In this document: positions 1 to 64,000 of the stretch, piece after piece
Numbering within the stretch: position 1 is the first letter of the stretch
Layout: every line of letters begins with the position of its first letter
Assembly: GCA_015099395.1 (NCBI GenBank)
Contig: AP024096.1
Span: 4,650,001-4,714,000, forward strand
DNA length: 64,000 nucleotides
Direction of reading: 5' to 3'
DNA from: Ktedonobacteria bacterium brp13
GTDB lineage: Bacteria > Chloroflexota > Ktedonobacteria > Ktedonobacterales > Ktedonobacteraceae
Translations under genes and position numbers: made by a program
The notes under the pieces: model-generated
The model's input: the letters and a program-made list of their open reading frames with translations, nothing else
Databases searched by the model: none
Told to the model about the DNA's origin: nothing

Positions 1-60
1 CTGTACTGGAGTCAACGTCTGAAGAAACATCCAATGATGCATGAGACAAAGGCACAACTT

Positions 61-1851
61 CTACAAAAGCAACAGGGAAAATGTCGCTGGTGTGAACTGC
101 ACTTCAAAGATGAGGATATCTGGACGTGCCTCTTTGTAGCGTTTGATTATAACTGTCGCTCTTTCTTCTGCTTCTGCTCGTGTTCGTTCTCGTTGTTGTC
201 GCAATTTGTCTACGTCATTCTTATGCTGCGCCTCCAGATCTTCCAGTTTTTTTACATACTTAGAAGTATATTGGTCTATCTCCTTCTTTTTTTGTGTTTC
301 TAGATTATCGATTTTTCCCTCTACTTCAGAGGTGTTTTTGTAGAGGCCCTTCATCAGTTTGATATGGTTGTCATAGTTTGACCGTATTTGTTTTGTGTCT
401 TGGTCATATCGCTTTGAGAGCTCACTCAACTTACCTTTGTACTGCTTATCTAGTTTTGCTCCCCGATACGAAGCTATATCTCTCAAAGACCCCCCATCCA
501 GTCTTGTCTCAAAATCATTTATCGCTTGCTTTATTTTTTTGGGATGGTTCAATTCCAGAACATGCTGATCACTGTTAGATTGCTCCTGGCTGTGTTCAAC
601 ACCTTTCCCTTTCTCTCGTGGATGTTGCTCTTGATTTGACTCGTGTCGTACGACATTGAAATGTTTACTCTGATCGAGAGCTTGACGGAAGAGCAGGTCA
701 AGAGCCTGAGCAGGATCATGGGAAAGGGCTCGGCGTGTGGCGGCAATCTGCGAGGTTCCTGTCCGATGGATCAAAGTGAGAGCCACATTCCGCAAGGTTG
801 CGAGAATCTGAGGGGCGTCGCCCGTGAGCAGACGAGAGCGGTCTTCGCCAAACGTCACATCGCGAACGTAATGAGAGCCGTTTTCAATTGACCAGTGGCC
901 TCGGATCACGGCCAGGAGACGTTCAGGAGAAGCTTGAAGAGCCGAGAGATTGGTAATGAGATACACGATTTCTGTTGTCGTGCCTTTTTTCGTGGTCACG
1001 ACACGCGTCAACTGGGCCACCTGATGAATGTGGGGCCAGGTTGCATGCAAGTAGGTATTCATCTCAGAGGTCACGCGGATCGAGCGATGTTCCACACGTC
1101 CCCGCTGACGATCCCAGGTTTCGCCCTCAACGAAACGGGCATGGGGATCAGCAAAGGAGGTTTGTAAATCTTGTAAGAGCGTCGGTTGGTTGTCCTTGAC
1201 GGTCAACACGGTGAATGCTTGGCAGTCATGAACGACCTGCATCCACTTCACCTGAGTATGCAGGGCATCTGCGATGTAGATGCGTCCCGGTTGGGCAATG
1301 AGGGGGAGCATGGCTTGAGCCACGGGGATCTCATTGGTTTTGTCCTCGACGCGCACCTGGAGCAGTGTCTCTTGCTCGTCATGCGTGCGAAATGAGAGCA
1401 GGTTGGGGGCAGCTTGGTCAAACAGTTTGGCACCCCGAACCACCTTGCCATCCAGCGCAATGGGCGAAGCGGAGTCAGGATGCAGCGTAGCGCGAACCCA
1501 GCACGAGAGAAGCGTTTCCAACGCACTGATCGAGAGTCGAGGCAGCAGCCAGCGATAAAGGGCTCCCGTCGGGCTGAGATACCGTCTTTTGCCAAATACT
1601 TGCTCTAAAAGTGGGCGCTGGCCTCGGCACCATTGCGCAATGGCTTCACTGTGATTACAGTTGCAGAGCAGTGCCGCAACCAGACACGTCAGCAAAAATG
1701 GCAAGTCGTAACGCAATCCATGACGGGACCGAGGATCAGGAAGAGAGGCAAACGCTTGTGATAGGCTCAAAAGTGCGTATTTGGTGCGCATCTGCTCGCG
1801 TTGCTCAGCGCTCAAAGCAGAAAGGGGCTGGGAAAATGCGGTACAATCCAT
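61..1851 (-). CDS. ISAs1-family transposase reading through into a coiled-coil host fragment
   Basis: Residues 1 to about 390 form an ISAs1-type (H-repeat-associated) DDE transposase that would move its element by cut-and-paste. The catalytic acids are visible as the Asp in IALDGKVVRGAK, the Asp in YIADALHTQ and the Glu in WSIENGSHY. I start it at the ATG at 1849-1851, preceded by an AGGAG box, and not at the upstream in-frame Met. After the usual end of the family (near KHFNVV, about position 655) the frame continues for some 190 residues of charged coiled coil with no family resemblance to transposases. This looks like the remaining 3' part of an interrupted host gene, so the protein is probably an accidental chimera. 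No matching N-terminal host fragment lies on the other side of the element. Confidence 0.85.
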   Translation of the reverse strand: MDCTAFSQPLSALSAEQREQMRTKYALLSLSQAFASLPDPRSRHGLRYDLPFLLTCLVAALLCNCNHSEAIAQWCRGQRPLLEQVFGKRRYLSPTGALYRWLLPRLSISALETLLSCWVRATLHPDSASPIALDGKVVRGAKLFDQAAPNLLSFRTHDEQETLLQVRVEDKTNEIPVAQAMLPLIAQPGRIYIADALHTQVKWMQVVHDCQAFTVLTVKDNQPTLLQDLQTSFADPHARFVEGETWDRQRGRVEHRSIRVTSEMNTYLHATWPHIHQVAQLTRVVTTKKGTTTEIVYLITNLSALQASPERLLAVIRGHWSIENGSHYVRDVTFGEDRSRLLTGDAPQILATLRNVALTLIHRTGTSQIAATRRALSHDPAQALDLLFRQALDQSKHFNVVRHESNQEQHPREKGKGVEHSQEQSNSDQHVLELNHPKKIKQAINDFETRLDGGSLRDIASYRGAKLDKQYKGKLSELSKRYDQDTKQIRSNYDNHIKLMKGLYKNTSEVEGKIDNLETQKKKEIDQYTSKYVKKLEDLEAQHKNDVDKLRQQRERTRAEAEERATVIIKRYKEARPDILIFEVQFTPATFSLLLL

Positions 1852-1945
1852 AACGGAGACTCCTGTTGATTCAGATGAATTTTTGCATTTCCATCTTATC
1901 AGCTTTGGAGTCTTCCGTCTCAGCAATAATTTTCAGACCCTGGGA
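655..1945 (-). mobile_element. ISAs1-family insertion sequence, approximate limits
   Basis: The limits are estimates. The transposase-start side ends near the sequence CAGGGTCTGAAAATTATTGC (read on the minus strand, about 1926-1945). The other side probably ends near CATTGAAATGTTTAC, at about 654-668. The two ends share only a TGAAA-like core and I could not confirm a clean terminal inverted repeat or target duplication. The element sits between a coiled-coil fragment and a truncated membrane-protein gene, so it may have taken part in a deletion. Confidence 0.5.
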
Positions 1946-1989
1946 TCAAGGGTTCGCTTCAGGCTATCGGCCTGGCGACATCTGGAAGT

Positions 1990-2316
1990 TTAAGCGACCC
2001 AATAGTGGCTGATGAACAATATGATGTTGAAAGTAAAGAGCGCCAGAGATAATGCCAGACATACTGTGGCTAACCGTTGCTGCTTCCAACTGGCACTGAT
2101 GATCACGATGGGAAACACAATAAGCATATAGCGCGGAAGAGCGGTTAACGCGTCGATGGTGCCGAGAGGATAACAGAGTGGAAAAATGATGAGGACCAGA
2201 GCGAAAAGAGCATAGTGTAGAGGTAAACATTTCCAGTTGCTCCCAAGGACAACGATGGGAACGAAGATTATCTTGTAAATCCTAACTTTAAACTGGTCGT
2301 TACAGATTTGGCCAGT
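1990..2316 (-). pseudogene. C-terminal remnant of a polytopic membrane protein, possibly a glycosyltransferase
   Basis: A minus-strand frame with no start codon encodes about 90 residues of alternating hydrophobic segments and stops at 1990-1992. It includes the stretch ALPRYMLIVFPIVII. An Ala-Leu-Pro-Arg-Tyr motif before a last hydrophobic helix is typical of the C-terminal end of PIG-V or GT39-like mannosyltransferases, so I read it as the broken tail of such a gene. The 5' part is missing and the frame runs into an inverted repeat at 2275-2333. The insertion sequence lies directly downstream. The family assignment is tentative; that it is a membrane-protein remnant is more secure. Confidence 0.5.
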
Positions 2317-2333
2317 TTAAAGTTGAGATTTAC
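2275..2333. repeat. Inverted repeat, 22-nt arms
   Basis: Arms at 2275-2296 and 2312-2333 match at 20 of 22 positions around a 15-nt loop. It lies just past the stop of the ECF-associated membrane protein (minus strand). It could end that transcript, though there is no T-run. It could also mark the edge of the rearranged region to its left. Confidence 0.55.
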
Positions 2334-2359
2334 AATGGAGCACAAGATACCGTTTGTGT

Positions 2360-3226
2360 TTATTTCACTATGAAATAGATCGTCCAGGCAAGTTGGTTGC
2401 CCCAATAGATTTCAACCTTATCCGATCCAGGCTGATTGTAGACCATGTTTTCCGTCGCATACGTCGTATACATCGAATCATGACCTTTTATGGCTGGCGA
2501 AATCGGCACAAGGTTCTCTTGCTTATAGAGTGTGCCATTTTGATACCACTTGAGGGTATCGTTTCCATTGATGTTTTGCCATGGTTTCGCGGCATATGCC
2601 ACACCAATTCTTTGCCCGGTGTTGAAGGTATAATTTTCTGCTGGGGTTAAGGTGGATGATTGGCCGTGTGAAGTGATATCTGGTGTAACTGTTCCTATCC
2701 GTTGTATCATGATTTCACTTGCTGCTGGCCCGGGCACTTTTGTCCCTGGGGCTGGCGTCTGATTTGTGATTGACTGCGTTTGATGCTGGCTAGCTGTCTG
2801 GCTGGAATGAGATGACAGACTCTGCTGGTGATAGCTAAAGATCAGAATGGCACTCGCAATAAGCAGTGCAACGACCAATCCCGATCCTATACCAGATAGA
2901 CGTTTCAAATTGTTTTTTCCCTTGCCATAGTTTCTTGAAATTACTTGATCTTGCATGTGACGATTCTCCTTTGCGATTTGATAGTCTTGCATTGATATTG
3001 GCATTTCCAATACTGTTGGCTGTTCTGTGTCCTGTATCTGCTGTGTGATGCGTTTCCAGGCACGATCCAATACTTCAGGATCATCCATATACTGTTCGTG
3101 TATCGCACGAAGCAACGGAACATGTTTTTGTTCTGTGATCTCTGCTTGCGCTTGTAGCTGTAAAAGTTTATCGATCTCTGTGTCTACGCTTTCAGGATAA
3201 AATTGATGATCATGATTTTTCATCAT
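2360..3226 (-). CDS. ECF-sigma-associated single-pass membrane protein, putative anti-sigma factor
   Basis: The protein has 288 residues. About 110 hydrophilic residues come first, followed by one membrane helix at about 113-131 (SGLVVALLIASAILIFSY). A Ser/Thr/Gln-rich linker and an outer domain of roughly 130 residues follow. The gene overlaps the 3' end of the ECF sigma gene by 17 bases, the usual arrangement of sigma and anti-sigma pairs. No HxxxCxxC zinc anti-sigma motif is present, so the role rests on topology and coupling. I infer that the inner segment holds the sigma factor at the membrane while the outer domain senses a signal. The outer domain is not one I recognise. Confidence 0.6.
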   Translation of the reverse strand: MMKNHDHQFYPESVDTEIDKLLQLQAQAEITEQKHVPLLRAIHEQYMDDPEVLDRAWKRITQQIQDTEQPTVLEMPISMQDYQIAKENRHMQDQVISRNYGKGKNNLKRLSGIGSGLVVALLIASAILIFSYHQQSLSSHSSQTASQHQTQSITNQTPAPGTKVPGPAASEIMIQRIGTVTPDITSHGQSSTLTPAENYTFNTGQRIGVAYAAKPWQNINGNDTLKWYQNGTLYKQENLVPISPAIKGHDSMYTTYATENMVYNQPGSDKVEIYWGNQLAWTIYFIVK

Positions 3227-3779
3227 GTTGTTCCTCCTGCTGCTGTTCGTAGAGCGAGCGCAATTTATTTAAGGCGCGGCTTAATATTGCCCGAATAGCA
3301 GATGCATTTTTATTCAGCCGCTTGCCGATTTCGACCGACTGCATATCATAGACGAAGCGTAACTGGAGTACCTCCTGTTGTAGCGCATTTAATTTTCTGA
3401 TATGCGTCCTCAGACGAGCATAATCTTCAGAGCGCAACGTTAACTGTTCTGGTAACTGATAGATATTGTCCTCCTCCAGAGCTCCGATAATCTCATCGAT
3501 TGATGATTGATCTCTATACCGGCGATTGCTACGATAGTGATCAACCATTTTATTGCGCGCAACTCGAAGGAGCCATGTTAATTGCTCATGAGAACTCATG
3601 TTTTGCAACACAGGATTCTTTAATGAAGCCATGAACACCTCTACCAGAATATCCTCTACATCTTCTTTTAAGATCAAACGTGTATTCAAATAACGCTGAA
3701 CTGTCTGTGCATGACGCTGGTAGAGGATGCCAACATCGATTTCTTCACGGGTAGAATAAGCGACCGGTCTATGCATCAA
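3210..3779 (-). CDS. ECF-subfamily RNA polymerase sigma factor
   Basis: A 189-residue sigma-70 factor with the two-domain ECF layout. Region 2 spans about residues 20-90 and includes EDVEDILVEVFMASL and the LLRVARNKMVDHYR stretch. Region 4 spans about 120-180, with LQQEVLQLRFVYDMQSVEIG and the recognition-helix area NKNASAIRAILSRAL. It should redirect RNA polymerase to a small regulon, probably including its own operon. The coupled downstream gene encodes a membrane protein likely to restrain it. The upstream region holds a near-perfect inverted repeat at 3925-3974. Length and motifs fit the family well; the signal and the exact ECF group cannot be told from sequence alone. Confidence 0.9.
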   Translation of the reverse strand: MMHRPVAYSTREEIDVGILYQRHAQTVQRYLNTRLILKEDVEDILVEVFMASLKNPVLQNMSSHEQLTWLLRVARNKMVDHYRSNRRYRDQSSIDEIIGALEEDNIYQLPEQLTLRSEDYARLRTHIRKLNALQQEVLQLRFVYDMQSVEIGKRLNKNASAIRAILSRALNKLRSLYEQQQEEQHDEKS

Positions 3780-3924
3780 TCTATTTCCTCTTCGTTTTTT
3801 GAGATCTCACTTTTTTCATCGGATACGGACACCAATGTGTGACGCATTTTTTTCTTTTTGGTGAAAAGGCAATCCCCCGAGACACTTCGGATAAGTTTGG
3901 CAACCATCTGTCAAATGCCAGATT

Positions 3925-3974
3925 AGTCTGGCAGTGATGCGATTCCAGTTAAAATTGGCGGTCACTGCCAAACT
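3925..3974. promoter_or_regulatory. Inverted repeat upstream of the ECF sigma operon
   Basis: AGTCTGGCAGTGA (3925-3937) and TCACTGCCAAACT (3962-3974) are complementary at 12 of 13 positions, 24 bases apart. Further TGGCA/TGCCA half-sites lie just upstream, around 3898-3920. It sits about 150 bases upstream of the sigma gene start and 75 upstream of a small plus-strand frame. It may be an operator pair or a cruciform; no regulator can be named. Confidence 0.4.
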
Positions 3975-4048
3975 CATTTAGCATCCGCACATCCTAAAGA
4001 GCGCTTTCTCGTATTTAATTTGGTGTATATAATGCAAATTCGTACTTA

Positions 4049-4264
4049 TTGATAGACACAGATATGAATAATAATGTATTTATGACCCTGGATAAGTCAT
4101 CGAGTGCAAGGGATATAGTCCGATGGACGTGGATACGGCGCAAGACGTACTTTGTAAATCAGGAACCCATGGTTCCGCTTGATGAACATAACCGGCAGAT
4201 GCAAGAGCTGCTAGCGCTGGTAGAGGCGAAAACCGGATTGGCATTGTATTATTTGCGGCACTAA
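4049..4264 (+). CDS. Small hypothetical protein
   Basis: A 71-residue frame, or 66 residues if started at the Met at 4064. It has a charged Arg/Trp-rich middle (IVRWTWIRRKTYF) and an amphipathic C-terminal helix. I recognise no family. In its favour, a perfect 24-bp hairpin follows the stop at once (4298-4360). Against it, there is no clear ribosome-binding site and the neighbouring DNA is full of decayed genes, so it may itself be a remnant. Confidence 0.35.
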   Translation: MIDTDMNNNVFMTLDKSSSARDIVRWTWIRRKTYFVNQEPMVPLDEHNRQMQELLALVEAKTGLALYYLRH

Positions 4265-4297
4265 ATAGCGGCGAAATTGATGCTATGCTAATTATCA

Positions 4298-4360
4298 GTC
4301 AGGCTATACAAGCAAGCTCACACATTCCAGGAGCACGTGAGCTTGCTTGTATAGCCTGAC
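4298..4360. terminator. Perfect 24-bp hairpin
   Basis: Arms at 4298-4321 and 4337-4360 are perfectly complementary around a 15-nt loop. There is no strong T-run on either side. Given its place between a small plus-strand frame and a broken minus-strand gene, it could end transcription from both sides. The perfect arms could also be the ends of a small mobile repeat. Confidence 0.55.
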
Positions 4361-4405
4361 GTATAGGATGGTAGAGACCGAAGCAGGAAAATCAATCCTG
4401 AAGTA

Positions 4406-4690
4406 TCAGCTGATAAGATCTCTGCTCGACTTTGCACGGGAGGAGAAGAACGCGCCACCTAATGCGCCGATCAAGGGACCAACCACCAGAGATGCAATCA
4501 ACAGGGCAATAGTCCCCCAGACAATTAAGACGATCGACCATCCTAGCGCATCGCCACTTCCTCCGGACGCTGGAAGAAAGATGAAGCAGCACGCGACCAG
4601 GATGATGGCGGTGATGACGATGGTTACGGGTCCCAGTATGAGTCCGCAGAGCGCGCCAACGCATAGATTGACAAGACAATGGCACGCCGC
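4406..4690 (-). pseudogene. Frameshifted small two-helix membrane protein
   Basis: The minus strand has an open frame of about 95 codons ending at 4406-4408. It encodes two clear hydrophobic helices, including GLILGPVTIVITAIILVACC and VLIVWGTIALLIASLVVGPL, plus a short basic tail. It has no ATG, GTG or TTG start in frame. An overlapping frame just upstream offers a plausible start (MVVAASVSG), so one frameshift near 4670-4690 would restore a gene of about 110 residues. I cannot exclude a sequencing error. The family is unknown. Confidence 0.4.
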
Positions 4691-4757
4691 TTACACTAGC
4701 AGCAACAACCATGAACCTGAAGCATATCCACGCGCTGACAGATAGAGGAGGAAAAAA

Positions 4758-5978
4758 ATGAGCACAGTACACGAAATGTTAGAGATGAGTGGCCATATTA
4801 TCGACTCATGGACACTGCCAAAGGCCTGGGATACGATCATGGATCGCGGTGGCAATTTTGAGGTAGAGGAGATGCAGGTTGGGGCCACCAAAGACGATAC
4901 GAGCTATGTACGCCTCAAGGTTTCGGCACCTGACGATGAGACCCTGGATCTGATTATTTCTGAGCTACAACAGCTTGGCGCGGTCCTACAACATGCCCAC
5001 GATGTCGTTAGCGAGCGCGTCGAACAGGATGGTGTCCTACCCGAGAAGTTCTACTCGACCACCAATCTGCCAACCCAGGTCCGCCTTAATGGGCAGTGGA
5101 TCACGGTCGAGGGCATCGAGATGGATGTTGCAGTGATTGTCGATCGCGAGCAGAGTCAGGCCTATTGCCGTCCAATGCATGATGTATTCGTCGGCGACAA
5201 TGTCGTTGTCGGGCATGATGGGATCCGTGTGCAGCCCTACGCACGTGAACGCGAGCGCGAAACCTTCGCGTTCATGCAGAGCGACGTCTCCTCTGAGAAG
5301 ACGAAGGTCTCATCAATCCATACGATTGCACGCCAGATGAAAGAGGTGCGGGCACGTAACGGCAAGATCCTGTTTGTGCTGGGTCCCGCGGTCATTCATA
5401 CTGGCGCGGGCCGCTATGTCGCCGATCTTATCCGCCATGATTATGTACAGGTTATCTTTGGTGGCAACGCCATTATCACCCACGACATCGAATCCTCGCT
5501 CTTCGGCACCTCTCTCGGTGTCGATCTCAAGGTCGGCGAACAGGTTGAGGGCGGACATCGTAATCACCTGCGCGCGATCAATGCGATTCGCGCGGTCGGC
5601 TCGGTCGAGAAAGCTATCGAGGTGGGACTACTACGTTCAGGGATCACCTATGAGGCGGTCAAAAAGAACGTACCAATGATCCTGGCTGGCTCTGTACGCG
5701 ACGATGGTCCGATGCCGGGCGTGATCTCGGATATGCAAGAGGCACAGCATCGTATGCGCGAGCAGATCCCGGGCGTCGAGATGACGCTGATGATCGCTAC
5801 GATGCTGCATGCTATCGCCACCGGCAATATGCTCCCTGCCCATATCCGTACCGTCGTTGTCGATATCAACCAATCGGTCGTCACCAAGCTAGCCGACCGT
5901 GGCAGCTTCCAGGCACTAGGACTGGTCACCGACGCCGAACTATTCTTGCGCGAACTACGTAACGCCTTGCTGGATTAA
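4758..5978 (+). CDS. Ornithine cyclodeaminase, TIGR00300 / LOR-SDH-like family
   Basis: The protein has 406 residues and matches the TIGR00300 family, whose members include the archaeal-type ornithine cyclodeaminase and the C-terminal half of cyanobacterial AgrE/ArgZ. Characterised relatives use NAD to turn ornithine into proline and ammonia. The N-terminal LOR/SDH-like region spans about residues 1-180 (for example TTNLPTQVRLNGQW). The C-terminal half carries a nucleotide-binding-like core with FVLGPAVIHTGAGRYVADLI, VIFGGNAIITHDIE and ILAGSVRDDGPMPG. An AGGAGG box lies just before the start. A convergent regulator follows across a shared hairpin. No arginine or proline genes lie nearby, so the reaction is inferred from family alone. 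Confidence 0.75.
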   Translation: MSTVHEMLEMSGHIIDSWTLPKAWDTIMDRGGNFEVEEMQVGATKDDTSYVRLKVSAPDDETLDLIISELQQLGAVLQHAHDVVSERVEQDGVLPEKFYSTTNLPTQVRLNGQWITVEGIEMDVAVIVDREQSQAYCRPMHDVFVGDNVVVGHDGIRVQPYARERERETFAFMQSDVSSEKTKVSSIHTIARQMKEVRARNGKILFVLGPAVIHTGAGRYVADLIRHDYVQVIFGGNAIITHDIESSLFGTSLGVDLKVGEQVEGGHRNHLRAINAIRAVGSVEKAIEVGLLRSGITYEAVKKNVPMILAGSVRDDGPMPGVISDMQEAQHRMREQIPGVEMTLMIATMLHAIATGNMLPAHIRTVVVDINQSVVTKLADRGSFQALGLVTDAELFLRELRNALLD

Positions 5979-5995
5979 TCTCGCTGTGAAGAAGC

Positions 5996-6023
5996 GGGGA
6001 AGAGTAAGAAAATGCTCTTCCCC
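5996..6023. terminator. Bidirectional terminator between convergent genes
   Basis: GGGGAAGAG (5996-6004) pairs with CTCTTCCCC (6015-6023), followed by TTT. It sits between the cyclodeaminase gene and the convergent WYL regulator and can serve both. Confidence 0.7.
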
Positions 6024-6049
6024 TTTGCACGTAAATTGCCAGAACCTGG

Positions 6050-7027
6050 TCAGGGAGTGGGCAGAGTGGGTAGCGAGCGTTCAGCTTGCGTGAGAATAGT
6101 CTGCGCAATGCGTTGTAGCTCGCTACGTAGTTCAACAGGCTGGCAAATAATAAAAGGACAGCCAAGCTTGATCAGGATGTGAGCGATCCACTCCAGGCGA
6201 TCGACATAGCAGCGCATCATCACCCCTGCCTCGACCACTTCAAGCAAGGCCAGCGCAGGTGGCAGAATACGTTGAGCCTCATCTAAATCCACCTCTAGCA
6301 GCACTTCAACGAACCATGTCCCGGGCGTACTTGGCAGCGCACGGAGGACGAAGTCCAGGCAATCAAAGTCGTCAGGCGGCACAAACGACGGCTCACGCTC
6401 CTCCAGTGCAACGATACGATCCAGGCGCAGTGTGCGCATCTCAGCACGCAGATGGCAATAACCGACAACGTACCAATAGCCTGTGCGATAGACCAGACCA
6501 TAGGGATCAAACTCGCGCTCGGTCTCTGTATTACTATAAGCACTATAGCGTAGCCAGACCCGCCGATTGCGCGCTGAGGCATTACTCAACGCAACGACAA
6601 TCTCAGCCCGTGGTAGGACAACAGCAGGCAGGGTGATATCGATTGAGAGCGTCGATTGTAGCGCCTGCGTCTGCTCACGTAGCGCCGCAGGTAAGACACG
6701 ACCAATCTTCGCCAGAGCACTCTCAGCGGCAGGGGTCGCCAGACTCAAACCCATCTTGCGTGCGATCAACAGACCCAGCGTGACCGCCATCGCCTCATCA
6801 TCACGCAACATCAGTGGCGGCAACTTGAAACCAGCACGTAGACGATACGTCCCATAGCGACCCCGCGTCCCCTCCACCGGTATCCCCATATCCTGCAACA
6901 TCGTGATATAACGCCGCACCGTCCGTTGATCCACCTCCAACCGATCAGACAACTCGCGTCCACTGATCGTCTGACGCGACTGTAACAATTCCAGCACAGT
7001 GAGCACACGCGTCGTCGGAAAATACAT
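6050..7027 (-). CDS. WYL-domain transcriptional regulator, DeoR/YafY-like
   Basis: A 325-residue regulator. The N-terminal winged helix spans residues 1-60, with the recognition segment RELSDRLEVDQRTVRRYITM. A WYL domain follows at about 140-220 (RRVWLRYSAYSN, YGLVYRTGYWYVVGYC, RLDRI) and a C-terminal WCX-like region closes the protein. WYL domains are thought to bind ligands, including nucleic-acid-related ones, and to control the N-terminal DNA-binding part. The gene is divergent from the isochorismatase-like gene 99 bases away, which is a plausible target along with itself. Confidence 0.85.
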   Translation of the reverse strand: MYFPTTRVLTVLELLQSRQTISGRELSDRLEVDQRTVRRYITMLQDMGIPVEGTRGRYGTYRLRAGFKLPPLMLRDDEAMAVTLGLLIARKMGLSLATPAAESALAKIGRVLPAALREQTQALQSTLSIDITLPAVVLPRAEIVVALSNASARNRRVWLRYSAYSNTETEREFDPYGLVYRTGYWYVVGYCHLRAEMRTLRLDRIVALEEREPSFVPPDDFDCLDFVLRALPSTPGTWFVEVLLEVDLDEAQRILPPALALLEVVEAGVMMRCYVDRLEWIAHILIKLGCPFIICQPVELRSELQRIAQTILTQAERSLPTLPTP

Positions 7028-7126
7028 AGTAGAATCTCCTTATTCAACCATATTAGGGCAGATTTTAACCTCTTTTTCTGCTAAACTCAAGATAGTGTAG
7101 ACGCGAATAAAGAAGAGGGATAATCT

Positions 7127-7702
7127 ATGGCAGCCACAAAAATAGCAGAAAACAGTGCACTCGTGATCATCGATATACAGGTTGGCATGATCAAGTCCGA
7201 ACGAGCAAACCATACCGTTGCACTCGCTAATATATGTACATTGCTAGAGCGCGCACGAGCGAGCGCACTACCAATCATCTATATTCAGCATGATGGCCCT
7301 GAAGGTCATGGCCTGGCACGAGGATCGGATAACTGGCAGATCCATCCCGCCATCGCGCCACACGCAGGTGAGATCATCGTCCATAAGACAGCCTCCGATG
7401 GCTTCCATAAAACATCATTACATACAGAGTTACAACGTCTCCATATTCAACATTTAATCGTAGCTGGTGGTCAGACCGATTTTTGCGTCGATACAACGGT
7501 CAGACGGGCAACCACGTTCGGTTATGATGTCACGCTGGTCAGTGACGCACATCTGACCTACGATGGTGATACTCTGAGCGAGACCCAGATTGTGGCCTTC
7601 TATAATGAGACCCTGGCTGGCTTTCAGACCGACGAGGCTGTGATTCGCGTCGTACCCACCGAAGATCTGCTCTTCCCAGCGGTAGCGACAGCCGTACAGT
7701 AA
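7127..7702 (+). CDS. Isochorismatase-family cysteine hydrolase
   Basis: A 191-residue hydrolase of the isochorismatase-like fold. The expected triad is visible: Asp in ALVIIDIQVGM, Lys in IIVHKTASDGF and the nucleophile Cys in GGQTDFCVDTTVR. The family includes nicotinamidases, N-carbamoyl amidohydrolases and isochorismatases; nothing here decides the substrate. It is probably cytoplasmic, with no signal peptide. It is divergent from the WYL regulator and followed 46 bases later by the DNA glycosylase gene on the same strand, so the two may be co-transcribed. Confidence 0.8.
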   Translation: MAATKIAENSALVIIDIQVGMIKSERANHTVALANICTLLERARASALPIIYIQHDGPEGHGLARGSDNWQIHPAIAPHAGEIIVHKTASDGFHKTSLHTELQRLHIQHLIVAGGQTDFCVDTTVRRATTFGYDVTLVSDAHLTYDGDTLSETQIVAFYNETLAGFQTDEAVIRVVPTEDLLFPAVATAVQ

Positions 7703-7748
7703 TAAGCATCCAGGCAAAGCATAGAAAGAAGCGGCGGGCACTACATCC

Positions 7749-8927
7749 ATGAGTATTCAACTATCACATGAGGAGGCACGTCGCTTCCTTGCCACCTATC
7801 ATTTTACGCAGAGCGATCTGGCCGGTATCTTCACACGCCTGGGAACGGTCCAGTATGATCCGCTCAATCCGGTCGGGCGCAATGCGGACCTCGTCTTACA
7901 GGCCCGTGTCCCCGGCTATCGCGTCGATGACTGGCAAGCAGCGGCCTATACACAGCGCCTGATCTACGACGCCTGGGATAAACAAGCCTGCCTGGTACCA
8001 ATAAGCGACTGGTCGTTCCGTGCTCAGACCCGTGCGTATCATCAGCCATATCACGATCGCGAGATCTTGCAGGGCGAACCCGATATTGTAGAGAAGATCT
8101 ATGCAGCTATCGATGCACGTGGACCGCTCTCCTCACAAGATTTCGAGGATCGCGTCCATATGCATGACGACAACTCCTGGTATGGCGTCACCAATACCAA
8201 GCGAGTATTACGCTCAATGTGGGCCAACGGACTGCTACTGACCCATCATCGCCAGCATGGTCGCCACTACTACGAGCGTCCCGAACGCGTCATCCCCAGC
8301 CAATACTTTACCAGCAGCGGACATCCCAATCAAGAGAGCTATTATCGCTGGATCATTGCCCGCCGCTATCAAGCTGTCGGCCTGCTACGCTCTAATGCCG
8401 AAGCCGCTATCTGGAGCGCCTGTGGCAGCAGTGAGCAGCGTCGTACAGCCCTGGCACAGCTCGTAGAAGCTGGCACCCTCATCCCCGTCCAGCTAGGCGA
8501 GCAACGCTGGCAATACTATATGCACCGCGACGCCCAGCCGTACCTTGACAGGCCAGCAGCAACACCCCGCGTCATCTTTCTGGGTCCACTGGATAGCCTG
8601 ATCTGGGATCGCAAAGCCATCCAACAGCTCTACAACTACAACTATCTCTGGGAGGTCTACAAACCGGTCACACAGAGACGCTGGGGCTATTATGTCCTAC
8701 CCGTCTTCTACCAGGATCGCTTTATCGCGCGCGTAGATTCCCGTCTGGTTGGTAAGACCTGGACCATCGCACGCTGGTGGTGGGAAGAAGATATCGTACC
8801 AGATGCCACCCTGTTAGAGCGACTACGCATAGCTATCACAGCCTTCATGGCGTATATGGGCGCAGACGACGTGTACATGGCAGAAGACGGCGACGCACTA
8901 CTAAAAAAGGTCGTTGCAGATTTGTAG
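7749..8927 (+). CDS. AlkZ/YcaQ-like DNA glycosylase (HTH_42 family)
   Basis: A 392-residue protein of the HTH_42 winged-helix family that includes the interstrand-crosslink glycosylases AlkZ and YcaQ. The family active-site motif is present as Gln35-Tyr36-Asp37 in LGTVQYDPLNPVGRNADL. That is the Q-phi-D form, as in E. coli YcaQ, and unlike the Q-phi-Q of Streptomyces AlkZ. The tandem winged helices follow, with conserved blocks such as YDAWDKQACLVP and FLGPLDSLIWDR. It should act on bulky or crosslinking alkyl adducts in DNA. A 49-base segment of its 3' region (8662-8710) recurs, decayed, at 12012-12060. Confidence 0.8.
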   Translation: MSIQLSHEEARRFLATYHFTQSDLAGIFTRLGTVQYDPLNPVGRNADLVLQARVPGYRVDDWQAAAYTQRLIYDAWDKQACLVPISDWSFRAQTRAYHQPYHDREILQGEPDIVEKIYAAIDARGPLSSQDFEDRVHMHDDNSWYGVTNTKRVLRSMWANGLLLTHHRQHGRHYYERPERVIPSQYFTSSGHPNQESYYRWIIARRYQAVGLLRSNAEAAIWSACGSSEQRRTALAQLVEAGTLIPVQLGEQRWQYYMHRDAQPYLDRPAATPRVIFLGPLDSLIWDRKAIQQLYNYNYLWEVYKPVTQRRWGYYVLPVFYQDRFIARVDSRLVGKTWTIARWWWEEDIVPDATLLERLRIAITAFMAYMGADDVYMAEDGDALLKKVVADL

Positions 8928-9007
8928 CCAGCCGAGAAATAGCTTTCCTCGCGCACCAGAGATAGTGCATGCTATTACAGGAAATGATGGGGGGGGGTGA
9001 CAATGTA

Positions 9008-9033
9008 TTCTAGCATCTTTACAGGCAATAGTG
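9008..9033 (+). repeat. Single end of a repeat also found at 57.1-57.3 kb
   Basis: These 26 bases match 57306-57331 at 24 positions, and the following bases resemble those outside the 57-kb arms. This is one of the ends of the long inverted repeat there, apparently a solo or decayed copy. It follows a run of ten G residues near 8989-8998. Confidence 0.55.
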
Positions 9034-9102
9034 AATTTTATTGACAGGCGGCATACTACATTCTTCATGGCATACCACCTGTCTCCATTGGCCTGAGAGT
9101 GG

Positions 9103-9127
9103 GGGGGAGGGCCTCTCTCCCTCCCCC
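9103..9127 (-). terminator. GC-rich hairpin after the GH87-like gene
   Basis: GGGGGAGGG (9103-9111) pairs with CCCTCCCCC (9119-9127) 19 bases beyond the stop of the minus-strand glucanase gene. There is no good T-run, so its efficiency as a terminator is uncertain. Confidence 0.45.
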
Positions 9128-9145
9128 TGTTCGCAATCTAACCGC

Positions 9146-11248
9146 TTACCAGGCGGAAGGTGGCGGAGGGACGACGACCGGTGGCCGATCGTTGCAGGTG
9201 ATCGTGTTCGGCAGCTCCCACGGTGCGAGCCAGGGACCAGTGGTCCCGCCTCCGGTGTTGCCACCAAGATCGGTCACATTGAACTCCGAGCCCGCCGGCG
9301 TGAAGTTGAAGGAGCCGCAGTTGTTGATGCCGACGGCACCGACGTTGCGCGCGACGACGTTTTGGAACGTCGCACTTCCGGCGGAACGCGCACTCAGCAC
9401 CGATGTACCCGTTCCATCGACGTGAATGTTCTGGAAATGGATGTTCGAGATGGAGTAGAGATCCTTCACCGGGAAGTCGGAAACGATCAGGATCGCATTG
9501 TACGTATTCTGCAGGAAGTTGTCACCGCTAACCTCGATATTCGCAGTAATAGAGCCTTCGAGCGCGTAGAACCAGATCGCGCCAAGGCCGATCTTCCAAT
9601 TGAGCTCGAACGAGCCGGCCCGTACGGTCGTGTTGTTCGTGAAGCGGAGGTAGCCGGCAAACGGGGTCGAGCCGAAGCGCGATCCCGCCTGGAGGCCACT
9701 GCCCTCGCGCACGGGGTCGGCGACGATGTTGTTCGACACGGTGTTGTTGCGGCCGCCGTAGATGGCGATGCCGTTCGCGAGCACCGGGTTCTGCACCGTG
9801 TTGTGATCGAACACGTTGTTGGCGTCCTCGATTCCGGGCTGCCCGCTGACCGCCTCCGACCACATCGCGAGTCCGTCATCACCCGTGTTGCGGATGAGCG
9901 AATTGACGACTTTCGAGTTTGTCACTCCCTGGTGGAAGTTGATGCCGTCCGCGATCTGGTTCGCGATGACCGTGTTCTCGACCGTCACATTGTTCATCGG
10001 CCCGTCGAGCCAGATACCAACTTTCGTATGATCGATGTAGAGGCCATCGATCGTCGAGTCGTTCAGCGCCCCGCCGATACCGTTCACCTGATCGGTGTCG
10101 ATGCGCTCGCGGACGTCGCCCTCGATCGCGAAGTTCGACAGGTGCACGTTGTGACTCCCGCCATCGGCTGCGGACTTGCCGTAGAAGCCGACGCCCGTGT
10201 GCACGGAGCCGTCGGGCGCCGGTGAGGTGAGCGTGACTTGATGACCTTTAACGATCGACCACCAGCTGCCAGCACCTTCGATAGTGACATTATCGACGAT
10301 GATGTGCCTGTTCACCTGGAACGTGCCGGCCGGGATATAGACCGTCTTACCTGAGGCTTTCGCCGCCTGAATCGCGCGATCGAACGCATCCGCGGAATCG
10401 CGAATGCCGCTCGGGTCGGCGCCGAAGTCGGTCACGGAGACGGAGTTCTCCGGCTGCGGTGTGGGACCGGCGATCTCCTGAAAGTCGGCGAGGTCGATGA
10501 CCGTCCACGCTGCATTCGAATTGGCAGGCATGGTCAGGCGGACGACGTCTCCCGCCTGGTAGGTGTTGTGGAGCTGCAGGCGCTGCTCGTCGTAGAAGTG
10601 CATCGGCCTGAACGGTGTCGTTATGGTCGGCGTTGGAGTCGTCTGATCCGGAACGCACGAGCACTCGGTGATCCACCAGTCCGGATGTAGCAAACCCGCA
10701 TTCGGGTCGTTCGTGAACGGATATTGGTTGTAGAGCCAGGAGTACTTCGAGGTCAGCGTCATCGTCTGCGGATGCGTGTTCTCACCGCCGTTGTGGTTCA
10801 CGCTCACGGTCAACGGGGCGTCGATTCCACCGCCGTTCGGGGCGTCGGGGATCGAGTAGCGGATAGTCACCGCGTTCGCCCGCTGCGTGAGCGTAAACTC
10901 GACGTACTGGCCAGGCTTGAGCTGCACGGCTTGCCGGCCTGACGCCTCGCTCGACAACGTGTAAGCCGTCGTGTCGAACGGGAGTATGGTCCCGTTGGTC
11001 GTAGCGTTCTCGGCCTCCTGCTCGACAATACCGAGTTGGGCTCCGCGTCCTGCGACGAGCGACGGGTCGATCGCAGCAACGGTCACGCGCGGGGAAGCTT
11101 GTGCTTTTGCCTGTTGCGAAAAGAGGTTGCTGCCTAAGATCGTCACACAACTCGTGAGGACAAGGAGAGATACAATGAGCACACGGCTGCGTTTTTGCAT
11201 TGATCGTGCTCGATTGAGAAAAAATCCGGTCCTTGATGTTATACCCAT
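9146..11248 (-). CDS. Secreted GH87-like alpha-1,3-glucanase (mycodextranase type)
   Basis: A 700-residue exported protein. A basic N-terminus and hydrophobic signal segment run to about residue 50, with a likely cut after AKAQA. A carbohydrate-binding beta-sandwich-like region follows (about 70-270), then a right-handed parallel beta-helix (about 270-660). Blocks such as VSVTDFGADPSG, NVTIEGAGSWWSIVKG, KVGIWLDGPMNNVTVEN, RNTGDDGLAMWSE and ANGIAIYGGRNNTVSNN match what I know of GH87 enzymes, which cut alpha-1,3-glucan of fungal walls or dental plaque. A strong AAGGAGG box supports the start. The body (about 9150-11090) is much richer in G and C than the flanks and has actinobacterial-looking codon use, which suggests transfer. 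A pectate-lyase-3 family protein of other specificity is the main alternative. Confidence 0.7.
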   Translation of the reverse strand: MGITSRTGFFLNRARSMQKRSRVLIVSLLVLTSCVTILGSNLFSQQAKAQASPRVTVAAIDPSLVAGRGAQLGIVEQEAENATTNGTILPFDTTAYTLSSEASGRQAVQLKPGQYVEFTLTQRANAVTIRYSIPDAPNGGGIDAPLTVSVNHNGGENTHPQTMTLTSKYSWLYNQYPFTNDPNAGLLHPDWWITECSCVPDQTTPTPTITTPFRPMHFYDEQRLQLHNTYQAGDVVRLTMPANSNAAWTVIDLADFQEIAGPTPQPENSVSVTDFGADPSGIRDSADAFDRAIQAAKASGKTVYIPAGTFQVNRHIIVDNVTIEGAGSWWSIVKGHQVTLTSPAPDGSVHTGVGFYGKSAADGGSHNVHLSNFAIEGDVRERIDTDQVNGIGGALNDSTIDGLYIDHTKVGIWLDGPMNNVTVENTVIANQIADGINFHQGVTNSKVVNSLIRNTGDDGLAMWSEAVSGQPGIEDANNVFDHNTVQNPVLANGIAIYGGRNNTVSNNIVADPVREGSGLQAGSRFGSTPFAGYLRFTNNTTVRAGSFELNWKIGLGAIWFYALEGSITANIEVSGDNFLQNTYNAILIVSDFPVKDLYSISNIHFQNIHVDGTGTSVLSARSAGSATFQNVVARNVGAVGINNCGSFNFTPAGSEFNVTDLGGNTGGGTTGPWLAPWELPNTITCNDRPPVVVPPPPSAW

Positions 11249-11747
11249 GAGAAACCTCCTTGAAAAAGGGTATGTTGTTCTTACGTCATGTCGTGAGTAT
11301 GTCAGAAGAAAGATAGGTATGAATCAGTCAGCGACCAGTGTTACGAATGAGAAACTTCCCTGTTTTGCCAAAGCAACGGCAGAGGTAGATAGGGATGGCC
11401 AAAAGCGGTGCATTCCCTGCGCAGAGGGTATAGATAAGGAGAACCGGCGCAGATGGTTACACCAGGGAAAAACAGGAAACGTCTGAAAAAAAGCATGTGG
11501 AATGTCTTCTGCCTTGAAGGAAACAGCATCATAGCTTCGAAACCTCCTCAAAGATTGTTCGTCGAACAGTGACGATACAGACAGCAAAGCACTCCATCGC
11601 TCTGGTGCGGATACCAATGAATATGCCATTCCGCTCTGTCCGCTCAAGGCAACACTCTCAATTCCGCTCTTCTCCCTCCATTGCCGGGAAGACAATCGGC
11701 TTCCATCTTCGCCGTCTGACTCTGGCATGGATGGTAGAGCAGAAATT

Positions 11748-11766
11748 AAGGGTAACGTTTACCCTT
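11748..11766. promoter_or_regulatory. LacI-family-like operator palindrome
   Basis: AAGGGTAACGTTTACCCTT is almost a perfect palindrome with a central CG, the form usual for LacI/GalR-family operators. Related GTTTACC/GGTAAA half-sites occur nearby (about 11948-11958 and 12280-12310). It lies 500 bases upstream of the glucanase gene, which it could control. No lacI-type gene is in this window. Confidence 0.45.
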
Positions 11767-12011
11767 TTCTAGAAAAGTAACATAGAAATGCATGATTGTC
11801 AAGATGGTGGCGATTTTCCAGGAAACTCATTGCTCCAAACGAGTTTTTCGGCATTTTCTCAGAAAAGACGAATGTATTGCAGATTTTCTAGAGAGGGAGG
11901 TTGGCCAGGCAAAAAAAACAGGCACGATTGACGTAACAAATTGAGTTATCGTTTACCTGATATTTTATCTGAATAAGGACGCATGATCACAAAGCCATCA
12001 GCAGTGCTACC

Positions 12012-12060
12012 AACCGGTCACACAGAGACGCTAGAGCTATTATGTCTTACCCATCTTCTA
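12012..12060 (+). pseudogene. Decayed fragment of the AlkZ/YcaQ-like glycosylase gene
   Basis: 45 of 49 bases match 8662-8710 inside the intact glycosylase gene and the orientation is the same. Similarity stops at once on both sides. The fragment lies beyond the GC-rich glucanase gene, so the two copies flank it. Confidence 0.7.
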
Positions 12061-12384
12061 TTTAGCGCTAGTTCTGCTTGTACGCATGTCCTCCTTGTAT
12101 GCAATACAATTAATCTTTTTCGCACTTCTTTGCTTGTACGAATTATTAGTACAAGCAATAATAGAGAACAACTTGAAATAACCAGCGTACGGCATATCAT
12201 TTGTACTACAAGCTAATAATGGACGGATAAAAATTATGTTAGCGGACAGAAGTAGACAGAACGGCGTGATTGCGAAGAGGTAAATGTAAGGGTAAATGTA
12301 AACCTTTACACTCAGTGTTTCGCCCGAAACGAATAAAGGTGAAGCCTTAATAGTAATCAAAAATTTTTTACAAGAAAAATAAAA

Positions 12385-12424
12385 ACGAGACGAATTTCGA
12401 ATTCGAATTTCGAATTCGTCTCGT
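12385..12424. repeat. Palindrome built on TTCGAA units
   Basis: ACGAGACGAATT (12385-12396) pairs perfectly with AATTCGTCTCGT (12413-12424); the 16 bases between are themselves rich in TTCGAA. A T-rich run follows on the plus strand, so it may be a stray terminator, but no gene is seen upstream. Confidence 0.5.
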
Positions 12425-12861
12425 TAGTTATTTTCTTAAAAAAAATCTTAAAAGAAAGTTTTGATGCTTCGCATCTTGTTTGCTTCGCTGCTAAAAGAGA
12501 GTGTGTGAGAAGCATTAGCAAGCATTCATAATAATCAACAAACAAGCAGGCAGAGGGGAGCTTTTTGGGAAAATAGGGGGGCATACGGACAAGGGGACAT
12601 AGTCCTGTCATAAGGTCCGGCTGTAGCTGAATTTGTAGCATAGAGTACGAAGTCATATGATATTGTATCTCTTACAGGTTGCGCTATAATATGGTCACAT
12701 GATGCTCATTGAAAAGATCTTAGGTGCCCATACGCCCATGTGCTCTGCCGGGCCAGTATTCATATGCAAAGCATAGTATCTTACTACGTTGGTATTTCTG
12801 AGAGGATAATTTTCTGGCCGAGACGAGACGCGCAATGTAGGATGTGCGCTAGAAGAGGAAT

Positions 12862-14295
12862 ATGCAACAATTTCAACACCGATCACCAATAACTGAACAT
12901 ATCGATCACGCACAGTTCGATCCAGCAACCGAGGATGAGCCATTGGGTCATGCATCGCCGTCGGGGATGGATGAAGGAGCACGTGCAGCTGAGCGCGTAC
13001 GGCTCCGTCAGGGTGTCATGCATGTGCGCATCGATCATTTCTACTGTACGCTGGAGGAGATGGTCGATCCCGCGTTGCACGGGCAGAGCTTTGTGGTAGG
13101 GACTGGCACTGGACGACCAAACGAACCGGGCCGCGTTATAGATGTCTCGCCCGCCGCAGCACGGCTGGGTCTGCAAGCGGGGATGCCACTGCGGCGGGCG
13201 CATCGGATCGCGCCACGTGTCCGTTTCCTGCCTGCTTCGTATGATCACTATCAGCCGATTCTGCAAAAGCTAAAAGAGCGCTATCGAGCCTATTCACGTA
13301 TTGTAGAGTCGATTCCTATCTCGGACGCCTTTATCGATCTGCGTGGTAGCGAACTGAAGTTCGATTCACCGGTCGCGGTCGCTGAGAAGCTGTGTAGCGA
13401 GATAGAAGGGCTGGGTCTGCATGCACAGGTAGGTGTTGCGGAGGGCAAGTCGATCGCAGAGCTTGCGGCGTTAATGAGCCGGCGTGACGGTCGTCAGGGG
13501 GTACTCTACATACCGCCAGGTCGTGCAGCATCTTTCGTACAGTCCCTGCCTCTGACGATGCTCTTACGGCTTCGTGCGACAGGTACAGGGACCAGCTGGT
13601 CAGAACCGGGAGAGAGAGGCGACAGGGGGACTGAGAAGAGCGTACAAGAGAATGAGATCGAGGGACGTAGTGCGCTGCTAGATCCGATCGCGCTGGCTGA
13701 AATGGTTGCGCATCTGAAGGACTTCGGCATTACGACCTTTGCACAGGTGGCAACGCTCAACGAGGAGGGACTGGGACGCCGGCTGGGAACGCTGGGTAAC
13801 TGGCTCTACCGGATCGCACAGGGCGATGATGAGAGTCTGGTCGTACCGGATGCACCTCCACAGAGCCAGAACGCTCGTGTACGTTTCCATCACCAGGCCG
13901 ACGCCGACGAGACGTGTGGCGCGATCCGCAGGCTCGCCGACTATCTCGGTGAGCGCCTGAGTGAGCAGCGTCTCAAGGGCCGCTCAATCGCACTGATCCT
14001 CTGGCCACATAGCGTACACCGTGATACACGCCGTCTGCACATGAACGAGGATGGCGATGAGCAGGCCGTAGCAGCCACTGAGGAGACGATTGGTGGACAG
14101 ATGCTACTGGAGCATCATACCGACGAAGACGATATCATCGCACACCATGCACTGATGCTCTTCGCCCACTACCATCGCTCAGGGATGCGCTATACGCAGG
14201 TCCAGCTACGTGTCGGCGATATGGTCACCGCTATCCCAACAAGCTACTATCCACCAGCAGTACGCAGCCGGGCACGTCTGACACGTAAGCTCTAG
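12862..14295 (+). CDS. Y-family DNA polymerase homologue with degenerate active site
   Basis: The protein has 477 residues. The Y-family palm and fingers span about 53-230, and a C-terminal little-finger-like region is at about 345-475 (SIALILWPHS; YTQVQLRVGD). Aligned to DinB/Dpo4, two of the three metal-binding acids are gone: the first Asp is Arg56 (HVRIDHFY) and the Asp-Glu pair of SIDEAYLD is Ser154-Asp155 (PISDAFIDL). Such losses are known in ImuB, a non-catalytic partner in mutagenic repair, so a scaffold role is likelier than synthesis. An insertion at about 236-275 is acidic and unrelated. Starts at the Met at 12967 or 13018 would remove a variable N-terminal tail. No imuA or dnaE2 gene is adjacent. 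Confidence 0.75.
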   Translation: MQQFQHRSPITEHIDHAQFDPATEDEPLGHASPSGMDEGARAAERVRLRQGVMHVRIDHFYCTLEEMVDPALHGQSFVVGTGTGRPNEPGRVIDVSPAAARLGLQAGMPLRRAHRIAPRVRFLPASYDHYQPILQKLKERYRAYSRIVESIPISDAFIDLRGSELKFDSPVAVAEKLCSEIEGLGLHAQVGVAEGKSIAELAALMSRRDGRQGVLYIPPGRAASFVQSLPLTMLLRLRATGTGTSWSEPGERGDRGTEKSVQENEIEGRSALLDPIALAEMVAHLKDFGITTFAQVATLNEEGLGRRLGTLGNWLYRIAQGDDESLVVPDAPPQSQNARVRFHHQADADETCGAIRRLADYLGERLSEQRLKGRSIALILWPHSVHRDTRRLHMNEDGDEQAVAATEETIGGQMLLEHHTDEDDIIAHHALMLFAHYHRSGMRYTQVQLRVGDMVTAIPTSYYPPAVRSRARLTRKL

Positions 14296-14350
14296 TCCAT
14301 GCGCACATTCACACAAAAAGACATATACCCGAGCATGTCAGAGACAAAGA

Positions 14351-14382
14351 AGAGGACTCGCAGGAACAAGCACGAGTCCTCT
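14351..14382. terminator. Bidirectional terminator between convergent genes
   Basis: AGAGGACTCG (14351-14360) pairs with CGAGTCCTCT (14373-14382), then TCTTCTT. It lies between the Y-family polymerase and the convergent PPK2 gene. Confidence 0.75.
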
Positions 14383-14436
14383 CTTCTTGCCTGCCACCGC
14401 CACTGAGGTCTGCAAGATAACAGGCAAGCAACCACA

Positions 14437-15288
14437 TTAGAGACCTTTGAGCTTCCCGGCATCACGCAACCGCTGAATCCCAGCCAACTCTTTCTTACCA
14501 CGCGCCTCCAACTCCTTTGTCCAATCATTTTTATATTTGTGCATCACCTTGACCAGCGTCTCCGCAATCGCCAGGTTACGATACCACTTGTGATTAGAGG
14601 GCACGATATACCAGGGGGCCTCATCGGTGCTACACTCACTGAGTGCCGCCTCGTACGCATCCTGATACTTGTCCCAGTAAGGACGCTCGGCAAAATCGCT
14701 GGACGAGATCTTCCAGGCTTTATCTTTATCATCAACGCGCGCCTTCAGACGCGCAACCTGCTCATCCGAGCTGATGTACAGAAAGAACTTGAGGATGATA
14801 GTGCCATTCTGCGCCAGCAGCTTCTCGAATTGATTGATCTCTTTATAGCGCTTGCTCCAGACGTCTTCCGGAACCAGGTTGTGTACACGCACAACCAACA
14901 CATCCTCATAATGTGAACGGTTGAAGATCCCCATCCTACCGCGCCCGGGCGTCACGTTATGGATACGCCAGAGGAAATCGTGCGCCAGTTCCTCATCAGT
15001 CGGTGCCTTGAACGAATGCACTTCACACCCCTGCGGATTGACGCTCGACATCACATGTCGGATGGTGCCATCCTTACCACTAGTATCCATCCCCTGCAGC
15101 ACGATCAGCACACTATTCTTCTGCGCAGCCGCCATCAACTCCTGTAACTCACCCAGCTCTTTGTTCAGATTGTTCATCTCAGTGGTCACATCATCACGCT
15201 CGACCCGTTTCGAGATATACGAAGGATCATAATGCTTGAGCTTCACAGTATCGCCCTCAGCAACCTTCCAGAGCAAATTTTGCGACAT
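14437..15288 (-). CDS. Polyphosphate kinase 2 family phosphotransferase
   Basis: A 283-residue one-domain PPK2. It should move phosphate between inorganic polyphosphate and nucleoside mono- or diphosphates in the cytoplasm. The Walker A loop is GMDTSGKDG (residues 66-74) and the Walker B-like motif is GIFNRSHYEDVLVVRVH. The lid region has RLKARVDDKDKAWK, and the ISSSDFAERPYWDKYQDAYE block is typical of the polyphosphate:AMP/ADP group. Length fits a single-domain PPK2. Whether it favours AMP or ADP cannot be read here. It stands alone, convergent with the Y-family polymerase. Confidence 0.9.
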   Translation of the reverse strand: MSQNLLWKVAEGDTVKLKHYDPSYISKRVERDDVTTEMNNLNKELGELQELMAAAQKNSVLIVLQGMDTSGKDGTIRHVMSSVNPQGCEVHSFKAPTDEELAHDFLWRIHNVTPGRGRMGIFNRSHYEDVLVVRVHNLVPEDVWSKRYKEINQFEKLLAQNGTIILKFFLYISSDEQVARLKARVDDKDKAWKISSSDFAERPYWDKYQDAYEAALSECSTDEAPWYIVPSNHKWYRNLAIAETLVKVMHKYKNDWTKELEARGKKELAGIQRLRDAGKLKGL

Positions 15289-16042
15289 AGTTTTTCAGTA
15301 TCCTTCCATCTACAACATGCTCACGGCCATAATCTTTTACTTGTAGTATATACGACTGGCTAGTTGCGAGTAATTTCTATTGCTCGACCGGTAGAAGAGC
15401 GTAACGATCTTTTATACAGATAGCAGTAATGCACTTTCATAGTGCATTCAGCGATATTCTGCTACAAAATGATGTTGGAGTAGATAAAATGATTACACTT
15501 AGCAATTAGAATACGCTACCCTCTATAAAGAATATGGACAGTGCCATCAGGCATAACACAGAAGGTATGAGAGAGTATACAAGTAACAGCACATTCTATT
15601 TATATATGGCACGCGATGACGAACGACGTTCCTTATAAGGAGATAATAAGGCAACACTGAACGGTTGCGCGTAAGGGGAGTGCCTTGCATTCACTGATTT
15701 TCCATTCTCAATACAGAGCATCCTATATTTTACGCTGAAGTCATTCGCTAAACTACCACCAATACAAGGCAGTCTCAACAAAAACGTGTAATGCCGGAAG
15801 ATAACGCGAGGGAGATTATTCTCCAGATAATGATCGCTCTTCATGATATAATAGGTGATGAAGAGGTAAGATTCCCAGCAGGTAGTCGCGTATCGACGAA
15901 AGCAAAAACAATCTTGTATTATCCGAAGTATTGACACATTGCACGAATGGCACGTATACTGCTTTTGCCGAGAACTCGTGTGTATTTTTGTAGCAGTCGT
16001 AGATATTACGATTGACGGGAAGATTGTGGAAGAGAAGTATTC
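15289..16042. other. Divergent intergenic region, no gene seen
   Basis: 750 A/T-rich bases separate the PPK2 gene (minus) from the CHAT-Clp gene (plus). A minus-strand frame at 15596-16051 has no coding character. Promoters for both neighbours must lie here, but I could not identify good -35/-10 pairs. Confidence 0.5.
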
Positions 16043-19000
16043 ATGGAACAACCAGCTCTACTCAGTATTATACGTACAGACACCAACTATCGGTTTCGCC
16101 TTGATCTTCCCGATGGTCCGGTAGGCCAGGAGTATAGCACCGATCTCACCCCGGAGATACGCGAGCGCTTACGAAGGGCACTACAAGCCCTGGGTCCGTC
16201 TGGTCAGGGCACTGAGGGTCGGCGACAAACACAACAAATACAACAGACGCTACAGATATCCAAGCCGGGGCCGAATAATGATGCCCTGGTAACCCTGGGA
16301 CGTTTTCTGTTTGACACGCTTCTCCCTTCTCCCATACAAGAAGCTCTACGTAAACTCGATGAGGCACTTCTCCTCAATACGAATACGCCTGAGATCCCAT
16401 GGGAGCTGCTCTTTGATAATAACGCTCGTGCCAGACGCTACCTCTGCCAGTCGGTCAGCATTGGACGTCAGGTAGCGCAAAACGCCGAGATGGCAGCGCA
16501 CGCCACGGCATTTGAGCGCACAACACGTAGTAAGGCAGCAAAACGCGAGACGCAAGGGCTCTCCGTCCTCTTTCTGGTCAATCCTACCAGCGAGCGCAAC
16601 AGCGCGGAAGAAGAGGTTGCATCCCTCTGCACCAGTCTTCCAGAGTCGATTACACGCATCATTTTATATCGCCAGCAGGCCAACCAATTGGAGTTGCATG
16701 TCCGTCTGAGCGCGGATGCCCCACATGTCATACACTATGCAGGACCCGCGCCGCTCTTTGAAAGTAAAGGCAGTCCATCGCTGGCACTGGCGGGCAACTC
16801 ACGTCTTGATGGCCCATCCTTAGAGCAGCTTTTTCAGGGACTCCCCAGGCATCCACTCGTCTTCCTCAGCCAACATGATGACGAGCGCGCCGGGCGTACC
16901 GTCTCCGGAAGCTTGCTCAGTCAGGCCGAGCGCGATGAGCAGATGGAGACTCTGGTGGGTAATCTGCTCGACGCTGGCGCGGGTGCAGTCATCGTGCAAC
17001 GCTGGTCGATTCCAACCGCTCGTGCCCGCGAGTTTATGACGCTCTTCTATCAGGATATCGCCGATGGGGTAACACTGGGCGAAGCTCTGCGCAAAGCTCG
17101 CACTACCATCACACAACACTATCTCGACGATGTCTCCAGCCTTTCATTTATCCTGTACGGCGATCCCACGCAGCAACTGGTGATCAGTACCCTCTCCAGC
17201 AAAGAACGTGCCTCAGAGCCCCATATCGACCCCTTTGATGATAGCCAGTTGATGTCACCACTCCTCTCATCCACTAACGCACCCGACCGACGCTTTTTGC
17301 GCGCAGTCCTGGAGTTCGCATTGGGTGAGGCACGCCGCATGCACAAAGATTATCTTGGCACGCCGCACCTCTTCATCGCACTCACCAAACTGGATGGGGG
17401 CTGCTCACAGGATGCGCTACGCAATCTGGGCTTCTCACCCAAACAGGTACGCGACGTCATCCGACTGGCTCTGGGCAACGGGAAAGCTACCAGCGATACG
17501 CCAATCCTGCCAACACGGCGTTGTAAAGAGATCTTGCAGACGGCGGAGCGCTATGCCATCAATGCCGGTAGCAGTTCAGTCGATGAGCGAGCCATCGCCC
17601 AGGCTGTCCTGAGCGAGGGCGATGGCGTCACCCATGAGCTGCTCACCAAGCTGGGCATCAATCCCAATCAACTGATCGAGATGATCATGACCAGCAATGC
17701 GCATGCACTGCTCGAACTGGTCCCTTCGGCGGGAGCCAATCCAGAGGTGATCCCGGAAGAGTTGCCAGGCGCGATGATCAGCCCGGACGCAAACAAGGGT
17801 TCTAACTCTACATTGGAGAAGCTTGGTCGTGATCTAACCAGGCAGGCAAGCAATAAACAACTCAATCCCCTGATCGGACGTGAAAAAGAGATTCGCCAGT
17901 TGATGCAGACGCTCATGCTCAAGGATCGCAATAATCCTATCTTGATCGGCGACTCCGGCGTCGGTAAGACGACGATTGTGACCGGACTGGCGCAGTGGAT
18001 CGTCGATGGCAAGGTACCACCCGAGCTGCGTGGGAAGCGCCTGATTGAACTCTCTGCCAGTTCGCTGGTAGCAGGGACCAAATATCGCGGTGAGTTCGAA
18101 GAGCGCTTGCTTAAAGTGCTGGAAGAGGCAGAGACCAGCGGCAATATCATCCTCTTTATCGATGAGATGCATCTATTGATCGGGACCGGTCGAGCCGCCG
18201 ATGGCAGTATCGACGCGGCTGGTATCCTCAAACCAGCGCTGGCCGGTGGCCGTCTGCGCTGTATCGGTGCAACCACGCCCCAGGAATATCGCTTGATCGA
18301 GAAGGATGCCGCCATGGAGCGCCGTCTACGTCCGATCATAATCGAGGAACCAACGCCGGGAGATGCACTGGTAATCCTCAAGGGGATGCGCGATCTCTAC
18401 GAAGAGCACCATCATGCGACGATCACCGACGAGGCACTCAGTGCGGCCGTCAATCTTTCAGTCCAGTACCTGCCAAATCTGCGCCTGCCCGATAAAGCCT
18501 GTAGCGTGCTGGATGAAGCCTGCTCACAGGCCCGTGTCTTCTCTATTGAAGACGATTCAAAAGAGCAGGATGACATGGACGAGATTGGAGCCTCTCCAAC
18601 CATTACAGCGGCCATGATCGCCGATGTCATCTCCGCACGCACAGGCATTCCGGTCCGCGCACCAGGTCGCGAAGAGCGGGATCGGCTCCTTACCCTGGAG
18701 TCGCGACTCAAAGCACGCGTCATCGGACAGGATGAAGCCATTAAGCGCGTCTCGCAGGCCATTCAGGTCGCACGTGCCGGACTGAAGCCGCGTAACCGCC
18801 CGGTCGGTGTCTTTATGTTCTTAGGACCGACCGGTGTTGGTAAGACCGAGCTAGCCCGAGCGCTGGCAGCAGAGATCTTCGGCTCCGACGAGCACCTGAT
18901 TCGCGTCGATATGTCGGAGTATAAAGAGAAGCACGACGTCTCGCGTATGATCGGTGCCCCTCCTGGCTACATTGGCTACGATCAAGAGGGTCAGTTAACT

Positions 19001-19684
19001 GGCAAGCTACGACGCCGACCACACTGCGTTGTCCTGCTCGATGAAGTTGAGAAGGCACATCCAGAAGTTTTTGACCTCTTCCTGCAAGTCTTCGACGCCG
19101 GTCGCCTGACCGATGCTCAGGGTCATACGGTCGATGCACAGCACGCCGTCTGGATCATGACCTCAAACGTCGGCACTGATATGCTAGGACGCTCGATGCC
19201 CAGTGGCTTCCGCGCCAGCATCAAGAGTACCGCCAACGAGATGCAGCGAGATCGCCTGATGGACCGCCTTCGTGAGACCTTCCGACCAGAGTTTCTGAAC
19301 CGTATCGACGAAATCGTCATCTTTCATCCGTTGGACAGAGAGCAAGCCAGAGCTATTACCGGTCTCCAGATCACCGAACTGGCAACCCGCCTGCTAGAAC
19401 AGGGACTGGTCTTGCGTGCCGAAGATAGTGCCATCGACCTGCTCAGTAAAGAAGGCTTTAGCGAGACCCAGGGCGCACGTCCGCTACGCCGTGTCATCGA
19501 ACGCCTGCTGACAGTACCGCTAAGCTTGCGTATCCTGCTCGCCAATATCCCGCAGAACGGCGAGGTCCACGTCAGCGCCGTCGAAGGCAAACTGGAGATA
19601 GATATCCGCGAGCCGAGCACGACCAGCGAGCCTGAAGAAGCGATCGATAAGCCTATCGATAGCAAAGTTGAAGCTGAGATATAA
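16043..19684 (+). CDS. CHAT-like domain fused to a Clp-N / double-AAA+ unfoldase (ClpC/ClpA type)
   Basis: A 1213-residue fusion. Residues about 80-380 resemble a CHAT caspase-like domain (IPWELLFD; PHVIHYAG; PLVFLS; GAGAVIVQRWSI; SFILYGDP). Its His and Cys positions are Pro235 and His278, so it should be inactive as a protease. A Clp-N repeat domain follows (about 415-550), then AAA1 with Walker A GDSGVGKTT (636-644), Walker B LFIDEMH and pore loop KYRGEF. AAA2 has GPTGVGKTE (928-936), LLDEVEKAHPEVF and pore loop GYIGYD. No long middle domain separates them. SGF at 1054-1056 sits where ClpP-binding tripeptides occur. I infer an ATP-driven unfoldase whose CHAT-like head selects partners or substrates. 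A lone gene with a strong terminator. Confidence 0.85.
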   Translation: MEQPALLSIIRTDTNYRFRLDLPDGPVGQEYSTDLTPEIRERLRRALQALGPSGQGTEGRRQTQQIQQTLQISKPGPNNDALVTLGRFLFDTLLPSPIQEALRKLDEALLLNTNTPEIPWELLFDNNARARRYLCQSVSIGRQVAQNAEMAAHATAFERTTRSKAAKRETQGLSVLFLVNPTSERNSAEEEVASLCTSLPESITRIILYRQQANQLELHVRLSADAPHVIHYAGPAPLFESKGSPSLALAGNSRLDGPSLEQLFQGLPRHPLVFLSQHDDERAGRTVSGSLLSQAERDEQMETLVGNLLDAGAGAVIVQRWSIPTARAREFMTLFYQDIADGVTLGEALRKARTTITQHYLDDVSSLSFILYGDPTQQLVISTLSSKERASEPHIDPFDDSQLMSPLLSSTNAPDRRFLRAVLEFALGEARRMHKDYLGTPHLFIALTKLDGGCSQDALRNLGFSPKQVRDVIRLALGNGKATSDTPILPTRRCKEILQTAERYAINAGSSSVDERAIAQAVLSEGDGVTHELLTKLGINPNQLIEMIMTSNAHALLELVPSAGANPEVIPEELPGAMISPDANKGSNSTLEKLGRDLTRQASNKQLNPLIGREKEIRQLMQTLMLKDRNNPILIGDSGVGKTTIVTGLAQWIVDGKVPPELRGKRLIELSASSLVAGTKYRGEFEERLLKVLEEAETSGNIILFIDEMHLLIGTGRAADGSIDAAGILKPALAGGRLRCIGATTPQEYRLIEKDAAMERRLRPIIIEEPTPGDALVILKGMRDLYEEHHHATITDEALSAAVNLSVQYLPNLRLPDKACSVLDEACSQARVFSIEDDSKEQDDMDEIGASPTITAAMIADVISARTGIPVRAPGREERDRLLTLESRLKARVIGQDEAIKRVSQAIQVARAGLKPRNRPVGVFMFLGPTGVGKTELARALAAEIFGSDEHLIRVDMSEYKEKHDVSRMIGAPPGYIGYDQEGQLTGKLRRRPHCVVLLDEVEKAHPEVFDLFLQVFDAGRLTDAQGHTVDAQHAVWIMTSNVGTDMLGRSMPSGFRASIKSTANEMQRDRLMDRLRETFRPEFLNRIDEIVIFHPLDREQARAITGLQITELATRLLEQGLVLRAEDSAIDLLSKEGFSETQGARPLRRVIERLLTVPLSLRILLANIPQNGEVHVSAVEGKLEIDIREPSTTSEPEEAIDKPIDSKVEAEI

Positions 19685-19719
19685 CATCCATATGTAACGA
19701 ATACTGCTTATAGAGTGTC

Positions 19720-19751
19720 AAGAAGAGCTGAAGCGAAATTCAGCTCTTCTT
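19720..19751 (+). terminator. Rho-independent terminator of the CHAT-Clp gene
   Basis: A perfect 13-bp stem (19720-19732 with 19739-19751), a six-base GCGAAA loop and a T-rich tail, 35 bases after the stop. Confidence 0.9.
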
Positions 19752-19790
19752 TATTTTACCTTGCCCTATGCTTATATCACTAAAGCATCG

Positions 19791-20312
19791 CTATAAGCCC
19801 TGACGAAACCCTTCTTCAGTCCATGCAACATGCTGTGCCTCATGCTGAACATTCGCAATGAACATATCACCAACCGTTCTGTCTGCCCCGAACATTCCAC
19901 CCGCAGGCTCGGCTAGTTGCTCATCTGTAAATTGTTCCAGCAGCGCAAGCGTTTGCTGACGTGCCTCCACAACATCTGCAAAGAGCGTTTCCATACTATC
20001 ATCGCGATGAGCATTCACGTACGTTTGATTACTCTGGTCTCTCCATGCAATCATATCCTCTCGGCTCATCGCACCCAGGTTGCCAGGTAGTGACTTGTCG
20101 CCTTCGAGTACACGGCGCAGCAGTGTCTGAACGTCCTGTTCATTTGCCGTAAGGTGGGCAAGATGGTCTTTTGCCCTCCAAGGTGCTTCGCCAGCAACCC
20201 CACTCTCAGTACATGGTTTCTCTCTAGCTTCTGGAGAAAGCCCCTGAAAATAAGTAATGATTTCCTTTTGCGACTCAACAAGACTATCCTGGATCTCTTT
20301 ACGTGTTGGCAT
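19791..20312 (-). CDS. DinB-like / ClbS-DfsB-type four-helix protein
   Basis: A 173-residue protein of the DinB-like four-helix metal-binding superfamily. The metal-site histidines are visible in AKDHLAHLTANE and in NVQHEAQHVAWTEE near the C-terminus. Members include thiol-dependent transferases, the colibactin-resistance protein ClbS and many of unknown function. The DUF1706-like pattern (PTRKEIQDSL at the start) leans toward the ClbS/DfsB branch, but no substrate can be given. It is cytoplasmic, with its own start region and a convergent CHAT-Clp gene downstream. Confidence 0.7.
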   Translation of the reverse strand: MPTRKEIQDSLVESQKEIITYFQGLSPEAREKPCTESGVAGEAPWRAKDHLAHLTANEQDVQTLLRRVLEGDKSLPGNLGAMSREDMIAWRDQSNQTYVNAHRDDSMETLFADVVEARQQTLALLEQFTDEQLAEPAGGMFGADRTVGDMFIANVQHEAQHVAWTEEGFRQGL

Positions 20313-20570
20313 GATACGTTCCTCAAAAAATTATCACATTCATTCATCAAAACGTTATGCAAATTTATTGTAGGCAATTTTATGTAAGATTGCAAACTTC
20401 CATTCAGGTTTTTCTTCCTGAAAAGCACAAAATATTTGCATTCATGGCACTACGGCAGTAGTATGATAAATACAGAGATCTAAAAAACTCTCCACCGAAC
20501 GTCTTTTACATAACGACGAAATGGCTACTGGACGGCTCCACGCCATCATTGAAGATAGAAGGCTACAAGG

Positions 20571-21734
20571 ATGTCATTGACGAAACGTACAACCAGGCAA
20601 GCACACAAACCTGCAATATATGCACACCTCTGCGTCTTGCTATTGCTTCTTCTGGGCAGTACATTCCTGACAGCCTGCAATACCGTGAGAGAACCTGAGG
20701 CCGCGCTCACAAACCTGCAATTCTCACAGGCCGACACCATCACCCTTCCTCCTCATGACCATACGTTACAAGATGTCAGCGCAGAGGCAGAGCAGAAGCT
20801 GCTACAATTTAGTGGCGTATTGCAACTGATGAAGAAAGATAATTTTGACCCTACACCCTATCAACCACTCTACAACGCCGACGCCAGAGCCTTGCAGGCT
20901 GCAACAACCACAGACGCTATGCAGAAGGTAATCCAGCAACTCAATACCCATATGGAGCCAATGCAGATCACGATGGCGATGCCGCTGGCACAATATATGG
21001 TCGCGCAATTCCACGCGGAGGTCAGCAGCTGGGGTAGCGACCACCAATACCATGACCGCTACGACAACAAAAACTACCCGCTCGGCTTCGAATACGCCAG
21101 CCTGCCCGACAATTATGGCGAAGGTTCAAAGCTCGACGACAACCTGCATGCAGCCATCACCTTGAGTGACTATCAAAATGTCATTATCCAGGTCAACGAC
21201 GATATCGCAACATTCAAAAGTATGCAAGATACTATACAGGATAATATACCCTGGAATCAGCCACATAGCACGGATCAACGCATCATACAGTACTTTCACG
21301 CACAGGGCACAGTAGTCGTCACGTCACTTGCAGAGCAAGCCCTGCGCCTCTACCAGAACGGTAAGCTTGTACGCGCCTTCCATGTCGTCACCGGTCAATA
21401 CTACCGTCCAACCATCGTTGGCAGATACCAGATCAACTCGCACTCCGCCCTATCTACCTTCCTCTCGTTTGAAGCACCCGGCTCCCCCTTCTACTTCCCG
21501 CCGACCGAGATCCCCTATGCCATGAACTTCGGCATACCCAGCGAAGGCTACTTCATTCATACCAGCGAGTGGCGCAGCCTCTACGGTCCAGGCATGCAGT
21601 TCCCGCACTACGACAAACACAACGACAACAGCGAATCGCGCAACGGCAGCCATGGCTGTATCAACCTTCCTCTCGACCAGGAACAATGGCTCTACCAGCA
21701 GGTCACCGACGGCAGCACCGTCATCGTCTATTAG
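20571..21734 (+). CDS. Lipoprotein L,D-transpeptidase (YkuD domain)
   Basis: A 387-residue exported protein. Residues 1-36 form a lipoprotein-type signal (hydrophobic run then LTAC, Cys36). A mostly helical region follows to about 235. The C-terminal YkuD domain (about 245-387) has the catalytic signature HGCINLPL with Cys363 and an upstream His in GYFIHTSEWR. It should form 3-3 crosslinks in peptidoglycan or attach other groups outside the membrane. The start at 20571 is the first Met that gives a full signal sequence. A hairpin follows the stop. Confidence 0.9.
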   Translation: MSLTKRTTRQAHKPAIYAHLCVLLLLLLGSTFLTACNTVREPEAALTNLQFSQADTITLPPHDHTLQDVSAEAEQKLLQFSGVLQLMKKDNFDPTPYQPLYNADARALQAATTTDAMQKVIQQLNTHMEPMQITMAMPLAQYMVAQFHAEVSSWGSDHQYHDRYDNKNYPLGFEYASLPDNYGEGSKLDDNLHAAITLSDYQNVIIQVNDDIATFKSMQDTIQDNIPWNQPHSTDQRIIQYFHAQGTVVVTSLAEQALRLYQNGKLVRAFHVVTGQYYRPTIVGRYQINSHSALSTFLSFEAPGSPFYFPPTEIPYAMNFGIPSEGYFIHTSEWRSLYGPGMQFPHYDKHNDNSESRNGSHGCINLPLDQEQWLYQQVTDGSTVIVY

Positions 21735-21771
21735 CATGGTTCGTAATCCTCCTACAGAGCTCCACATATCA

Positions 21772-21806
21772 CCCAATAAGCGAACTTATGTAGCTCGCTT
21801 ATTGGG
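21772..21806. terminator. Terminator hairpin after the L,D-transpeptidase gene
   Basis: CCCAATAAGCGA (21772-21783) pairs perfectly with TCGCTTATTGGG (21795-21806). It lies between convergent genes and has no T-run on the plus strand. Confidence 0.65.
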
Positions 21807-21839
21807 ATATGAGATGCACACCATATTCGTTCATTCTGT

Positions 21840-23297
21840 TCACGGCGTAAATATGACTCTACCCGTCATACCTGAATAAAGATTCAAGCCCCTATGACTC
21901 TGGTTTCCAATAGCAAAGATGACAGGAAACCTGGTTTCTGCTGCAAAGTTTTCCGCATTCGTGGAAGGAAAAGCAATGCCATTAGGCCCAATCGAATGTA
22001 CTGTGCCAGTGAAGTGCAAACTTCTATTGGCGTAGAGCGTGAATGTACCCTCTTCTCCAAGGTGTATTTTTTGGATCTCTCTTTCGGTCACCCAGGTCAG
22101 GACGGAGTTTAGATTATCTAGATCCACAAGTTGAATAAAGGTGAGCCCACCATGCTCACTTTGCATCTCAACGCCACCTGCTGGTACAAAATTGTTTAGA
22201 GCACCGGGCTGACCACCTATGGTGCCTATGATAGCACTCACATAACCAGAATGAGGAGCTCTCAAGATCGTAAGATCCAGAGCTTCTTGCGCTACAAGGA
22301 GCGCCGCGAGCGCTACTCTATACACACTCTCGGCAACTGCGAGATCCCGGATGGCAACTGCTGCGATAGTATTAGTCTCCGCGACTGTAATGCCAGCAGC
22401 GGCTTCTCTTATGAGTCCGTTTTGCGCTACAAGGTTTACATTGGCATTCGCAAAGGCTTGCTCCAGTGCCTCCTGATCTTGTCGGACCGTGCCCTGTGCT
22501 GTCACCACAGTGGCATCGGCGGCCGCTACTGCCGTCCTAAATGTTGCTTCGGCTGCTTGTACACAGCGTGAAAGGGTCGATGCACTGGTCGTAGTAGGTG
22601 GTGTTACAACTGCCATCTGACAGGCTTCGAGAGCAGCTTTTAATGTCGCTTTGGCAGATTTGATCGTAGCCTCTGCGGCCTCGGTTACCGCTCTCAGGGT
22701 AGCCTCATCAGTCGCCAATTTAGTCTTAGCAAAAGCAATATTCGCATTTGCTTGCCGAATCAATGCCTGACGATTGTCTATCGCTGCTCTAAAGGTCACT
22801 GCAGCCAAAACTACCTGGGCGTGGACATTTCGAAGAGCAAGCGACACGAATCTTTGATCTTCCACGACTACCTTGAAGTCAGAGTCTACTGCGACCTGGG
22901 CCTCATGGACTTGTGCCACAAAGGTATTCTGCCCCAGGCGCGCTAATATCTGGTTGGTAACTACGTGTTGACCGAGATCGACATAAATGTCACTGACTGC
23001 CCCGGTTACGGCTGAGCTAAATTGCAGATTATACGTGGGAGCTTGCAGGATCCCTAACTCACCTGTTGAGGTTAATGCGCTACTCGATCCCAACCGCTCC
23101 TGAATGCTTGAAGCCCAATGAAATGGTCCAAATAGAGCAGCCCCCAGGATGATTCCCAGGAGTATGAGTGGAACCCAGACTACCTTTTTAGGCCGCCGCC
23201 ACCTGGATGGCGACACAGGTACGTTGTTTGTAGGTATGGTATGTTCACCAACTAGCTCCGGTGGTGGACATTCTGTTTGCGTAGGTATTTGTATCAT
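21840..23297 (-). CDS. HlyD-family membrane fusion / periplasmic-adaptor-like protein
   Basis: A 485-residue adaptor. The N-terminus is cytoplasmic, with one membrane helix at about 38-60 (VVWVPLILLGIILGAALF). Then comes the first half of a lipoyl-like domain (AVTGAVSDIYVDLGQHVVTNQILARLG), a very long Ala-rich coiled-coil hairpin (about 125-345), the second lipoyl half (LDLTILRAPHSGYVSAI) and a beta-barrel (GTFTLYANRSLHFTGTVHSI). Such proteins join an inner-membrane ABC or RND pump to the outside. No transporter gene lies next to it, so its pump must be elsewhere. In a bacterium without an outer membrane it may shape ABC export at the cell surface. Confidence 0.8.
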   Translation of the reverse strand: MIQIPTQTECPPPELVGEHTIPTNNVPVSPSRWRRPKKVVWVPLILLGIILGAALFGPFHWASSIQERLGSSSALTSTGELGILQAPTYNLQFSSAVTGAVSDIYVDLGQHVVTNQILARLGQNTFVAQVHEAQVAVDSDFKVVVEDQRFVSLALRNVHAQVVLAAVTFRAAIDNRQALIRQANANIAFAKTKLATDEATLRAVTEAAEATIKSAKATLKAALEACQMAVVTPPTTTSASTLSRCVQAAEATFRTAVAAADATVVTAQGTVRQDQEALEQAFANANVNLVAQNGLIREAAAGITVAETNTIAAVAIRDLAVAESVYRVALAALLVAQEALDLTILRAPHSGYVSAIIGTIGGQPGALNNFVPAGGVEMQSEHGGLTFIQLVDLDNLNSVLTWVTEREIQKIHLGEEGTFTLYANRSLHFTGTVHSIGPNGIAFPSTNAENFAAETRFPVIFAIGNQSHRGLNLYSGMTGRVIFTP

Positions 23298-23537
23298 ACG
23301 ACAATCACCTCCTCATGAGTCATTAGAAACAATGTCAACCATACAAGAAGATAACCTCTTGTACGATAGACAGGGCGTAAAGATGATAGAAAGAATACTG
23401 GTGTGCATTACGACATTTCAGCTTTAGTATATAGAGACACTGAAGTGAATAAGGCTGATCAAATTGCTCATTCAGGAGGTGTAAAAAAATAATAGCAGCA
23501 AGCTCAGTACCGCTATCGTATCTCAAGCTTCAACGGC

Positions 23538-23577
23538 AAAGAGCAAGCTCCTACAAGAAGCTAGGAGCTTGCTCTTT
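23538..23577. terminator. Perfect 16-bp hairpin
   Basis: Arms at 23538-23553 and 23562-23577, loop of eight bases. It is downstream of the minus-strand phzF-like gene and upstream of the HlyD-type gene, so it most likely ends the phzF-like transcript. No T-run follows in that direction. Confidence 0.6.
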
Positions 23578-23645
23578 GCAATTATATCGATACTATTCAA
23601 TGACCGCCGATTTATCATTAGGAGAGCGATCTCGTTTGATCAGTC

Positions 23646-24467
23646 TTAACCCTCGACGAGTTCACCATGTAAGACCGTCACCGCTTGACCACCAAGTTGA
23701 ACACGCTCGCCATTTCTATGCACGCGCACAATACCTCCGCGTAACGAAGCTTGATAGCCAACCAGGCTATCTCGCTCAAGCTTGCTACACCAGTAGGGAG
23801 CCAGTGCGCAGTGAGCGGAGCCGGTCACTGGATCTTCATTCACACCAACACGTGGACCGAAGAAGCGCGAGACAAAATCATAACTGGAAGACTGGACTTC
23901 GTCCGCTATGAGAGCACGGCTGGTCACGATAATGCCACGTGCATCAATTGCCAACAACTGCTCAAAATCCGGCTGGATACCGCGTACAATCTCTTCTGAT
24001 GCGACCTCTACCAGGTAATCAAACTGATCCTTGCCGACATAGATAACGTCCGCTGCCTCTACCCCTAACCCTTGCAGCAAACCCACAGGCATACTTACAG
24101 CAGCCGGGGGCGTAGCAGGAAAATCCATCTCGATCCAGTCACCTTTACGCACTGCGGTCAGCAGTCCGCTGCGTGTATGGAAACGTGCCTGCTCGTTCGC
24201 TTGCAGTTGACCACTCGCCCACAAGACGTGCGCACTCGCCAGCGTCGCATGCCCACAGAGATCAACCTCAACAGCCGGCGTAAACCAGCGCAGATTAAAA
24301 CCATCCTCCTGCCGTGTCAAAAACGCAGTTTCAGCGAGATTCATCTCACGTGCCACAGCCTGCATCCAATCAGCAGAACGTGACGCGTCTAAGACATAGA
24401 CCGCAGCAGGATTCCCAAGAAACGGCACCGGAGTAAAAGCATCTACCTGTACAAATTTCTGTCCCAT
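23646..24467 (-). CDS. PhzF-family isomerase/epimerase
   Basis: A 273-residue protein of the PhzF (diaminopimelate-epimerase-like) fold. Recognisable blocks are QVDAFTPVPFLGNPAAVYVL, the catalytic Glu in MNLAETAFLT, FTPAVEVDLCGHATLASAH and the C-terminal GVNEDPVTGSAHCALAPYW. PhzF itself isomerises dihydro-hydroxyanthranilate in phenazine synthesis. Most relatives have other, mostly unknown substrates, and no phenazine genes are nearby, so no pathway is claimed. A possible structured RNA with a terminator lies in its upstream region. Confidence 0.85.
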   Translation of the reverse strand: MGQKFVQVDAFTPVPFLGNPAAVYVLDASRSADWMQAVAREMNLAETAFLTRQEDGFNLRWFTPAVEVDLCGHATLASAHVLWASGQLQANEQARFHTRSGLLTAVRKGDWIEMDFPATPPAAVSMPVGLLQGLGVEAADVIYVGKDQFDYLVEVASEEIVRGIQPDFEQLLAIDARGIIVTSRALIADEVQSSSYDFVSRFFGPRVGVNEDPVTGSAHCALAPYWCSKLERDSLVGYQASLRGGIVRVHRNGERVQLGGQAVTVLHGELVEG

Positions 24468-24580
24468 TCAAACCTTCCTTACACATATACGAAGAACGTC
24501 TCTCCTCAAAGTATACATTGAAATGAAAGTATGAGCACATGTATAGATAGAGCGAAGAAAGAAGAAAGCAGAGAGACAAG

Positions 24581-24845
24581 AAAGAGGGATAAGATGTGCA
24601 GATCCAAACACCTTATCCCTCTTTTGCAACGCAGGAGGAAAAACAACCATCCGACGAGAGGCGGGAAGAATAATCAATGATTGTCTGGAGCAATGCTGCT
24701 ACGTAGTACGTCACCACTGACGCCATACGCCCGGAGCCTTTCAGGGCTCGACACAACGCCATAGGCATCATGTGCGTTACGCACCCGGAGCAAAGCTCAA
24801 CAGAACTGATTGGCACCCCATTGGCTACCCCTCACCGCTATAAAT
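24581..24845 (-). ncRNA. Candidate structured RNA or leader upstream of the phzF-like gene
   Basis: On the minus strand this stretch has several compact helices: GTGCG/CGCAC (24772-24784), GAGCC/GGCTC (24734-24749) and GATGCC/GGCGTC enclosing the latter (24764-24769 with 24719-24724). It ends in a 13-bp stem (24581-24593 with 24612-24624) followed by a T-rich stretch. An A/T-rich, promoter-like TATACTATTTATA lies at its head. It could be a free small RNA or an attenuating leader of the phzF-like gene, whose start is about 110 bases further. It fits no riboswitch class I know. A 67-codon frame (24613-24816) overlaps it and looks incidental. Confidence 0.35.
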
Positions 24846-25179
24846 AGTATAACTCAATACACTTCATTCACTCTTATCTACTACTTTATCTCCATAACGT
24901 CATATGCAGTTCATTACATCAGCCTGTGAGGCGGCTCTATGCAAACGCCTTATACCGGATAGCTGTGGGCAGATAGAGAAGATTTCATGTAAATTACATA
25001 AGACACCTATGGAAAAAACACAAGACGTTGCCACAGGGATGGTTATCGCGTCTAACCACTCTATGAGCACAGAACGTCCTGATATGTGGTATCATAAAGG
25101 TTATAAGGTAGACTTCTATAAATTTGCTGGATACCATTCTATCCATAGAAATAGACCATCCGAAGAAGAGGCAATCATC

Positions 25180-25344
25180 ATGAAGGCAGTAAAAACACAT
25201 GTAGGGCGCTGTGATACTTGTGGCGAGCCAGCGGCGTATGCGCAGTTACTTTCAGGCGGACGCCGGTTCAATTTCTGCACGCAACATGCACCGTTACTGG
25301 TGAAGAAGTCGGCTGACGCTGCAAGCAAGGCTGAGACCAAGTAG
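25180..25344 (+). CDS. Small CxxC zinc-ribbon-like protein
   Basis: I start it at the ATG at 25180, giving 54 residues: MKAVKTHVGRCDTCG at the front, a second metal-ligand pair in NFCTQH and an Ala/Lys-rich tail. The four ligands (Cys, Cys, Cys, His) suggest a single structural zinc. A GAAGAGG box lies upstream. The frame stays open to 24904, but the extra 92 residues have no coding character. A clear terminator follows. The function is unknown; small proteins of this kind often bind nucleic acid or partner proteins. Confidence 0.6.
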   Translation: MKAVKTHVGRCDTCGEPAAYAQLLSGGRRFNFCTQHAPLLVKKSADAASKAETK

Positions 25345-25395
25345 CGCCTGTAGCTCTTTATCACCAGCACAAGCATTCAGGTAAAGCAAAAATAT

Positions 25396-25417
25396 GGGTG
25401 AGCAGATAAGCTCACCC
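25396..25417. terminator. Terminator hairpin shared by convergent genes
   Basis: GGGTGAGC (25396-25403) pairs with GCTCACCC (25410-25417), followed by TTTTTCT on the plus strand. On the minus side the A-rich flank also supplies a T-run, so it serves both the zinc-ribbon gene and the double-nitrilase gene. Confidence 0.85.
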
Positions 25418-25422
25418 TTTTT

Positions 25423-27435
25423 CTATTCGCTCTCTCCAGTAGCAGGCAGACACTGACCACTCTGGCTGCTTTGACGCTTATTGCGTACGATATCCATGTA
25501 CCAGTACGGCTGGCGTTTGCGCAGAAGTGGTTTGGCACGCACGGCATTGCCGGGGATCGAATCCATGACATTATATGCAAGCTCACCTGTAAGTGAGCCG
25601 GCCATGTCGCCTGGACTGTAGCCAAGCATATGCGTCGTTCGACGTCCGGTCCGCTGCTCACGTGTATCGATGGTCATCATCAACAGTCCACTCTCGTCTT
25701 CGTCGGCGATCACCTCTGAAAGGCCATAGCTTACAGCAGCCGGTGAGAAGATTCCTCCCAGGCCGTTTGCTTGTAGACCTTGCTCTGCGCCAAACCAATT
25801 AGCCAGCGCGAGGTAGACGTTGTGTTCAGCGGCACGTGTGCGCCAGATCATGAAGTAGAATGGATCATACGCAGGAGCCGTCGATCCATCAACATTGGAT
25901 GCCGTCAGACCGATAGGCTCTGGAAAATCCAGCAAAGCAGGCGCACAGACGAGATCCGTCCCCTTATTCGCCAGAATGCGCAACGTCTCCGGGAAGAGGA
26001 CATCATAGCCAGTCGCCAGACCGATACGCCCGGCAGGCGTGTCAAACGTCGGAAAACCGAGGTTCCCCGGTAATGCCCAGAGCCGATCCCGCTGGCTCAG
26101 ATGGATCTTACGGTAGAAGCCGTAGACACCTTCAGGGTCAAGCAATAAGACGGTGTTATAGAAACCTTCATCGGCACGCTCGGCAACACCTACGACCAAA
26201 CTGACCTGTAGCTCGTTGGCAATCGCGACCAGAGCATCTGTCTCTGGTCCGGGTACGCGAATAGCCCCTGCACGATAGTGTTCCGCCAATTCTTCAGCTG
26301 TATGCTGCCCTTGCACACGCAGCGGAACTGGACCCGGCAAGACCAATTCTGGCAGGACGAGTACATCGGGGACAGCCGGAGCATTATCATGCACTAAGGT
26401 ACGCAGATTGTTCCGGATCGCCTGCACGCGTCCACTGGCATCCTGATTCGCTTGCTCCATCCCTTCACGCAACGCCCACTGCACAATGCCAGCGCAAGAG
26501 AGTTGACCAGCAGGGAGTTCGCCCAGCTCGTACAGACCATGATAACGCAATGGCTCCCAGAGATAACTGTTCTGGACAACCAGACGATATTCAGCAGGAA
26601 CGCGGTCCGCTAAAGGATAGCCGATGATCTCTTGCTGCTTACGCCACGTCTTCGCCTGGCTCGCTTGCAGATCGATCTGACCATAGACAATCCCATCACC
26701 AGTAAGTTGCGAGGCCTGGACCTCACCAGTTGGATCGATAACGCAACTGCCACCCTGGTAGCCGACACCGCGCTCTCTCCCATAACGATTCGCCGCCACC
26801 ACATACATACCATTCTCAAATGCCCGACTCATCCACCAGCTACTAGGAGCGGAATCCTCCGCCCAGTTAGACGGCAGTACAAGGACGTCGGCTCCTTGCA
26901 AGGCGACACTACGAGCCGCCTCAAAGTACTTCATATCAGTACAGACGAGTCCACCGATACGACCCAGTGGGGTATCCCAGACAGCTATCCCCTTGTCTCC
27001 ATCCCGCGCCCAGCGCGGATCACCAATGTCTGCATGGATCTTACGATACGAGCCAATCACACCAGTCGGTCCAAGCAAGACCACACTGTTATAATAGATA
27101 GCCGTCGTAGGATCAACCTCAGGCATGCCAAATGCGATAAAACAGTTATAACGCTGCGCTAACAGATGAAAACGCTCAGTCGTCGGGCCGGGAATCGGCT
27201 CGACATAGGGAGCTATTTCGTCACTTGATACCCAGCCAGCACCAGTGGTAGCCAATGCAGGCAGCACAATTAAGCGAGCATCCTGCGTAGCGGCCTCTTC
27301 AACCAGACTGAGCAGATCACGAATATTCTTTTCTTTCTCGCCCAGTGTTGGTTCATACTGAATTGCGGCAACACGATATGTCGTATATTGATATATCGTA
27401 TGTTGTGGTTGTTGGGAGAAGAGCGTGCTCATCAA
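25423..27435 (-). CDS. Double carbon-nitrogen hydrolase (nitrilase) fusion with split catalytic residues
   Basis: A 670-residue protein made of two nitrilase-superfamily domains (about 18-270 and 325-620). Family members use a Glu-Lys-Cys triad in one domain to hydrolyse nitriles or amides. The first domain keeps Lys132 (SYRKIHAD) and Cys165 (GGLVCTDMKYFE), but the Glu position is Ala60 (IVLPALATT). The second keeps Glu363 (VLVLPELVLP) and Lys443 (FYRKIHLS), but the Cys position is Gly476 (IGLATGYDVLFPE). Neither domain therefore has a full triad. No signal peptide is seen. The gene is alone, behind a shared terminator. It may be a binding or regulatory protein, or use an unusual mechanism. 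The start could also be the second Met. Confidence 0.85.
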   Translation of the reverse strand: MMSTLFSQQPQHTIYQYTTYRVAAIQYEPTLGEKEKNIRDLLSLVEEAATQDARLIVLPALATTGAGWVSSDEIAPYVEPIPGPTTERFHLLAQRYNCFIAFGMPEVDPTTAIYYNSVVLLGPTGVIGSYRKIHADIGDPRWARDGDKGIAVWDTPLGRIGGLVCTDMKYFEAARSVALQGADVLVLPSNWAEDSAPSSWWMSRAFENGMYVVAANRYGRERGVGYQGGSCVIDPTGEVQASQLTGDGIVYGQIDLQASQAKTWRKQQEIIGYPLADRVPAEYRLVVQNSYLWEPLRYHGLYELGELPAGQLSCAGIVQWALREGMEQANQDASGRVQAIRNNLRTLVHDNAPAVPDVLVLPELVLPGPVPLRVQGQHTAEELAEHYRAGAIRVPGPETDALVAIANELQVSLVVGVAERADEGFYNTVLLLDPEGVYGFYRKIHLSQRDRLWALPGNLGFPTFDTPAGRIGLATGYDVLFPETLRILANKGTDLVCAPALLDFPEPIGLTASNVDGSTAPAYDPFYFMIWRTRAAEHNVYLALANWFGAEQGLQANGLGGIFSPAAVSYGLSEVIADEDESGLLMMTIDTREQRTGRRTTHMLGYSPGDMAGSLTGELAYNVMDSIPGNAVRAKPLLRKRQPYWYMDIVRNKRQSSQSGQCLPATGESE

Positions 27436-27685
27436 AGCTTTTACAACTCCTGGCCTGTGCTTATGAGCAAATTTTAAATTGAAATAAGGCGCTTATTGTC
27501 CTGATTTACTCTTGTATTATAGCATCTATGAGCTAGCGAAGTGTGTATTTCATCAACTTACTATAGTACTTTGTGATCATAGCCGCTTTTCTCAGTATGC
27601 GCTCATCTATACTCAGCTTCTCTACACTTCTCAGTCATCTCTCGTACCGCTCTATACCGCCCTGGAAGAATCAACGAAAAAATGG

Positions 27686-27713
27686 ATTCTGGATGACATA
27701 AGTCATCCAGAAT
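27686..27713 (-). terminator. Rho-independent terminator of the GH114 gene
   Basis: ATTCTGGATGAC (27686-27697) pairs perfectly with GTCATCCAGAAT (27702-27713) around a four-base loop. Read on the minus strand it is followed by CCATTTTTTCG, 22 bases after the gene's stop. Confidence 0.85.
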
Positions 27714-27734
27714 GATAACGTATCTAAGATAATT

Positions 27735-28790
27735 TTAACGACAAAGCGTACGTGGAGCATCTAAGTTGAGCGACTTTTTCTGCGCATTTATGTTCATACT
27801 ATTGGCTTGAGAACAGAAATTCGCCGTATTAACGTTGTACTCGACGTCCATCACCGGCTTACCCGCATTGACAAAAGGCAGGAGCAAATCACACTCATTA
27901 TATTCAAAACATTGCTCATCCAATGCCCAATCAAAATAGGGGAGAAGCTGTGCGACTTGATCCGTGTCATTTTTCAGACCAACGGAGAGGTTACGGGCAT
28001 GAGCCTGACTAGCTAGCCATTTATTAAAGGTGAGCTGATCACTAGCCGTGAGCGGAAAACCGGTCCGATTGGTATAGCCATCGACATTATCAAACTCGAC
28101 AGCATCAAAGCCTTTCGCTTTACATTGATCCATACGGGCTGCCAATAGGGGTCCAATGACTGATAGCTGACGAATGTCTAGCCATGCTTCTCCCGGCCAG
28201 CCGTTGGATTGGCCTTTGACGGATGCTGGAAACTGTGATGCGTCCGAGCGCCAATTTTCCCAGGTACCTGCATCAATGTAGCAAGCGACCTTATAGCCTT
28301 TACTGTGTAAGGATGTGACGACCGCTGCCGAGTTATCGAAGAGATCGATATCATAAAAGGTAGCCGGATAGGATTGATCAACTGTCCCAGAAAGCTGCCA
28401 TTGCATGGTGACATTCAGGCCGGGATGCCAGCACGTTGTACAGGCGAGCGGAGATGAGGCTACAGGGGTAGCAGTCGGAGGTATGGTAACCACAGGAGTC
28501 GCTGTAGGTACAGCGGTTGCGGTAGGTACGTGAGCTATCGCCGTCGCTGTAGGTGATACAGGCGTGGCGGTAGGGGATGCATGCGTTACAGGGGTAGCTG
28601 TAGGGGATAATCTCTTACAGTGCTGACTATCACGATATGTGTGTTTGCTTGTTTTAGATGTGCAGGTTGTTTGGGTTGCGATATGGGCTGTACCGCTAGC
28701 AAATGCCCCTTGGAAAAGAACCATGCCACCAAGAATTAATAAGATAAGAAGTGGTGTTGCCCATTTCAACACATTTTTCCGTTTAAACAT
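27735..28790 (-). CDS. Secreted GH114-like endo-alpha-1,4-polygalactosaminidase
   Basis: A 351-residue exported protein. Residues 1-32 form a signal peptide or anchor (WATPLLILLILGGMVLF, then AFASG). A linker of Thr/Pro repeats (TPTATPVS-like, about 62-112) follows and the rest is a GH114 TIM-barrel domain. Recognisable blocks are TMQWQLSG, YDIDLFDN, GYKVACYIDAGTWENWR, GFDAVEFDNVDGY and LSVGLKNDTDQ. GH114 enzymes cut alpha-1,4-linked galactosamine polymers, as in fungal galactosaminogalactan and some bacterial biofilms. It is divergent from the pseudokinase gene carrying a Spherulin-4 domain, a family linked to the N-acetylated form of that polymer. A perfect 18-bp palindrome lies 28 bases before its start, and a GAAGGAAAT box supports the start. 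Confidence 0.8.
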   Translation of the reverse strand: MFKRKNVLKWATPLLILLILGGMVLFQGAFASGTAHIATQTTCTSKTSKHTYRDSQHCKRLSPTATPVTHASPTATPVSPTATAIAHVPTATAVPTATPVVTIPPTATPVASSPLACTTCWHPGLNVTMQWQLSGTVDQSYPATFYDIDLFDNSAAVVTSLHSKGYKVACYIDAGTWENWRSDASQFPASVKGQSNGWPGEAWLDIRQLSVIGPLLAARMDQCKAKGFDAVEFDNVDGYTNRTGFPLTASDQLTFNKWLASQAHARNLSVGLKNDTDQVAQLLPYFDWALDEQCFEYNECDLLLPFVNAGKPVMDVEYNVNTANFCSQANSMNINAQKKSLNLDAPRTLCR

Positions 28791-28817
28791 AGATTTCCTT
28801 CATAGAAATAGAGTACA

Positions 28818-28857
28818 TTGTCACAGATAAAAAATAGTGATTTTTTATCTGTGACAA
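28818..28857. promoter_or_regulatory. Perfect 18-bp palindrome before the GH114 gene
   Basis: TTGTCACAGATAAAAAAT (28818-28835) and its exact complement (28840-28857) leave a four-base loop. It lies 28-67 bases upstream of the GH114 start, in the region shared with the divergent pseudokinase gene. It may be an operator or an attenuating hairpin. On the minus strand the stem itself contains a T-run. Confidence 0.5.
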
Positions 28858-29265
28858 CATAACAGGAAAAATATATTTGTTGCAAGAGATTTCTGGGGAC
28901 AAATATCTGCTACCACATAGGTGTTAAGTTAAGCCGTAAATACTCACCACCTATGGGCATTGATGGCAGCCTCCCCACTCTACGCCGCTACGCGGCTCAC
29001 AGCTCCATAAAAACGTGTGCGAAGCACCGCAGATGCTGAGGCATCAAAAAGAGGAGACCTGAGCAGTTACTTTTTCTCCATCTTCTTCATCATCATCCAC
29101 TCCTTTTATTATGATTACTTACACAAAGTATTTTACACACTTTGGGTCTGTTACAACTTTTTTTGTCCCTTTGTTTCTCTGGTTTTTCTCCTATTGTTCA
29201 GCTATGGTAACTACGATACTGCTGAGATTTTTTTGGGTGTCAACTCATAACGAAGGAACAATACA

Positions 29266-31200
29266 ATGACGGGCGTCTACCGTACCACCTCTCCCTTGAA
29301 ACAAACAACAACGCATACGCTCTCCCTTGCGCGTCAGAGTTCAGGCGCGGAGTGGGATCATGTGCTGAAAGTTTTTACCTCGGACCTGTTTCCAAAGGCA
29401 GAACAACGAGAAAAACTTTTCCAGGAAATGCAGAAACTGACAGAACTCTCGCATCCGCATATCCTCGCCCTGGCTGACGTGAAACTGGATGGGGATCGTC
29501 TTTGTATCGTCATGCCCCATGCTGCCCACGGCTCCCTTCAAGATCGGTTTGACCTGCAACAGGAGCGGCTGTCGAATGCCGAAGCCATTTCCATCATCAC
29601 GCAGATCGGGGAGGCCCTCCAGTATGCGCATGAGCGAGGCATTCTCCATACCAATATCAAACCCGGCAATATCCTGTTTACGGAGGCCGGCACTGCGTGC
29701 CTGGCTGACTTCAGCCCGTCGATCTTGACCCAGCAACAACCACCGACGAATTCCCGATATATCGCCCCGGAAGAACTCGGCGGCCAGTTCTCTCCTCAAA
29801 GTGACCAGTATGCTCTCGCCATGGTCACGTACGAGCTACTGGCGGGCAAGACCCCTCTGCTCTCTAATCCAGATGTTGGCTCTCTGGATTATCACGTCCA
29901 ACCACTCTCCAAAATCAACGCCGCCATCACCCCTGACATGGATCAGGTTATCGCCAGAGCCCTTTCCGCCAATCCAGCGGAGCGCTATCCGGGGGTGAAG
30001 GATTATATCGATGCGTTGAACAGGGCCTATGCGGCGTCGGAACAGACCATTGCTTCGGCATCGGAACAGACCATTGCTTCGGCGCTTGCAGAAGCGGAAA
30101 CACGCCTTCCCCGCCCCGCTGACAAACGTGCAGTCGGGTGGAAGCGCCGCGCGCTGATCGCGCTGGCTTGTCTGCTGATCCTCCTCACGGTTTTCGTTGT
30201 TCTTTTCCCTACGGTCATCGTGCCTGCATCACCGAATTCTCTTCTCCAGCGGGCATCAGTCTCCTCTCCTGTATCAAATACGCCATCAAATATCACTCCC
30301 ACTTCAAAATCTAAAGCTACCACAAAATCAGCTTCCGTCTCAACCTCAACGCCTGGGCATACTACAACGCCTGGGCATACTGCAACATCACCTGCGGCGT
30401 CAGGGCCAAACGCAAGAGTGGGCGCCGGGTCAACTCCGCTTCCGGGACAGAGCTCGGTTACCGCGACTTCACCGGCGCAGGGGACCGTTTCCAGGCCGGT
30501 AGCCACAAGCAGTACGAGCAAACTGCTCGTGCCTGCATACTTCTATCCGACGCCAAACGACTGGTACACGATGTGCGATAGTGCGCCTGTGGACAGCATT
30601 GTCATTATGAATCCGAATTCTGGGGCTGGATCGGCGCGCAATACCGATTATGTGACAGCGGTCGAGCATTGCCAGAATGACAGCATCAATGTCATTGGCT
30701 ATGTTTACACGAGCTACGGTAGCCGCTCGCTGTCTGATGTTGAAGCGGAGATCAGTAACTACTACACATGGTATGGCATAGATGGCATTTATTTAGATGA
30801 AATGTCTTCAAATGCCTCAACACTCAATTACTATACTACTCTCTTTAATTATATTCATGCCAAAGGCGGGAGTGCGCACAATCTGGATGTTGGAGGGATG
30901 GGAACTGCATCGAGTACAGATTGGGCATTGAACAGTGGCATTGTCGATATCCTGGTCATCTTCGAGGGGAATGCCTCCAGTTTTAGCTCGTTTGTGCAGC
31001 CGTCATGGGCATCCAATTATCCGGCAAGTGACTTCGCAGCCATTGTCTACGGTGTGAGTGGGAGCAGCAGTATAAGTAACACGTGTGCAACGCTGAGCAC
31101 AAGGGACACGATCACTTATCGCTATGTGACGGATGGCTCAGGAGCGAATCCCTACGACACCTTGCCGTCTTACTGGAGTACAGAGGCGGGCTCCTGTTAA
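29266..31200 (+). CDS. Transmembrane pseudokinase fused to a Spherulin-4 (GH135-like) domain
   Basis: A 644-residue receptor-like fusion. Residues 20-255 are a Ser/Thr-kinase fold with Lys35 (HVLKVF), GILHTNIKPGNILF, LADFSPSI and RYIAPEELGG. The catalytic Asp of HRD is Asn130 and DFG reads DFS, so it is probably a pseudokinase. A short tandem repeat (SEQTIASA) follows. One membrane helix spans about 296-320. A Ser/Thr/Pro linker runs to about 415, then a Spherulation-specific family 4 domain with LLVPAYFYP, NPNSGAG, VIGYVYTSYGSR, WYGIDGIYLDE and a C-terminal Cys. That family includes the GH135 enzyme Sph3, which cuts N-acetylgalactosamine polymers. The kinase part would be inside, the sugar-active part outside. 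Function as a sensor is inferred. Confidence 0.8.
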   Translation: MTGVYRTTSPLKQTTTHTLSLARQSSGAEWDHVLKVFTSDLFPKAEQREKLFQEMQKLTELSHPHILALADVKLDGDRLCIVMPHAAHGSLQDRFDLQQERLSNAEAISIITQIGEALQYAHERGILHTNIKPGNILFTEAGTACLADFSPSILTQQQPPTNSRYIAPEELGGQFSPQSDQYALAMVTYELLAGKTPLLSNPDVGSLDYHVQPLSKINAAITPDMDQVIARALSANPAERYPGVKDYIDALNRAYAASEQTIASASEQTIASALAEAETRLPRPADKRAVGWKRRALIALACLLILLTVFVVLFPTVIVPASPNSLLQRASVSSPVSNTPSNITPTSKSKATTKSASVSTSTPGHTTTPGHTATSPAASGPNARVGAGSTPLPGQSSVTATSPAQGTVSRPVATSSTSKLLVPAYFYPTPNDWYTMCDSAPVDSIVIMNPNSGAGSARNTDYVTAVEHCQNDSINVIGYVYTSYGSRSLSDVEAEISNYYTWYGIDGIYLDEMSSNASTLNYYTTLFNYIHAKGGSAHNLDVGGMGTASSTDWALNSGIVDILVIFEGNASSFSSFVQPSWASNYPASDFAAIVYGVSGSSSISNTCATLSTRDTITYRYVTDGSGANPYDTLPSYWSTEAGSC

Positions 31201-31252
31201 GAGTAGCTCGCTCCCTGACACTTTTGGGTAAGAGGAAAAGGAGCCAAAAAAA

Positions 31253-31303
31253 GAGATCGTCTCAACAAGAAGAAAACAAAAAAGCATCTTGGAGGACGAT
31301 CTC
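31253..31303 (+). terminator. Possible terminator stem after the pseudokinase gene
   Basis: GAGATCGTC (31253-31261) pairs with GACGATCTC (31295-31303) across a 33-base A-rich loop. The large loop and lack of a T-run make it weak; it is the only candidate between this gene and the T-box region. Confidence 0.35.
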
Positions 31304-31363
31304 GGTGGATGCATCCGCTGTATTATGGGAGCACTGGAAAGGAAGATACCCTCTTTACAGCCG

Positions 31364-31392
31364 TTTTTAGATATGTTACTATTGTTTATAAT
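31364..31392 (+). promoter_or_regulatory. Candidate promoter of the thrS leader
   Basis: A perfect TATAAT (31387-31392) stands 17 bases after a weak TTTTTA (31364-31369). Transcription from about 31400 would include the whole T-box leader. Confidence 0.45.
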
Positions 31393-31399
31393 GAATAAG

Positions 31400-31700
31400 A
31401 TGGACTTATGTGAGATATGTCCCTTCCCAGAGGTGGACAGAGAGGGTGCATCAAAGGCTGAAAGTGCATCCAGCATCAACAGGAAGAGCGATACCCCTCA
31501 CTAGTCTGTACTGAGAAAGTAAAGTACACGTCTCAACCCCGTTACCGGTTGCACGAGCACGTTGATCTTGCGCGCTCATCAGGGATGCTGGCGATAGTAT
31601 GTCGCTCGCACTCAGAAGACAGCAAGAGACGCGAAAGCAGGGTGGAACCACGGAAAGACAATGCCTTTTCGTCCCTATGAGGGATGGAGAGGTTTTTTTT
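31400..31700 (+). ncRNA. T-box leader of thrS
   Basis: The conserved T-box core AGGGTGGAACCACGG is at 31639-31653. Its TGGA bulge (31643-31646) would pair with an uncharged tRNA ending in UCCA, as expected for many threonine tRNAs. An intrinsic terminator follows: a 13-bp stem with G-U pairs (31664-31676 with 31680-31692), then eight T residues. Stem I and the specifier lie upstream, about 31430-31560. The threonine codon ACC in GATACCC near 31491-31497 is a possible specifier but I could not fold it with certainty. The leader should let transcription reach thrS when charged tRNA-Thr is scarce. Confidence 0.9.
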
Positions 31701-31792
31701 ATGGAGTTTTGAAAGCTTTTAGTCACTTTCTATGCGCTACTTTCTACTCTTTATAAAATAAAGCTCAACAGGACATTTTGAGGAGGCACAGC

Positions 31793-33583
31793 ATGTCAAT
31801 ACAAGCAGAGATGGAGGAGTCGGTCGCCTATACGCCCCTACAGCGTATGCGCCACTCCGCGTCGCACGTGATGGCAGAGGCGATTCAGGAGATCTTCCCG
31901 GATGCCAAGTTTGCTATCGGTCCGGCAATTGAAGATGGTTTCTACTACGATTTCGATCTACCACGTCCGCTGACGCCTGAGGATCTACCCGATATCGAGC
32001 AGCGTATGCGCCGGATCATCAAGGCAGATTATCAGTTCAAGAACGATCACTGGCCGCGCGAGAAGGCGCTGGAGTACTTCCGCGCGAAAGGCCAGGACTA
32101 CAAGGTCGAGATTATTGAGAACCTGCCAGATGCTGAGGTCGGTATCTACCAGCAGGGGAACTTCCTGGACCTCTGCCGTGGTCCGCACATCGAGCATACG
32201 GCACAGATCGGTCCGGTCAAGCTGATGCGTGTAGCTGGTGCCTATTGGCGTGGTGACGAGCATCGTCCGATGCTGCAGCGTATCTACGGTACGGCCTGGG
32301 CAACGCAAGAGGAACTCGACCAGTACCTGTGGCGTCTGGAAGAGGCGCAGAAGCGCGACCACCGTAAACTGGGACGCGAATTGAAACTATTCACGTTTAG
32401 CGAGGATGTCGGCCCTGGCATACCACTCTTCTACCCACGTGGTGAGATGCTGCGCCGTCTGATGGAGACGTACGTCCGCGAGACGCAAGAGAGCTATGGC
32501 TATCAGCACGTCTGGACGTCCCATCTCGGTAAGGTTCATCTATACAAGACGTCGAAGCATTGGTTTACGTATCGGGACGATATGTTCCCGGTGATGAAGG
32601 GCGACCAGGAGGCATCCGAGGACGATGGTTACATCCTGAAGCCGATGAACTGTCCACACCACATTACGCTCTTCAAGACGCAGATGCATAGCTATCGTGA
32701 ACTGCCGGTCCGTTACGCAGAGTTCTCGACGCTGTACCGCTATGAGAAGGCCGGTGTGCTCTCAGGCCTGGCACGCGTCCGTAGCCTGACACAGGATGAT
32801 GCCCATGTCTTCCTGCGCCCGGACCAGATTCAAGAAGAGTTCAATAAGGCCGTAAACCTGACGCTAGAGGTCTTCGATACATACGGCTTGAAGGACTACT
32901 GGGTCCGTCTCTCTCTACGCGATCCGCAGAAGAAAGCGGACTACGTTGGTAGCGACGAGGTCTGGGACTCTGCGGAGTCAGCACTGCGTGGCGCGGTCGA
33001 ACGAAAAGGCTTGAAGTACGAAGAGGGCATCGGCGAGGCCGCCTTCTACGGACCAAAGGTCGACTTCATGGTTCGCGACGCCCTGGGTCGTGAATGGCAG
33101 TGTTCAACGATCCAGCTCGACTTTGTGCAGCCGATGAACTTCGAACTGGAGTATGTCGGTGAAGACGGTCAGCCCCATCGCCCCGTCATGATCCATCGCG
33201 CCGTCACAGGCTCGACGGAACGCTTCATGGCGATGCTGATCGAGCACTTCGCCGGTGCCTTCCCGGTCTGGCTCTCACCGGTACAGGCCATGATCATCCC
33301 GATCGCCGACCGCCACCAGGAGTACGCCAACAAAGTACTCGAACAACTGAAGGCAGCCGGTATCCGGGCAGAGCTGGATACGCGTGGTGAGCGCATGAAC
33401 GCCAAGATCCGCGACGCCCAGATGCAGAAGATCCCGTATATGCTCGTCGTTGGCGACAAAGAAGCAGCTGCTGATGCAGTCTCGGTCCGCCTGCGCACAA
33501 ATGTCGACCTCAAGTCGATGCCCCTGACACAGCTCATCGAGCGCGTCTCCGGCATCGCCTCATCCAAGAGCATGGAGCTCTAG
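31793..33583 (+). CDS. thrS: Threonyl-tRNA synthetase lacking the N-terminal TGS domain
   Basis: I start it at the ATG at 31793, which has GAGGAGG seven bases upstream; a TTG at 31778 is in frame but overlaps that site. The 596 residues begin directly in the editing domain, with HSASH (His21, His25) that clears serine. The class II catalytic core follows with PMNCPHH (zinc ligand Cys), RYEKAGVLSGLARVRSLTQDD and GSTERFMAMLIEH. The anticodon-binding domain ends the protein (about 490-590). The usual bacterial enzyme has about 640 residues with a TGS domain first; that domain is absent here, with no sign of it upstream. Expression is controlled by the T-box leader. Confidence 0.95.
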   Translation: MSIQAEMEESVAYTPLQRMRHSASHVMAEAIQEIFPDAKFAIGPAIEDGFYYDFDLPRPLTPEDLPDIEQRMRRIIKADYQFKNDHWPREKALEYFRAKGQDYKVEIIENLPDAEVGIYQQGNFLDLCRGPHIEHTAQIGPVKLMRVAGAYWRGDEHRPMLQRIYGTAWATQEELDQYLWRLEEAQKRDHRKLGRELKLFTFSEDVGPGIPLFYPRGEMLRRLMETYVRETQESYGYQHVWTSHLGKVHLYKTSKHWFTYRDDMFPVMKGDQEASEDDGYILKPMNCPHHITLFKTQMHSYRELPVRYAEFSTLYRYEKAGVLSGLARVRSLTQDDAHVFLRPDQIQEEFNKAVNLTLEVFDTYGLKDYWVRLSLRDPQKKADYVGSDEVWDSAESALRGAVERKGLKYEEGIGEAAFYGPKVDFMVRDALGREWQCSTIQLDFVQPMNFELEYVGEDGQPHRPVMIHRAVTGSTERFMAMLIEHFAGAFPVWLSPVQAMIIPIADRHQEYANKVLEQLKAAGIRAELDTRGERMNAKIRDAQMQKIPYMLVVGDKEAAADAVSVRLRTNVDLKSMPLTQLIERVSGIASSKSMEL

Positions 33584-33615
33584 GATCACGAGATAGCGCT
33601 GATCGACAAATAAGT

Positions 33616-33654
33616 AGCCGTATCTCTGTAATGTAACGTTACAGAGGTACGGCT
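33616..33654. terminator. Terminator between thrS and the convergent NB-ARC gene
   Basis: A 16-bp stem with one G-U pair (33616-33631 with 33639-33654), followed by TTCTTT. It can end transcripts from either side. Confidence 0.85.
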
Positions 33655-33658
33655 TTCT

Positions 33659-35212
33659 TTATGCAATATCCGCTGCCACGACCTTTACGACACCTACTTG
33701 AGGAATCCAGTTCTGTCTATCTAACGGTTTATAAGTAGCAGTAGTGATATTTGCCAATTGCAGTAACTGATTGGCTTCTAAAGAATCGATAGACCATTGC
33801 TTAATAAGTGCAACACAATTCTGTATGTGAGGAAAGTAGCACTCATAGTTTTGCTTTATCTGAGATATCCCTATAAGATCGAGAGAACGGCTTACAATCG
33901 TAACTGTTTTGTTTGCCCATAGTTTTTGTGCATCTCTATTCAAACGAGCATTAATAATGACCGCAAACAAAGGGAGTATAACAAAAGATTGCGTATCCGC
34001 CTGAAGACTTATATATATTGAATTTAATAGATTGCGTAGTAACGCAGCATATTGAAAAGAATCGTCCAATATGCATTGATGCTCCAAAGCAAGAAAACGA
34101 ACAGCCTCTCGTATAAAGATATCTGGAATAGCAGCCGAGGCAAGAAAAGAGCAGAACGTGAATAGATCTGAGCTCACAGGATTGAAATGGTGGAGATAGT
34201 TCAAAGTTTGTTCAATGACAGTCGTAATAGGATAGGGATAGTCAGCATGAGGAGAACGTTTACGAAAAAACATCATCGGCTCATTTTGTAATAATTGTAC
34301 GCACTCATGCAAGCTACATTTCATTTGTTGGATATACACTCCAACCTGATCAAGAACAAGCGGCACACCACCTGCCATAGATACAATATTCTGTATTACT
34401 GCGCTCACATCCTCCGGCACAGTCTGATCACTGGTAGAAAGAATAGTAGCTCGACGCAACAATAAAAGGGAACTCTCCTCGAAGGATAAAGACAATACAG
34501 GTAAAATTTGAGCGATCGTTTCAAAATTCGGCAACCGCGTCGTAAAAAGGAGCGAGCCATTATAAAGGGTAGGAATAAACGGCTTGACGATTTCAAGAGC
34601 ATAAACACGATCAAAAATGAGTAGCCAATCACGATGACTGGCGAGCCAGGAAAACACAGCCTGAATCACCACGGACTGCTTATCCTTATGCTCCACTGTA
34701 ATATGCAGCTGTTCTATTATATCTATAAAGCTACCCGACAATGTTTCATGCGTTGCCGCATCAACCCACAATATTGCGGAATACTCAGAATAATGGCGAT
34801 AGGCATACTCAATGGCGATCTGAGTCTTACCCATACCACCCATACCTGTAAGCACACAGGCCCTGAAAGAAGAGACATCACAACGGGCTGAAAGCATTTC
34901 ACCCAGGCGCGTCAACAGGCTTTCCCGCCCGGTAAAGAAAGGGTTACGGTGAAAAGGAACAGTCCAGTGTGGTGAAGGAATCACAAAAACGGCCTCCAAC
35001 AACTGTTGGAGTTGAACTTCATTCAGGTGTAAATAATGAGCAATCTCCAGAATAGTGCCTCTGTTCTCCGGCATCCGCTCACCCCTCTCCCAACCTCCTA
35101 TCGTATTCCGATGCACATGTAATTTGAGCGCCAGAGTCTGCTGATTCATGTTCTTCTGTTTGCGGAATGTTTTCAGTAAATGACCAAATGAATAGTTTTC
35201 TACTTCATGCAT
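33659..35212 (-). CDS. HTH / NB-ARC STAND ATPase
   Basis: I prefer the Met at 35212 (MHEVENYS) over the upstream Met at 35254, giving 517 residues. An XRE-type helix-turn-helix (about 8-65) has LALKLHVHRNTIGGWERGERMP. The NB-ARC module has Walker A GMGGMGKTQIAIEYA, Walker B DWLLIFDRV, sensor-like GSLLFTTRLPN and GGVPLVLDQ. The second Walker B Asp is Arg, which may slow ATP turnover. The C-terminal 200 residues are helical without clear TPR repeats, shorter than usual for such proteins. Relatives act as regulators or as defence STAND proteins. No toxin or effector domain is visible, so a regulatory role is likelier. Codon use is more A/T-rich than in thrS. Confidence 0.75.
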   Translation of the reverse strand: MHEVENYSFGHLLKTFRKQKNMNQQTLALKLHVHRNTIGGWERGERMPENRGTILEIAHYLHLNEVQLQQLLEAVFVIPSPHWTVPFHRNPFFTGRESLLTRLGEMLSARCDVSSFRACVLTGMGGMGKTQIAIEYAYRHYSEYSAILWVDAATHETLSGSFIDIIEQLHITVEHKDKQSVVIQAVFSWLASHRDWLLIFDRVYALEIVKPFIPTLYNGSLLFTTRLPNFETIAQILPVLSLSFEESSLLLLRRATILSTSDQTVPEDVSAVIQNIVSMAGGVPLVLDQVGVYIQQMKCSLHECVQLLQNEPMMFFRKRSPHADYPYPITTVIEQTLNYLHHFNPVSSDLFTFCSFLASAAIPDIFIREAVRFLALEHQCILDDSFQYAALLRNLLNSIYISLQADTQSFVILPLFAVIINARLNRDAQKLWANKTVTIVSRSLDLIGISQIKQNYECYFPHIQNCVALIKQWSIDSLEANQLLQLANITTATYKPLDRQNWIPQVGVVKVVAADIA

Positions 35213-35459
35213 AGATTCACACCTACAAATATTTATTTTGCCATAAATGCACAACCAACTAATGCATCGATTATTTTACACTAATAAAAGGAACTGAACA
35301 AGTACTTGCTAGACAGTAAAGAGGTTCATGATTTATATGAGGATTACCAGTGATATAAGGAAACTACATAGTATTAAAAACGAATAAAAGACATATTATA
35401 TTTTTATTCGTTTTTAAGTAAATGGAGGCGCAAAAGAAGATTGGGATAACTTTGGAGAA

Positions 35460-37901
35460 ATGGCATTTATTTATTTTTTGAAAGGTCTTAGTAGAAAAGG
35501 ATGGACTCCACGCATGCTTCGTTTCATTCATAGATCGATAATGACAGTAAAGGCTGCAAAAATAAGAAACACCTACTTCCTTCCCTTCATACTTGCATTG
35601 TTGGTCTTCTGTTGTAGCGGGTTATTTAACACTGCTTCTGCGGCTTCTTCGACAACCCTGTATGTAGATGCTAAACTCGGCTTTAGTATCCAAGTACCTA
35701 CCAGTTGGGTTGCACATCCACATCCACCACTTCAAGCAACGCTTACTAACACGGATGTTCTTTTCACTAATGCAAACACGCCTGATACACAGGTTGAAAT
35801 CAATGTGATACGTGCCAACAACGTCGGTAAAGACTTTGGTAAAGGGCAGACTCTATTTACTATCAACAAGCATCAGGCATTTAGTGCTGATACTGCCAGT
35901 CAAAAGCAGAGCCCGATTCCCACTGCTCGACGTATTATGCTAGTTGGCAATGATTATGTTGTAGCAACCTGGCTTTCACCAGACGCAGCAAAGCACGGTA
36001 AACAACTCGAACAAATTTTAGCCAGCTATCAATCTCAAAGCAATGCAACAAATCAGTTAAAGATTGCAACAATAAATGCTGCTGCAACTGCAGCCAGTTG
36101 CTCTTCTCTCTTCACTGCTGCGTATAACGACCCATATGGTGGTATTCCTAATCCTCAAGGTTATTGGGGAACAACACAAGTTGCCCCTACTGATCCAATA
36201 TGGACTGCTCACTTCTCCTCTGGTTCCTCTGTTTGTGACAACTTTGTGAACAATACCGATATTTATGGATATAGTGGATACTATTTCCAATGTGTAGAGC
36301 TCGCAAATCGCTTCATCGGAGAACAGTGGGGACTTCCAGCAACCTATACAGACGCTGGTCAATTTTTGGATTATAGCAACGGGCAAAACAACCCTGTAGC
36401 GGGAGGAATTTATAGCGCTTCTGGTGGTACATTGCCAGCCAGTGCCTTTCAAGTTTCAACTGATGGTAGTCAAATGCCTTATCAAGATACTCTACCTTCA
36501 CACACACAAGTAAATTTTGAGCCTAGCCCTGGTGATTTGATAGTTTACCAGGATGTAAATGATACAGTCAGTTGGACATCCGGGTTATATGTGGATCCGA
36601 CGACAGGTCTGTTCACAGCAGGTCACATAGCTGTTATTGTCAATGTCACCAGTAATAGTGTTGAGGTTGCACAACAAAACTATGAGCCAAACTCCTATCT
36701 TGCGACCTTATCTATGACAAAAGGTGCGAATGGTTATCAAATTACACCACCTGACAAGTCTTACGATTCGCATCGTATTGTCCGTGGTTGGATACATCTG
36801 ACTGCTAACCCTAACAGTCCAACGCCACCGCCACCACCATCAGATCCAGTTGCACACATTAGTGTTGCAGCTAACTCAGATGGTCATTTAGAAGCCTTTG
36901 CTCGCGACACGAATGGTTACATCTGGCATAACTTCCAGACCGCACCAAATGGTCCCTGGTCTGGTTGGAGTCAGATGGAGAACAACTACGTTTTCTCTAG
37001 TGATCCTGTTGTCGGCACTAATCAAGATGGACGCTTAGAAGTCTTTGCACGTGGCACTGATTCTTCTCAGACTATCTGGCACAACTATGAAAGCGGTGGT
37101 GCCTGGTCTGGCTGGTTGCAGCTACAGGCAGGCTACAGCTTCAAAGGTACCCCTGCCGTTGCGCTTGACTCCACTGGACGCCTGGAGCTCTTTGTCCGTG
37201 GCGCAGATGGGAATATCTGGCATGACTACCAGGGTTCACCAGGTGGTTCCTGGTCTGGTTGGGGTGGTCTATCAAGCGGCTACGCTTTCTCAAGCGATCC
37301 CGCAGTGGGCACTGACCAGGATGGACGCCTGGAAGTCTTTGCTCGTGGCACTGATTCTGCTCAAACCGTCTGGCACGACTATCAGACCTCACTCAATGGT
37401 CCCTGGTCTGGCTGGTCTGCGATACAAACAGGCGTTAGCTTGACAGGTACCCCTGCCGTCGGCCTCGATTCCACTGGACGCCTGGAGATCTTTGCTCGCA
37501 GCCCCAATGGCTATATCTGGCATAATTATCAGACTTCAGCTAATGGTCCCTGGTCTACCTGGAATCAACTGGTGAGCGGCTACGTTTTCTCAGGCGATCC
37601 CGCCGTCGGCTTCGATCAAGATGGACGCATGGAAGTCTTTGCTCGTGGCTCGGGTTCTTCTGAGTCCATCTGGCACAGCTATCAGTCATCACTGAATGGT
37701 CCCTGGACGACCTGGGCCGACATACAGCCAGGTTACACCTTCCAGGGCGTTCCTGCCACCAGTAACGAACAAGATGGTCGCCTGGGGATCTTTGGCATTG
37801 GTAGTGATGGCTACATCTGGCATGACGTACAAAGTGTGCCCAACGGTGGCTTTAGTGGCTGGGTGAGATTGCAAAATAGTCAAAACGGCTTTACATTTTA
37901 G
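35460..37901 (+). CDS. Secreted CHAP-domain cell-wall hydrolase with seven-repeat lectin-like propeller
   Basis: An 813-residue exported protein. A basic N-terminus and hydrophobic segment (about 38-62) form the signal. A PsbP/LpqN-like region follows with LGFSIQVPTSW (about 65-195). A CHAP amidase domain (about 225-445) has Cys278 in YFQCVELANRF and His389 in AGHIAVIV, the expected catalytic pair. After a Pro-rich linker, seven repeats of about 48 residues (from about 455) carry DGRLEVFARG, IWHNYQ and GPWSGW motifs, as in the PLL/tectonin-like (DUF346) lectin propellers. It probably binds sugars and cuts peptidoglycan peptides outside the cell. The next gene has the same plan. Starts at later Mets (35517, 35541) are possible. 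Confidence 0.8.
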   Translation: MAFIYFLKGLSRKGWTPRMLRFIHRSIMTVKAAKIRNTYFLPFILALLVFCCSGLFNTASAASSTTLYVDAKLGFSIQVPTSWVAHPHPPLQATLTNTDVLFTNANTPDTQVEINVIRANNVGKDFGKGQTLFTINKHQAFSADTASQKQSPIPTARRIMLVGNDYVVATWLSPDAAKHGKQLEQILASYQSQSNATNQLKIATINAAATAASCSSLFTAAYNDPYGGIPNPQGYWGTTQVAPTDPIWTAHFSSGSSVCDNFVNNTDIYGYSGYYFQCVELANRFIGEQWGLPATYTDAGQFLDYSNGQNNPVAGGIYSASGGTLPASAFQVSTDGSQMPYQDTLPSHTQVNFEPSPGDLIVYQDVNDTVSWTSGLYVDPTTGLFTAGHIAVIVNVTSNSVEVAQQNYEPNSYLATLSMTKGANGYQITPPDKSYDSHRIVRGWIHLTANPNSPTPPPPPSDPVAHISVAANSDGHLEAFARDTNGYIWHNFQTAPNGPWSGWSQMENNYVFSSDPVVGTNQDGRLEVFARGTDSSQTIWHNYESGGAWSGWLQLQAGYSFKGTPAVALDSTGRLELFVRGADGNIWHDYQGSPGGSWSGWGGLSSGYAFSSDPAVGTDQDGRLEVFARGTDSAQTVWHDYQTSLNGPWSGWSAIQTGVSLTGTPAVGLDSTGRLEIFARSPNGYIWHNYQTSANGPWSTWNQLVSGYVFSGDPAVGFDQDGRMEVFARGSGSSESIWHSYQSSLNGPWTTWADIQPGYTFQGVPATSNEQDGRLGIFGIGSDGYIWHDVQSVPNGGFSGWVRLQNSQNGFTF

Positions 37902-37924
37902 TACTATTCAGTACATGTCATAGC

Positions 37925-37957
37925 GAGAAGTAGCGCTAGAAGGTTGCGCTACTTCTC
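37925..37957 (+). terminator. Terminator of the CHAP/propeller gene
   Basis: GAGAAGTAGCGC (37925-37936) pairs perfectly with GCGCTACTTCTC (37946-37957), then CTTTTCCTCTT, 24 bases after the stop. Confidence 0.85.
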
Positions 37958-38238
37958 CTTTTCCTCTTCATGAATACCAGGTCTTCTGAGATTTCGCCAA
38001 AGATGAACACTGCTCTCATGCTGATCTACGACAAGCCACTCCATCCACAAGTACTAATCTCTTCCATAAAGTCGCGTACGGCAAATATTTATTTATAATT
38101 ATATATAGATATAAGAGATGATCAGAGAAATTCTGCTTATCATCAAGTCACGAGAGATTATAGCCTTATTTAATAAATATATATTCATTTCAATATATTG
38201 GATAAAAGACTCGTGGCTTCTAAGGAGGGAATCTAAGC

Positions 38239-40518
38239 GTGCAATTTCAATTGCTGGGCCTTAAAGTAAAGCTGGGCCGTTTTCAGGTAGCATTGACCAC
38301 TCTTATCCTCTGCGCTATTGTAGCAGGCACGATTATAGCTTCCACGGCTTTGACGCATGCCTCAAACGGTTGGACGAGCTTCACCGATCCACTCTACGGT
38401 TTTTCATTGCAATATCCGAGTAGCTGGACGCTGATCCGTGAGGGCAATGGCAGCAATATTACACTATACGATCCTGTGACAACAGATACAATCAGTCCTA
38501 TTGTCACGACACAAAATGCGACACCAGCGACTATCCTTAAACAACCGTTGCCGGCAACAGCGAGAAGACAGACGATTCAGAGTGTAGCCGGTCATCAGTC
38601 TATCGATTATATTTTGCCTTATAGCATACCTAAACAGGTGTCGGCCCGTAGTGCATACGGCACACAGTCGCGTGTCGTTAGTGTGCCTGTGGCGAATATA
38701 GCTAATAGCTCGAATAGCTCTATTTATACATTCTTGCTTACACAGTGGACAAACGGCAATGGTACTATCAATACATCGGGACAGGCTGATCTGACTACGT
38801 TTGCCAGTATCGTACACACATTCTCTTTGCCGACACAGCCACTCAGAAGCAATAGCACGCTGGTCAACAGTACGACAAACTGTGGACTTGCGCGCATCTG
38901 CTGGGCAGATAATAACTGGAGCTTCACTAATTATACTGATACTGCTGCGAACGCATATTCAATCTACTGCGACGATAATGGCTATAATGTAGCCTATAGT
39001 ACAAATCCGCAGTGCATAAATGGCGGCAATGTCAGACAAGCGGCGGTACCGGCGAGCAATACGTATTTCCAGCCTAACTTTGAATGTGCCGAGTTCCTTT
39101 CGCGGGCATTAGCTCAGAATGGCTTTCTCCCTGGTCTGAATAGTGGTGGCGTCGGAGGTACCTCTCCTGCTTCAGCTTCGAGTACCTATGGGAACTATAA
39201 AGGCTATAATCTTATCAATGTTGGCACGTCAAGCGTGAAAGGACTGAGCCAATACCTGCTCAATAATAATATAGCAATCAACGTCGGAACGAATAAGGCG
39301 CAGGCACAAGCAGGTGATATCATCTTCTTCCGCGACAATACTGGTAACTATTATCATGCAGCGATTATCACTGCTGTAGCGAATGGCATAATCCTGTTTG
39401 ACGCCCATAATATCGCTCAGTATCATGGAGAACTCTTCAATACCAGCGGCTTCGATATCTATCATTTCACAACAGAACGTAGCGGTCCGGCTGTTGCCAG
39501 CAACACAGATGGACGCTTAGAAGTTCTGGCTCACGGTTCTGGTGGCACTATCTGGCATATCAACGAGACCGCGGCAAATGGTCCCTGGAGTGGTTGGAGT
39601 CCTCTACAAGCGACGATTACGGCTCAGGATACGCCTACGATCACCGCCAGTGCGGACGGACATCTGGTCGCCTTTGCACGCGGCTCTGATAGCAATATCT
39701 GGTATGGTACGCAGAACATAAGCACTGACACCTGGACGTGGAGCCCATTGCAGAGTGGTTATAACTTCCAGAGCGATCCTGCCGTCGCGAAAAATCAAGA
39801 TGGGCGACTGGAGATCGTTGCAATCGGTAGTAGTGGCAACATCTGGTATAACGTACAGCAAACGCCAAATGGTGCCTGGGTTGGTTGGCGACCGATACAT
39901 ACTGGCTATGGGTTCCAGAATAATCCGACTATCGCCTCGAATGCTGATGGGCGTCTGGAGGTCTTCGCGCACGGTTCTGATGGAAACATCTGGCATACAT
40001 ACGAGACAGCACCGAATGCTTCCAGTTCCTGGGCAAGCTGGGGCAGGGTAGCCACTGGCTATGGGTTCATAGGGAGTCCTGCTGTTGGTAAAAATGCCGA
40101 TGGACATCTGGAAATTATTGCACGTGGCACTGATAACCGGATGTGGCACAATTACCAGGGGAAGCCAAATGCCAGTTTTGTTGGCTGGAGCCGTCTACCA
40201 GGCACTCTTAACGGCTACCAGAGTGATCCTATTGTCGGGAAGAATGCTGATGGACGGCTAGAGATCTTCGCTCTTGCTAACGACGGTGACGTCTGGCATT
40301 CCTATCAGTATAGCCCAAATCACGCCTTTGGAGGGTGGGGTATCTTACAAAGTGGGTATGTGTTCGAGGATGTTCCTTCCATCGGCTACGATAAGAATGG
40401 CTGTATGGAGCTCTTCGCTATAAACAGTAATGGCAACATCTGGCACGATGTACAACACGCCCCCAGCAGCTCATGGATCGGCTGGAGCCCATTGCAGAAC
40501 GGCTACACCTTCGAATAG
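38239..40518 (+). CDS. Secreted NlpC/CHAP-like amidase with seven-repeat lectin-like propeller
   Basis: A 759-residue exported protein, paralogous in plan to its neighbour. The signal segment lies at about 16-40. The PsbP-like region has DPLYGFSLQYPSSW (about 50-200). A Cys/His amidase domain (about 215-475) has Cys283 in NFECAEFLSRAL and His373 in YYHAAIIT; its detailed sequence differs from the CHAP domain next door and is closer to amidase_6-like proteins. Seven propeller repeats follow (DGRLEVLAHG, NIWYNVQ, GPWSGWSPL). A GGAGGG box precedes the ATG. I infer a sugar-binding wall hydrolase; a role against other microbes or in the cell's own wall growth cannot be separated. Confidence 0.75.
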   Translation: MQFQLLGLKVKLGRFQVALTTLILCAIVAGTIIASTALTHASNGWTSFTDPLYGFSLQYPSSWTLIREGNGSNITLYDPVTTDTISPIVTTQNATPATILKQPLPATARRQTIQSVAGHQSIDYILPYSIPKQVSARSAYGTQSRVVSVPVANIANSSNSSIYTFLLTQWTNGNGTINTSGQADLTTFASIVHTFSLPTQPLRSNSTLVNSTTNCGLARICWADNNWSFTNYTDTAANAYSIYCDDNGYNVAYSTNPQCINGGNVRQAAVPASNTYFQPNFECAEFLSRALAQNGFLPGLNSGGVGGTSPASASSTYGNYKGYNLINVGTSSVKGLSQYLLNNNIAINVGTNKAQAQAGDIIFFRDNTGNYYHAAIITAVANGIILFDAHNIAQYHGELFNTSGFDIYHFTTERSGPAVASNTDGRLEVLAHGSGGTIWHINETAANGPWSGWSPLQATITAQDTPTITASADGHLVAFARGSDSNIWYGTQNISTDTWTWSPLQSGYNFQSDPAVAKNQDGRLEIVAIGSSGNIWYNVQQTPNGAWVGWRPIHTGYGFQNNPTIASNADGRLEVFAHGSDGNIWHTYETAPNASSSWASWGRVATGYGFIGSPAVGKNADGHLEIIARGTDNRMWHNYQGKPNASFVGWSRLPGTLNGYQSDPIVGKNADGRLEIFALANDGDVWHSYQYSPNHAFGGWGILQSGYVFEDVPSIGYDKNGCMELFAINSNGNIWHDVQHAPSSSWIGWSPLQNGYTFE

Positions 40519-40557
40519 CTTTCACGGTATCTGGCGGAAAGCATAGAGAGACACAGA

Positions 40558-40607
40558 AAAGAGAGTGGGGAGAGCAAGCAGGTAGTCTTGCTCTCCCCAC
40601 TCTCTTT
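40558..40607. terminator. Strong bidirectional terminator, 21-bp stem
   Basis: Perfect arms at 40558-40578 and 40587-40607 with an eight-base loop, A-rich before and TTTATT after. It lies between the propeller gene and convergent malate synthase. Confidence 0.9.
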
Positions 40608-40614
40608 ATTAGCT

Positions 40615-42207
40615 CTATGAGAGGTAACGATATGCGGGCAAGGTCAGGAACTCAACAAACTCTTGACTACTGATGACTTCGTCGAGGATCTCTGCGGCCG
40701 TTGTGAAGTCGCGTGGGGCCGCAACCTCGCCTAGTTTACGCAGTTCGTCGGCCATCAGTGCATGGAAGAGCTCAAGGGTAACTTTACGACCATCATCCAG
40801 AATACCGATGGGATGCTGAATCCATTGCCAGATCTGCGAACGCGCAATCTCGACGGTGGCGGCATCTTCCATCAGGTTATTGATCGGCACACAGCCATTG
40901 CCGCGCAACCAGGACTCCAGGTATTGCAGGCTGACGCTGATATTATTGCGCAGACCAGCCTCGGTAATGGTGCCTTCGGGCATCAGGAGCAGATCGTCTG
41001 CGCTGACCTGAACGTCTTCACGCTGGCGTGTAATCTGATTGGGGGTCTTCATGACCTCATCGAACTCGGCCAGCGCGATCGGCACCAGTCCAGGATGGGC
41101 AACCCAGGTACCATCGTGTCCGTCAGTCGCCTCACGATGTTTGTCGGCACGCACACGCGCGAGCGCCTCTTCGTTGGCGGCGGGATCGTTCTTGATCGGA
41201 ATCTGGGCCGCCATGCCACCTATTGCCGGCGCATTGCGGCGATGACAGGTCTTGATCGCTAGTAACGAATAGGAGCGCATAAAGTGCGTGGTCATCGTCA
41301 CCTGAGCTCTGTCTGGCAACAGGAAACGTTGATCGTTATGCAGCTTCTTGATGACACTGAAGATGTAATCCCAACGTCCGCAGTTCAGACCAGCCGAGTG
41401 CTCACGTAGCTCATAGAGGATCTCATCCATCTCGAAGGCAGCCAGGATCGTCTCGATCAGGACCGTTGCCTTGATCGATCCCTGTGGAATATCAAGTTCG
41501 CGCTGCGCTCGTACGAAGATATCATTCCAGAGGCGCGCCTCCAGATGGCTCTCCATCTTCGGGAGATAGAAGTAGGGGCCACTGCCACGATTCAGCAATT
41601 CACGAGCATTATGGAAGAAATACAGGCCAAAGTCAAAGATACCACCGGAGACCGCTTGTCCATCGATCAAAACATGCTTCTCGTTGAGGTGCCAACCACG
41701 CGGACGAACCAGCATGACAGCAGTGCTCTCGTTGAGACGGTACTGCTTCCCTTCAGGACTCGCAAAGGTAATCGTACGGCGCACGGCGTCGCGCATATTA
41801 ATCTGACCCAGTATCGTCGCATCCCAGGTCGGAGAGTGCGCATCCTCAAAGTCAGCCATGTAGACCTTCGCACCAGAGTTCAGTGCGTTAATGACCATCT
41901 TACGATCAACGGGACCCGTAATCTCAACACGGCGATCCTGTAGATCGGCCGGTAGTGCAGCAATCGTCCAGGCATCCTCACGGATATGATGGGTCGAGGA
42001 CAGGAAATGCGGCAATTCGCCCTCATCCAGCAACTTCTGCTGTTGTACACGGAGCGCCAGCAGTTCCTGACGCCGCTCCTCAAAAGCACGCGACAATACT
42101 GCGATAAAGTCCAGCGCCTCTGGAGTCAAGATCTCAGCATATTCAGGCGTAACAGTCGCTCGTACATCGATTCCCGCAGCATAGCGAGGTGTCAATTGTT
42201 CAGCCAT
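40615..42207 (-). CDS. aceB: Malate synthase A
   Basis: A 530-residue malate synthase of the A type, which joins glyoxylate and acetyl-CoA to malate in the glyoxylate bypass. Typical blocks are [66 protein letters not shown] and [12 protein letters not shown]. The catalytic base region near the C-terminus includes [20 protein letters not shown]. Length is normal for the family. No isocitrate lyase gene is adjacent. Its upstream region (42208-42600) is A/T-rich and carries no other gene. Confidence 0.95.
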
Positions 42208-42754
42208 GATAACAGCCTTTCAAATTGAACGCTAACAATAGAGATACTCACATTCAAACACATTTTCGCATATATGCTGAGATGTAGCAAACATCCGCTT
42301 TTACCACGTCCTTTCATACCTCCTTGCATACAACAACATCAGTTACGGTGCGAGCGCCCGTAAAGGCGAGAGCTACACATCAATGTGGGTAGTTTTACAG
42401 AAAACTGTCACACTTGAAAACGAAAACTCGATTAAGAAAATGAGATCGCAAGGAGTCATGAAGGAATTTAGGGGCATCAACCATACAACTCGTCTTAATA
42501 CTAGTGTATAGTAATTTTTAATATATACAACGCGATGTTAAGCCGGCACATTTCCTCTTATGATTAGTAGAATTTTTAACATTTACGGGCTACAATATCA
42601 GTGAGCAAACGTCAGTTCAAGCCTTCCGGAAATCTTAGCGCGATGCCACTTTCCACCTCGTCATTCAGCAGAGTATGCCGTACAAAAAGGTCCCTTCAAT
42701 GGGTGAATGAGTGGATACACTTTCCAGAAAAACAGCGTGAGATATGGATGTGGT
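42208..42754. other. Intergenic, no gene seen
   Basis: 547 bases between malate synthase (minus) and the 3' end of the acyltransferase (minus). A plus-strand frame at 42601-42870 overlaps the acyltransferase and has no coding character. The promoter of aceB should be within the first 200 bases. Confidence 0.5.
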
Positions 42755-44203
42755 TCACCGAAGAGGTATTGGAGATACCTCCTGGGATGATACCTTTTGC
42801 TCCACGCACTTTTCAGAAGACAACGCATCGATCAGGCCGGTCGCAATCTGCGTCTCCGCCCGTTGCTTGAGAAGTTGCTGACGGAGTCTGCTACTCAGAC
42901 GGAGGCCTGGTTTTTCGATCAGAACGTAGGTGATGAAGGAGAAAAAGACCGAAACGCCAAAAACCATCCCCACGCAAAGGCCAATCGCAACAAAGCGATT
43001 GAAGTGAGATAAACTGGGGCCCAGGTTTTTCTGGATAATCTGAAGAAATGGCACATGCCAGATATACAGGCCAAAGGAGAGCAGACCGATCCAGCGAAGA
43101 GGAGTCCACGCAAACAGACGCCTGAGCAAGCCCTCCGGACGATTGAAAAGCACCGCCAGGAGACAACAACTATAACTCACCGCAAAGATCAATTCGTTTG
43201 TCCAGGGAAAGATCTGGAACAGACGAGGCGCCACTGGCCAGACATACCCCCCAATCCAACTGGACGTACTGAGATTACGCATGGCCGCAAAGACATAGAG
43301 CACGAGCCAGCAGAGAGCGAACCAGGGACTGAATCGCTGCAAAAGGCGCAGCTGTTTTTCTTTTTGAGGGAGCGTCGTTACCTGGACATACCAAACAGCA
43401 ATCAACATACCCACAGCAAAATCTTCCAGAAACTTGCCATTTTGCCCATAGATGAGAAAAAGCAGGCTGTTGAGTATCGAACGTGACACCAGAAACGTTG
43501 CCTGTGGGTGGCTGATAAAATAGTCTCCCCAACGGCGGGTGGCCAGACCCCAGGCGACCATGACTAGCAGGCTCCCCACAACCATCCAGAAACGTCTCTC
43601 AGGATGCACCAGGCGGCTCAGCCCATACATGCCCAGAGCAATGAGTGGCAGGAGCAGATAATACTGAAACTCCACCGCCAACGTCCAGTATGGACCATCA
43701 ATTGGTTTGGAGTTAAGAAAGGTCATTGTGAATGTGAGAAAAGGCAATACATGCGTCCAGTTATGAGGACTCAGCAAGTAGGCATTATGAAACATGACAA
43801 AGAGAAAAAGAGAGAAATAGTAGAGTGGGAAGATACGCAGAATACGCCGCATGTAGAATATTTTTGCTTCCGGCCACGGTTTTTGAAACAGAAGTGCCTG
43901 GCTATAGGGAAGAAAGAGCAAAAAACCGGAAAGCACAAAAAAGAGCGTGACCCCTGAGCCGCCAGCAGTAGTGAGCGCATCCAGAAACGGCTGGCGCTGT
44001 TGATTCCAGAGGTGGAGCTGCGACGTCATAATACAAAGGTGGAAACTGAGAACGATCAGAAAGGCCAGCGCTCGCACTCCATCGAGTGACGCAACGGCGC
44101 CTTTCGGTTTCTGTTTCTGATCATCAAATTGATTGGCAAACCAGGAATGGAGTGCGTGGAACGCCAGAGAAACGCGTTGCCTTGGAGAGAAGGGGGTATC
44201 CAT
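42755..44203 (-). CDS. Acyltransferase 3 family membrane protein (OafA/YrhL type)
   Basis: A multi-pass membrane protein of about 482 residues from the Met at 44203 (MDTPFSPRQR); starts at 44224 and 44272 are also open. The family signature is clear: SLDGVRALAFLIVLSFHLC at the first helix, then GGSGVTLFFVLSGFLLFLPY and YMRRILRIFPLYYFSL. About ten helices follow, ending with ISFITYVLIEKP-like sequence. These enzymes move acyl groups, often acetyl, onto surface sugars or antibiotics. There is no partner gene to define the acceptor. It is flanked by A/T-rich intergenic DNA on both sides. Confidence 0.85.
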   Translation of the reverse strand: MDTPFSPRQRVSLAFHALHSWFANQFDDQKQKPKGAVASLDGVRALAFLIVLSFHLCIMTSQLHLWNQQRQPFLDALTTAGGSGVTLFFVLSGFLLFLPYSQALLFQKPWPEAKIFYMRRILRIFPLYYFSLFLFVMFHNAYLLSPHNWTHVLPFLTFTMTFLNSKPIDGPYWTLAVEFQYYLLLPLIALGMYGLSRLVHPERRFWMVVGSLLVMVAWGLATRRWGDYFISHPQATFLVSRSILNSLLFLIYGQNGKFLEDFAVGMLIAVWYVQVTTLPQKEKQLRLLQRFSPWFALCWLVLYVFAAMRNLSTSSWIGGYVWPVAPRLFQIFPWTNELIFAVSYSCCLLAVLFNRPEGLLRRLFAWTPLRWIGLLSFGLYIWHVPFLQIIQKNLGPSLSHFNRFVAIGLCVGMVFGVSVFFSFITYVLIEKPGLRLSSRLRQQLLKQRAETQIATGLIDALSSEKCVEQKVSSQEVSPIPLR

Positions 44204-44784
44204 CAGAAAAGGTGAACCTTTCATAAAACATACACAGCAATCTGTTTTGGCTTCGAGCTGTCTCCCGGTCACGTCTCAGATCGAGGCAAACGAACCTGCA
44301 CCCGTGAAGGACCGGAGGATGGCCAGCCTGGTAGTTGATCTACCAGTCCGAAGCCGCTTGCGCGGAGCAGAAATCGCCGAGTGTGAGTAGCGAGACCGCT
44401 GCGAGCATGCGGAGGATCCAATCACGAAGAAAAGAGAGAAGGAGTAGCACTGTAGACCTACAGAGAGCACGACAAGCATTCCTGCTTTCTAATTGTTGTA
44501 CAAGTGAAAAGATGCGCTAGTGAGCTTTTTGCTTTGCGGGTGCCCGGTAGAGCTCCTTTCGTCATGTTCATGGAGAGACCAGTTGCCCTTGAAGCTTTCT
44601 ATTTCCATTGCATCTATCCATTATTCTATCTTTACTAATGTACTTTACATATAAGTCTTTATCGCGACGAATGATAGAAATGCGGAACTTTCGATCATTA
44701 TACCTGCTGCATTTTCATAAAGTCAACAGTATAGGACCGCCAGAACCACATTTCAGAGCATTTACCAGCACTCAGATGGAAGAA

Positions 44785-44832
44785 AAAAGACCAGAGGAGA
44801 GATTGGCTTTACACTCTCTCCCCTGGTCTTTT
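44785..44832 (-). terminator. Terminator of secA
   Basis: A 17-bp stem with one mismatch (44785-44801 with 44816-44832). Read on the minus strand it ends in GGTCTTTTTTCT, 55 bases past the secA stop. The rest of 44204-44784 holds no convincing gene. Confidence 0.85.
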
Positions 44833-44886
44833 ATTACTCGCCTGACGCGGTCGCTCTGACTACGCTATGCCTCGGTAGTCAGAAAC

Positions 44887-47800
44887 TTATGCGCCGTGAC
44901 ATTTCTTGTACTTCTTGCCGCTACCACATGGGCAGAGGTCGTTACGTCCAACCCTGGCGAGGTTGGCGGGAACCGTCGCCGTCGAGGTAGCCGCACGGGA
45001 AGACGCAGCGACTGCGGCTTTCTGGCGGCTCTGATTCTGGCTCTGGCCATTCGCACTGGCACCGTTATGCGCACGATTTGTATTCTTGCGGGCGGGCGCG
45101 GGCTTGCCGGCTTTGGCGGCCGGTTTCTCGCTCTCGTCTGCGATCGTTTGCCCGCTGACACGCTCGATCTCGCTGGCGTTGGTCTGCAAGTTCTCTGGTA
45201 TACGGCGCACTGGCTCAGGATGCTGGAGCGTGATGGTTACTTCATTACGCAGCAACTTCAGTAGCGAGTCGACCGTGTAATGCTGGATGGCCTGTTTGAG
45301 GTCATCAAACATGCGAAACGCTTCGTTTTTGAACTCAACCAGCGGATCACGCTGTCCAACGGCGCGGAAACCGATACCGGCACGCATCACGTCCAGCGAG
45401 TCGATATGGTCCATCCACAAACGGTCTACCACCTGCAGCATGTAGGTGCGCTCAAACTCGCGCAGGGGATCGAAGTTCTCAACCCCTTGCTCACGCGCCT
45501 GATGGCTGAGTTGCTGACCACGCTGCTCGTAGTTATCGATGACCAGATCGGTGAGTTCCTGCTGCATGTCATCCCGACGCACGGCATGCATGTTCTCAGG
45601 AATAAGCTCATCAGGAATCTCTACCCAGGGCTCGATCGACTTGAAGAGGGTCTCTAGCTCCTCTTCTTCCGTCAACATAGGACCAGGGAAGGCGCTATTG
45701 ACCAGGCGCGCAACCTCGTTGCGGATCATCGCCAGGATGCGGTCGTGCATATCGCCGCGCTCAAGCACCCGGCGACGATCTGAGTAGATAACTTCACGCT
45801 GCTTCGCAATCACGTCGTCATACTCGACGACATTTTTACGAATATCGAAGTTGTAGCCTTCAACACGGGTCTGGGCATTCTCGATGAAGCGCGAGACCAT
45901 ACGGCTCTCCAGCGGCGTCTCGTCGTCCATGCCAACACGCTCCATAATACCGGCGACGCGGTCAGCTGCAAAACGGCGCATCAATTCATCGTCGAGTGCC
46001 AGGAAGAAACGTGAGGAACCTGGATCGCCTTGACGACCAGCACGACCACGCAACTGGTTATCGATACGCCGCGACTCATGACGCTCGGTACCTACAATGT
46101 GCAGGCCACCAGCCTCAATCACCTTGTCGTGATCTATTTCGCACTCTTTATTCTTCTCAGTCAGCAGCGCATCCTTCTCCTCTTGCGTCATCTGCTCCAG
46201 GTACTGCTGCACGGCCTCTTCTTTTTCAGCACGCTCTGCATCGTTACGCGTCTGCATATCACGAATGAAATCAACCTGTTCAGCATGCTTACGCAGAATG
46301 CTATCCAGGTAGCCGGAGGGATTACCGCCCAGCAAGATGTCGGTACCACGACCAGCCATGTTTGTCGCAATCGTGATAGCACCACTGCGACCGGCCTGCG
46401 CGACGATCTGCGCCTCACGTTCATGATTCTTCGCGTTCAACACGTTGTGCGGCACACCTTCAAGCTCCAGCAGGTGCGAGAGATGCTCAGAGATCTCAAC
46501 CGAGGTCGTACCAACGAGGACAGGCTGACCATCCTCATAGCATTCTTTGATCTCTTCAACGACCGCATGGTACTTGGCGTCCTGATTGCGATAGATCAGG
46601 TCTGGTAGATCCTCACGTACCATTGGTTTGTTAGTCGGGATCATCACGACGTCTAGAGTGTAGATCTTCGCGAACTCTTCAGCCTCGGTATACGCTGTAC
46701 CGGTCATACCGCCCAGCTTGTTGTAGAGACGGAAGAAGTTCTGGAAGGTGATCGTCGCTAGCGTATGGTTCTCACGCTGTACTTTGACATGCTCTTTCGC
46801 TTCGATCGCCTGATGCAGACCCTCACTATAACGGCGTCCAGGCATCTGACGACCAGTAAACTCATCGACAATGACGACCTCGCCGTCTTTCACGATGTAG
46901 TCTTTGTCGCGCTTAAAGATCACCTGGGCTTTGATGGCGTTCTCCATATACCGTGTCAGGTCGATATTCGCTTCATCATAGATATTGTCGACGCCTGCTA
47001 GCTTCTCGATCTTCTCGATACCAGGCTCCGTTAGCAGGACCGCACGCATCTTCTCGTCAACGGTATAGTCCTCGTCGGTGGTCAGTTTGGTGGCCCAGCG
47101 CGCAAACTGCGCATACATCTCGGTCGACTCCTGGCCCTGACCAGAGATGATCAATGGCGTACGAGCTTCGTCAATCAAGATATTATCAACCTCGTCGACG
47201 ATCGCGAAGTTGAGTTCACGCTGCACCATCTGGTCCAGCGAGGTGACCATGTTATCGCGCAAGTAGTCGAAACCAAACTCGTTGTTAGTACCATAGGTGA
47301 TATCGGCATCGTAGGCGGCTTTCCGTTCGGTCGATTGCGCCTCAACCGAGTTGATGACCACGCCGACAGTCAGACCCAGGAAGCGATAGACCTGGCCCAT
47401 CCATTCAGAGTCACGGCGTGCCAGGTAGTCGTTGACGGTCACGACATGGACACCTTTGCCTGTTAGTGCATTCAGATAGACCGGCAGGGTTGCCACCAGC
47501 GTCTTACCTTCACCGGTACGCATCTCAGCAATCTTGCCCTGGTGTAGTACGGCACCACCGATCAACTGCACCTGATAGTGGCGCATATTGATGCGGCGGC
47601 GGCTGCCCTCACGCACAACGGCAAACGCCTCCGGCAACAGATCATCTAACGTCTTGCCCTGCTGCTTGCTGTAGCGTTTGACGATCGGTGGTAAGAGCTT
47701 ATCCATTGCATCGGCCTTCACAGCAACCAGTTCAGGCTCGATACGCACAAGGATATCAAAGAAGAGTTGACCGAGCCGCAACGATGAACGCTCACCCTCG

Positions 47801-48396
47801 CCACCATTGCGCACAGCCTCTTCATAGCGAGCCCAGGCTGGAGCATAGGCGGCGCTCAGATCCTCTTCTCCCACATCCTTAATCTGCGGCTCGACCTCTG
47901 AGAGTAGCGCAAGAATAGCACTCTTAGGGTTACTACTCTGATCCGGTGCCTCTCCACGGCGCTCTATCAGTTCATTCGCCTTCTCGGTACGCAGACCGTT
48001 AAGGGTAGACGAGAGATTCTCATACGCCTGCTCAAAGCAGTCAGAGAGCGTATCCTGTAAGGCATCACGTAACGACTCTATGGGATCGTTACGATCGATC
48101 TTCTGACGAGGCGCAGATAGAGCAGAGTGGAGCTGTATATCTGAACACTGCGCAGCAAAAGGCTCGACCTCATCTAAGACCTCACGAAACAGCTTCACTA
48201 ACTCATCTTCCAGTACCATTCCGCCTTTCAGATGCAGAGCAAGTTGGGCACGGAACTCGTTTGTTTTTGCAGCCAGTTCCTCATCGCTTAATTTTTGTAG
48301 GCCCGGCTCCAGCGCTTCAATTTTGTCAATCAAAGGCTGAATAGACTTTAAATCTTTTTTGTTGGGATCACCCAGGAATCTTCCTAGAAGTTGCAT
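44887..48396 (-). CDS. secA: Preprotein translocase ATPase SecA with long N-terminal insertion
   Basis: A 1169-residue SecA, the ATPase that pushes unfolded proteins through SecYEG. The start MQLLGRFLGDPNKKDLK and KLSDEELAAKTNEFR are normal. Then about 190 residues (about 55-248) with no counterpart in typical SecA interrupt the N-terminal region before TLDDLLPEAFAVVREG. Downstream features are canonical: Walker A MRTGEGKT (292-299), FDYLRDNM, IVDEVDNILIDEA, GGMTGTA, TNMAGRGTDILLGG and QLRGRAGRQGDPG. The zinc tail is CPCGSGKKYKKCHG. The family is usually 800-950 residues long. AGGAGAA precedes the ATG. The insertion is mostly charged helix. Confidence 0.95.
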   Translation of the reverse strand: MQLLGRFLGDPNKKDLKSIQPLIDKIEALEPGLQKLSDEELAAKTNEFRAQLALHLKGGMVLEDELVKLFREVLDEVEPFAAQCSDIQLHSALSAPRQKIDRNDPIESLRDALQDTLSDCFEQAYENLSSTLNGLRTEKANELIERRGEAPDQSSNPKSAILALLSEVEPQIKDVGEEDLSAAYAPAWARYEEAVRNGGEGERSSLRLGQLFFDILVRIEPELVAVKADAMDKLLPPIVKRYSKQQGKTLDDLLPEAFAVVREGSRRRINMRHYQVQLIGGAVLHQGKIAEMRTGEGKTLVATLPVYLNALTGKGVHVVTVNDYLARRDSEWMGQVYRFLGLTVGVVINSVEAQSTERKAAYDADITYGTNNEFGFDYLRDNMVTSLDQMVQRELNFAIVDEVDNILIDEARTPLIISGQGQESTEMYAQFARWATKLTTDEDYTVDEKMRAVLLTEPGIEKIEKLAGVDNIYDEANIDLTRYMENAIKAQVIFKRDKDYIVKDGEVVIVDEFTGRQMPGRRYSEGLHQAIEAKEHVKVQRENHTLATITFQNFFRLYNKLGGMTGTAYTEAEEFAKIYTLDVVMIPTNKPMVREDLPDLIYRNQDAKYHAVVEEIKECYEDGQPVLVGTTSVEISEHLSHLLELEGVPHNVLNAKNHEREAQIVAQAGRSGAITIATNMAGRGTDILLGGNPSGYLDSILRKHAEQVDFIRDMQTRNDAERAEKEEAVQQYLEQMTQEEKDALLTEKNKECEIDHDKVIEAGGLHIVGTERHESRRIDNQLRGRAGRQGDPGSSRFFLALDDELMRRFAADRVAGIMERVGMDDETPLESRMVSRFIENAQTRVEGYNFDIRKNVVEYDDVIAKQREVIYSDRRRVLERGDMHDRILAMIRNEVARLVNSAFPGPMLTEEEELETLFKSIEPWVEIPDELIPENMHAVRRDDMQQELTDLVIDNYEQRGQQLSHQAREQGVENFDPLREFERTYMLQVVDRLWMDHIDSLDVMRAGIGFRAVGQRDPLVEFKNEAFRMFDDLKQAIQHYTVDSLLKLLRNEVTITLQHPEPVRRIPENLQTNASEIERVSGQTIADESEKPAAKAGKPAPARKNTNRAHNGASANGQSQNQSRQKAAVAASSRAATSTATVPANLARVGRNDLCPCGSGKKYKKCHGA

Positions 48397-48848
48397 AACT
48401 AGCGCGTTCTCCTACTGATCGGCACTGATACTGTTTCAGTCTTTTGATCTTCTTCTCTTATTTGCATACTGATGCATAACAAAATAGCTGTGCTCATTTC
48501 ATTATACCATCGATTGTTACTACGTAGTCAGAATGCCTGCTGTTGCAGCGGAATTTTCACTGCAATACAGTGTAGCACGTGCGGTGGATCACGGCGCTCA
48601 CAAAGATAGCGGTCACCATGATTGACCACTCTATAAATACAAACAATTTGACACAAATTCTTCATCCACAACAGTGTAGCACTTTCTACAGCATATAGTA
48701 ACCAAATAGCTTTATCTGTCGATACACATGCAGAGTACAATGATATGGAGCAATTTTAAACAATGGGAAGTAACGCTAAACAATTCTAAATACTGTACGT
48801 GCTTTTATGGACATGTATATAGACGATCTATATGGACTGGAGTAAACA
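48397..48848. other. Divergent promoter region, no gene seen
   Basis: 452 A/T-rich bases between secA (minus) and the unknown helical-protein gene (plus). Promoters for both should be here; I could not fix them. Confidence 0.5.
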
Positions 48849-49712
48849 GTGGAGAAGACAGGATTGCCAATTGTGCTGGAGCGTATGCACAGATGCTTCT
48901 GGGGCCGTACACAGGGCAATGACCTTGAGCTGCTTACGACGAGCTTGCAGCAGATCTTTGCTTGTGTAGACCGTCTCTATCGTGTACTCCTCCCTGAACT
49001 TACCTTCTATGCGCAAGAAGAGGATGCCGCAGAGCGCATGCTGGCACAACCACACGACATGTTCTCTCATCTGCACGCGCACTATTGCACCTGGACAGTA
49101 CTGCAGGAGATCGAGGATACCCTGAACCAGCTGAAACCGCTCTGTACCCTGCTCATCAACACGACCATAGCGATTCTGGAGGCCCTTGATTACAGCAGTA
49201 GTCTTTATAGCGCGACACGCATCAAACGCCAGTTGCTGTTGGCAGGAGAGGATGAGGAGCGGACAGATCTGCTTGCCGCACTCACAACGGCGCATATACC
49301 CGGCCAGACCTATTTCCATTGGATGCAGGCGGTCAGCATCCTGACAGAACAGCTCCAGCACTGGCAGTACGGCAACCAGCGCCGCTTCAACTTCGCCGAC
49401 CGCTTCGCACTCCTCGCCACCATGATACCTACGCTCGGACAACTGGATAGTACCCTTGATCTCATCGCCGATAGCACACATAGAATCTTCGGCATCCTGC
49501 TACCAGAGTTTCATACGGTCGCGAGAGGCGACGACGAGACAGCCGCAACCCTCCTCCTCGACATCGTACAGAAGGTCGATCAGATCCTGCTTTTTTTGGA
49601 AGCACAGAGCGAGCCGCTCCACCTGCTCACCCGCGAATATGCGCACAAATTGCAGCGCGAACAACCCTACGCTGATCTCAACCACAACAGCAAGCTCTTA
49701 ACAAAATCATAA
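48849..49712 (+). CDS. Unknown all-helical protein
   Basis: A 287-residue protein starting at GTG (48849), with CTGGAG just upstream. I recognise no family. It is predicted almost wholly helical. Two halves look loosely alike: each has a VDRLYRVLLPEL / DSTHRIFGILLPEF-type segment followed by an acidic stretch and a further helix, at about 38-70 and 205-240. This suggests an internal duplication. There is no signal peptide or membrane helix. Codon use is like that of clear genes nearby, so I believe it is real. Its 3' end lies 90 bases before the structured RNA region. Confidence 0.65.
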   Translation: MEKTGLPIVLERMHRCFWGRTQGNDLELLTTSLQQIFACVDRLYRVLLPELTFYAQEEDAAERMLAQPHDMFSHLHAHYCTWTVLQEIEDTLNQLKPLCTLLINTTIAILEALDYSSSLYSATRIKRQLLLAGEDEERTDLLAALTTAHIPGQTYFHWMQAVSILTEQLQHWQYGNQRRFNFADRFALLATMIPTLGQLDSTLDLIADSTHRIFGILLPEFHTVARGDDETAATLLLDIVQKVDQILLFLEAQSEPLHLLTREYAHKLQREQPYADLNHNSKLLTKS

Positions 49713-49800
49713 CCGTAATACTGCCATCTTTCTCGCCGCACAAGGGTATCCTATATATCAATATACAGACATACCAATGTTGATACCACGCAAAACAGTC

Positions 49801-50250
49801 AAGGAGTCGATTCGTCAGGAACCCTGTCCCCTAAACGGGACGGGCTTGTAGAGATGGGGTGGTTTCTGCCCGTCTTCTCCACAAGCTTACCTGACCAGTC
49901 CCAGCCAGGACTGTTCCTTGTATGCCCATTGGGGCGGGAAACGGTTATCGGGCTACGATAGCGGTAGTGTTCAAGAACGTACCAGTGGGTGCTTTGCCAG
50001 CCCACTGCTCTATAACTTCTGAGTTAACCAGGTCTACGAGGGTCAAGCCAGTGCTCAGGAGACGTGCAGACCGCTATCATCGACGAGGCACACATTACTT
50101 TGTGCGGGAAAGGGTGCCAGCCATCTCTGGCAATGAAGGACAGACCGCACTTCTGTTCTTCCCCCGCAAGGGGATACATTGAACAATGTGCGTCTGCGGA
50201 CGCTTTTCTTTCCTCCCATAGCCTGAAGGCGTATGGGTCCCCAGAAAGGA
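49801..50250 (+). ncRNA. Highly structured RNA, possible HEARO/omega-type RNA without its nuclease gene
   Basis: This stretch is packed with short perfect helices: AGTCC/GGACT (49897-49912), AGTGGG/CCCACT (49984-50006), GCACA/TGTGC (50088-50105), TGCCAG/CTGGCA (50115-50132), a CCCC-GCAA-GGGG tetraloop (50162-50173), ACATTG/CAATGT (50176-50189), GCGTC/GACGC (50190-50203) and CCCATAGCC/GGC-TATGGG (50215-50237). At the 5' end GACGGGC/GCCCGTC (49839-49845, 49868-49874) interleaves with TTGTAGAGA/TCTCCACAA (49846-49854, 49876-49884), a pseudoknot. It ends at an AAAGGA site and ATG. HEARO RNAs directly precede IscB-type HNH genes and are, to my knowledge, common in Ktedonobacter. Here no such gene follows. 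Other structured RNAs are possible. Confidence 0.5.
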
Positions 50251-50256
50251 TTTCTT

Positions 50257-51219
50257 ATGGGCAAGGAGTATTCTCTTCCTGACGCGCAACCCACGCTGTC
50301 GATGACAACAGCCACGCCCACTCCATCCTATAGTATGCTGCCTGGAACACAAGATCTTGCGGCGTTTGTTGCCTCTCTCCTCAAGGACGAGAGTCGGCAG
50401 GTTACTCAGTTCGCGCTGATCGCTCTTGCCTTGCACTTTCATGTCATTGATGAGCAACAGAGCAGCCAACAGATCGAGCAGAGCATGCACTATTATAGCG
50501 AGAATCTACGCCCCCTTATTCGTCGCTCTGATACGTTAATTCGTACACAACGCACACTGTATTTTGTGCTCGTCGGCGCGAATCAGCAGGGAGGAAGATT
50601 AGTGCAGGAACGACTCTGGGAGGCCCTGCTCTGGAGCGCGCATAGTGCGCAGGAGAGCGCAATGCTCAGCCCCTACGGTATGACCATCGGTTCCGCCAGT
50701 ACCAGTACATTTCAGCCGCCACAACAGCAACCTATCGCGATGGCAACCCTCGATCAAGTCATGCAAGCCGCTGCACAACCGCAACATAGCTTTACACAGA
50801 GCTTTCAAGATGAGCTAGAAGGGTCTGAAGAGTCTGGAAAATCAGAAGAGGTTGCTACAGGCGAAAAAAGAGACGAGCCTCGGACAGAACCGCTCCCCAC
50901 ATTGCACGATAGAGAGGAGTCAGTCGCAGCACACGATAGCGAAAAAAATCTCTCGCTACTGGCTCGTCGCCTGGGTATCCCTTATCTCTCGCTCCTCCCG
51001 CGCAACGTACCTGAGAAACTGCGCCAGATCTGTAGTCCCCAACTCGCCCAGGAACTCCACTGCTACCCCATCGGCAAAGAGCGCAACACCCTCACCGTCG
51101 CCCTCGCAGATCCCAGCAACCACAGCACGCTGGCTCGCCTCCGCCAGGAGACCGGGCTCCAGATCTTCCCCGTGCTCGCCCCTGCCCACGAATTGCAGCT
51201 GGCCCTGGAACAGATGTAA
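50257..51219 (+). CDS. MshEN-domain protein with degenerate GGDEF-like region
   Basis: I start at the ATG at 50257, behind AAAGGA; the in-frame ATG at 50233 lies inside an RNA hairpin. The 320-residue product has an N-terminal region (about 25-130) that recalls a GGDEF-type domain without its signature (RRSDTLIRTQRTLYFVLVGANQQGG). A Gln/Glu-rich linker follows (about 145-225). The C-terminal MshEN (GspE N-terminal) domain has LARRLGIPYLSLLP and ELHCYPIGKERNTLTVALADP. MshEN domains can bind cyclic di-GMP. No GspE/PilB ATPase domain follows, so it is not a secretion motor. The first residues MGKEY may be borrowed from the RNA element's own lost reading frame. Confidence 0.65.
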   Translation: MGKEYSLPDAQPTLSMTTATPTPSYSMLPGTQDLAAFVASLLKDESRQVTQFALIALALHFHVIDEQQSSQQIEQSMHYYSENLRPLIRRSDTLIRTQRTLYFVLVGANQQGGRLVQERLWEALLWSAHSAQESAMLSPYGMTIGSASTSTFQPPQQQPIAMATLDQVMQAAAQPQHSFTQSFQDELEGSEESGKSEEVATGEKRDEPRTEPLPTLHDREESVAAHDSEKNLSLLARRLGIPYLSLLPRNVPEKLRQICSPQLAQELHCYPIGKERNTLTVALADPSNHSTLARLRQETGLQIFPVLAPAHELQLALEQM

Positions 51220-51471
51220 TCAGGAGGGCCTTGCGTCCTCCACGCCCTCTTGATCCCCCTTATCCTCTTGATCCTCCTGCTACTATTTCTCTGTATCATT
51301 TCTCAGTATCATTTCTCTGCATATGTGCAATTTCTATAAAAAAAATCTAGCAATGAAGCTGCATTTGGGGGTATAGTAATAGCTAGCAGCTCACCAATTT
51401 GTGACTCATGTGTAAAAAAAGGTATATGAGTAACAAATGGTATTGTCAAAAAATAGAGGAGTACAACGTTA

Positions 51472-52620
51472 ATGAGCAGTGGAAAAAAAGTGCGAGTTGC
51501 AATTATTGGTGTGGGTAACTGCGCCAGCTCTCTCGTACAAGGTGTTCACTATTACCAGAATGCAAAACCAGAGGATGCTATTCCTGGCTTAATGCACGTG
51601 GATCTGGGCGGCTACCATATCAGCGATATTGAATTTACAGCCGCCTTTGATATAGATAAGAACAAGGTCGGAAAAGATCTCAGCGAAGCTATCTATGCAG
51701 AACCAAACAATACCTACCGTTTCGCAGACGTCCCACATATGGGCGTGAAAGTCTATCGTGGTATGACCCACGATGGCCTGGGCAAATATCTTTCACAGGT
51801 TATCACGAAAGCTCCTGGCCAGACCGACGACATCGTTAAGATCTTGAAAGAGACAAAGACAGACGTCGTGATCAATTATCTCCCTGTTGGTTCTGAGACA
51901 GCCACCAAGTGGTATGTTGAGCAGATCTTACAGGCAGGAGTCGGCCTCGTTAACTGTATCCCCGTCTTTATTGCTCGCGAGCAGTACTGGCAAGAGCGCT
52001 TCAAAGAGCGTAACCTGCCAATGATCGGCGACGACATTAAGAGCCAGGTCGGCGCAACCATCGTTCACCGCGTCCTGACACGTCTGTTCCAGGAGCGTGG
52101 TGTAAAAGTTGAGCGCACCATGCAGCTGAACGTCGGTGGGAACATGGACTTCTACAACATGCTTGAGCGTGATCGTCTGGAATCCAAAAAGATCAGCAAG
52201 ACCAATGCCGTCACCAGCCAGCTTGACTACAAGATCGAGTCCGACAACGTCCATATCGGCCCCTCCGACTACGTTGCCTGGCTGCAAGACCGCAAATGGG
52301 CATACATCCGCCTGGAAGGTACAACCTTCGGCGATGTACCATTGAACGCCGAGCTGAAACTTGAAGTCTGGGACTCCCCCAACTCGGCCGGTGTTGTCAT
52401 CGACGCCGTCCGCCTGGTGAAGATCGCCCTGGATCGTGGCATCAGCGGCACCCTGGAAGGCCCCAGCTCCTACCTTATGAAATCACCGCCAATCCAGTAC
52501 CATGACGACGTCGCACGTGGACTGGTTGCAGAGTTCATCAACAACGACGCAGCCGACAAGAAGCCGGTCCTGCCGCAGGAACGCGTCAACGGTCACAAAG
52601 TTGAAAGTAGCCACGAGTAA
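51472..52620 (+). CDS. ino1: Inositol-3-phosphate synthase
   Basis: A 382-residue myo-inositol-1-phosphate synthase of the prokaryotic type. It turns glucose 6-phosphate into inositol 3-phosphate with NAD. The Rossmann start is [16 protein letters not shown]. Typical blocks are [62 protein letters not shown] and [13 protein letters not shown] with KSKTNAV-like SKTNAV after it. AGAGGAG lies 11 bases before the start. The product feeds inositol lipids or solutes. A perfect hairpin follows downstream. Confidence 0.93.
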
Positions 52621-52691
52621 TAGAGCATAGTACGTAGCAGATGTAGGGCATATATATAGTGTATATGGAACACCTGCAGAGCGTACATAAA

Positions 52692-52730
52692 AAATGTTCG
52701 TACTCACGCCACTCGTGAGTACGAACATTT
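52692..52730 (+). terminator. Hairpin after ino1
   Basis: Perfect 17-bp arms (52692-52708 and 52714-52730) with a five-base loop, 70 bases past the stop. There is little T-run, so its strength is uncertain. Confidence 0.7.
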
Positions 52731-52909
52731 CGCTGCTTAGATGCTTAAAAAGTTGAATTACCAGTCTACTAAAGACAATAGAATTGTGGCCTTCCTGCAC
52801 GAGCAGCGCAGTTTTAAGATCACCCCTACTCGGCTCGCTAACGCACCTGAGTAGTGATAGATGGCATCAACGTATCTATAGACAAACCTCCCCCATGCCC
52901 TCAAGGACA

Positions 52910-53131
52910 CTACCTGGGTTGTGGTTGTGTCGAAGGAGTGGAAGTATTATTTGTGTTCGCGGCTGAGTCTGTGCCGCTGTTTGTGCGTAGCAGTTCTTCA
53001 CGCACAATCGTCACATCCGGTGGTGCGCTAATACCAATTTTTACGCGCTCACCTTCAACAGCCAACACTGAAATGTTTATAACCCCAGCAAGAACAATAC
53101 TTTCACCAACTTTTCGTCGCAAAACAAGCAT
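52910..53131 (-). CDS. csrA: Carbon storage regulator CsrA
   Basis: A 73-residue CsrA. The first 47 residues are canonical: MLVLRRKVGESIVLAGVI, then VKIGISAPPDVTIVREEL, with the RNA-binding Arg44-type residue in TIVREE. CsrA dimers bind GGA motifs in mRNA leaders and block or stabilise translation. A Thr/Asn/Pro-rich tail of about 22 residues follows and is likely disordered. An AAGGGAG box precedes the start. CsrA is often coupled to flagellar genes and FliW; none are here, although a FliA/WhiG-type sigma gene lies 0.8 kb upstream on the same strand. Confidence 0.93.
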   Translation of the reverse strand: MLVLRRKVGESIVLAGVINISVLAVEGERVKIGISAPPDVTIVREELLRTNSGTDSAANTNNTSTPSTQPQPR

Positions 53132-53945
53132 GTAAAGCTCCCTTCATAAGAAGCATAGCCTAAGCGTCCCTGCGCCGCGACTAACATTAGCAAGGGCGCC
53201 TCTTTCAGCGTGACCGCATAGAAAATCGTATAGCGAATGCAGGTCGAAATTACTTCTACAAGACGCAAAGGAACAACACAGTGGGTAGATGAAACTGGCA
53301 GAATTGCTAGAATCATTCCCGATGCATTTGTAAAAAATGAGTTTCATTTCCTATTATACACCGAGCCAGAGTAATACTATTAACTGTGTACGTCCCATAG
53401 CGAATACACATACGCAACGATGCGAGTCGCGGTGCATAACCCTTTGGCACATATACACGAGCAACCATGCTCTGTTCAGGCCGATTCTTCGCCATCCCTC
53501 TACTGGAATTGAACGTGTGCGGCCAGGAAAAAAACAATCTCTTCTCCTGGTTACATTGTACACCGCTGTAAACATGTTGTTGCACATCTACCAGATAAAG
53601 GCGTGAAACCACACTGCCATCGCTCATGGATCGACTCCCTCGTAAGACAACACGCGCCAGAGAGACCAGATGGTGCAATTTTTCGCGCACTCCTGGCAAT
53701 CCATATGCGTTGCTTCCGCGTCTGACCTTGTCAGACGAACGTCAAAACCATTTCAGACCATACAAACCCATACACCATACAATCGACGCCTCCTCTATAG
53801 TCCAACAACAGTACACATGGTAAGGGTAACGGCCTGGCTTCTGTATGGTGGATATTTGTAGCCTGCAATGACCACGCCAGACAGCACTGAATAGCGATAG
53901 ATGCCTATGCCTATGCCTATGGAATAGACGATACGCACGCACATG
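53132..53945. other. 814 bases without a convincing gene
   Basis: Lies between csrA and the sigma gene. A minus-strand frame at 53313-53699 (128 codons) has no recognisable family and competes with other open frames, so I do not call it. A triple ATGCCT hexamer repeat is at about 53899-53917. Confidence 0.5.
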
Positions 53946-54959
53946 TTATGATATCTTACGCCGATGACGAGCCTCATCTCTCGTAACGACCTTCGTATTA
54001 CCTGTCTCATGAGCAGCATACGCATGGTCCGTCGAGTTTACCTGCGTGGCTTGACTGACCGGCTCAGCCTGGCTCGTATGTTGGCCCTGGCCTCCACTCC
54101 CAGCATCCTGGGCACGGTGACCCTTCGCACCTGAATGTTTTTTGCGTCCTGCGCTGGCTCCGACCGCCTCCGCTTCGACACGTTCATCACGCTGATACGC
54201 ATGTAACGTCCCGCGCAGGCGCATAATCGCTTGAATGTGTAATTGACAGACACGCGACTCAGAGACACTTAAAACTTTGCTAATCTCCTTCATCGTTAGT
54301 TCTTCTTGGTAGTAAAGGGCGAGCAGTAACTTCTCTCGGTCCGGTAGGTGATCGATCGCTCCCCCCAGCGTATCCGTTAGTTCTTGCTGTTCGGCCTGTT
54401 CAACGGGCCCGGGGGAACTTTGATCCTCTAAGAGTTCAGAAAGCGATGTTACTTCGTCATCCTGCAAGAGAGAGCCAAGCGGAGCATCAAGAGAGAGCAC
54501 GGTAGCGTTCATTTCCAGAAGCATCTGACGATAGCGTTCTGTCGACACCCCAATCTCTTCCGCTACCTCATCCTCCTTCGCCGGTCGCCCCAGACGCTGC
54601 TCTAATACCGCCAATGCACCTTCAACCTGCCGCACTCGCGAGATCGCTGAGCGCGGCAACCAGTTCAGTGAACGCAGCTGGTCGATGACTGCGCCACGGA
54701 TACGTACTGAAGCAAAGGCTTCAAAACGCACTCCCCGCAGCGGATCATAACGATCAATTGCATTAATCAGGCCAATCATACCATAGCTGACAAGATCTTC
54801 GGCATCCAATAATCCTGTCGGCGGAATTCCCAGGCGTCCCACGACAAAACGCACAAGTGGAGCATACATTGTAATTAATTTATTGCGCAACTCTGGTGTC
54901 CTCTGCGCAACATAGGTCAGCCAGAGTGTCTCTATCTCGGTCGGTGCCTCAATACCCAT
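53946..54959 (-). CDS. FliA/WhiG-family RNA polymerase sigma factor
   Basis: I start it at the ATG at 54959 (MGIEAPTEIETLW), preceded by AAGGGGTG, giving 337 residues. Regions 2, 3 and 4 of a group 3 sigma factor are complete: YAPLVRFVVGRLGIP, DLVSYGMIGLINAIDRYDPLRGVRFEAFASVRIRG-type region 2 (here residues about 40-85), a region 3 with RLGRPAKEDEVAEEIGVS, and region 4 with LPDREKLLLALYYQEELT and SVSESRVCQLH. A basic, low-complexity tail of about 80 residues is extra. FliA drives flagellar genes and WhiG drives sporulation in Streptomyces. With no flagellar genes here, a developmental role is the more likely reading for a filamentous, spore-forming lineage. Confidence 0.85.
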   Translation of the reverse strand: MGIEAPTEIETLWLTYVAQRTPELRNKLITMYAPLVRFVVGRLGIPPTGLLDAEDLVSYGMIGLINAIDRYDPLRGVRFEAFASVRIRGAVIDQLRSLNWLPRSAISRVRQVEGALAVLEQRLGRPAKEDEVAEEIGVSTERYRQMLLEMNATVLSLDAPLGSLLQDDEVTSLSELLEDQSSPGPVEQAEQQELTDTLGGAIDHLPDREKLLLALYYQEELTMKEISKVLSVSESRVCQLHIQAIMRLRGTLHAYQRDERVEAEAVGASAGRKKHSGAKGHRAQDAGSGGQGQHTSQAEPVSQATQVNSTDHAYAAHETGNTKVVTRDEARHRRKIS

Positions 54960-55264
54960 TACTACACCCCTTTTTGCATAGACAGCCAACTCCACCCACA
55001 CACCCCGCCCACTGTGCTGTAGAGTGTAGCTTGCAATCGTGGCTTCCTGGTATTGACACAGGTCCTTTGATTGTAATGCAAGAGTCCTGAACTATTGAGG
55101 GGCAATAACTACGCGTTTGAAGTGGCTTGAGAGGCAGTGCAGGCTAGAGAACACTCTAGTAGATAGATGCTCAGTGCTGCTACGTTCACGCTGGTACAAT
55201 TCCTTGCTTCCATGGTCGATACAGTTGATATAACCTTTTTTCACAACATGAGGAGCGACAGACT

Positions 55265-55540
55265 ATGCGCAATATTCAGCCGCCAGACGGTTTCCCTGAG
55301 CAACCAGCGTCCCCTGCACGCAAGTTTGATACCAAACACTATACGCCAGGGAATACTGCTGACCAGACGATGCTCGATTATCTGTTGGAGAGTGGCTTCC
55401 AATGGGATGAGGCTGTTATCTTACTGAATCTACGCGAACATCTCTATGAGAATGCCGAGATGCGTCAACGCGCAACTGAGGATTACCGTATGCACTTTGC
55501 AAAATGGCTCTATGAGCATGGATTGGTGAGCGATGGCTGA
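55265..55540 (+). CDS. Small conserved-looking hypothetical protein
   Basis: 91 residues, with AGGAG nine bases before the ATG. The N-terminal 30 residues are Pro-rich and polar. The rest is a compact helical domain (DYLLESGFQWDEAVILLNLREHLYENAEM and on). No family is recognised. It is acidic, cytoplasmic and divergent from the FliA/WhiG-type gene. Coding character and ribosome site support a real gene. Confidence 0.6.
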   Translation: MRNIQPPDGFPEQPASPARKFDTKHYTPGNTADQTMLDYLLESGFQWDEAVILLNLREHLYENAEMRQRATEDYRMHFAKWLYEHGLVSDG

Positions 55541-55624
55541 TATTCTGTCAACGCTTCAGGCTACGAACATCTCTCCGTCTCTACGGAACGGAGGCATTCT
55601 CGCCGGACTGAACAGCTATACTAC

Positions 55625-55706
55625 CCTGTAATGATTAATAAACTGTAATGTTAGTAGCCCACACTGTAATGATTAATAGCCCGCACTGTAATGATTAGTA
55701 GCCCAT
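55625..55706. repeat. Tandem 22-base repeat, about 3.7 copies
   Basis: Units begin at about 55625, 55641, 55663 and 55685, with consensus ACTGTAATGATTARTAGCCC plus two bases. The first is truncated. The last unit overlaps the final codons of the lytic transglycosylase gene on the minus strand. Confidence 0.75.
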
Positions 55707-56744
55707 AATGATATAGACATAAGCCTGCGGCTGTCCATCCATGCACGAGAGCCAGGCGACTCCACAGCTAGCAACGGCGTCATCAACTGCGCCAGGACCT
55801 GCGTTGTAGCCGGCCAATGCTTTACGGTAATCACCATTAAACATGTTATTGAGATCACGCATAAAACGGGCTCCACCATCCAGTGAGGCGACGGGATCAT
55901 GCGGATCAAAGCCGTACTCCTGGGCGGTTGCAGGCATGAACTGTGCAATACCGATTGCACCAGGGATCGAGTGGGCAGTAGGATCAAAATGGCTTTCCTG
56001 CTCAATCTGCCGCTCATAATAATATGGACTGATACCGTATTTTATCGCGTCGGCGTCGGCAAGTGAACGGTAATAGGCTTCTGTACCAAAGGGACCCTGC
56101 ACCATTCCACCCTGTGGACCTGCAATATCCCAGGCACTCTGTGTCTTCACCATACGCGAGGCAAAGATCGCCTGTGTTGATTGTCTCAGAGGCGTCAGTG
56201 TCAACATACAGAAGAGGAAGATGCAGGCCGCCGCTGTGAGCAGCAGCAAGTGACGCAGGTGTAGCGAGAGATGGCGCGTGGAGTTCAGGCTGAGTTCGTC
56301 TGTCTCGCGTGTACGACGCCTGTTCCCAGGAATGATCAGCACCGTTTTATTGCTCTGTATAGCAAACGCAATGGTGCGCAGACTCCTCGTTCGCATCTGC
56401 GGATACTGTTGCTCTATAAGCTGCAAGCTGCGATTGACGTGCTCAATCTCTAAGCCGGTTGTACTCGGATCTTTGGGCTGTATATGCTCTGTTGTTTGCT
56501 GAAGGTTACGAGTTGTCCGCGTTTTGGCGGCACCAGGCGGCAGCAACAATGCTCCTCGTGGTGATGATCGATCGGGGACTGCATGCGATCTTTGCATCTC
56601 CTGCCCCATCAGTGGTCGAGCAGGACGTCGCTCTTCTTCTACAATGACGGAAGAAACAACGCTTCCAGATACTGCTTGACGTTGCTGATACGGTAGTTCG
56701 CCTCCATTATGCTTATATGCTCGTAAAGTACGAAATTGTGGCAT
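55695..56744 (-). CDS. Membrane-anchored lytic transglycosylase (SLT domain)
   Basis: A 349-residue protein. A basic cytoplasmic N-terminus (about 1-175) precedes one membrane helix (about 180-200, LLLLTAAACIFLFCMLTL). The outer SLT domain (about 230-349) has the catalytic Glu in QIEQESHFDPTAHS, then GAIGIAQFMPATAQEYG and ALAGYNAGPGAVDDA, typical of Slt/MltC-like enzymes. It should cut the glycan strands of peptidoglycan to form anhydro-muramic ends. The long inner part is unusual and might bind partners. The protein ends in QAYVYIIMGY inside a tandem-repeat region. Confidence 0.88.
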   Translation of the reverse strand: MPQFRTLRAYKHNGGELPYQQRQAVSGSVVSSVIVEEERRPARPLMGQEMQRSHAVPDRSSPRGALLLPPGAAKTRTTRNLQQTTEHIQPKDPSTTGLEIEHVNRSLQLIEQQYPQMRTRSLRTIAFAIQSNKTVLIIPGNRRRTRETDELSLNSTRHLSLHLRHLLLLTAAACIFLFCMLTLTPLRQSTQAIFASRMVKTQSAWDIAGPQGGMVQGPFGTEAYYRSLADADAIKYGISPYYYERQIEQESHFDPTAHSIPGAIGIAQFMPATAQEYGFDPHDPVASLDGGARFMRDLNNMFNGDYRKALAGYNAGPGAVDDAVASCGVAWLSCMDGQPQAYVYIIMGY

Positions 56745-57076
56745 AGAATACTTTTAGACCACCTTCAGTGTATTGGGTGCGCACCAACAGTTTTTTCTAA
56801 TATATTTGTTACACACTCTTATGAGAAACCTTAGCCTATATCTAATCACAGGTCAATTTTTCGCTTTTACTACAGGACTATGTGACTACATAGCTTCATA
56901 TATAGATATATTTTAAAACAGAATGATACACGTTGCTATCTATTTAGATAGGTAGAACAGGAATAATGGAGCGCACCAGTGCAGGTTTTTAGTGGGATAT
57001 GCAATGAAGCTCCATCGCAGGCCAATGAAGACAGATGGGACGCCATGACGAATGTATCACGTTGGTTGTCATAAAG

Positions 57077-57332
57077 CCCACTATCGCCTGTAAGGATGCT
57101 AAAGTCCCTGCCTCCCTCTTTGAGGAGGGATGTCGCCGCAGCGACAGGGGGGAGTAGATTCTCGAAATACGCTATTAACCTCGATTATACACTGTCTATC
57201 ACTCTTATCTTCATAGTTGGTAATTGAGGATTACAGGGCATTGCTAGCATTCTACTCCCCCCTGCCGCTAAGGCGGCTTTCCCCCCTCAAAGAGGGAGGC
57301 AGGGGTTCTAGCATCTTTTCAGGCGATAGTGG
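57077..57332. repeat. Long imperfect inverted repeat, MITE-like
   Basis: Arms of about 83 bases (57077-57159 and 57250-57332) share CACTATCGCCTG, then a GATGCTA block, CCCTGCCTCCCTCTTTGAGG and GGGGGGAGTAG, separated by 90 unrelated bases. One end (57306-57331) recurs at 9008-9033. No transposase is encoded. This fits a non-autonomous mobile repeat. The whole interval 56745-57428 otherwise holds no gene. Confidence 0.75.
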
Positions 57333-57358
57333 ACTCATAGAGGGTTGCCAGAAAAAAA

Positions 57359-57393
57359 GAGGAGGGTTCAGGTTATAAGTCCTGGCCCTCCTC
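57359..57393 (-). terminator. Terminator of mutS2
   Basis: GAGGAGGG (57359-57366) pairs with CCCTCCTC (57386-57393). On the minus strand it is followed by seven T residues, 36 bases past the mutS2 stop. Confidence 0.88.
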
Positions 57394-57428
57394 TCCTGGC
57401 TCTAGTTGGGTTATGAGCTTACTGGTCT

Positions 57429-59882
57429 CTATGCGCTCAAGGTGACAACAGTGACGCCATCACCACCCTCTTTAGGTGGGGCAGAGATGAACGATTTCAC
57501 CAATGGATGGTGCAAGAGCTGTTCACGTACAGCCTGACGTAGTGCGCCTGTCCCTTTGCCGTGCAGGATGCGTACAGAGCCAACCCCTGAGAGTGCGGCA
57601 TCGTTCAGGTACGTATCCAGTTCGGAAAGAGCATCTTCGACACGCCAGCCGCGCATATCGAGTTGCAGGTCTACCGGTTCGCGCTCTTCTATGTCGGTGC
57701 GAATAAGTTGCGGGCGCTCAGCGTAGGATGAGCGGCGCTCTTCGCTGGCGGCTTTACGCTTACTGAGACGCTCGATATTATCGACGCCAACACGGAAACG
57801 CAGCGCGCCCATCTGGACCTCGGCCTCACTACGGTCAGCTGAGAGGCTCACCAGTTCGGCGTTCTGACCGAAGCTCAGGACGCGCACGCTATCGCCAATC
57901 TGCAAGGGTCCTTCGAGCTTCTCCTGCTCTTCGATCGGTCGTTGAGGTCGTGGCTCTGGAATAGCGGCGACCTTCTCTTCAAGAACGTGCGCCTGCTGGC
58001 GTGACGCTTGCAGTCGCTCACGGGTGACACGTCCATGCTGTGCATCGATACGAACTTTAGCGAGGTCACGCATCACGGCATCCAGTTCCTGGCGTGCCTG
58101 CGCACGAGCCTCGTTCAGGATCTTCACACGCTGAACCTCTAGATCCTTGCGTTCGGACTCCAGTTGCTTACGCTGGTACTCGGCTTCAACACGTTCCATA
58201 TTCAACTGGTAGCGCTCTTCTGCCGCGACCTTGTGCTCCGATTGTAGATCCTCCAACAGGTTCTCCATACGTACGCCAGCACTGCCTAAGAAACGCCGTG
58301 CGCCGCGTGTAATGCGGTTATCAAGTCCGAGACGTTGCGCGATCGCCAGTGCGTTACTGCGTCCTGGGAGACCGATGCTGAGCTTATAGGTTGGCGATAG
58401 CGTCTCGACGTCGAACTCGACCGAGGCATTGACGACGTTCTTCTGCTCGTGGGCAAACGCTTTCAACTCGGTATAGTGCGTCGTGGCGATTGTGCTGATA
58501 TGGCGGTCCAGTAAGAAGGTCAGGATGGCACGGGCCAGCGCTGAACCCTCGCTAGGATCGGTACCGGCTCCCAATTCATCAAAGAGCACCAGTACGTTGA
58601 CGGGTCGCGTGTTGCGCTGGACCAGTTCTTCAGCCATCTTCCCGTGGATATCCGGTCGGCTGTGTTTCCGCTCTTCCTCAATCGTGCGCAAGATCTCGAT
58701 GATCCGGCTCAGATGGGATGAGAAGGTACTCAGGCTCTGCTCGATACTTTGCTCATCACCGATATCCGCGAAGATATCCTGAAAGATTGCGATCTCAGAG
58801 TCGTCGTCAGCAGGGATATGCATACCCGCCTGCGCCATCAGGGTCAGCAAGCCGACGGTCTTGAGTGAGACCGTCTTACCACCGGTATTCGGACCTGTGA
58901 TGACGACCATCGAGAAGTCTTGCCCCATATTGAAGCTAATCGGGACGATCTTGCCAGTCAATAGCGGATGACGTGCATTGCGCAGATTGATTATCCCTTG
59001 CTCATTCAACCTGGGCTCTGATGAACGGGTCATACGACCATAGCGTGCTTTGGCGAGATGCAGATCAAACTCGGCCAACAGTTCGACGGCGATCTTGAGC
59101 GCCTCCGCCTCTTTACCGATATCACCTGAGAGGACGCGCAAGATACGCTCAATCTCCTGCCGCTCCTCTACCTGAAGTTCTCGCAAACGATTATTGAGCT
59201 CGACGATGACCAGTGGTTCAACAAAGACCGTTGCGCCGCTCGATGACTGGTCATGGACGATGCCACGCACCTGTCCACGCATCTCTGACTTGACCGGCAC
59301 CACATAGCGATCGTTACGGGTCGTGATAATGGCTTCCTGCAGTGATGAGCCAAACTCGTTGACGAGGGTACGTAGACGCTCCTGTAGACGCTGATTGGCT
59401 GTACGAAGATCCAGGCGTACTTTACGGAGCGTCGGGCTCGCAGTATCCAGTACCTCGCCCTCTTCACTCACGGTCTCTTCAATGCGGCGTACGATCACTG
59501 GACGTTGCGGAATATCGGCACCCAGAGCATGCAGCAATGGGAAGGCCTCGCCATCCAGCCTATCTAGCAAGCGCGCTACATACAGCGTACTACGCACCGT
59601 CGCCATGACCACGACCATGTCGCCCGGTGACAGGACTCCATCACGTGCTGCACGAGCCAGTAGAGTACGAATATCATGAGCGCCCCGTACACCAGTATCG
59701 GCGTTTAAATCGATCAAACGCGAAGCTTCAGTGGTATAGGCCAGGCGACGACGAGCCTCCGCAATATCAGCGGTTGGCAGCAGCGCCTGCACCAAATCTT
59801 TGCTGGCGGAGAAGGCAGCCTCACGCGCCACTTTAGCCAGTATTTTAGGATATTCTAGCGTTTGAATACTTTTCTCGTGCAT
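57429..59882 (-). CDS. mutS2: MutS2 with Smr domain
   Basis: An 817-residue MutS2. It lacks the mismatch-binding N-terminal domains of MutS and starts with SIQTLEYPKILAKVAREAAFS. The core and clamp region follows, then the ATPase with Walker A TGPNTGGKT (329-337), a Walker B region LVLFDELGAGTDPSEG, and a long coiled coil (about 520-640). A C-terminal Smr nuclease domain (about 735-817) has LDMRGWRVEDAL and VRILHGKGTGALR. MutS2 acts on branched DNA and on collided ribosomes in different bacteria. The Smr motif LDxRG reads LDMRG here, so nuclease activity is plausible. Length and layout are normal. Confidence 0.95.
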   Translation of the reverse strand: MHEKSIQTLEYPKILAKVAREAAFSASKDLVQALLPTADIAEARRRLAYTTEASRLIDLNADTGVRGAHDIRTLLARAARDGVLSPGDMVVVMATVRSTLYVARLLDRLDGEAFPLLHALGADIPQRPVIVRRIEETVSEEGEVLDTASPTLRKVRLDLRTANQRLQERLRTLVNEFGSSLQEAIITTRNDRYVVPVKSEMRGQVRGIVHDQSSSGATVFVEPLVIVELNNRLRELQVEERQEIERILRVLSGDIGKEAEALKIAVELLAEFDLHLAKARYGRMTRSSEPRLNEQGIINLRNARHPLLTGKIVPISFNMGQDFSMVVITGPNTGGKTVSLKTVGLLTLMAQAGMHIPADDDSEIAIFQDIFADIGDEQSIEQSLSTFSSHLSRIIEILRTIEEERKHSRPDIHGKMAEELVQRNTRPVNVLVLFDELGAGTDPSEGSALARAILTFLLDRHISTIATTHYTELKAFAHEQKNVVNASVEFDVETLSPTYKLSIGLPGRSNALAIAQRLGLDNRITRGARRFLGSAGVRMENLLEDLQSEHKVAAEERYQLNMERVEAEYQRKQLESERKDLEVQRVKILNEARAQARQELDAVMRDLAKVRIDAQHGRVTRERLQASRQQAHVLEEKVAAIPEPRPQRPIEEQEKLEGPLQIGDSVRVLSFGQNAELVSLSADRSEAEVQMGALRFRVGVDNIERLSKRKAASEERRSSYAERPQLIRTDIEEREPVDLQLDMRGWRVEDALSELDTYLNDAALSGVGSVRILHGKGTGALRQAVREQLLHHPLVKSFISAPPKEGGDGVTVVTLSA

Positions 59883-60391
59883 AATCCAGTCTTGAGTCCT
59901 TTACAATCTCACAACGCCACCGACGGCGTGCCAATAGAATAAGATCTTATTCCGAAACCCAACGCGACTGGCGTCGCTAGTGCTCGCACACTCAGGCTTT
60001 CGGATAAGTAGTAAACATAAAAACGAAGAATTATCGTGACGCGTAAGAGAGCGAAGTACTTTCGCTGCCATCAAAAATCAAAAAATCGTATTGGTACAGT
60101 AAACGCTTTCCTGGATGAAAGTGCTGCGCAAAAAACCGCACGGATTAAGGGTTCCGATGAAGATAAAAAGGGGGTACTACTCACCTGGGCGCACACTTCA
60201 ACCTCCATAGTATAGCACAGAATATGTCTATTGGTACATCCAGACACGCCTCCGCGCACCTCCTCACATCTACAACGCTAGCAATACAAGCTAAAACCGC
60301 ATATCAATTTTGCGCGTATATCTTTTATAGAGGGAAGTTTCAATCGTTTACAATACACAGGGAGTTTGCACCTCTAAAGGAGTTTGCATTT
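59883..60391. other. Intergenic, divergent promoters
   Basis: 509 bases between mutS2 (minus) and a small plus-strand gene. The in-frame extension of that gene back to 60224 has no coding character. I see no other feature. Confidence 0.5.
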
Positions 60392-60826
60392 ATGCTTTTA
60401 CATATCGGAGAACGCGTCTTCTGGGGTGCGCCAGAGGTCATCTATCTAGAGGGACCGATCGTCGCACTCGATGCAGAGCAGCAGACCGCTACCATCCATA
60501 TCGAACGTGCGACTCCGCACTCAGCACATCTGATCAATACCAATCTCCCGTTCGCTATCAATGGTCTCGTTCCGCTGAAAGGACAGAGCCCACCCGGAAC
60601 AACGACGCAAGCCAGTACACAGCGTATCCCTCCTCCTATCTTAAGCGATGACGAGAAGGTACGCAGAACCGCTGCGACAGCCGTTCACCAACGCTATGGC
60701 TATACGCTTCCAGCCGACGAAGAACAACACCTTATCGATCAGGTGCAGCAGGAACTCGAACGAGATCCAGCTGTACGTGCTCGCATTATTACAACTATGG
60801 ATGAAATTCTCAAACGCGAATGGTAA
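60392..60826 (+). CDS. Small hypothetical protein
   Basis: I start it at the ATG at 60392, with AAAGGAG 8 bases upstream, giving 144 residues. The N-terminal half (MLLHIGERVFWGAPEVIYLEG to about 80) looks like a small beta-barrel. The C-terminal half is an acidic helical segment (DEEQHLIDQVQQELERD). No family is recognised. It is followed 54 bases later by the zinc-ribbon membrane protein on the same strand, so the two may form an operon. Confidence 0.65.
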   Translation: MLLHIGERVFWGAPEVIYLEGPIVALDAEQQTATIHIERATPHSAHLINTNLPFAINGLVPLKGQSPPGTTTQASTQRIPPPILSDDEKVRRTAATAVHQRYGYTLPADEEQHLIDQVQQELERDPAVRARIITTMDEILKREW

Positions 60827-60879
60827 AATAAGCACATACATAAGAATGGAGCCGAAATAGACGCAGACCGGCACAGAAG

Positions 60880-61662
60880 TTGCTACAGGAGAGCATGGAA
60901 ATGATGATGACCTGTCTACACTGTCACGCTCCATTACCCGAAAAAGCACATTATTGTCCACATTGCGGCACACCGGCACCGACGAATATCCCTGGTGAGC
61001 AGTCACCTGAACAGCAATCTGGATCGTTACATTACTATACATTAAATACAACAACGAAAGGCTCACAAATGTTTCCAGCCGTTGTCAATACAGAATCACA
61101 CCGGGCACATCGAGAACGCCGTCGACGCAGCGCAGGCGGCTGTCTCATGGGTTGTCTGACAGTACTGGTTGTGCTCCTTATCGTCGTAGGCGCGGGATGG
61201 ATCTTCATCGGTCGTCCCTACGCCCACAATATAGCCGAGACACAACTCGATACCGCGATGGGCTCAGCAGTCAACCAGATACCCTCGACGCCGCTCATCC
61301 AACTCATTCCAGCTGGTACGGTCGTTCCCATTAATGCTGATGCCATCAATAATCTCATTGTGCTGAACCTGGCACCATCCAATCCAGTGCAAAAGCCAGC
61401 TACCACTATCACAACCCAGAATGTCACACTCGCGTTCACGTTGTACAATTTTCCCTGCTCAATCAGCATGGTACCAGCCATCAGCAATGGACATCTTGTC
61501 GCCCAGAACGTCCAGGTCAACGGCATCTTTGGCTTTATTATGTCGTCCGATGAAATGACCAGCCTGCTCAATAAACATTTCTCTGACGCACAGAACAGGT
61601 TAGGCAAGGCCATTACAAATGTGCAGCTTAAAGATAATGCCATCGAACTGACATTAGGCTAA
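60880..61662 (+). CDS. Zinc-ribbon single-pass membrane protein
   Basis: A protein of up to 260 residues; the true start may be one of the Mets between 60895 and 60907. A zinc ribbon comes first (CLHCHAPLPEKAHYCPHCG). A basic stretch (HRERRRRS) precedes one membrane helix (about 90-110, GCLTVLVVLLIVVGAGWIFI). The outer domain of about 150 residues has a repeated beta pattern (for example NVTLAFTLYNFPCSISMVP and NVQLKDNAIELTLG) that recalls LmeA/DUF2993-like lipid-binding proteins. That similarity is weak. The ribbon would be inside and the domain outside. A terminator hairpin follows. Confidence 0.6.
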   Translation: MLQESMEMMMTCLHCHAPLPEKAHYCPHCGTPAPTNIPGEQSPEQQSGSLHYYTLNTTTKGSQMFPAVVNTESHRAHRERRRRSAGGCLMGCLTVLVVLLIVVGAGWIFIGRPYAHNIAETQLDTAMGSAVNQIPSTPLIQLIPAGTVVPINADAINNLIVLNLAPSNPVQKPATTITTQNVTLAFTLYNFPCSISMVPAISNGHLVAQNVQVNGIFGFIMSSDEMTSLLNKHFSDAQNRLGKAITNVQLKDNAIELTLG

Positions 61663-61716
61663 TGCTCTTCTCATACATTCACTCATTGGTAACCAACCCG
61701 GCAACGGTAATACAAT

Positions 61717-61764
61717 AGAGCCCGCTCCTGTCCCCTTTACTACATGGGAACGGGAGCAGGCTCT
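61717..61764. terminator. Hairpin between convergent genes
   Basis: AGAGCCCGCTCCTGTCCC-type left arm (61717-61734) pairs imperfectly with 61746-61764. It lies between the zinc-ribbon gene and the first signal peptidase gene. Confidence 0.65.
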
Positions 61765-61792
61765 ATCGCTCTTCTATCGGACGCTGCGAGCT

Positions 61793-62545
61793 CTATTTGT
61801 CTGAACGCTTACGCCGTCGCGAATACCCAACAACGAAACAGGGCATGACGAGCATGACAACGGTGCTCTTTTGCAACGGTACTGAAATAATAGAGTTATC
61901 AGCGGCCTTTTGCGGCTGCGGCTGAATAGGGCAGACATTTTTCGGATTCAGTCCTTGCGTAGGCGGTGCTCCCACCTGAGCATAGATCTGCGAGACACCC
62001 GGTAAGAGGCCGTTATTGCTCTGACCGAGCGGCCAGTAGACCAATGAGGCGCGCCCTATCAGGTTCTGGTCTGGCACACAGCCCCAATCCCGCGAATCTG
62101 AGCTACCAGCCCGATTATCACCCAGCACAAAATAGCTGTTCGGCGGAATAATAACATTCTTAAATGACGGATACGGATTTCCTTGATTCTTTGGATTGAC
62201 ATACACCTCGTTCAGCAGTTTGCCATTAACGTAGACCTGCGTGCCTTGCACGGTGACAACATCTCCGGGCAGGCCGATAATACGCTTAATATAGTCCTGT
62301 GTGGGATCAGGAGGTGCGACAAAGACGACCACGTCACCACGTGCGGGCGGACGAAATTTATAAGACCACTTATCCACCAGCACAAGCTCTCGGTTATGGA
62401 GATTCGGCTCCATACTCATGCCGTCGATATTAAAATTTTGGACGGCAAGGCGGATAACAAGGAACATTAAGACAGTCAATACAAGAGTCTCAATAATTTC
62501 ACGTACCAGTCGATACCGCTTCTCAAAATCATATTCTAAGTCCAC
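61793..62545 (-). CDS. lepB: Signal peptidase I, first copy
   Basis: A 250-residue type I signal peptidase, which frees exported proteins at the outer membrane face. One N-terminal helix (about 17-36) is followed by the catalytic Ser44 in DGMSMEPNL and Lys87 in YIKRIIGLPGD. The later boxes are NSYFVLGDNRAGSSDSRDWG and a short extra C-terminal hydrophobic segment (VVMLVMPCFVVGY) that ends in a basic tail. That second helix is not present in the minimal enzyme. A second copy lies just upstream on the same strand. Confidence 0.93.
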   Translation of the reverse strand: MDLEYDFEKRYRLVREIIETLVLTVLMFLVIRLAVQNFNIDGMSMEPNLHNRELVLVDKWSYKFRPPARGDVVVFVAPPDPTQDYIKRIIGLPGDVVTVQGTQVYVNGKLLNEVYVNPKNQGNPYPSFKNVIIPPNSYFVLGDNRAGSSDSRDWGCVPDQNLIGRASLVYWPLGQSNNGLLPGVSQIYAQVGAPPTQGLNPKNVCPIQPQPQKAADNSIISVPLQKSTVVMLVMPCFVVGYSRRRKRSDK

Positions 62546-62725
62546 CGCTTATTTTCCTCTGCATCTGTTATGATGCTATTGACTCTATTGCCTTTATCGC
62601 CCCTATCGGATCCACATGGAAGAGGTCCCTCTTTCCCATAACAGGCCTGCTACAAGATAGTGCAGGGGGCTCAACCTTCGCCAGGCTATCAAGCTATCAA
62701 TAAGGGTATACTGTGTCCTGCTATA

Positions 62726-63484
62726 TCAACGTTTCTTTTTATACCTTGAGCATACCAGGAAAAAGCCTGGCATTGCGAAAAATAGCATATCTGACGTCCC
62801 GAAAGTACTGTTTGCAGGATGCACAATCGCCTGGGTCAGTGAAGAAACCGTTGGAACACTCGATTGAGGAGAGGCAGCGGGCTGATGAACAGCAGAAAAG
62901 ACTGCAGAGACATTTGGCAAGAGACCACTATTGCTCTCGTTTAAAGGCCAATAGACGAGTGCGGCACGCCCGATAATATTCTTACGCGGCACAAAGCCCC
63001 ATTCGCGTGAGTCCGAGCTATTGCGGCGATCATCGCCCATCACAAAGTAGTCACCCTTTGGCACGACTCGATTGACAATCGGAGCGTAGGGGTTCCCCTG
63101 GTCGGCAGGATCTACATAGGTCTCATTAAGCTTGACGTTGTTGACTTCGACCGTATCCCCTTCGACCGTAATGACATCTCCTGGGAGAGCAACGATACGT
63201 TTTACGTAGTTGAGGGAGGGCTCATCAGGAGGTATAAAGACAATGACATCACCACGCGCCGGGGGATGCAACAGATAGGAAACCTTATCAACCATGATCC
63301 GTTCCTGATTGTGCAGGCTCGGCTCCATGCTTGGTCCATCCACATCATAGTTCTGAACAGCCAGATGGATGACCGCGAACAACAATACTGTCAAAATAAT
63401 GGTTTCCACAATCTCGCGAACGAGGCGCATATTGCCGCCGCTCTTCTTTTCTTCTTTCAAACCATTCACCTTTTTGTGTAACAT
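62726..63484 (-). CDS. Signal peptidase I, second copy
   Basis: A 252-residue paralogue of the downstream gene. An N-terminal helix (about 26-43) precedes Ser52 in DGPSMEPSL and Lys95 in YVKRIVALPGD. Box E is DYFVMGDDRRNSSDSREWG. It too ends in a hydrophobic segment and a Tyr/Lys/Arg tail (FFAMPGFFLVCSRYKKKR), so both copies share the two-helix plan. The 180-base gap between them suggests separate or loosely coupled transcripts. The start could be a later Met at 63430. Both copies have intact catalytic residues, so they may divide substrates. Confidence 0.9.
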   Translation of the reverse strand: MLHKKVNGLKEEKKSGGNMRLVREIVETIILTVLLFAVIHLAVQNYDVDGPSMEPSLHNQERIMVDKVSYLLHPPARGDVIVFIPPDEPSLNYVKRIVALPGDVITVEGDTVEVNNVKLNETYVDPADQGNPYAPIVNRVVPKGDYFVMGDDRRNSSDSREWGFVPRKNIIGRAALVYWPLNESNSGLLPNVSAVFSAVHQPAASPQSSVPTVSSLTQAIVHPANSTFGTSDMLFFAMPGFFLVCSRYKKKR

Positions 63485-64000
63485 GCGTCATAACATACAG
63501 ACCAACTCATCAGCAATCCCACGTTACTATGCCTATAACGCTAGTGGTATGGCTCTATAAGAGGGACTTTTGAACAGTTAGCATGTAAATACCCATTATC
63601 ATTATATATCTGTACCTGAACTCAACGCACGTTCGCCTGTTGCAAATGAGATTCTCTTTCTATGAGAGCCTCTCTCAATGAGAACCTCTTCCTATTATAC
63701 ATTTTTTTAATATACGTTTTTTTTACCCATTTTGTTGCTTTATTTTTATCAATCTATTCCATCCCGCTCTGACGAGGCGCGGCACTTTATTCCTGCAAGC
63801 TACCGCCTGCTACCCTTCTGTAAGGAATAAAATAGGGGTCAGCATTGTATAAATATAGGAAAGAATATTCGTCTGTATTCTAAAGATCCCATTCCCTTAC
63901 TAAAGATAGATCCGTAGCTCCCTCCCACAATTGTAAGTGTCTATGAGTTGTCACAGACGACTCACAAGACATCTTGTATTAGTACCTCTTGACGTCCAGA
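63485..64000. other. Intergenic end of the window
   Basis: 516 A/T-rich bases with no gene, hairpin or repeat that I can support. It holds the upstream region of the second signal peptidase gene. Confidence 0.5.

Follow-up and report, generated by a model that had tools for sequence, protein, structure and literature searches.

A dead CHAT protease domain as the putative substrate-selecting head of a Clp unfoldase in Ktedonobacteraceae

The single-contig genome of Ktedonobacteria bacterium brp13 (8.88 Mb) encodes a protein in which a CHAT domain without its catalytic dyad is fused to a ClpC-type unfoldase. The gene lies in a stretch of 64,000 nucleotides, referred to here as the window. Clp unfoldases are usually directed by N-domains, M-domains, or separate adaptors. 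In this protein, a whole separase-like protease fold has apparently been turned into a Clp selector and fixed in a bacterial family. On balance we favor reading it as a dedicated unfoldase of the ClpC type whose adaptor, a pseudo-protease, is built into the chain; the dead protease is probably a grip that chooses what the motor unfolds. CHAT domains, separases, Clp proteins, and pseudo-caspases are each known; what appears to be new is a dead protease domesticated as the head of a Clp unfoldase. The protein is a case of pseudoenzyme evolution with a live-dyad counterpart in related lineages. It may also open a way to program ClpP for new substrates, and it would link caspase-like folds with AAA+ proteolysis in bacteria, outside immunity. 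The gene and its parts are located as follows (window coordinates, all on the + strand):

15931..15960, +, σA-like promoter TTGACA-N18-TATACT (exact matches upstream in 14 of 28 loci, including the window)
16043..19684, +, CHAT-ClpN-AAA1-AAA2 fusion gene, a single open reading frame of 1213 amino acids
16043..17191, +, pseudo-CHAT (separase-like) head, residues 1-383 (Pfam CHAT, predicted model, fold matches)
16745..16747, +, Pro235 codon, the former catalytic His position (alignment with nine CHAT proteins; 26 orthologues)
16874..16876, +, His278 codon, the former catalytic Cys position (same alignments)
17000..17005, +, Arg320-Trp321, invariant in 26/26 (orthologue alignment, nine comparison CHAT proteins)
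17192..17287, +, linker, residues 384-415, of low confidence and probably flexible (pLDDT <50 at 383-397 and 402-412)
17288..17722, +, Clp N-terminal domain, about residues 416-560, in two Clp_N stretches (Pfam, alignment)
17810..18532, +, AAA1 with lid: Walker A GDSGVGKT (636-643), Walker B IILFIDE, pore loop TKYRGE (Pfam, alignments)
18533..18649, +, short inter-motor segment at the place of the M-domain in ClpC/ClpE/ClpB (six-paralogue alignment, lengths)
18650..19576, +, AAA2 with D2-small: Walker A GPTGVGKT, Walker B VLLDEVE, pore loop PGYIGY (Pfam, alignments)
19202..19210, +, SGF tripeptide, residues 1054-1056, at the position of the ClpP-docking loop (structure matches, alignments of paralogues and 26 orthologues)

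The first-pass annotation had described a CHAT-like head and a complete ClpC/ClpA-type unfoldase in one chain of 1213 residues, and this is confirmed by the open reading frame and by Pfam. The CHAT match covers residues 85-359 (E 4.9e-19; 69.3 bits vs a cut-off of 24), Clp_N begins at residue 426 (45 bits, two stretches), and further matches to AAA, AAA_lid_9, AAA_2, and ClpB_D2-small reach residue 1177. The 25 best of the 52 Pfam rows for this protein do not include Peptidase_C14. The NCBIfam ClpA model matches residues 419-1178 in one piece, scoring 668 bits and thus below its cut-off of 993; the ClpB model (755 bits, cut-off 1232) and related models likewise stay under their cut-offs.

A predicted model of the head, which ends at residue 412, was used for a fold search and gave CHAT/separase matches, in line with the fold originally proposed. 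It is this fold search that places the head; when the head profile was run against PDB sequences, only a chance-level row was returned. The replacement of both catalytic residues, by Pro235 and His278, had also been pointed out from the window's copy, and it holds for the whole family. His and Cys occupy the catalytic places in 9/9 comparison CHAT proteins from the same genome or phylum; in the same alignment, neither is found at its place in 13 family copies. Among the 26 full-length orthologues (including the window), position 235 is Pro in 17, Ala in six, and Val in three, while position 278 is Tyr in 19, His in six, and Thr in one. The dyad is therefore present in 0/26. Three of these copies carry a Cys one place earlier, at 277, and none has a His at 235. 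If the head still cut, it would have to do so via substitute residues, e.g., Cys196 together with His231. Cys196 is indeed invariant in 27/27 heads and His231 is found in 25/26, but the latter is a Tyr in L054 and neither residue coincides with a catalytic position in the fold. We regard such residual cutting as extremely improbable.

Caspase-fold proteins with a replaced His-Cys dyad have been described in bacteria as pseudo-orthocaspases (PMC6426788). Two of them were reported from Ktedonobacter genomes (Ktedonobacteria; PMC6426788); these are possibly the fusion protein. They differ from it in that they were found by the p20 model (Peptidase_C14), and the main text does not refer to CHAT, Clp, or AAA (PMC6426788).

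Loss of the dyad has not led to decay of the head. Its dN/dS values of 0.05-0.18, compared to 0.00-0.065 for the two motors (Nei-Gojobori, nine pairs, with synonymous sites near saturation in several of them, so that the less diverged pairs weigh more), indicate purifying selection. The faster evolution of the head than of the motor in these pairs fits a receptor or a looser constraint equally well. Position 320 is an Arg in 26/26 family copies vs 0/9 comparison CHAT proteins, and residues 207-216 (ILYRQQANQL) are invariant or nearly so among 27 heads; together, these conserved residues may mark a new, putative binding site. For a CHAT fold that has lost both catalytic residues and is fused to an apparently active motor, a binding or regulatory role would be the natural reading, which agrees with the binding module suggested at the outset.

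Compared against solved structures, residues 417-1213 match ClpC/MecB best (E 7.7e-192), followed by ClpB, ClpE, and ClpA. In 26/26 orthologues, both AAA domains have intact Walker A and B motifs, pore loops, and arginine-finger regions if small changes, e.g., FLNRI/FLSRI or PGYVGY/PGYVGH, are allowed. The ClpC-type double-AAA motor thus is apparently active, as the window's copy alone had already suggested. A quick AAA1 tree with 13 of the 26 copies groups the family in one clade apart from the ClpB, ClpC, and ClpE rows. With ClpC/MecB (Hsp100/Clp) the protein shares the Clp N-domain, AAA1, AAA2, D2-small, and the position of the ClpP loop, but it carries an extra CHAT head, lacks the M-domain, and mostly has SGF in place of VGF. 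ClpA likewise is not known to have an M-domain, and the one-piece match to its NCBIfam model is a further likeness; however, this score is below the cut-off, the fusion protein has the extra head, and solved ClpA scores below ClpC.

Besides the fusion protein, the source genome encodes six class I Clp ATPases. Two of these score above the ClpB cut-off, and we read the other four as two ClpC-like proteins, one of them encoded beside a radA-like gene, and two ClpE-like proteins, both with a zinc-finger-like start. Between the flanking motifs, the inter-motor stretch measures 40 residues in the fusion protein vs 85-86 in the ClpC/ClpE-like paralogues and 148 in ClpB. Judged by these aligned lengths, the M-domain is missing from the fusion protein. 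ClpC uses this domain to bind adaptors and for its resting state. Since it is missing, the head would take over substrate choice and perhaps gating. In the mechanism we propose, six heads (one ring's complement, which we take from Clp biology) would be tethered by flexible linkers over the ring of N-domains. Particular proteins would be captured, without being cut, by the former substrate-binding face of the CHAT fold, perhaps where the scissile segment sat, and N-domains and pore loops would then pull these through the ring. The likeliest fate of a substrate would be degradation by a ClpP ring of the cell, contacted via the (S/V/L/M)GF loop.

The general ClpP-docking motif is [LIVM]G[FL]. The corresponding triplet of the 26 orthologues is SGF in 21, VGF in two, and LGF, MGF, and GGF in one each, and the loop residues G-F-R are kept in all of them. 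In the ClpC- and ClpE-like paralogues of the genome, the first residue of the triplet is Ile or Met, and the loop is absent from the two ClpB proteins. Taken at the level of sequence, the ClpP loop appears to be kept, yet weakened at its first residue. VGF is the docking triplet of ClpX, ClpC, and ClpE; in ClpE, the loop with this triplet docks into ClpP, and the interaction is broken when VGF is changed to GGR (PMC13125188). ClpP docking as initially suggested therefore stays plausible in that the loop is kept, but the case is weaker than it was made, as SGF does not conform to [LIV]GF in 21/26. In favor of a ClpP partner, each of the 47 genomes of the order has one to six ClpP matches; against it, 20-1900 kb separate the fusion gene from the nearest clpP (12 genomes with both on one listed contig).

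The main alternative, which we consider possible but rather doubtful, is a ClpP-independent remodeller or disaggregase: the head would pick substrates and the motors would unfold them, with nothing being degraded. The departure of these 21 SGF copies even from the broader [LIVM]GF would suit such a protein, and three other Clp ATPases of the genome with IGF or MGF loops could serve ClpP. But the two ClpB proteins of the genome do without the loop, whereas the fusion keeps it with its G-F-R throughout, and a ClpB-type M-domain is not found in the fusion protein. We therefore hold ClpP to be the likeliest partner of the proposed unfoldase and ClpP-free remodelling the next likeliest reading; an immune role, the sensing of CHAT proteins, and catalysis by the head are less likely.

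CHAT sensing would make the head a regulator that pairs with the cell's active CHAT proteases, which the motor would then extract, activate, or destroy. The analogy is with the human pseudo-caspase cFLIP(L), which pairs with caspase-8 (PMC6426788). Candidate partners do exist: nearly all family genomes have further CHAT matches, the source genome four of them (one scoring better as Peptidase_C14), and five genomes (G031-G034 and G043) have, at a distance of 27-41 kb from the fusion, a CHAT gene with a high score (213-222 bits, model positions 3-289). This linkage is loose and not general, however, and in G029 (83% complete) the fusion is the sole CHAT match among the matches listed. The suggestion that the unfoldase recruits or senses CHAT-type partners thus finds no general backing from neighbors or distribution, and we think it unlikely.

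Some CHAT genes are located close to clpP. At L083 (G000:C1:2782000-2801000) and L084 (G000:C1:7959000-7978000) of the source genome they start 4-5 kb from it and encode a TPR-CHAT protein and a CHAT protein with NB-ARC-like and TPR parts. Distances of 4-10 kb were found in the four genus members checked and in G036, never involving the fusion gene. No such closeness was seen in G031-G035, G038, G042, and G043 (14 contigs from the 13 of 47 genomes carrying both, among the matches listed, the G038 fusion not being included). A functional neighborhood was therefore rejected, and we read the arrangement as inherited gene order.

For the distribution of the fusion, we searched a family of 29 genomes, Ktedonobacteraceae in a broad sense (the name is our own assignment; NCBI taxonomy places Dictyobacter in Dictyobacteraceae, Ktedonobacterales). 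Using the head as query, the fusion was found in 28/29, with one full-length copy per genome, and the remaining genome (G045) is 76% complete. The copy of G026 (L053; G026:C1:3244000-3262000) is split over more than one frame, by loss or sequencing error. The other 18 genomes of the order gave weak CHAT matches in three cases and none in 15. With the head profile, all strong matches among 400 genomes of the phylum fell into the family, the best one outside reaching 66 bits (at most four, in another run at most two, candidates were scored per genome). A single-head scan of 84,980 species, which detects close relatives only, the profile searches having covered the phylum, returned three loci titled Ktedonobacterales, Dictyobacter vulcani, and Ktedonobacteraceae. 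The fusion thus recurs in other genomes, a point the first-pass annotation had left to be checked, and so do its neighbors: a gene read as sensor kinase is found near it in 18/28 loci, a Y-family polymerase-like gene in 14/28, and a gene read as nitrilase-like in 13/28, contig ends limiting these counts. Overall, it looks like a vertically inherited core gene.

This picture also bears on the immune or cell-death flavor given to the protein at first. Type III-E CRISPR employs a CHAT protease (PMC9729208), and the fusion protein is matched by two PADLOC candidate-defence models, PDC-M37B (E 2.5e-38) and DolB (E 3.5e-34), but only at about residues 880-1057 of AAA2. All six PADLOC models with a match lie within the AAA domains, and none matches the head. 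Phages and viral contigs gave no match, and plasmids only three weak CHAT-like ones (23-27% identity, all with query coverage below 80%). Because of the distribution, which is neither patchy nor mobile, and the conserved chromosomal neighbors, we dropped the notion of an immune or cell-death system as very unlikely. Relative to TPR-CHAT/Csx29 (Craspase) and the separase protease domain, the fusion protein lacks the catalytic His and Cys, has no TPR part, and is joined to an unfoldase. In the open-licence PMC literature, a CHAT domain together with AAA+ was met only in the Csx29 paper; no paper joining CHAT and Clp and none on a Ktedonobacter CHAT was found there, which does not amount to absence in print.

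DUF4012 genes are found in 20/28 loci (the window is counted but has none itself; one member was Pfam-scanned), 109-665 bp upstream on the same strand in 19 loci and at 2952 bp in L051. Within 14437-16042 of the window, this place is taken by a gene for polyphosphate kinase 2 on the opposite strand. Since DUF4012 is missing at the window's locus and the fusion gene often has its own promoter, we do not count it as a partner. Exact TTGACA-N17/18-TATACT matches were found upstream in 14/28 loci including the window (two of the 28 have <80 bp of upstream sequence); they start 109-132 bp before the ATG in 12 loci and 215 and 272 bp before it in two. A search for the extended promoter in the source genome returned one site, the fusion gene's own. 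The leader from promoter to ATG (15931-16042) is well conserved among near relatives, with the blocks TATACTGCTTTTGC and GAAGATTGTGGAAGAGAAGTATTC.

Six of the weak matches outside the family were inspected. In four of them (two of G056, one each of G118 and G125), no open reading frame reached E 1e-3 against the Clp part. In the other two, L124 of G008 and L125 of G002, a neighboring open reading frame did. These genomes belong to two other families of the order, and their CHAT proteins, of 889 and 864 amino acids, align with the fusion in one 707-column run from CHAT through N-domain to AAA1 (probability 99.9, E 9.5e-33; two sister rows vs 14 of the 26 fusion copies). Pfam calls CHAT in both; AAA-type matches are below the cut-offs and Clp_N is not called, so that the N-domain is placed here by the profile alignment. 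Both proteins keep the CHAT His and Cys. Their AAA domain, in turn, lacks the Walker A lysine in G008, has Asp for Thr there in G002, and is without the Walker B Asp-Glu in either; a second AAA domain is absent from both. Downstream, at 35 bp (G008) and 32 bp (G002), follows a second gene with Clp_N, whose Walker A is intact in both genomes and Walker B in G008, both genes running off their contigs.

This reciprocal state, live CHAT on decayed AAA vs dead CHAT on live motors, is the most surprising result of our analysis, although two genomes are few. The collinear profile match favors a shared CHAT-Clp ancestor of the fusion and the sister proteins, but part of it is generic Clp signal and the trees are not decisive. 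In a quick CHAT tree with 13 of the 26 copies, the family heads do not join those of G008 and G002 (long branches, weak inner support), and the AAA1 tree does not place the second gene of G008. We tentatively suggest, with less confidence than we have in the adaptor reading itself, a class of CHAT-Clp machines in Ktedonobacterales whose lineages differ in which part is active, protease or motor, the one being traded for the other. A live separase-like CHAT on a decayed AAA plus a separate live Clp gene would be the state of two lineages, and one chain with a dead protease and two live motors that of the window's family, where the dead separase would have become the head by which a new core Clp unfoldase recognizes its substrates. 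In G008, three tandem protein-kinase-like genes (L124, 1-9408; the one scanned has kinase and TPR parts) are located just upstream of the CHAT gene, and together with the CHAT protein and the ClpN-AAA gene they look like a signalling-plus-Clp operon.
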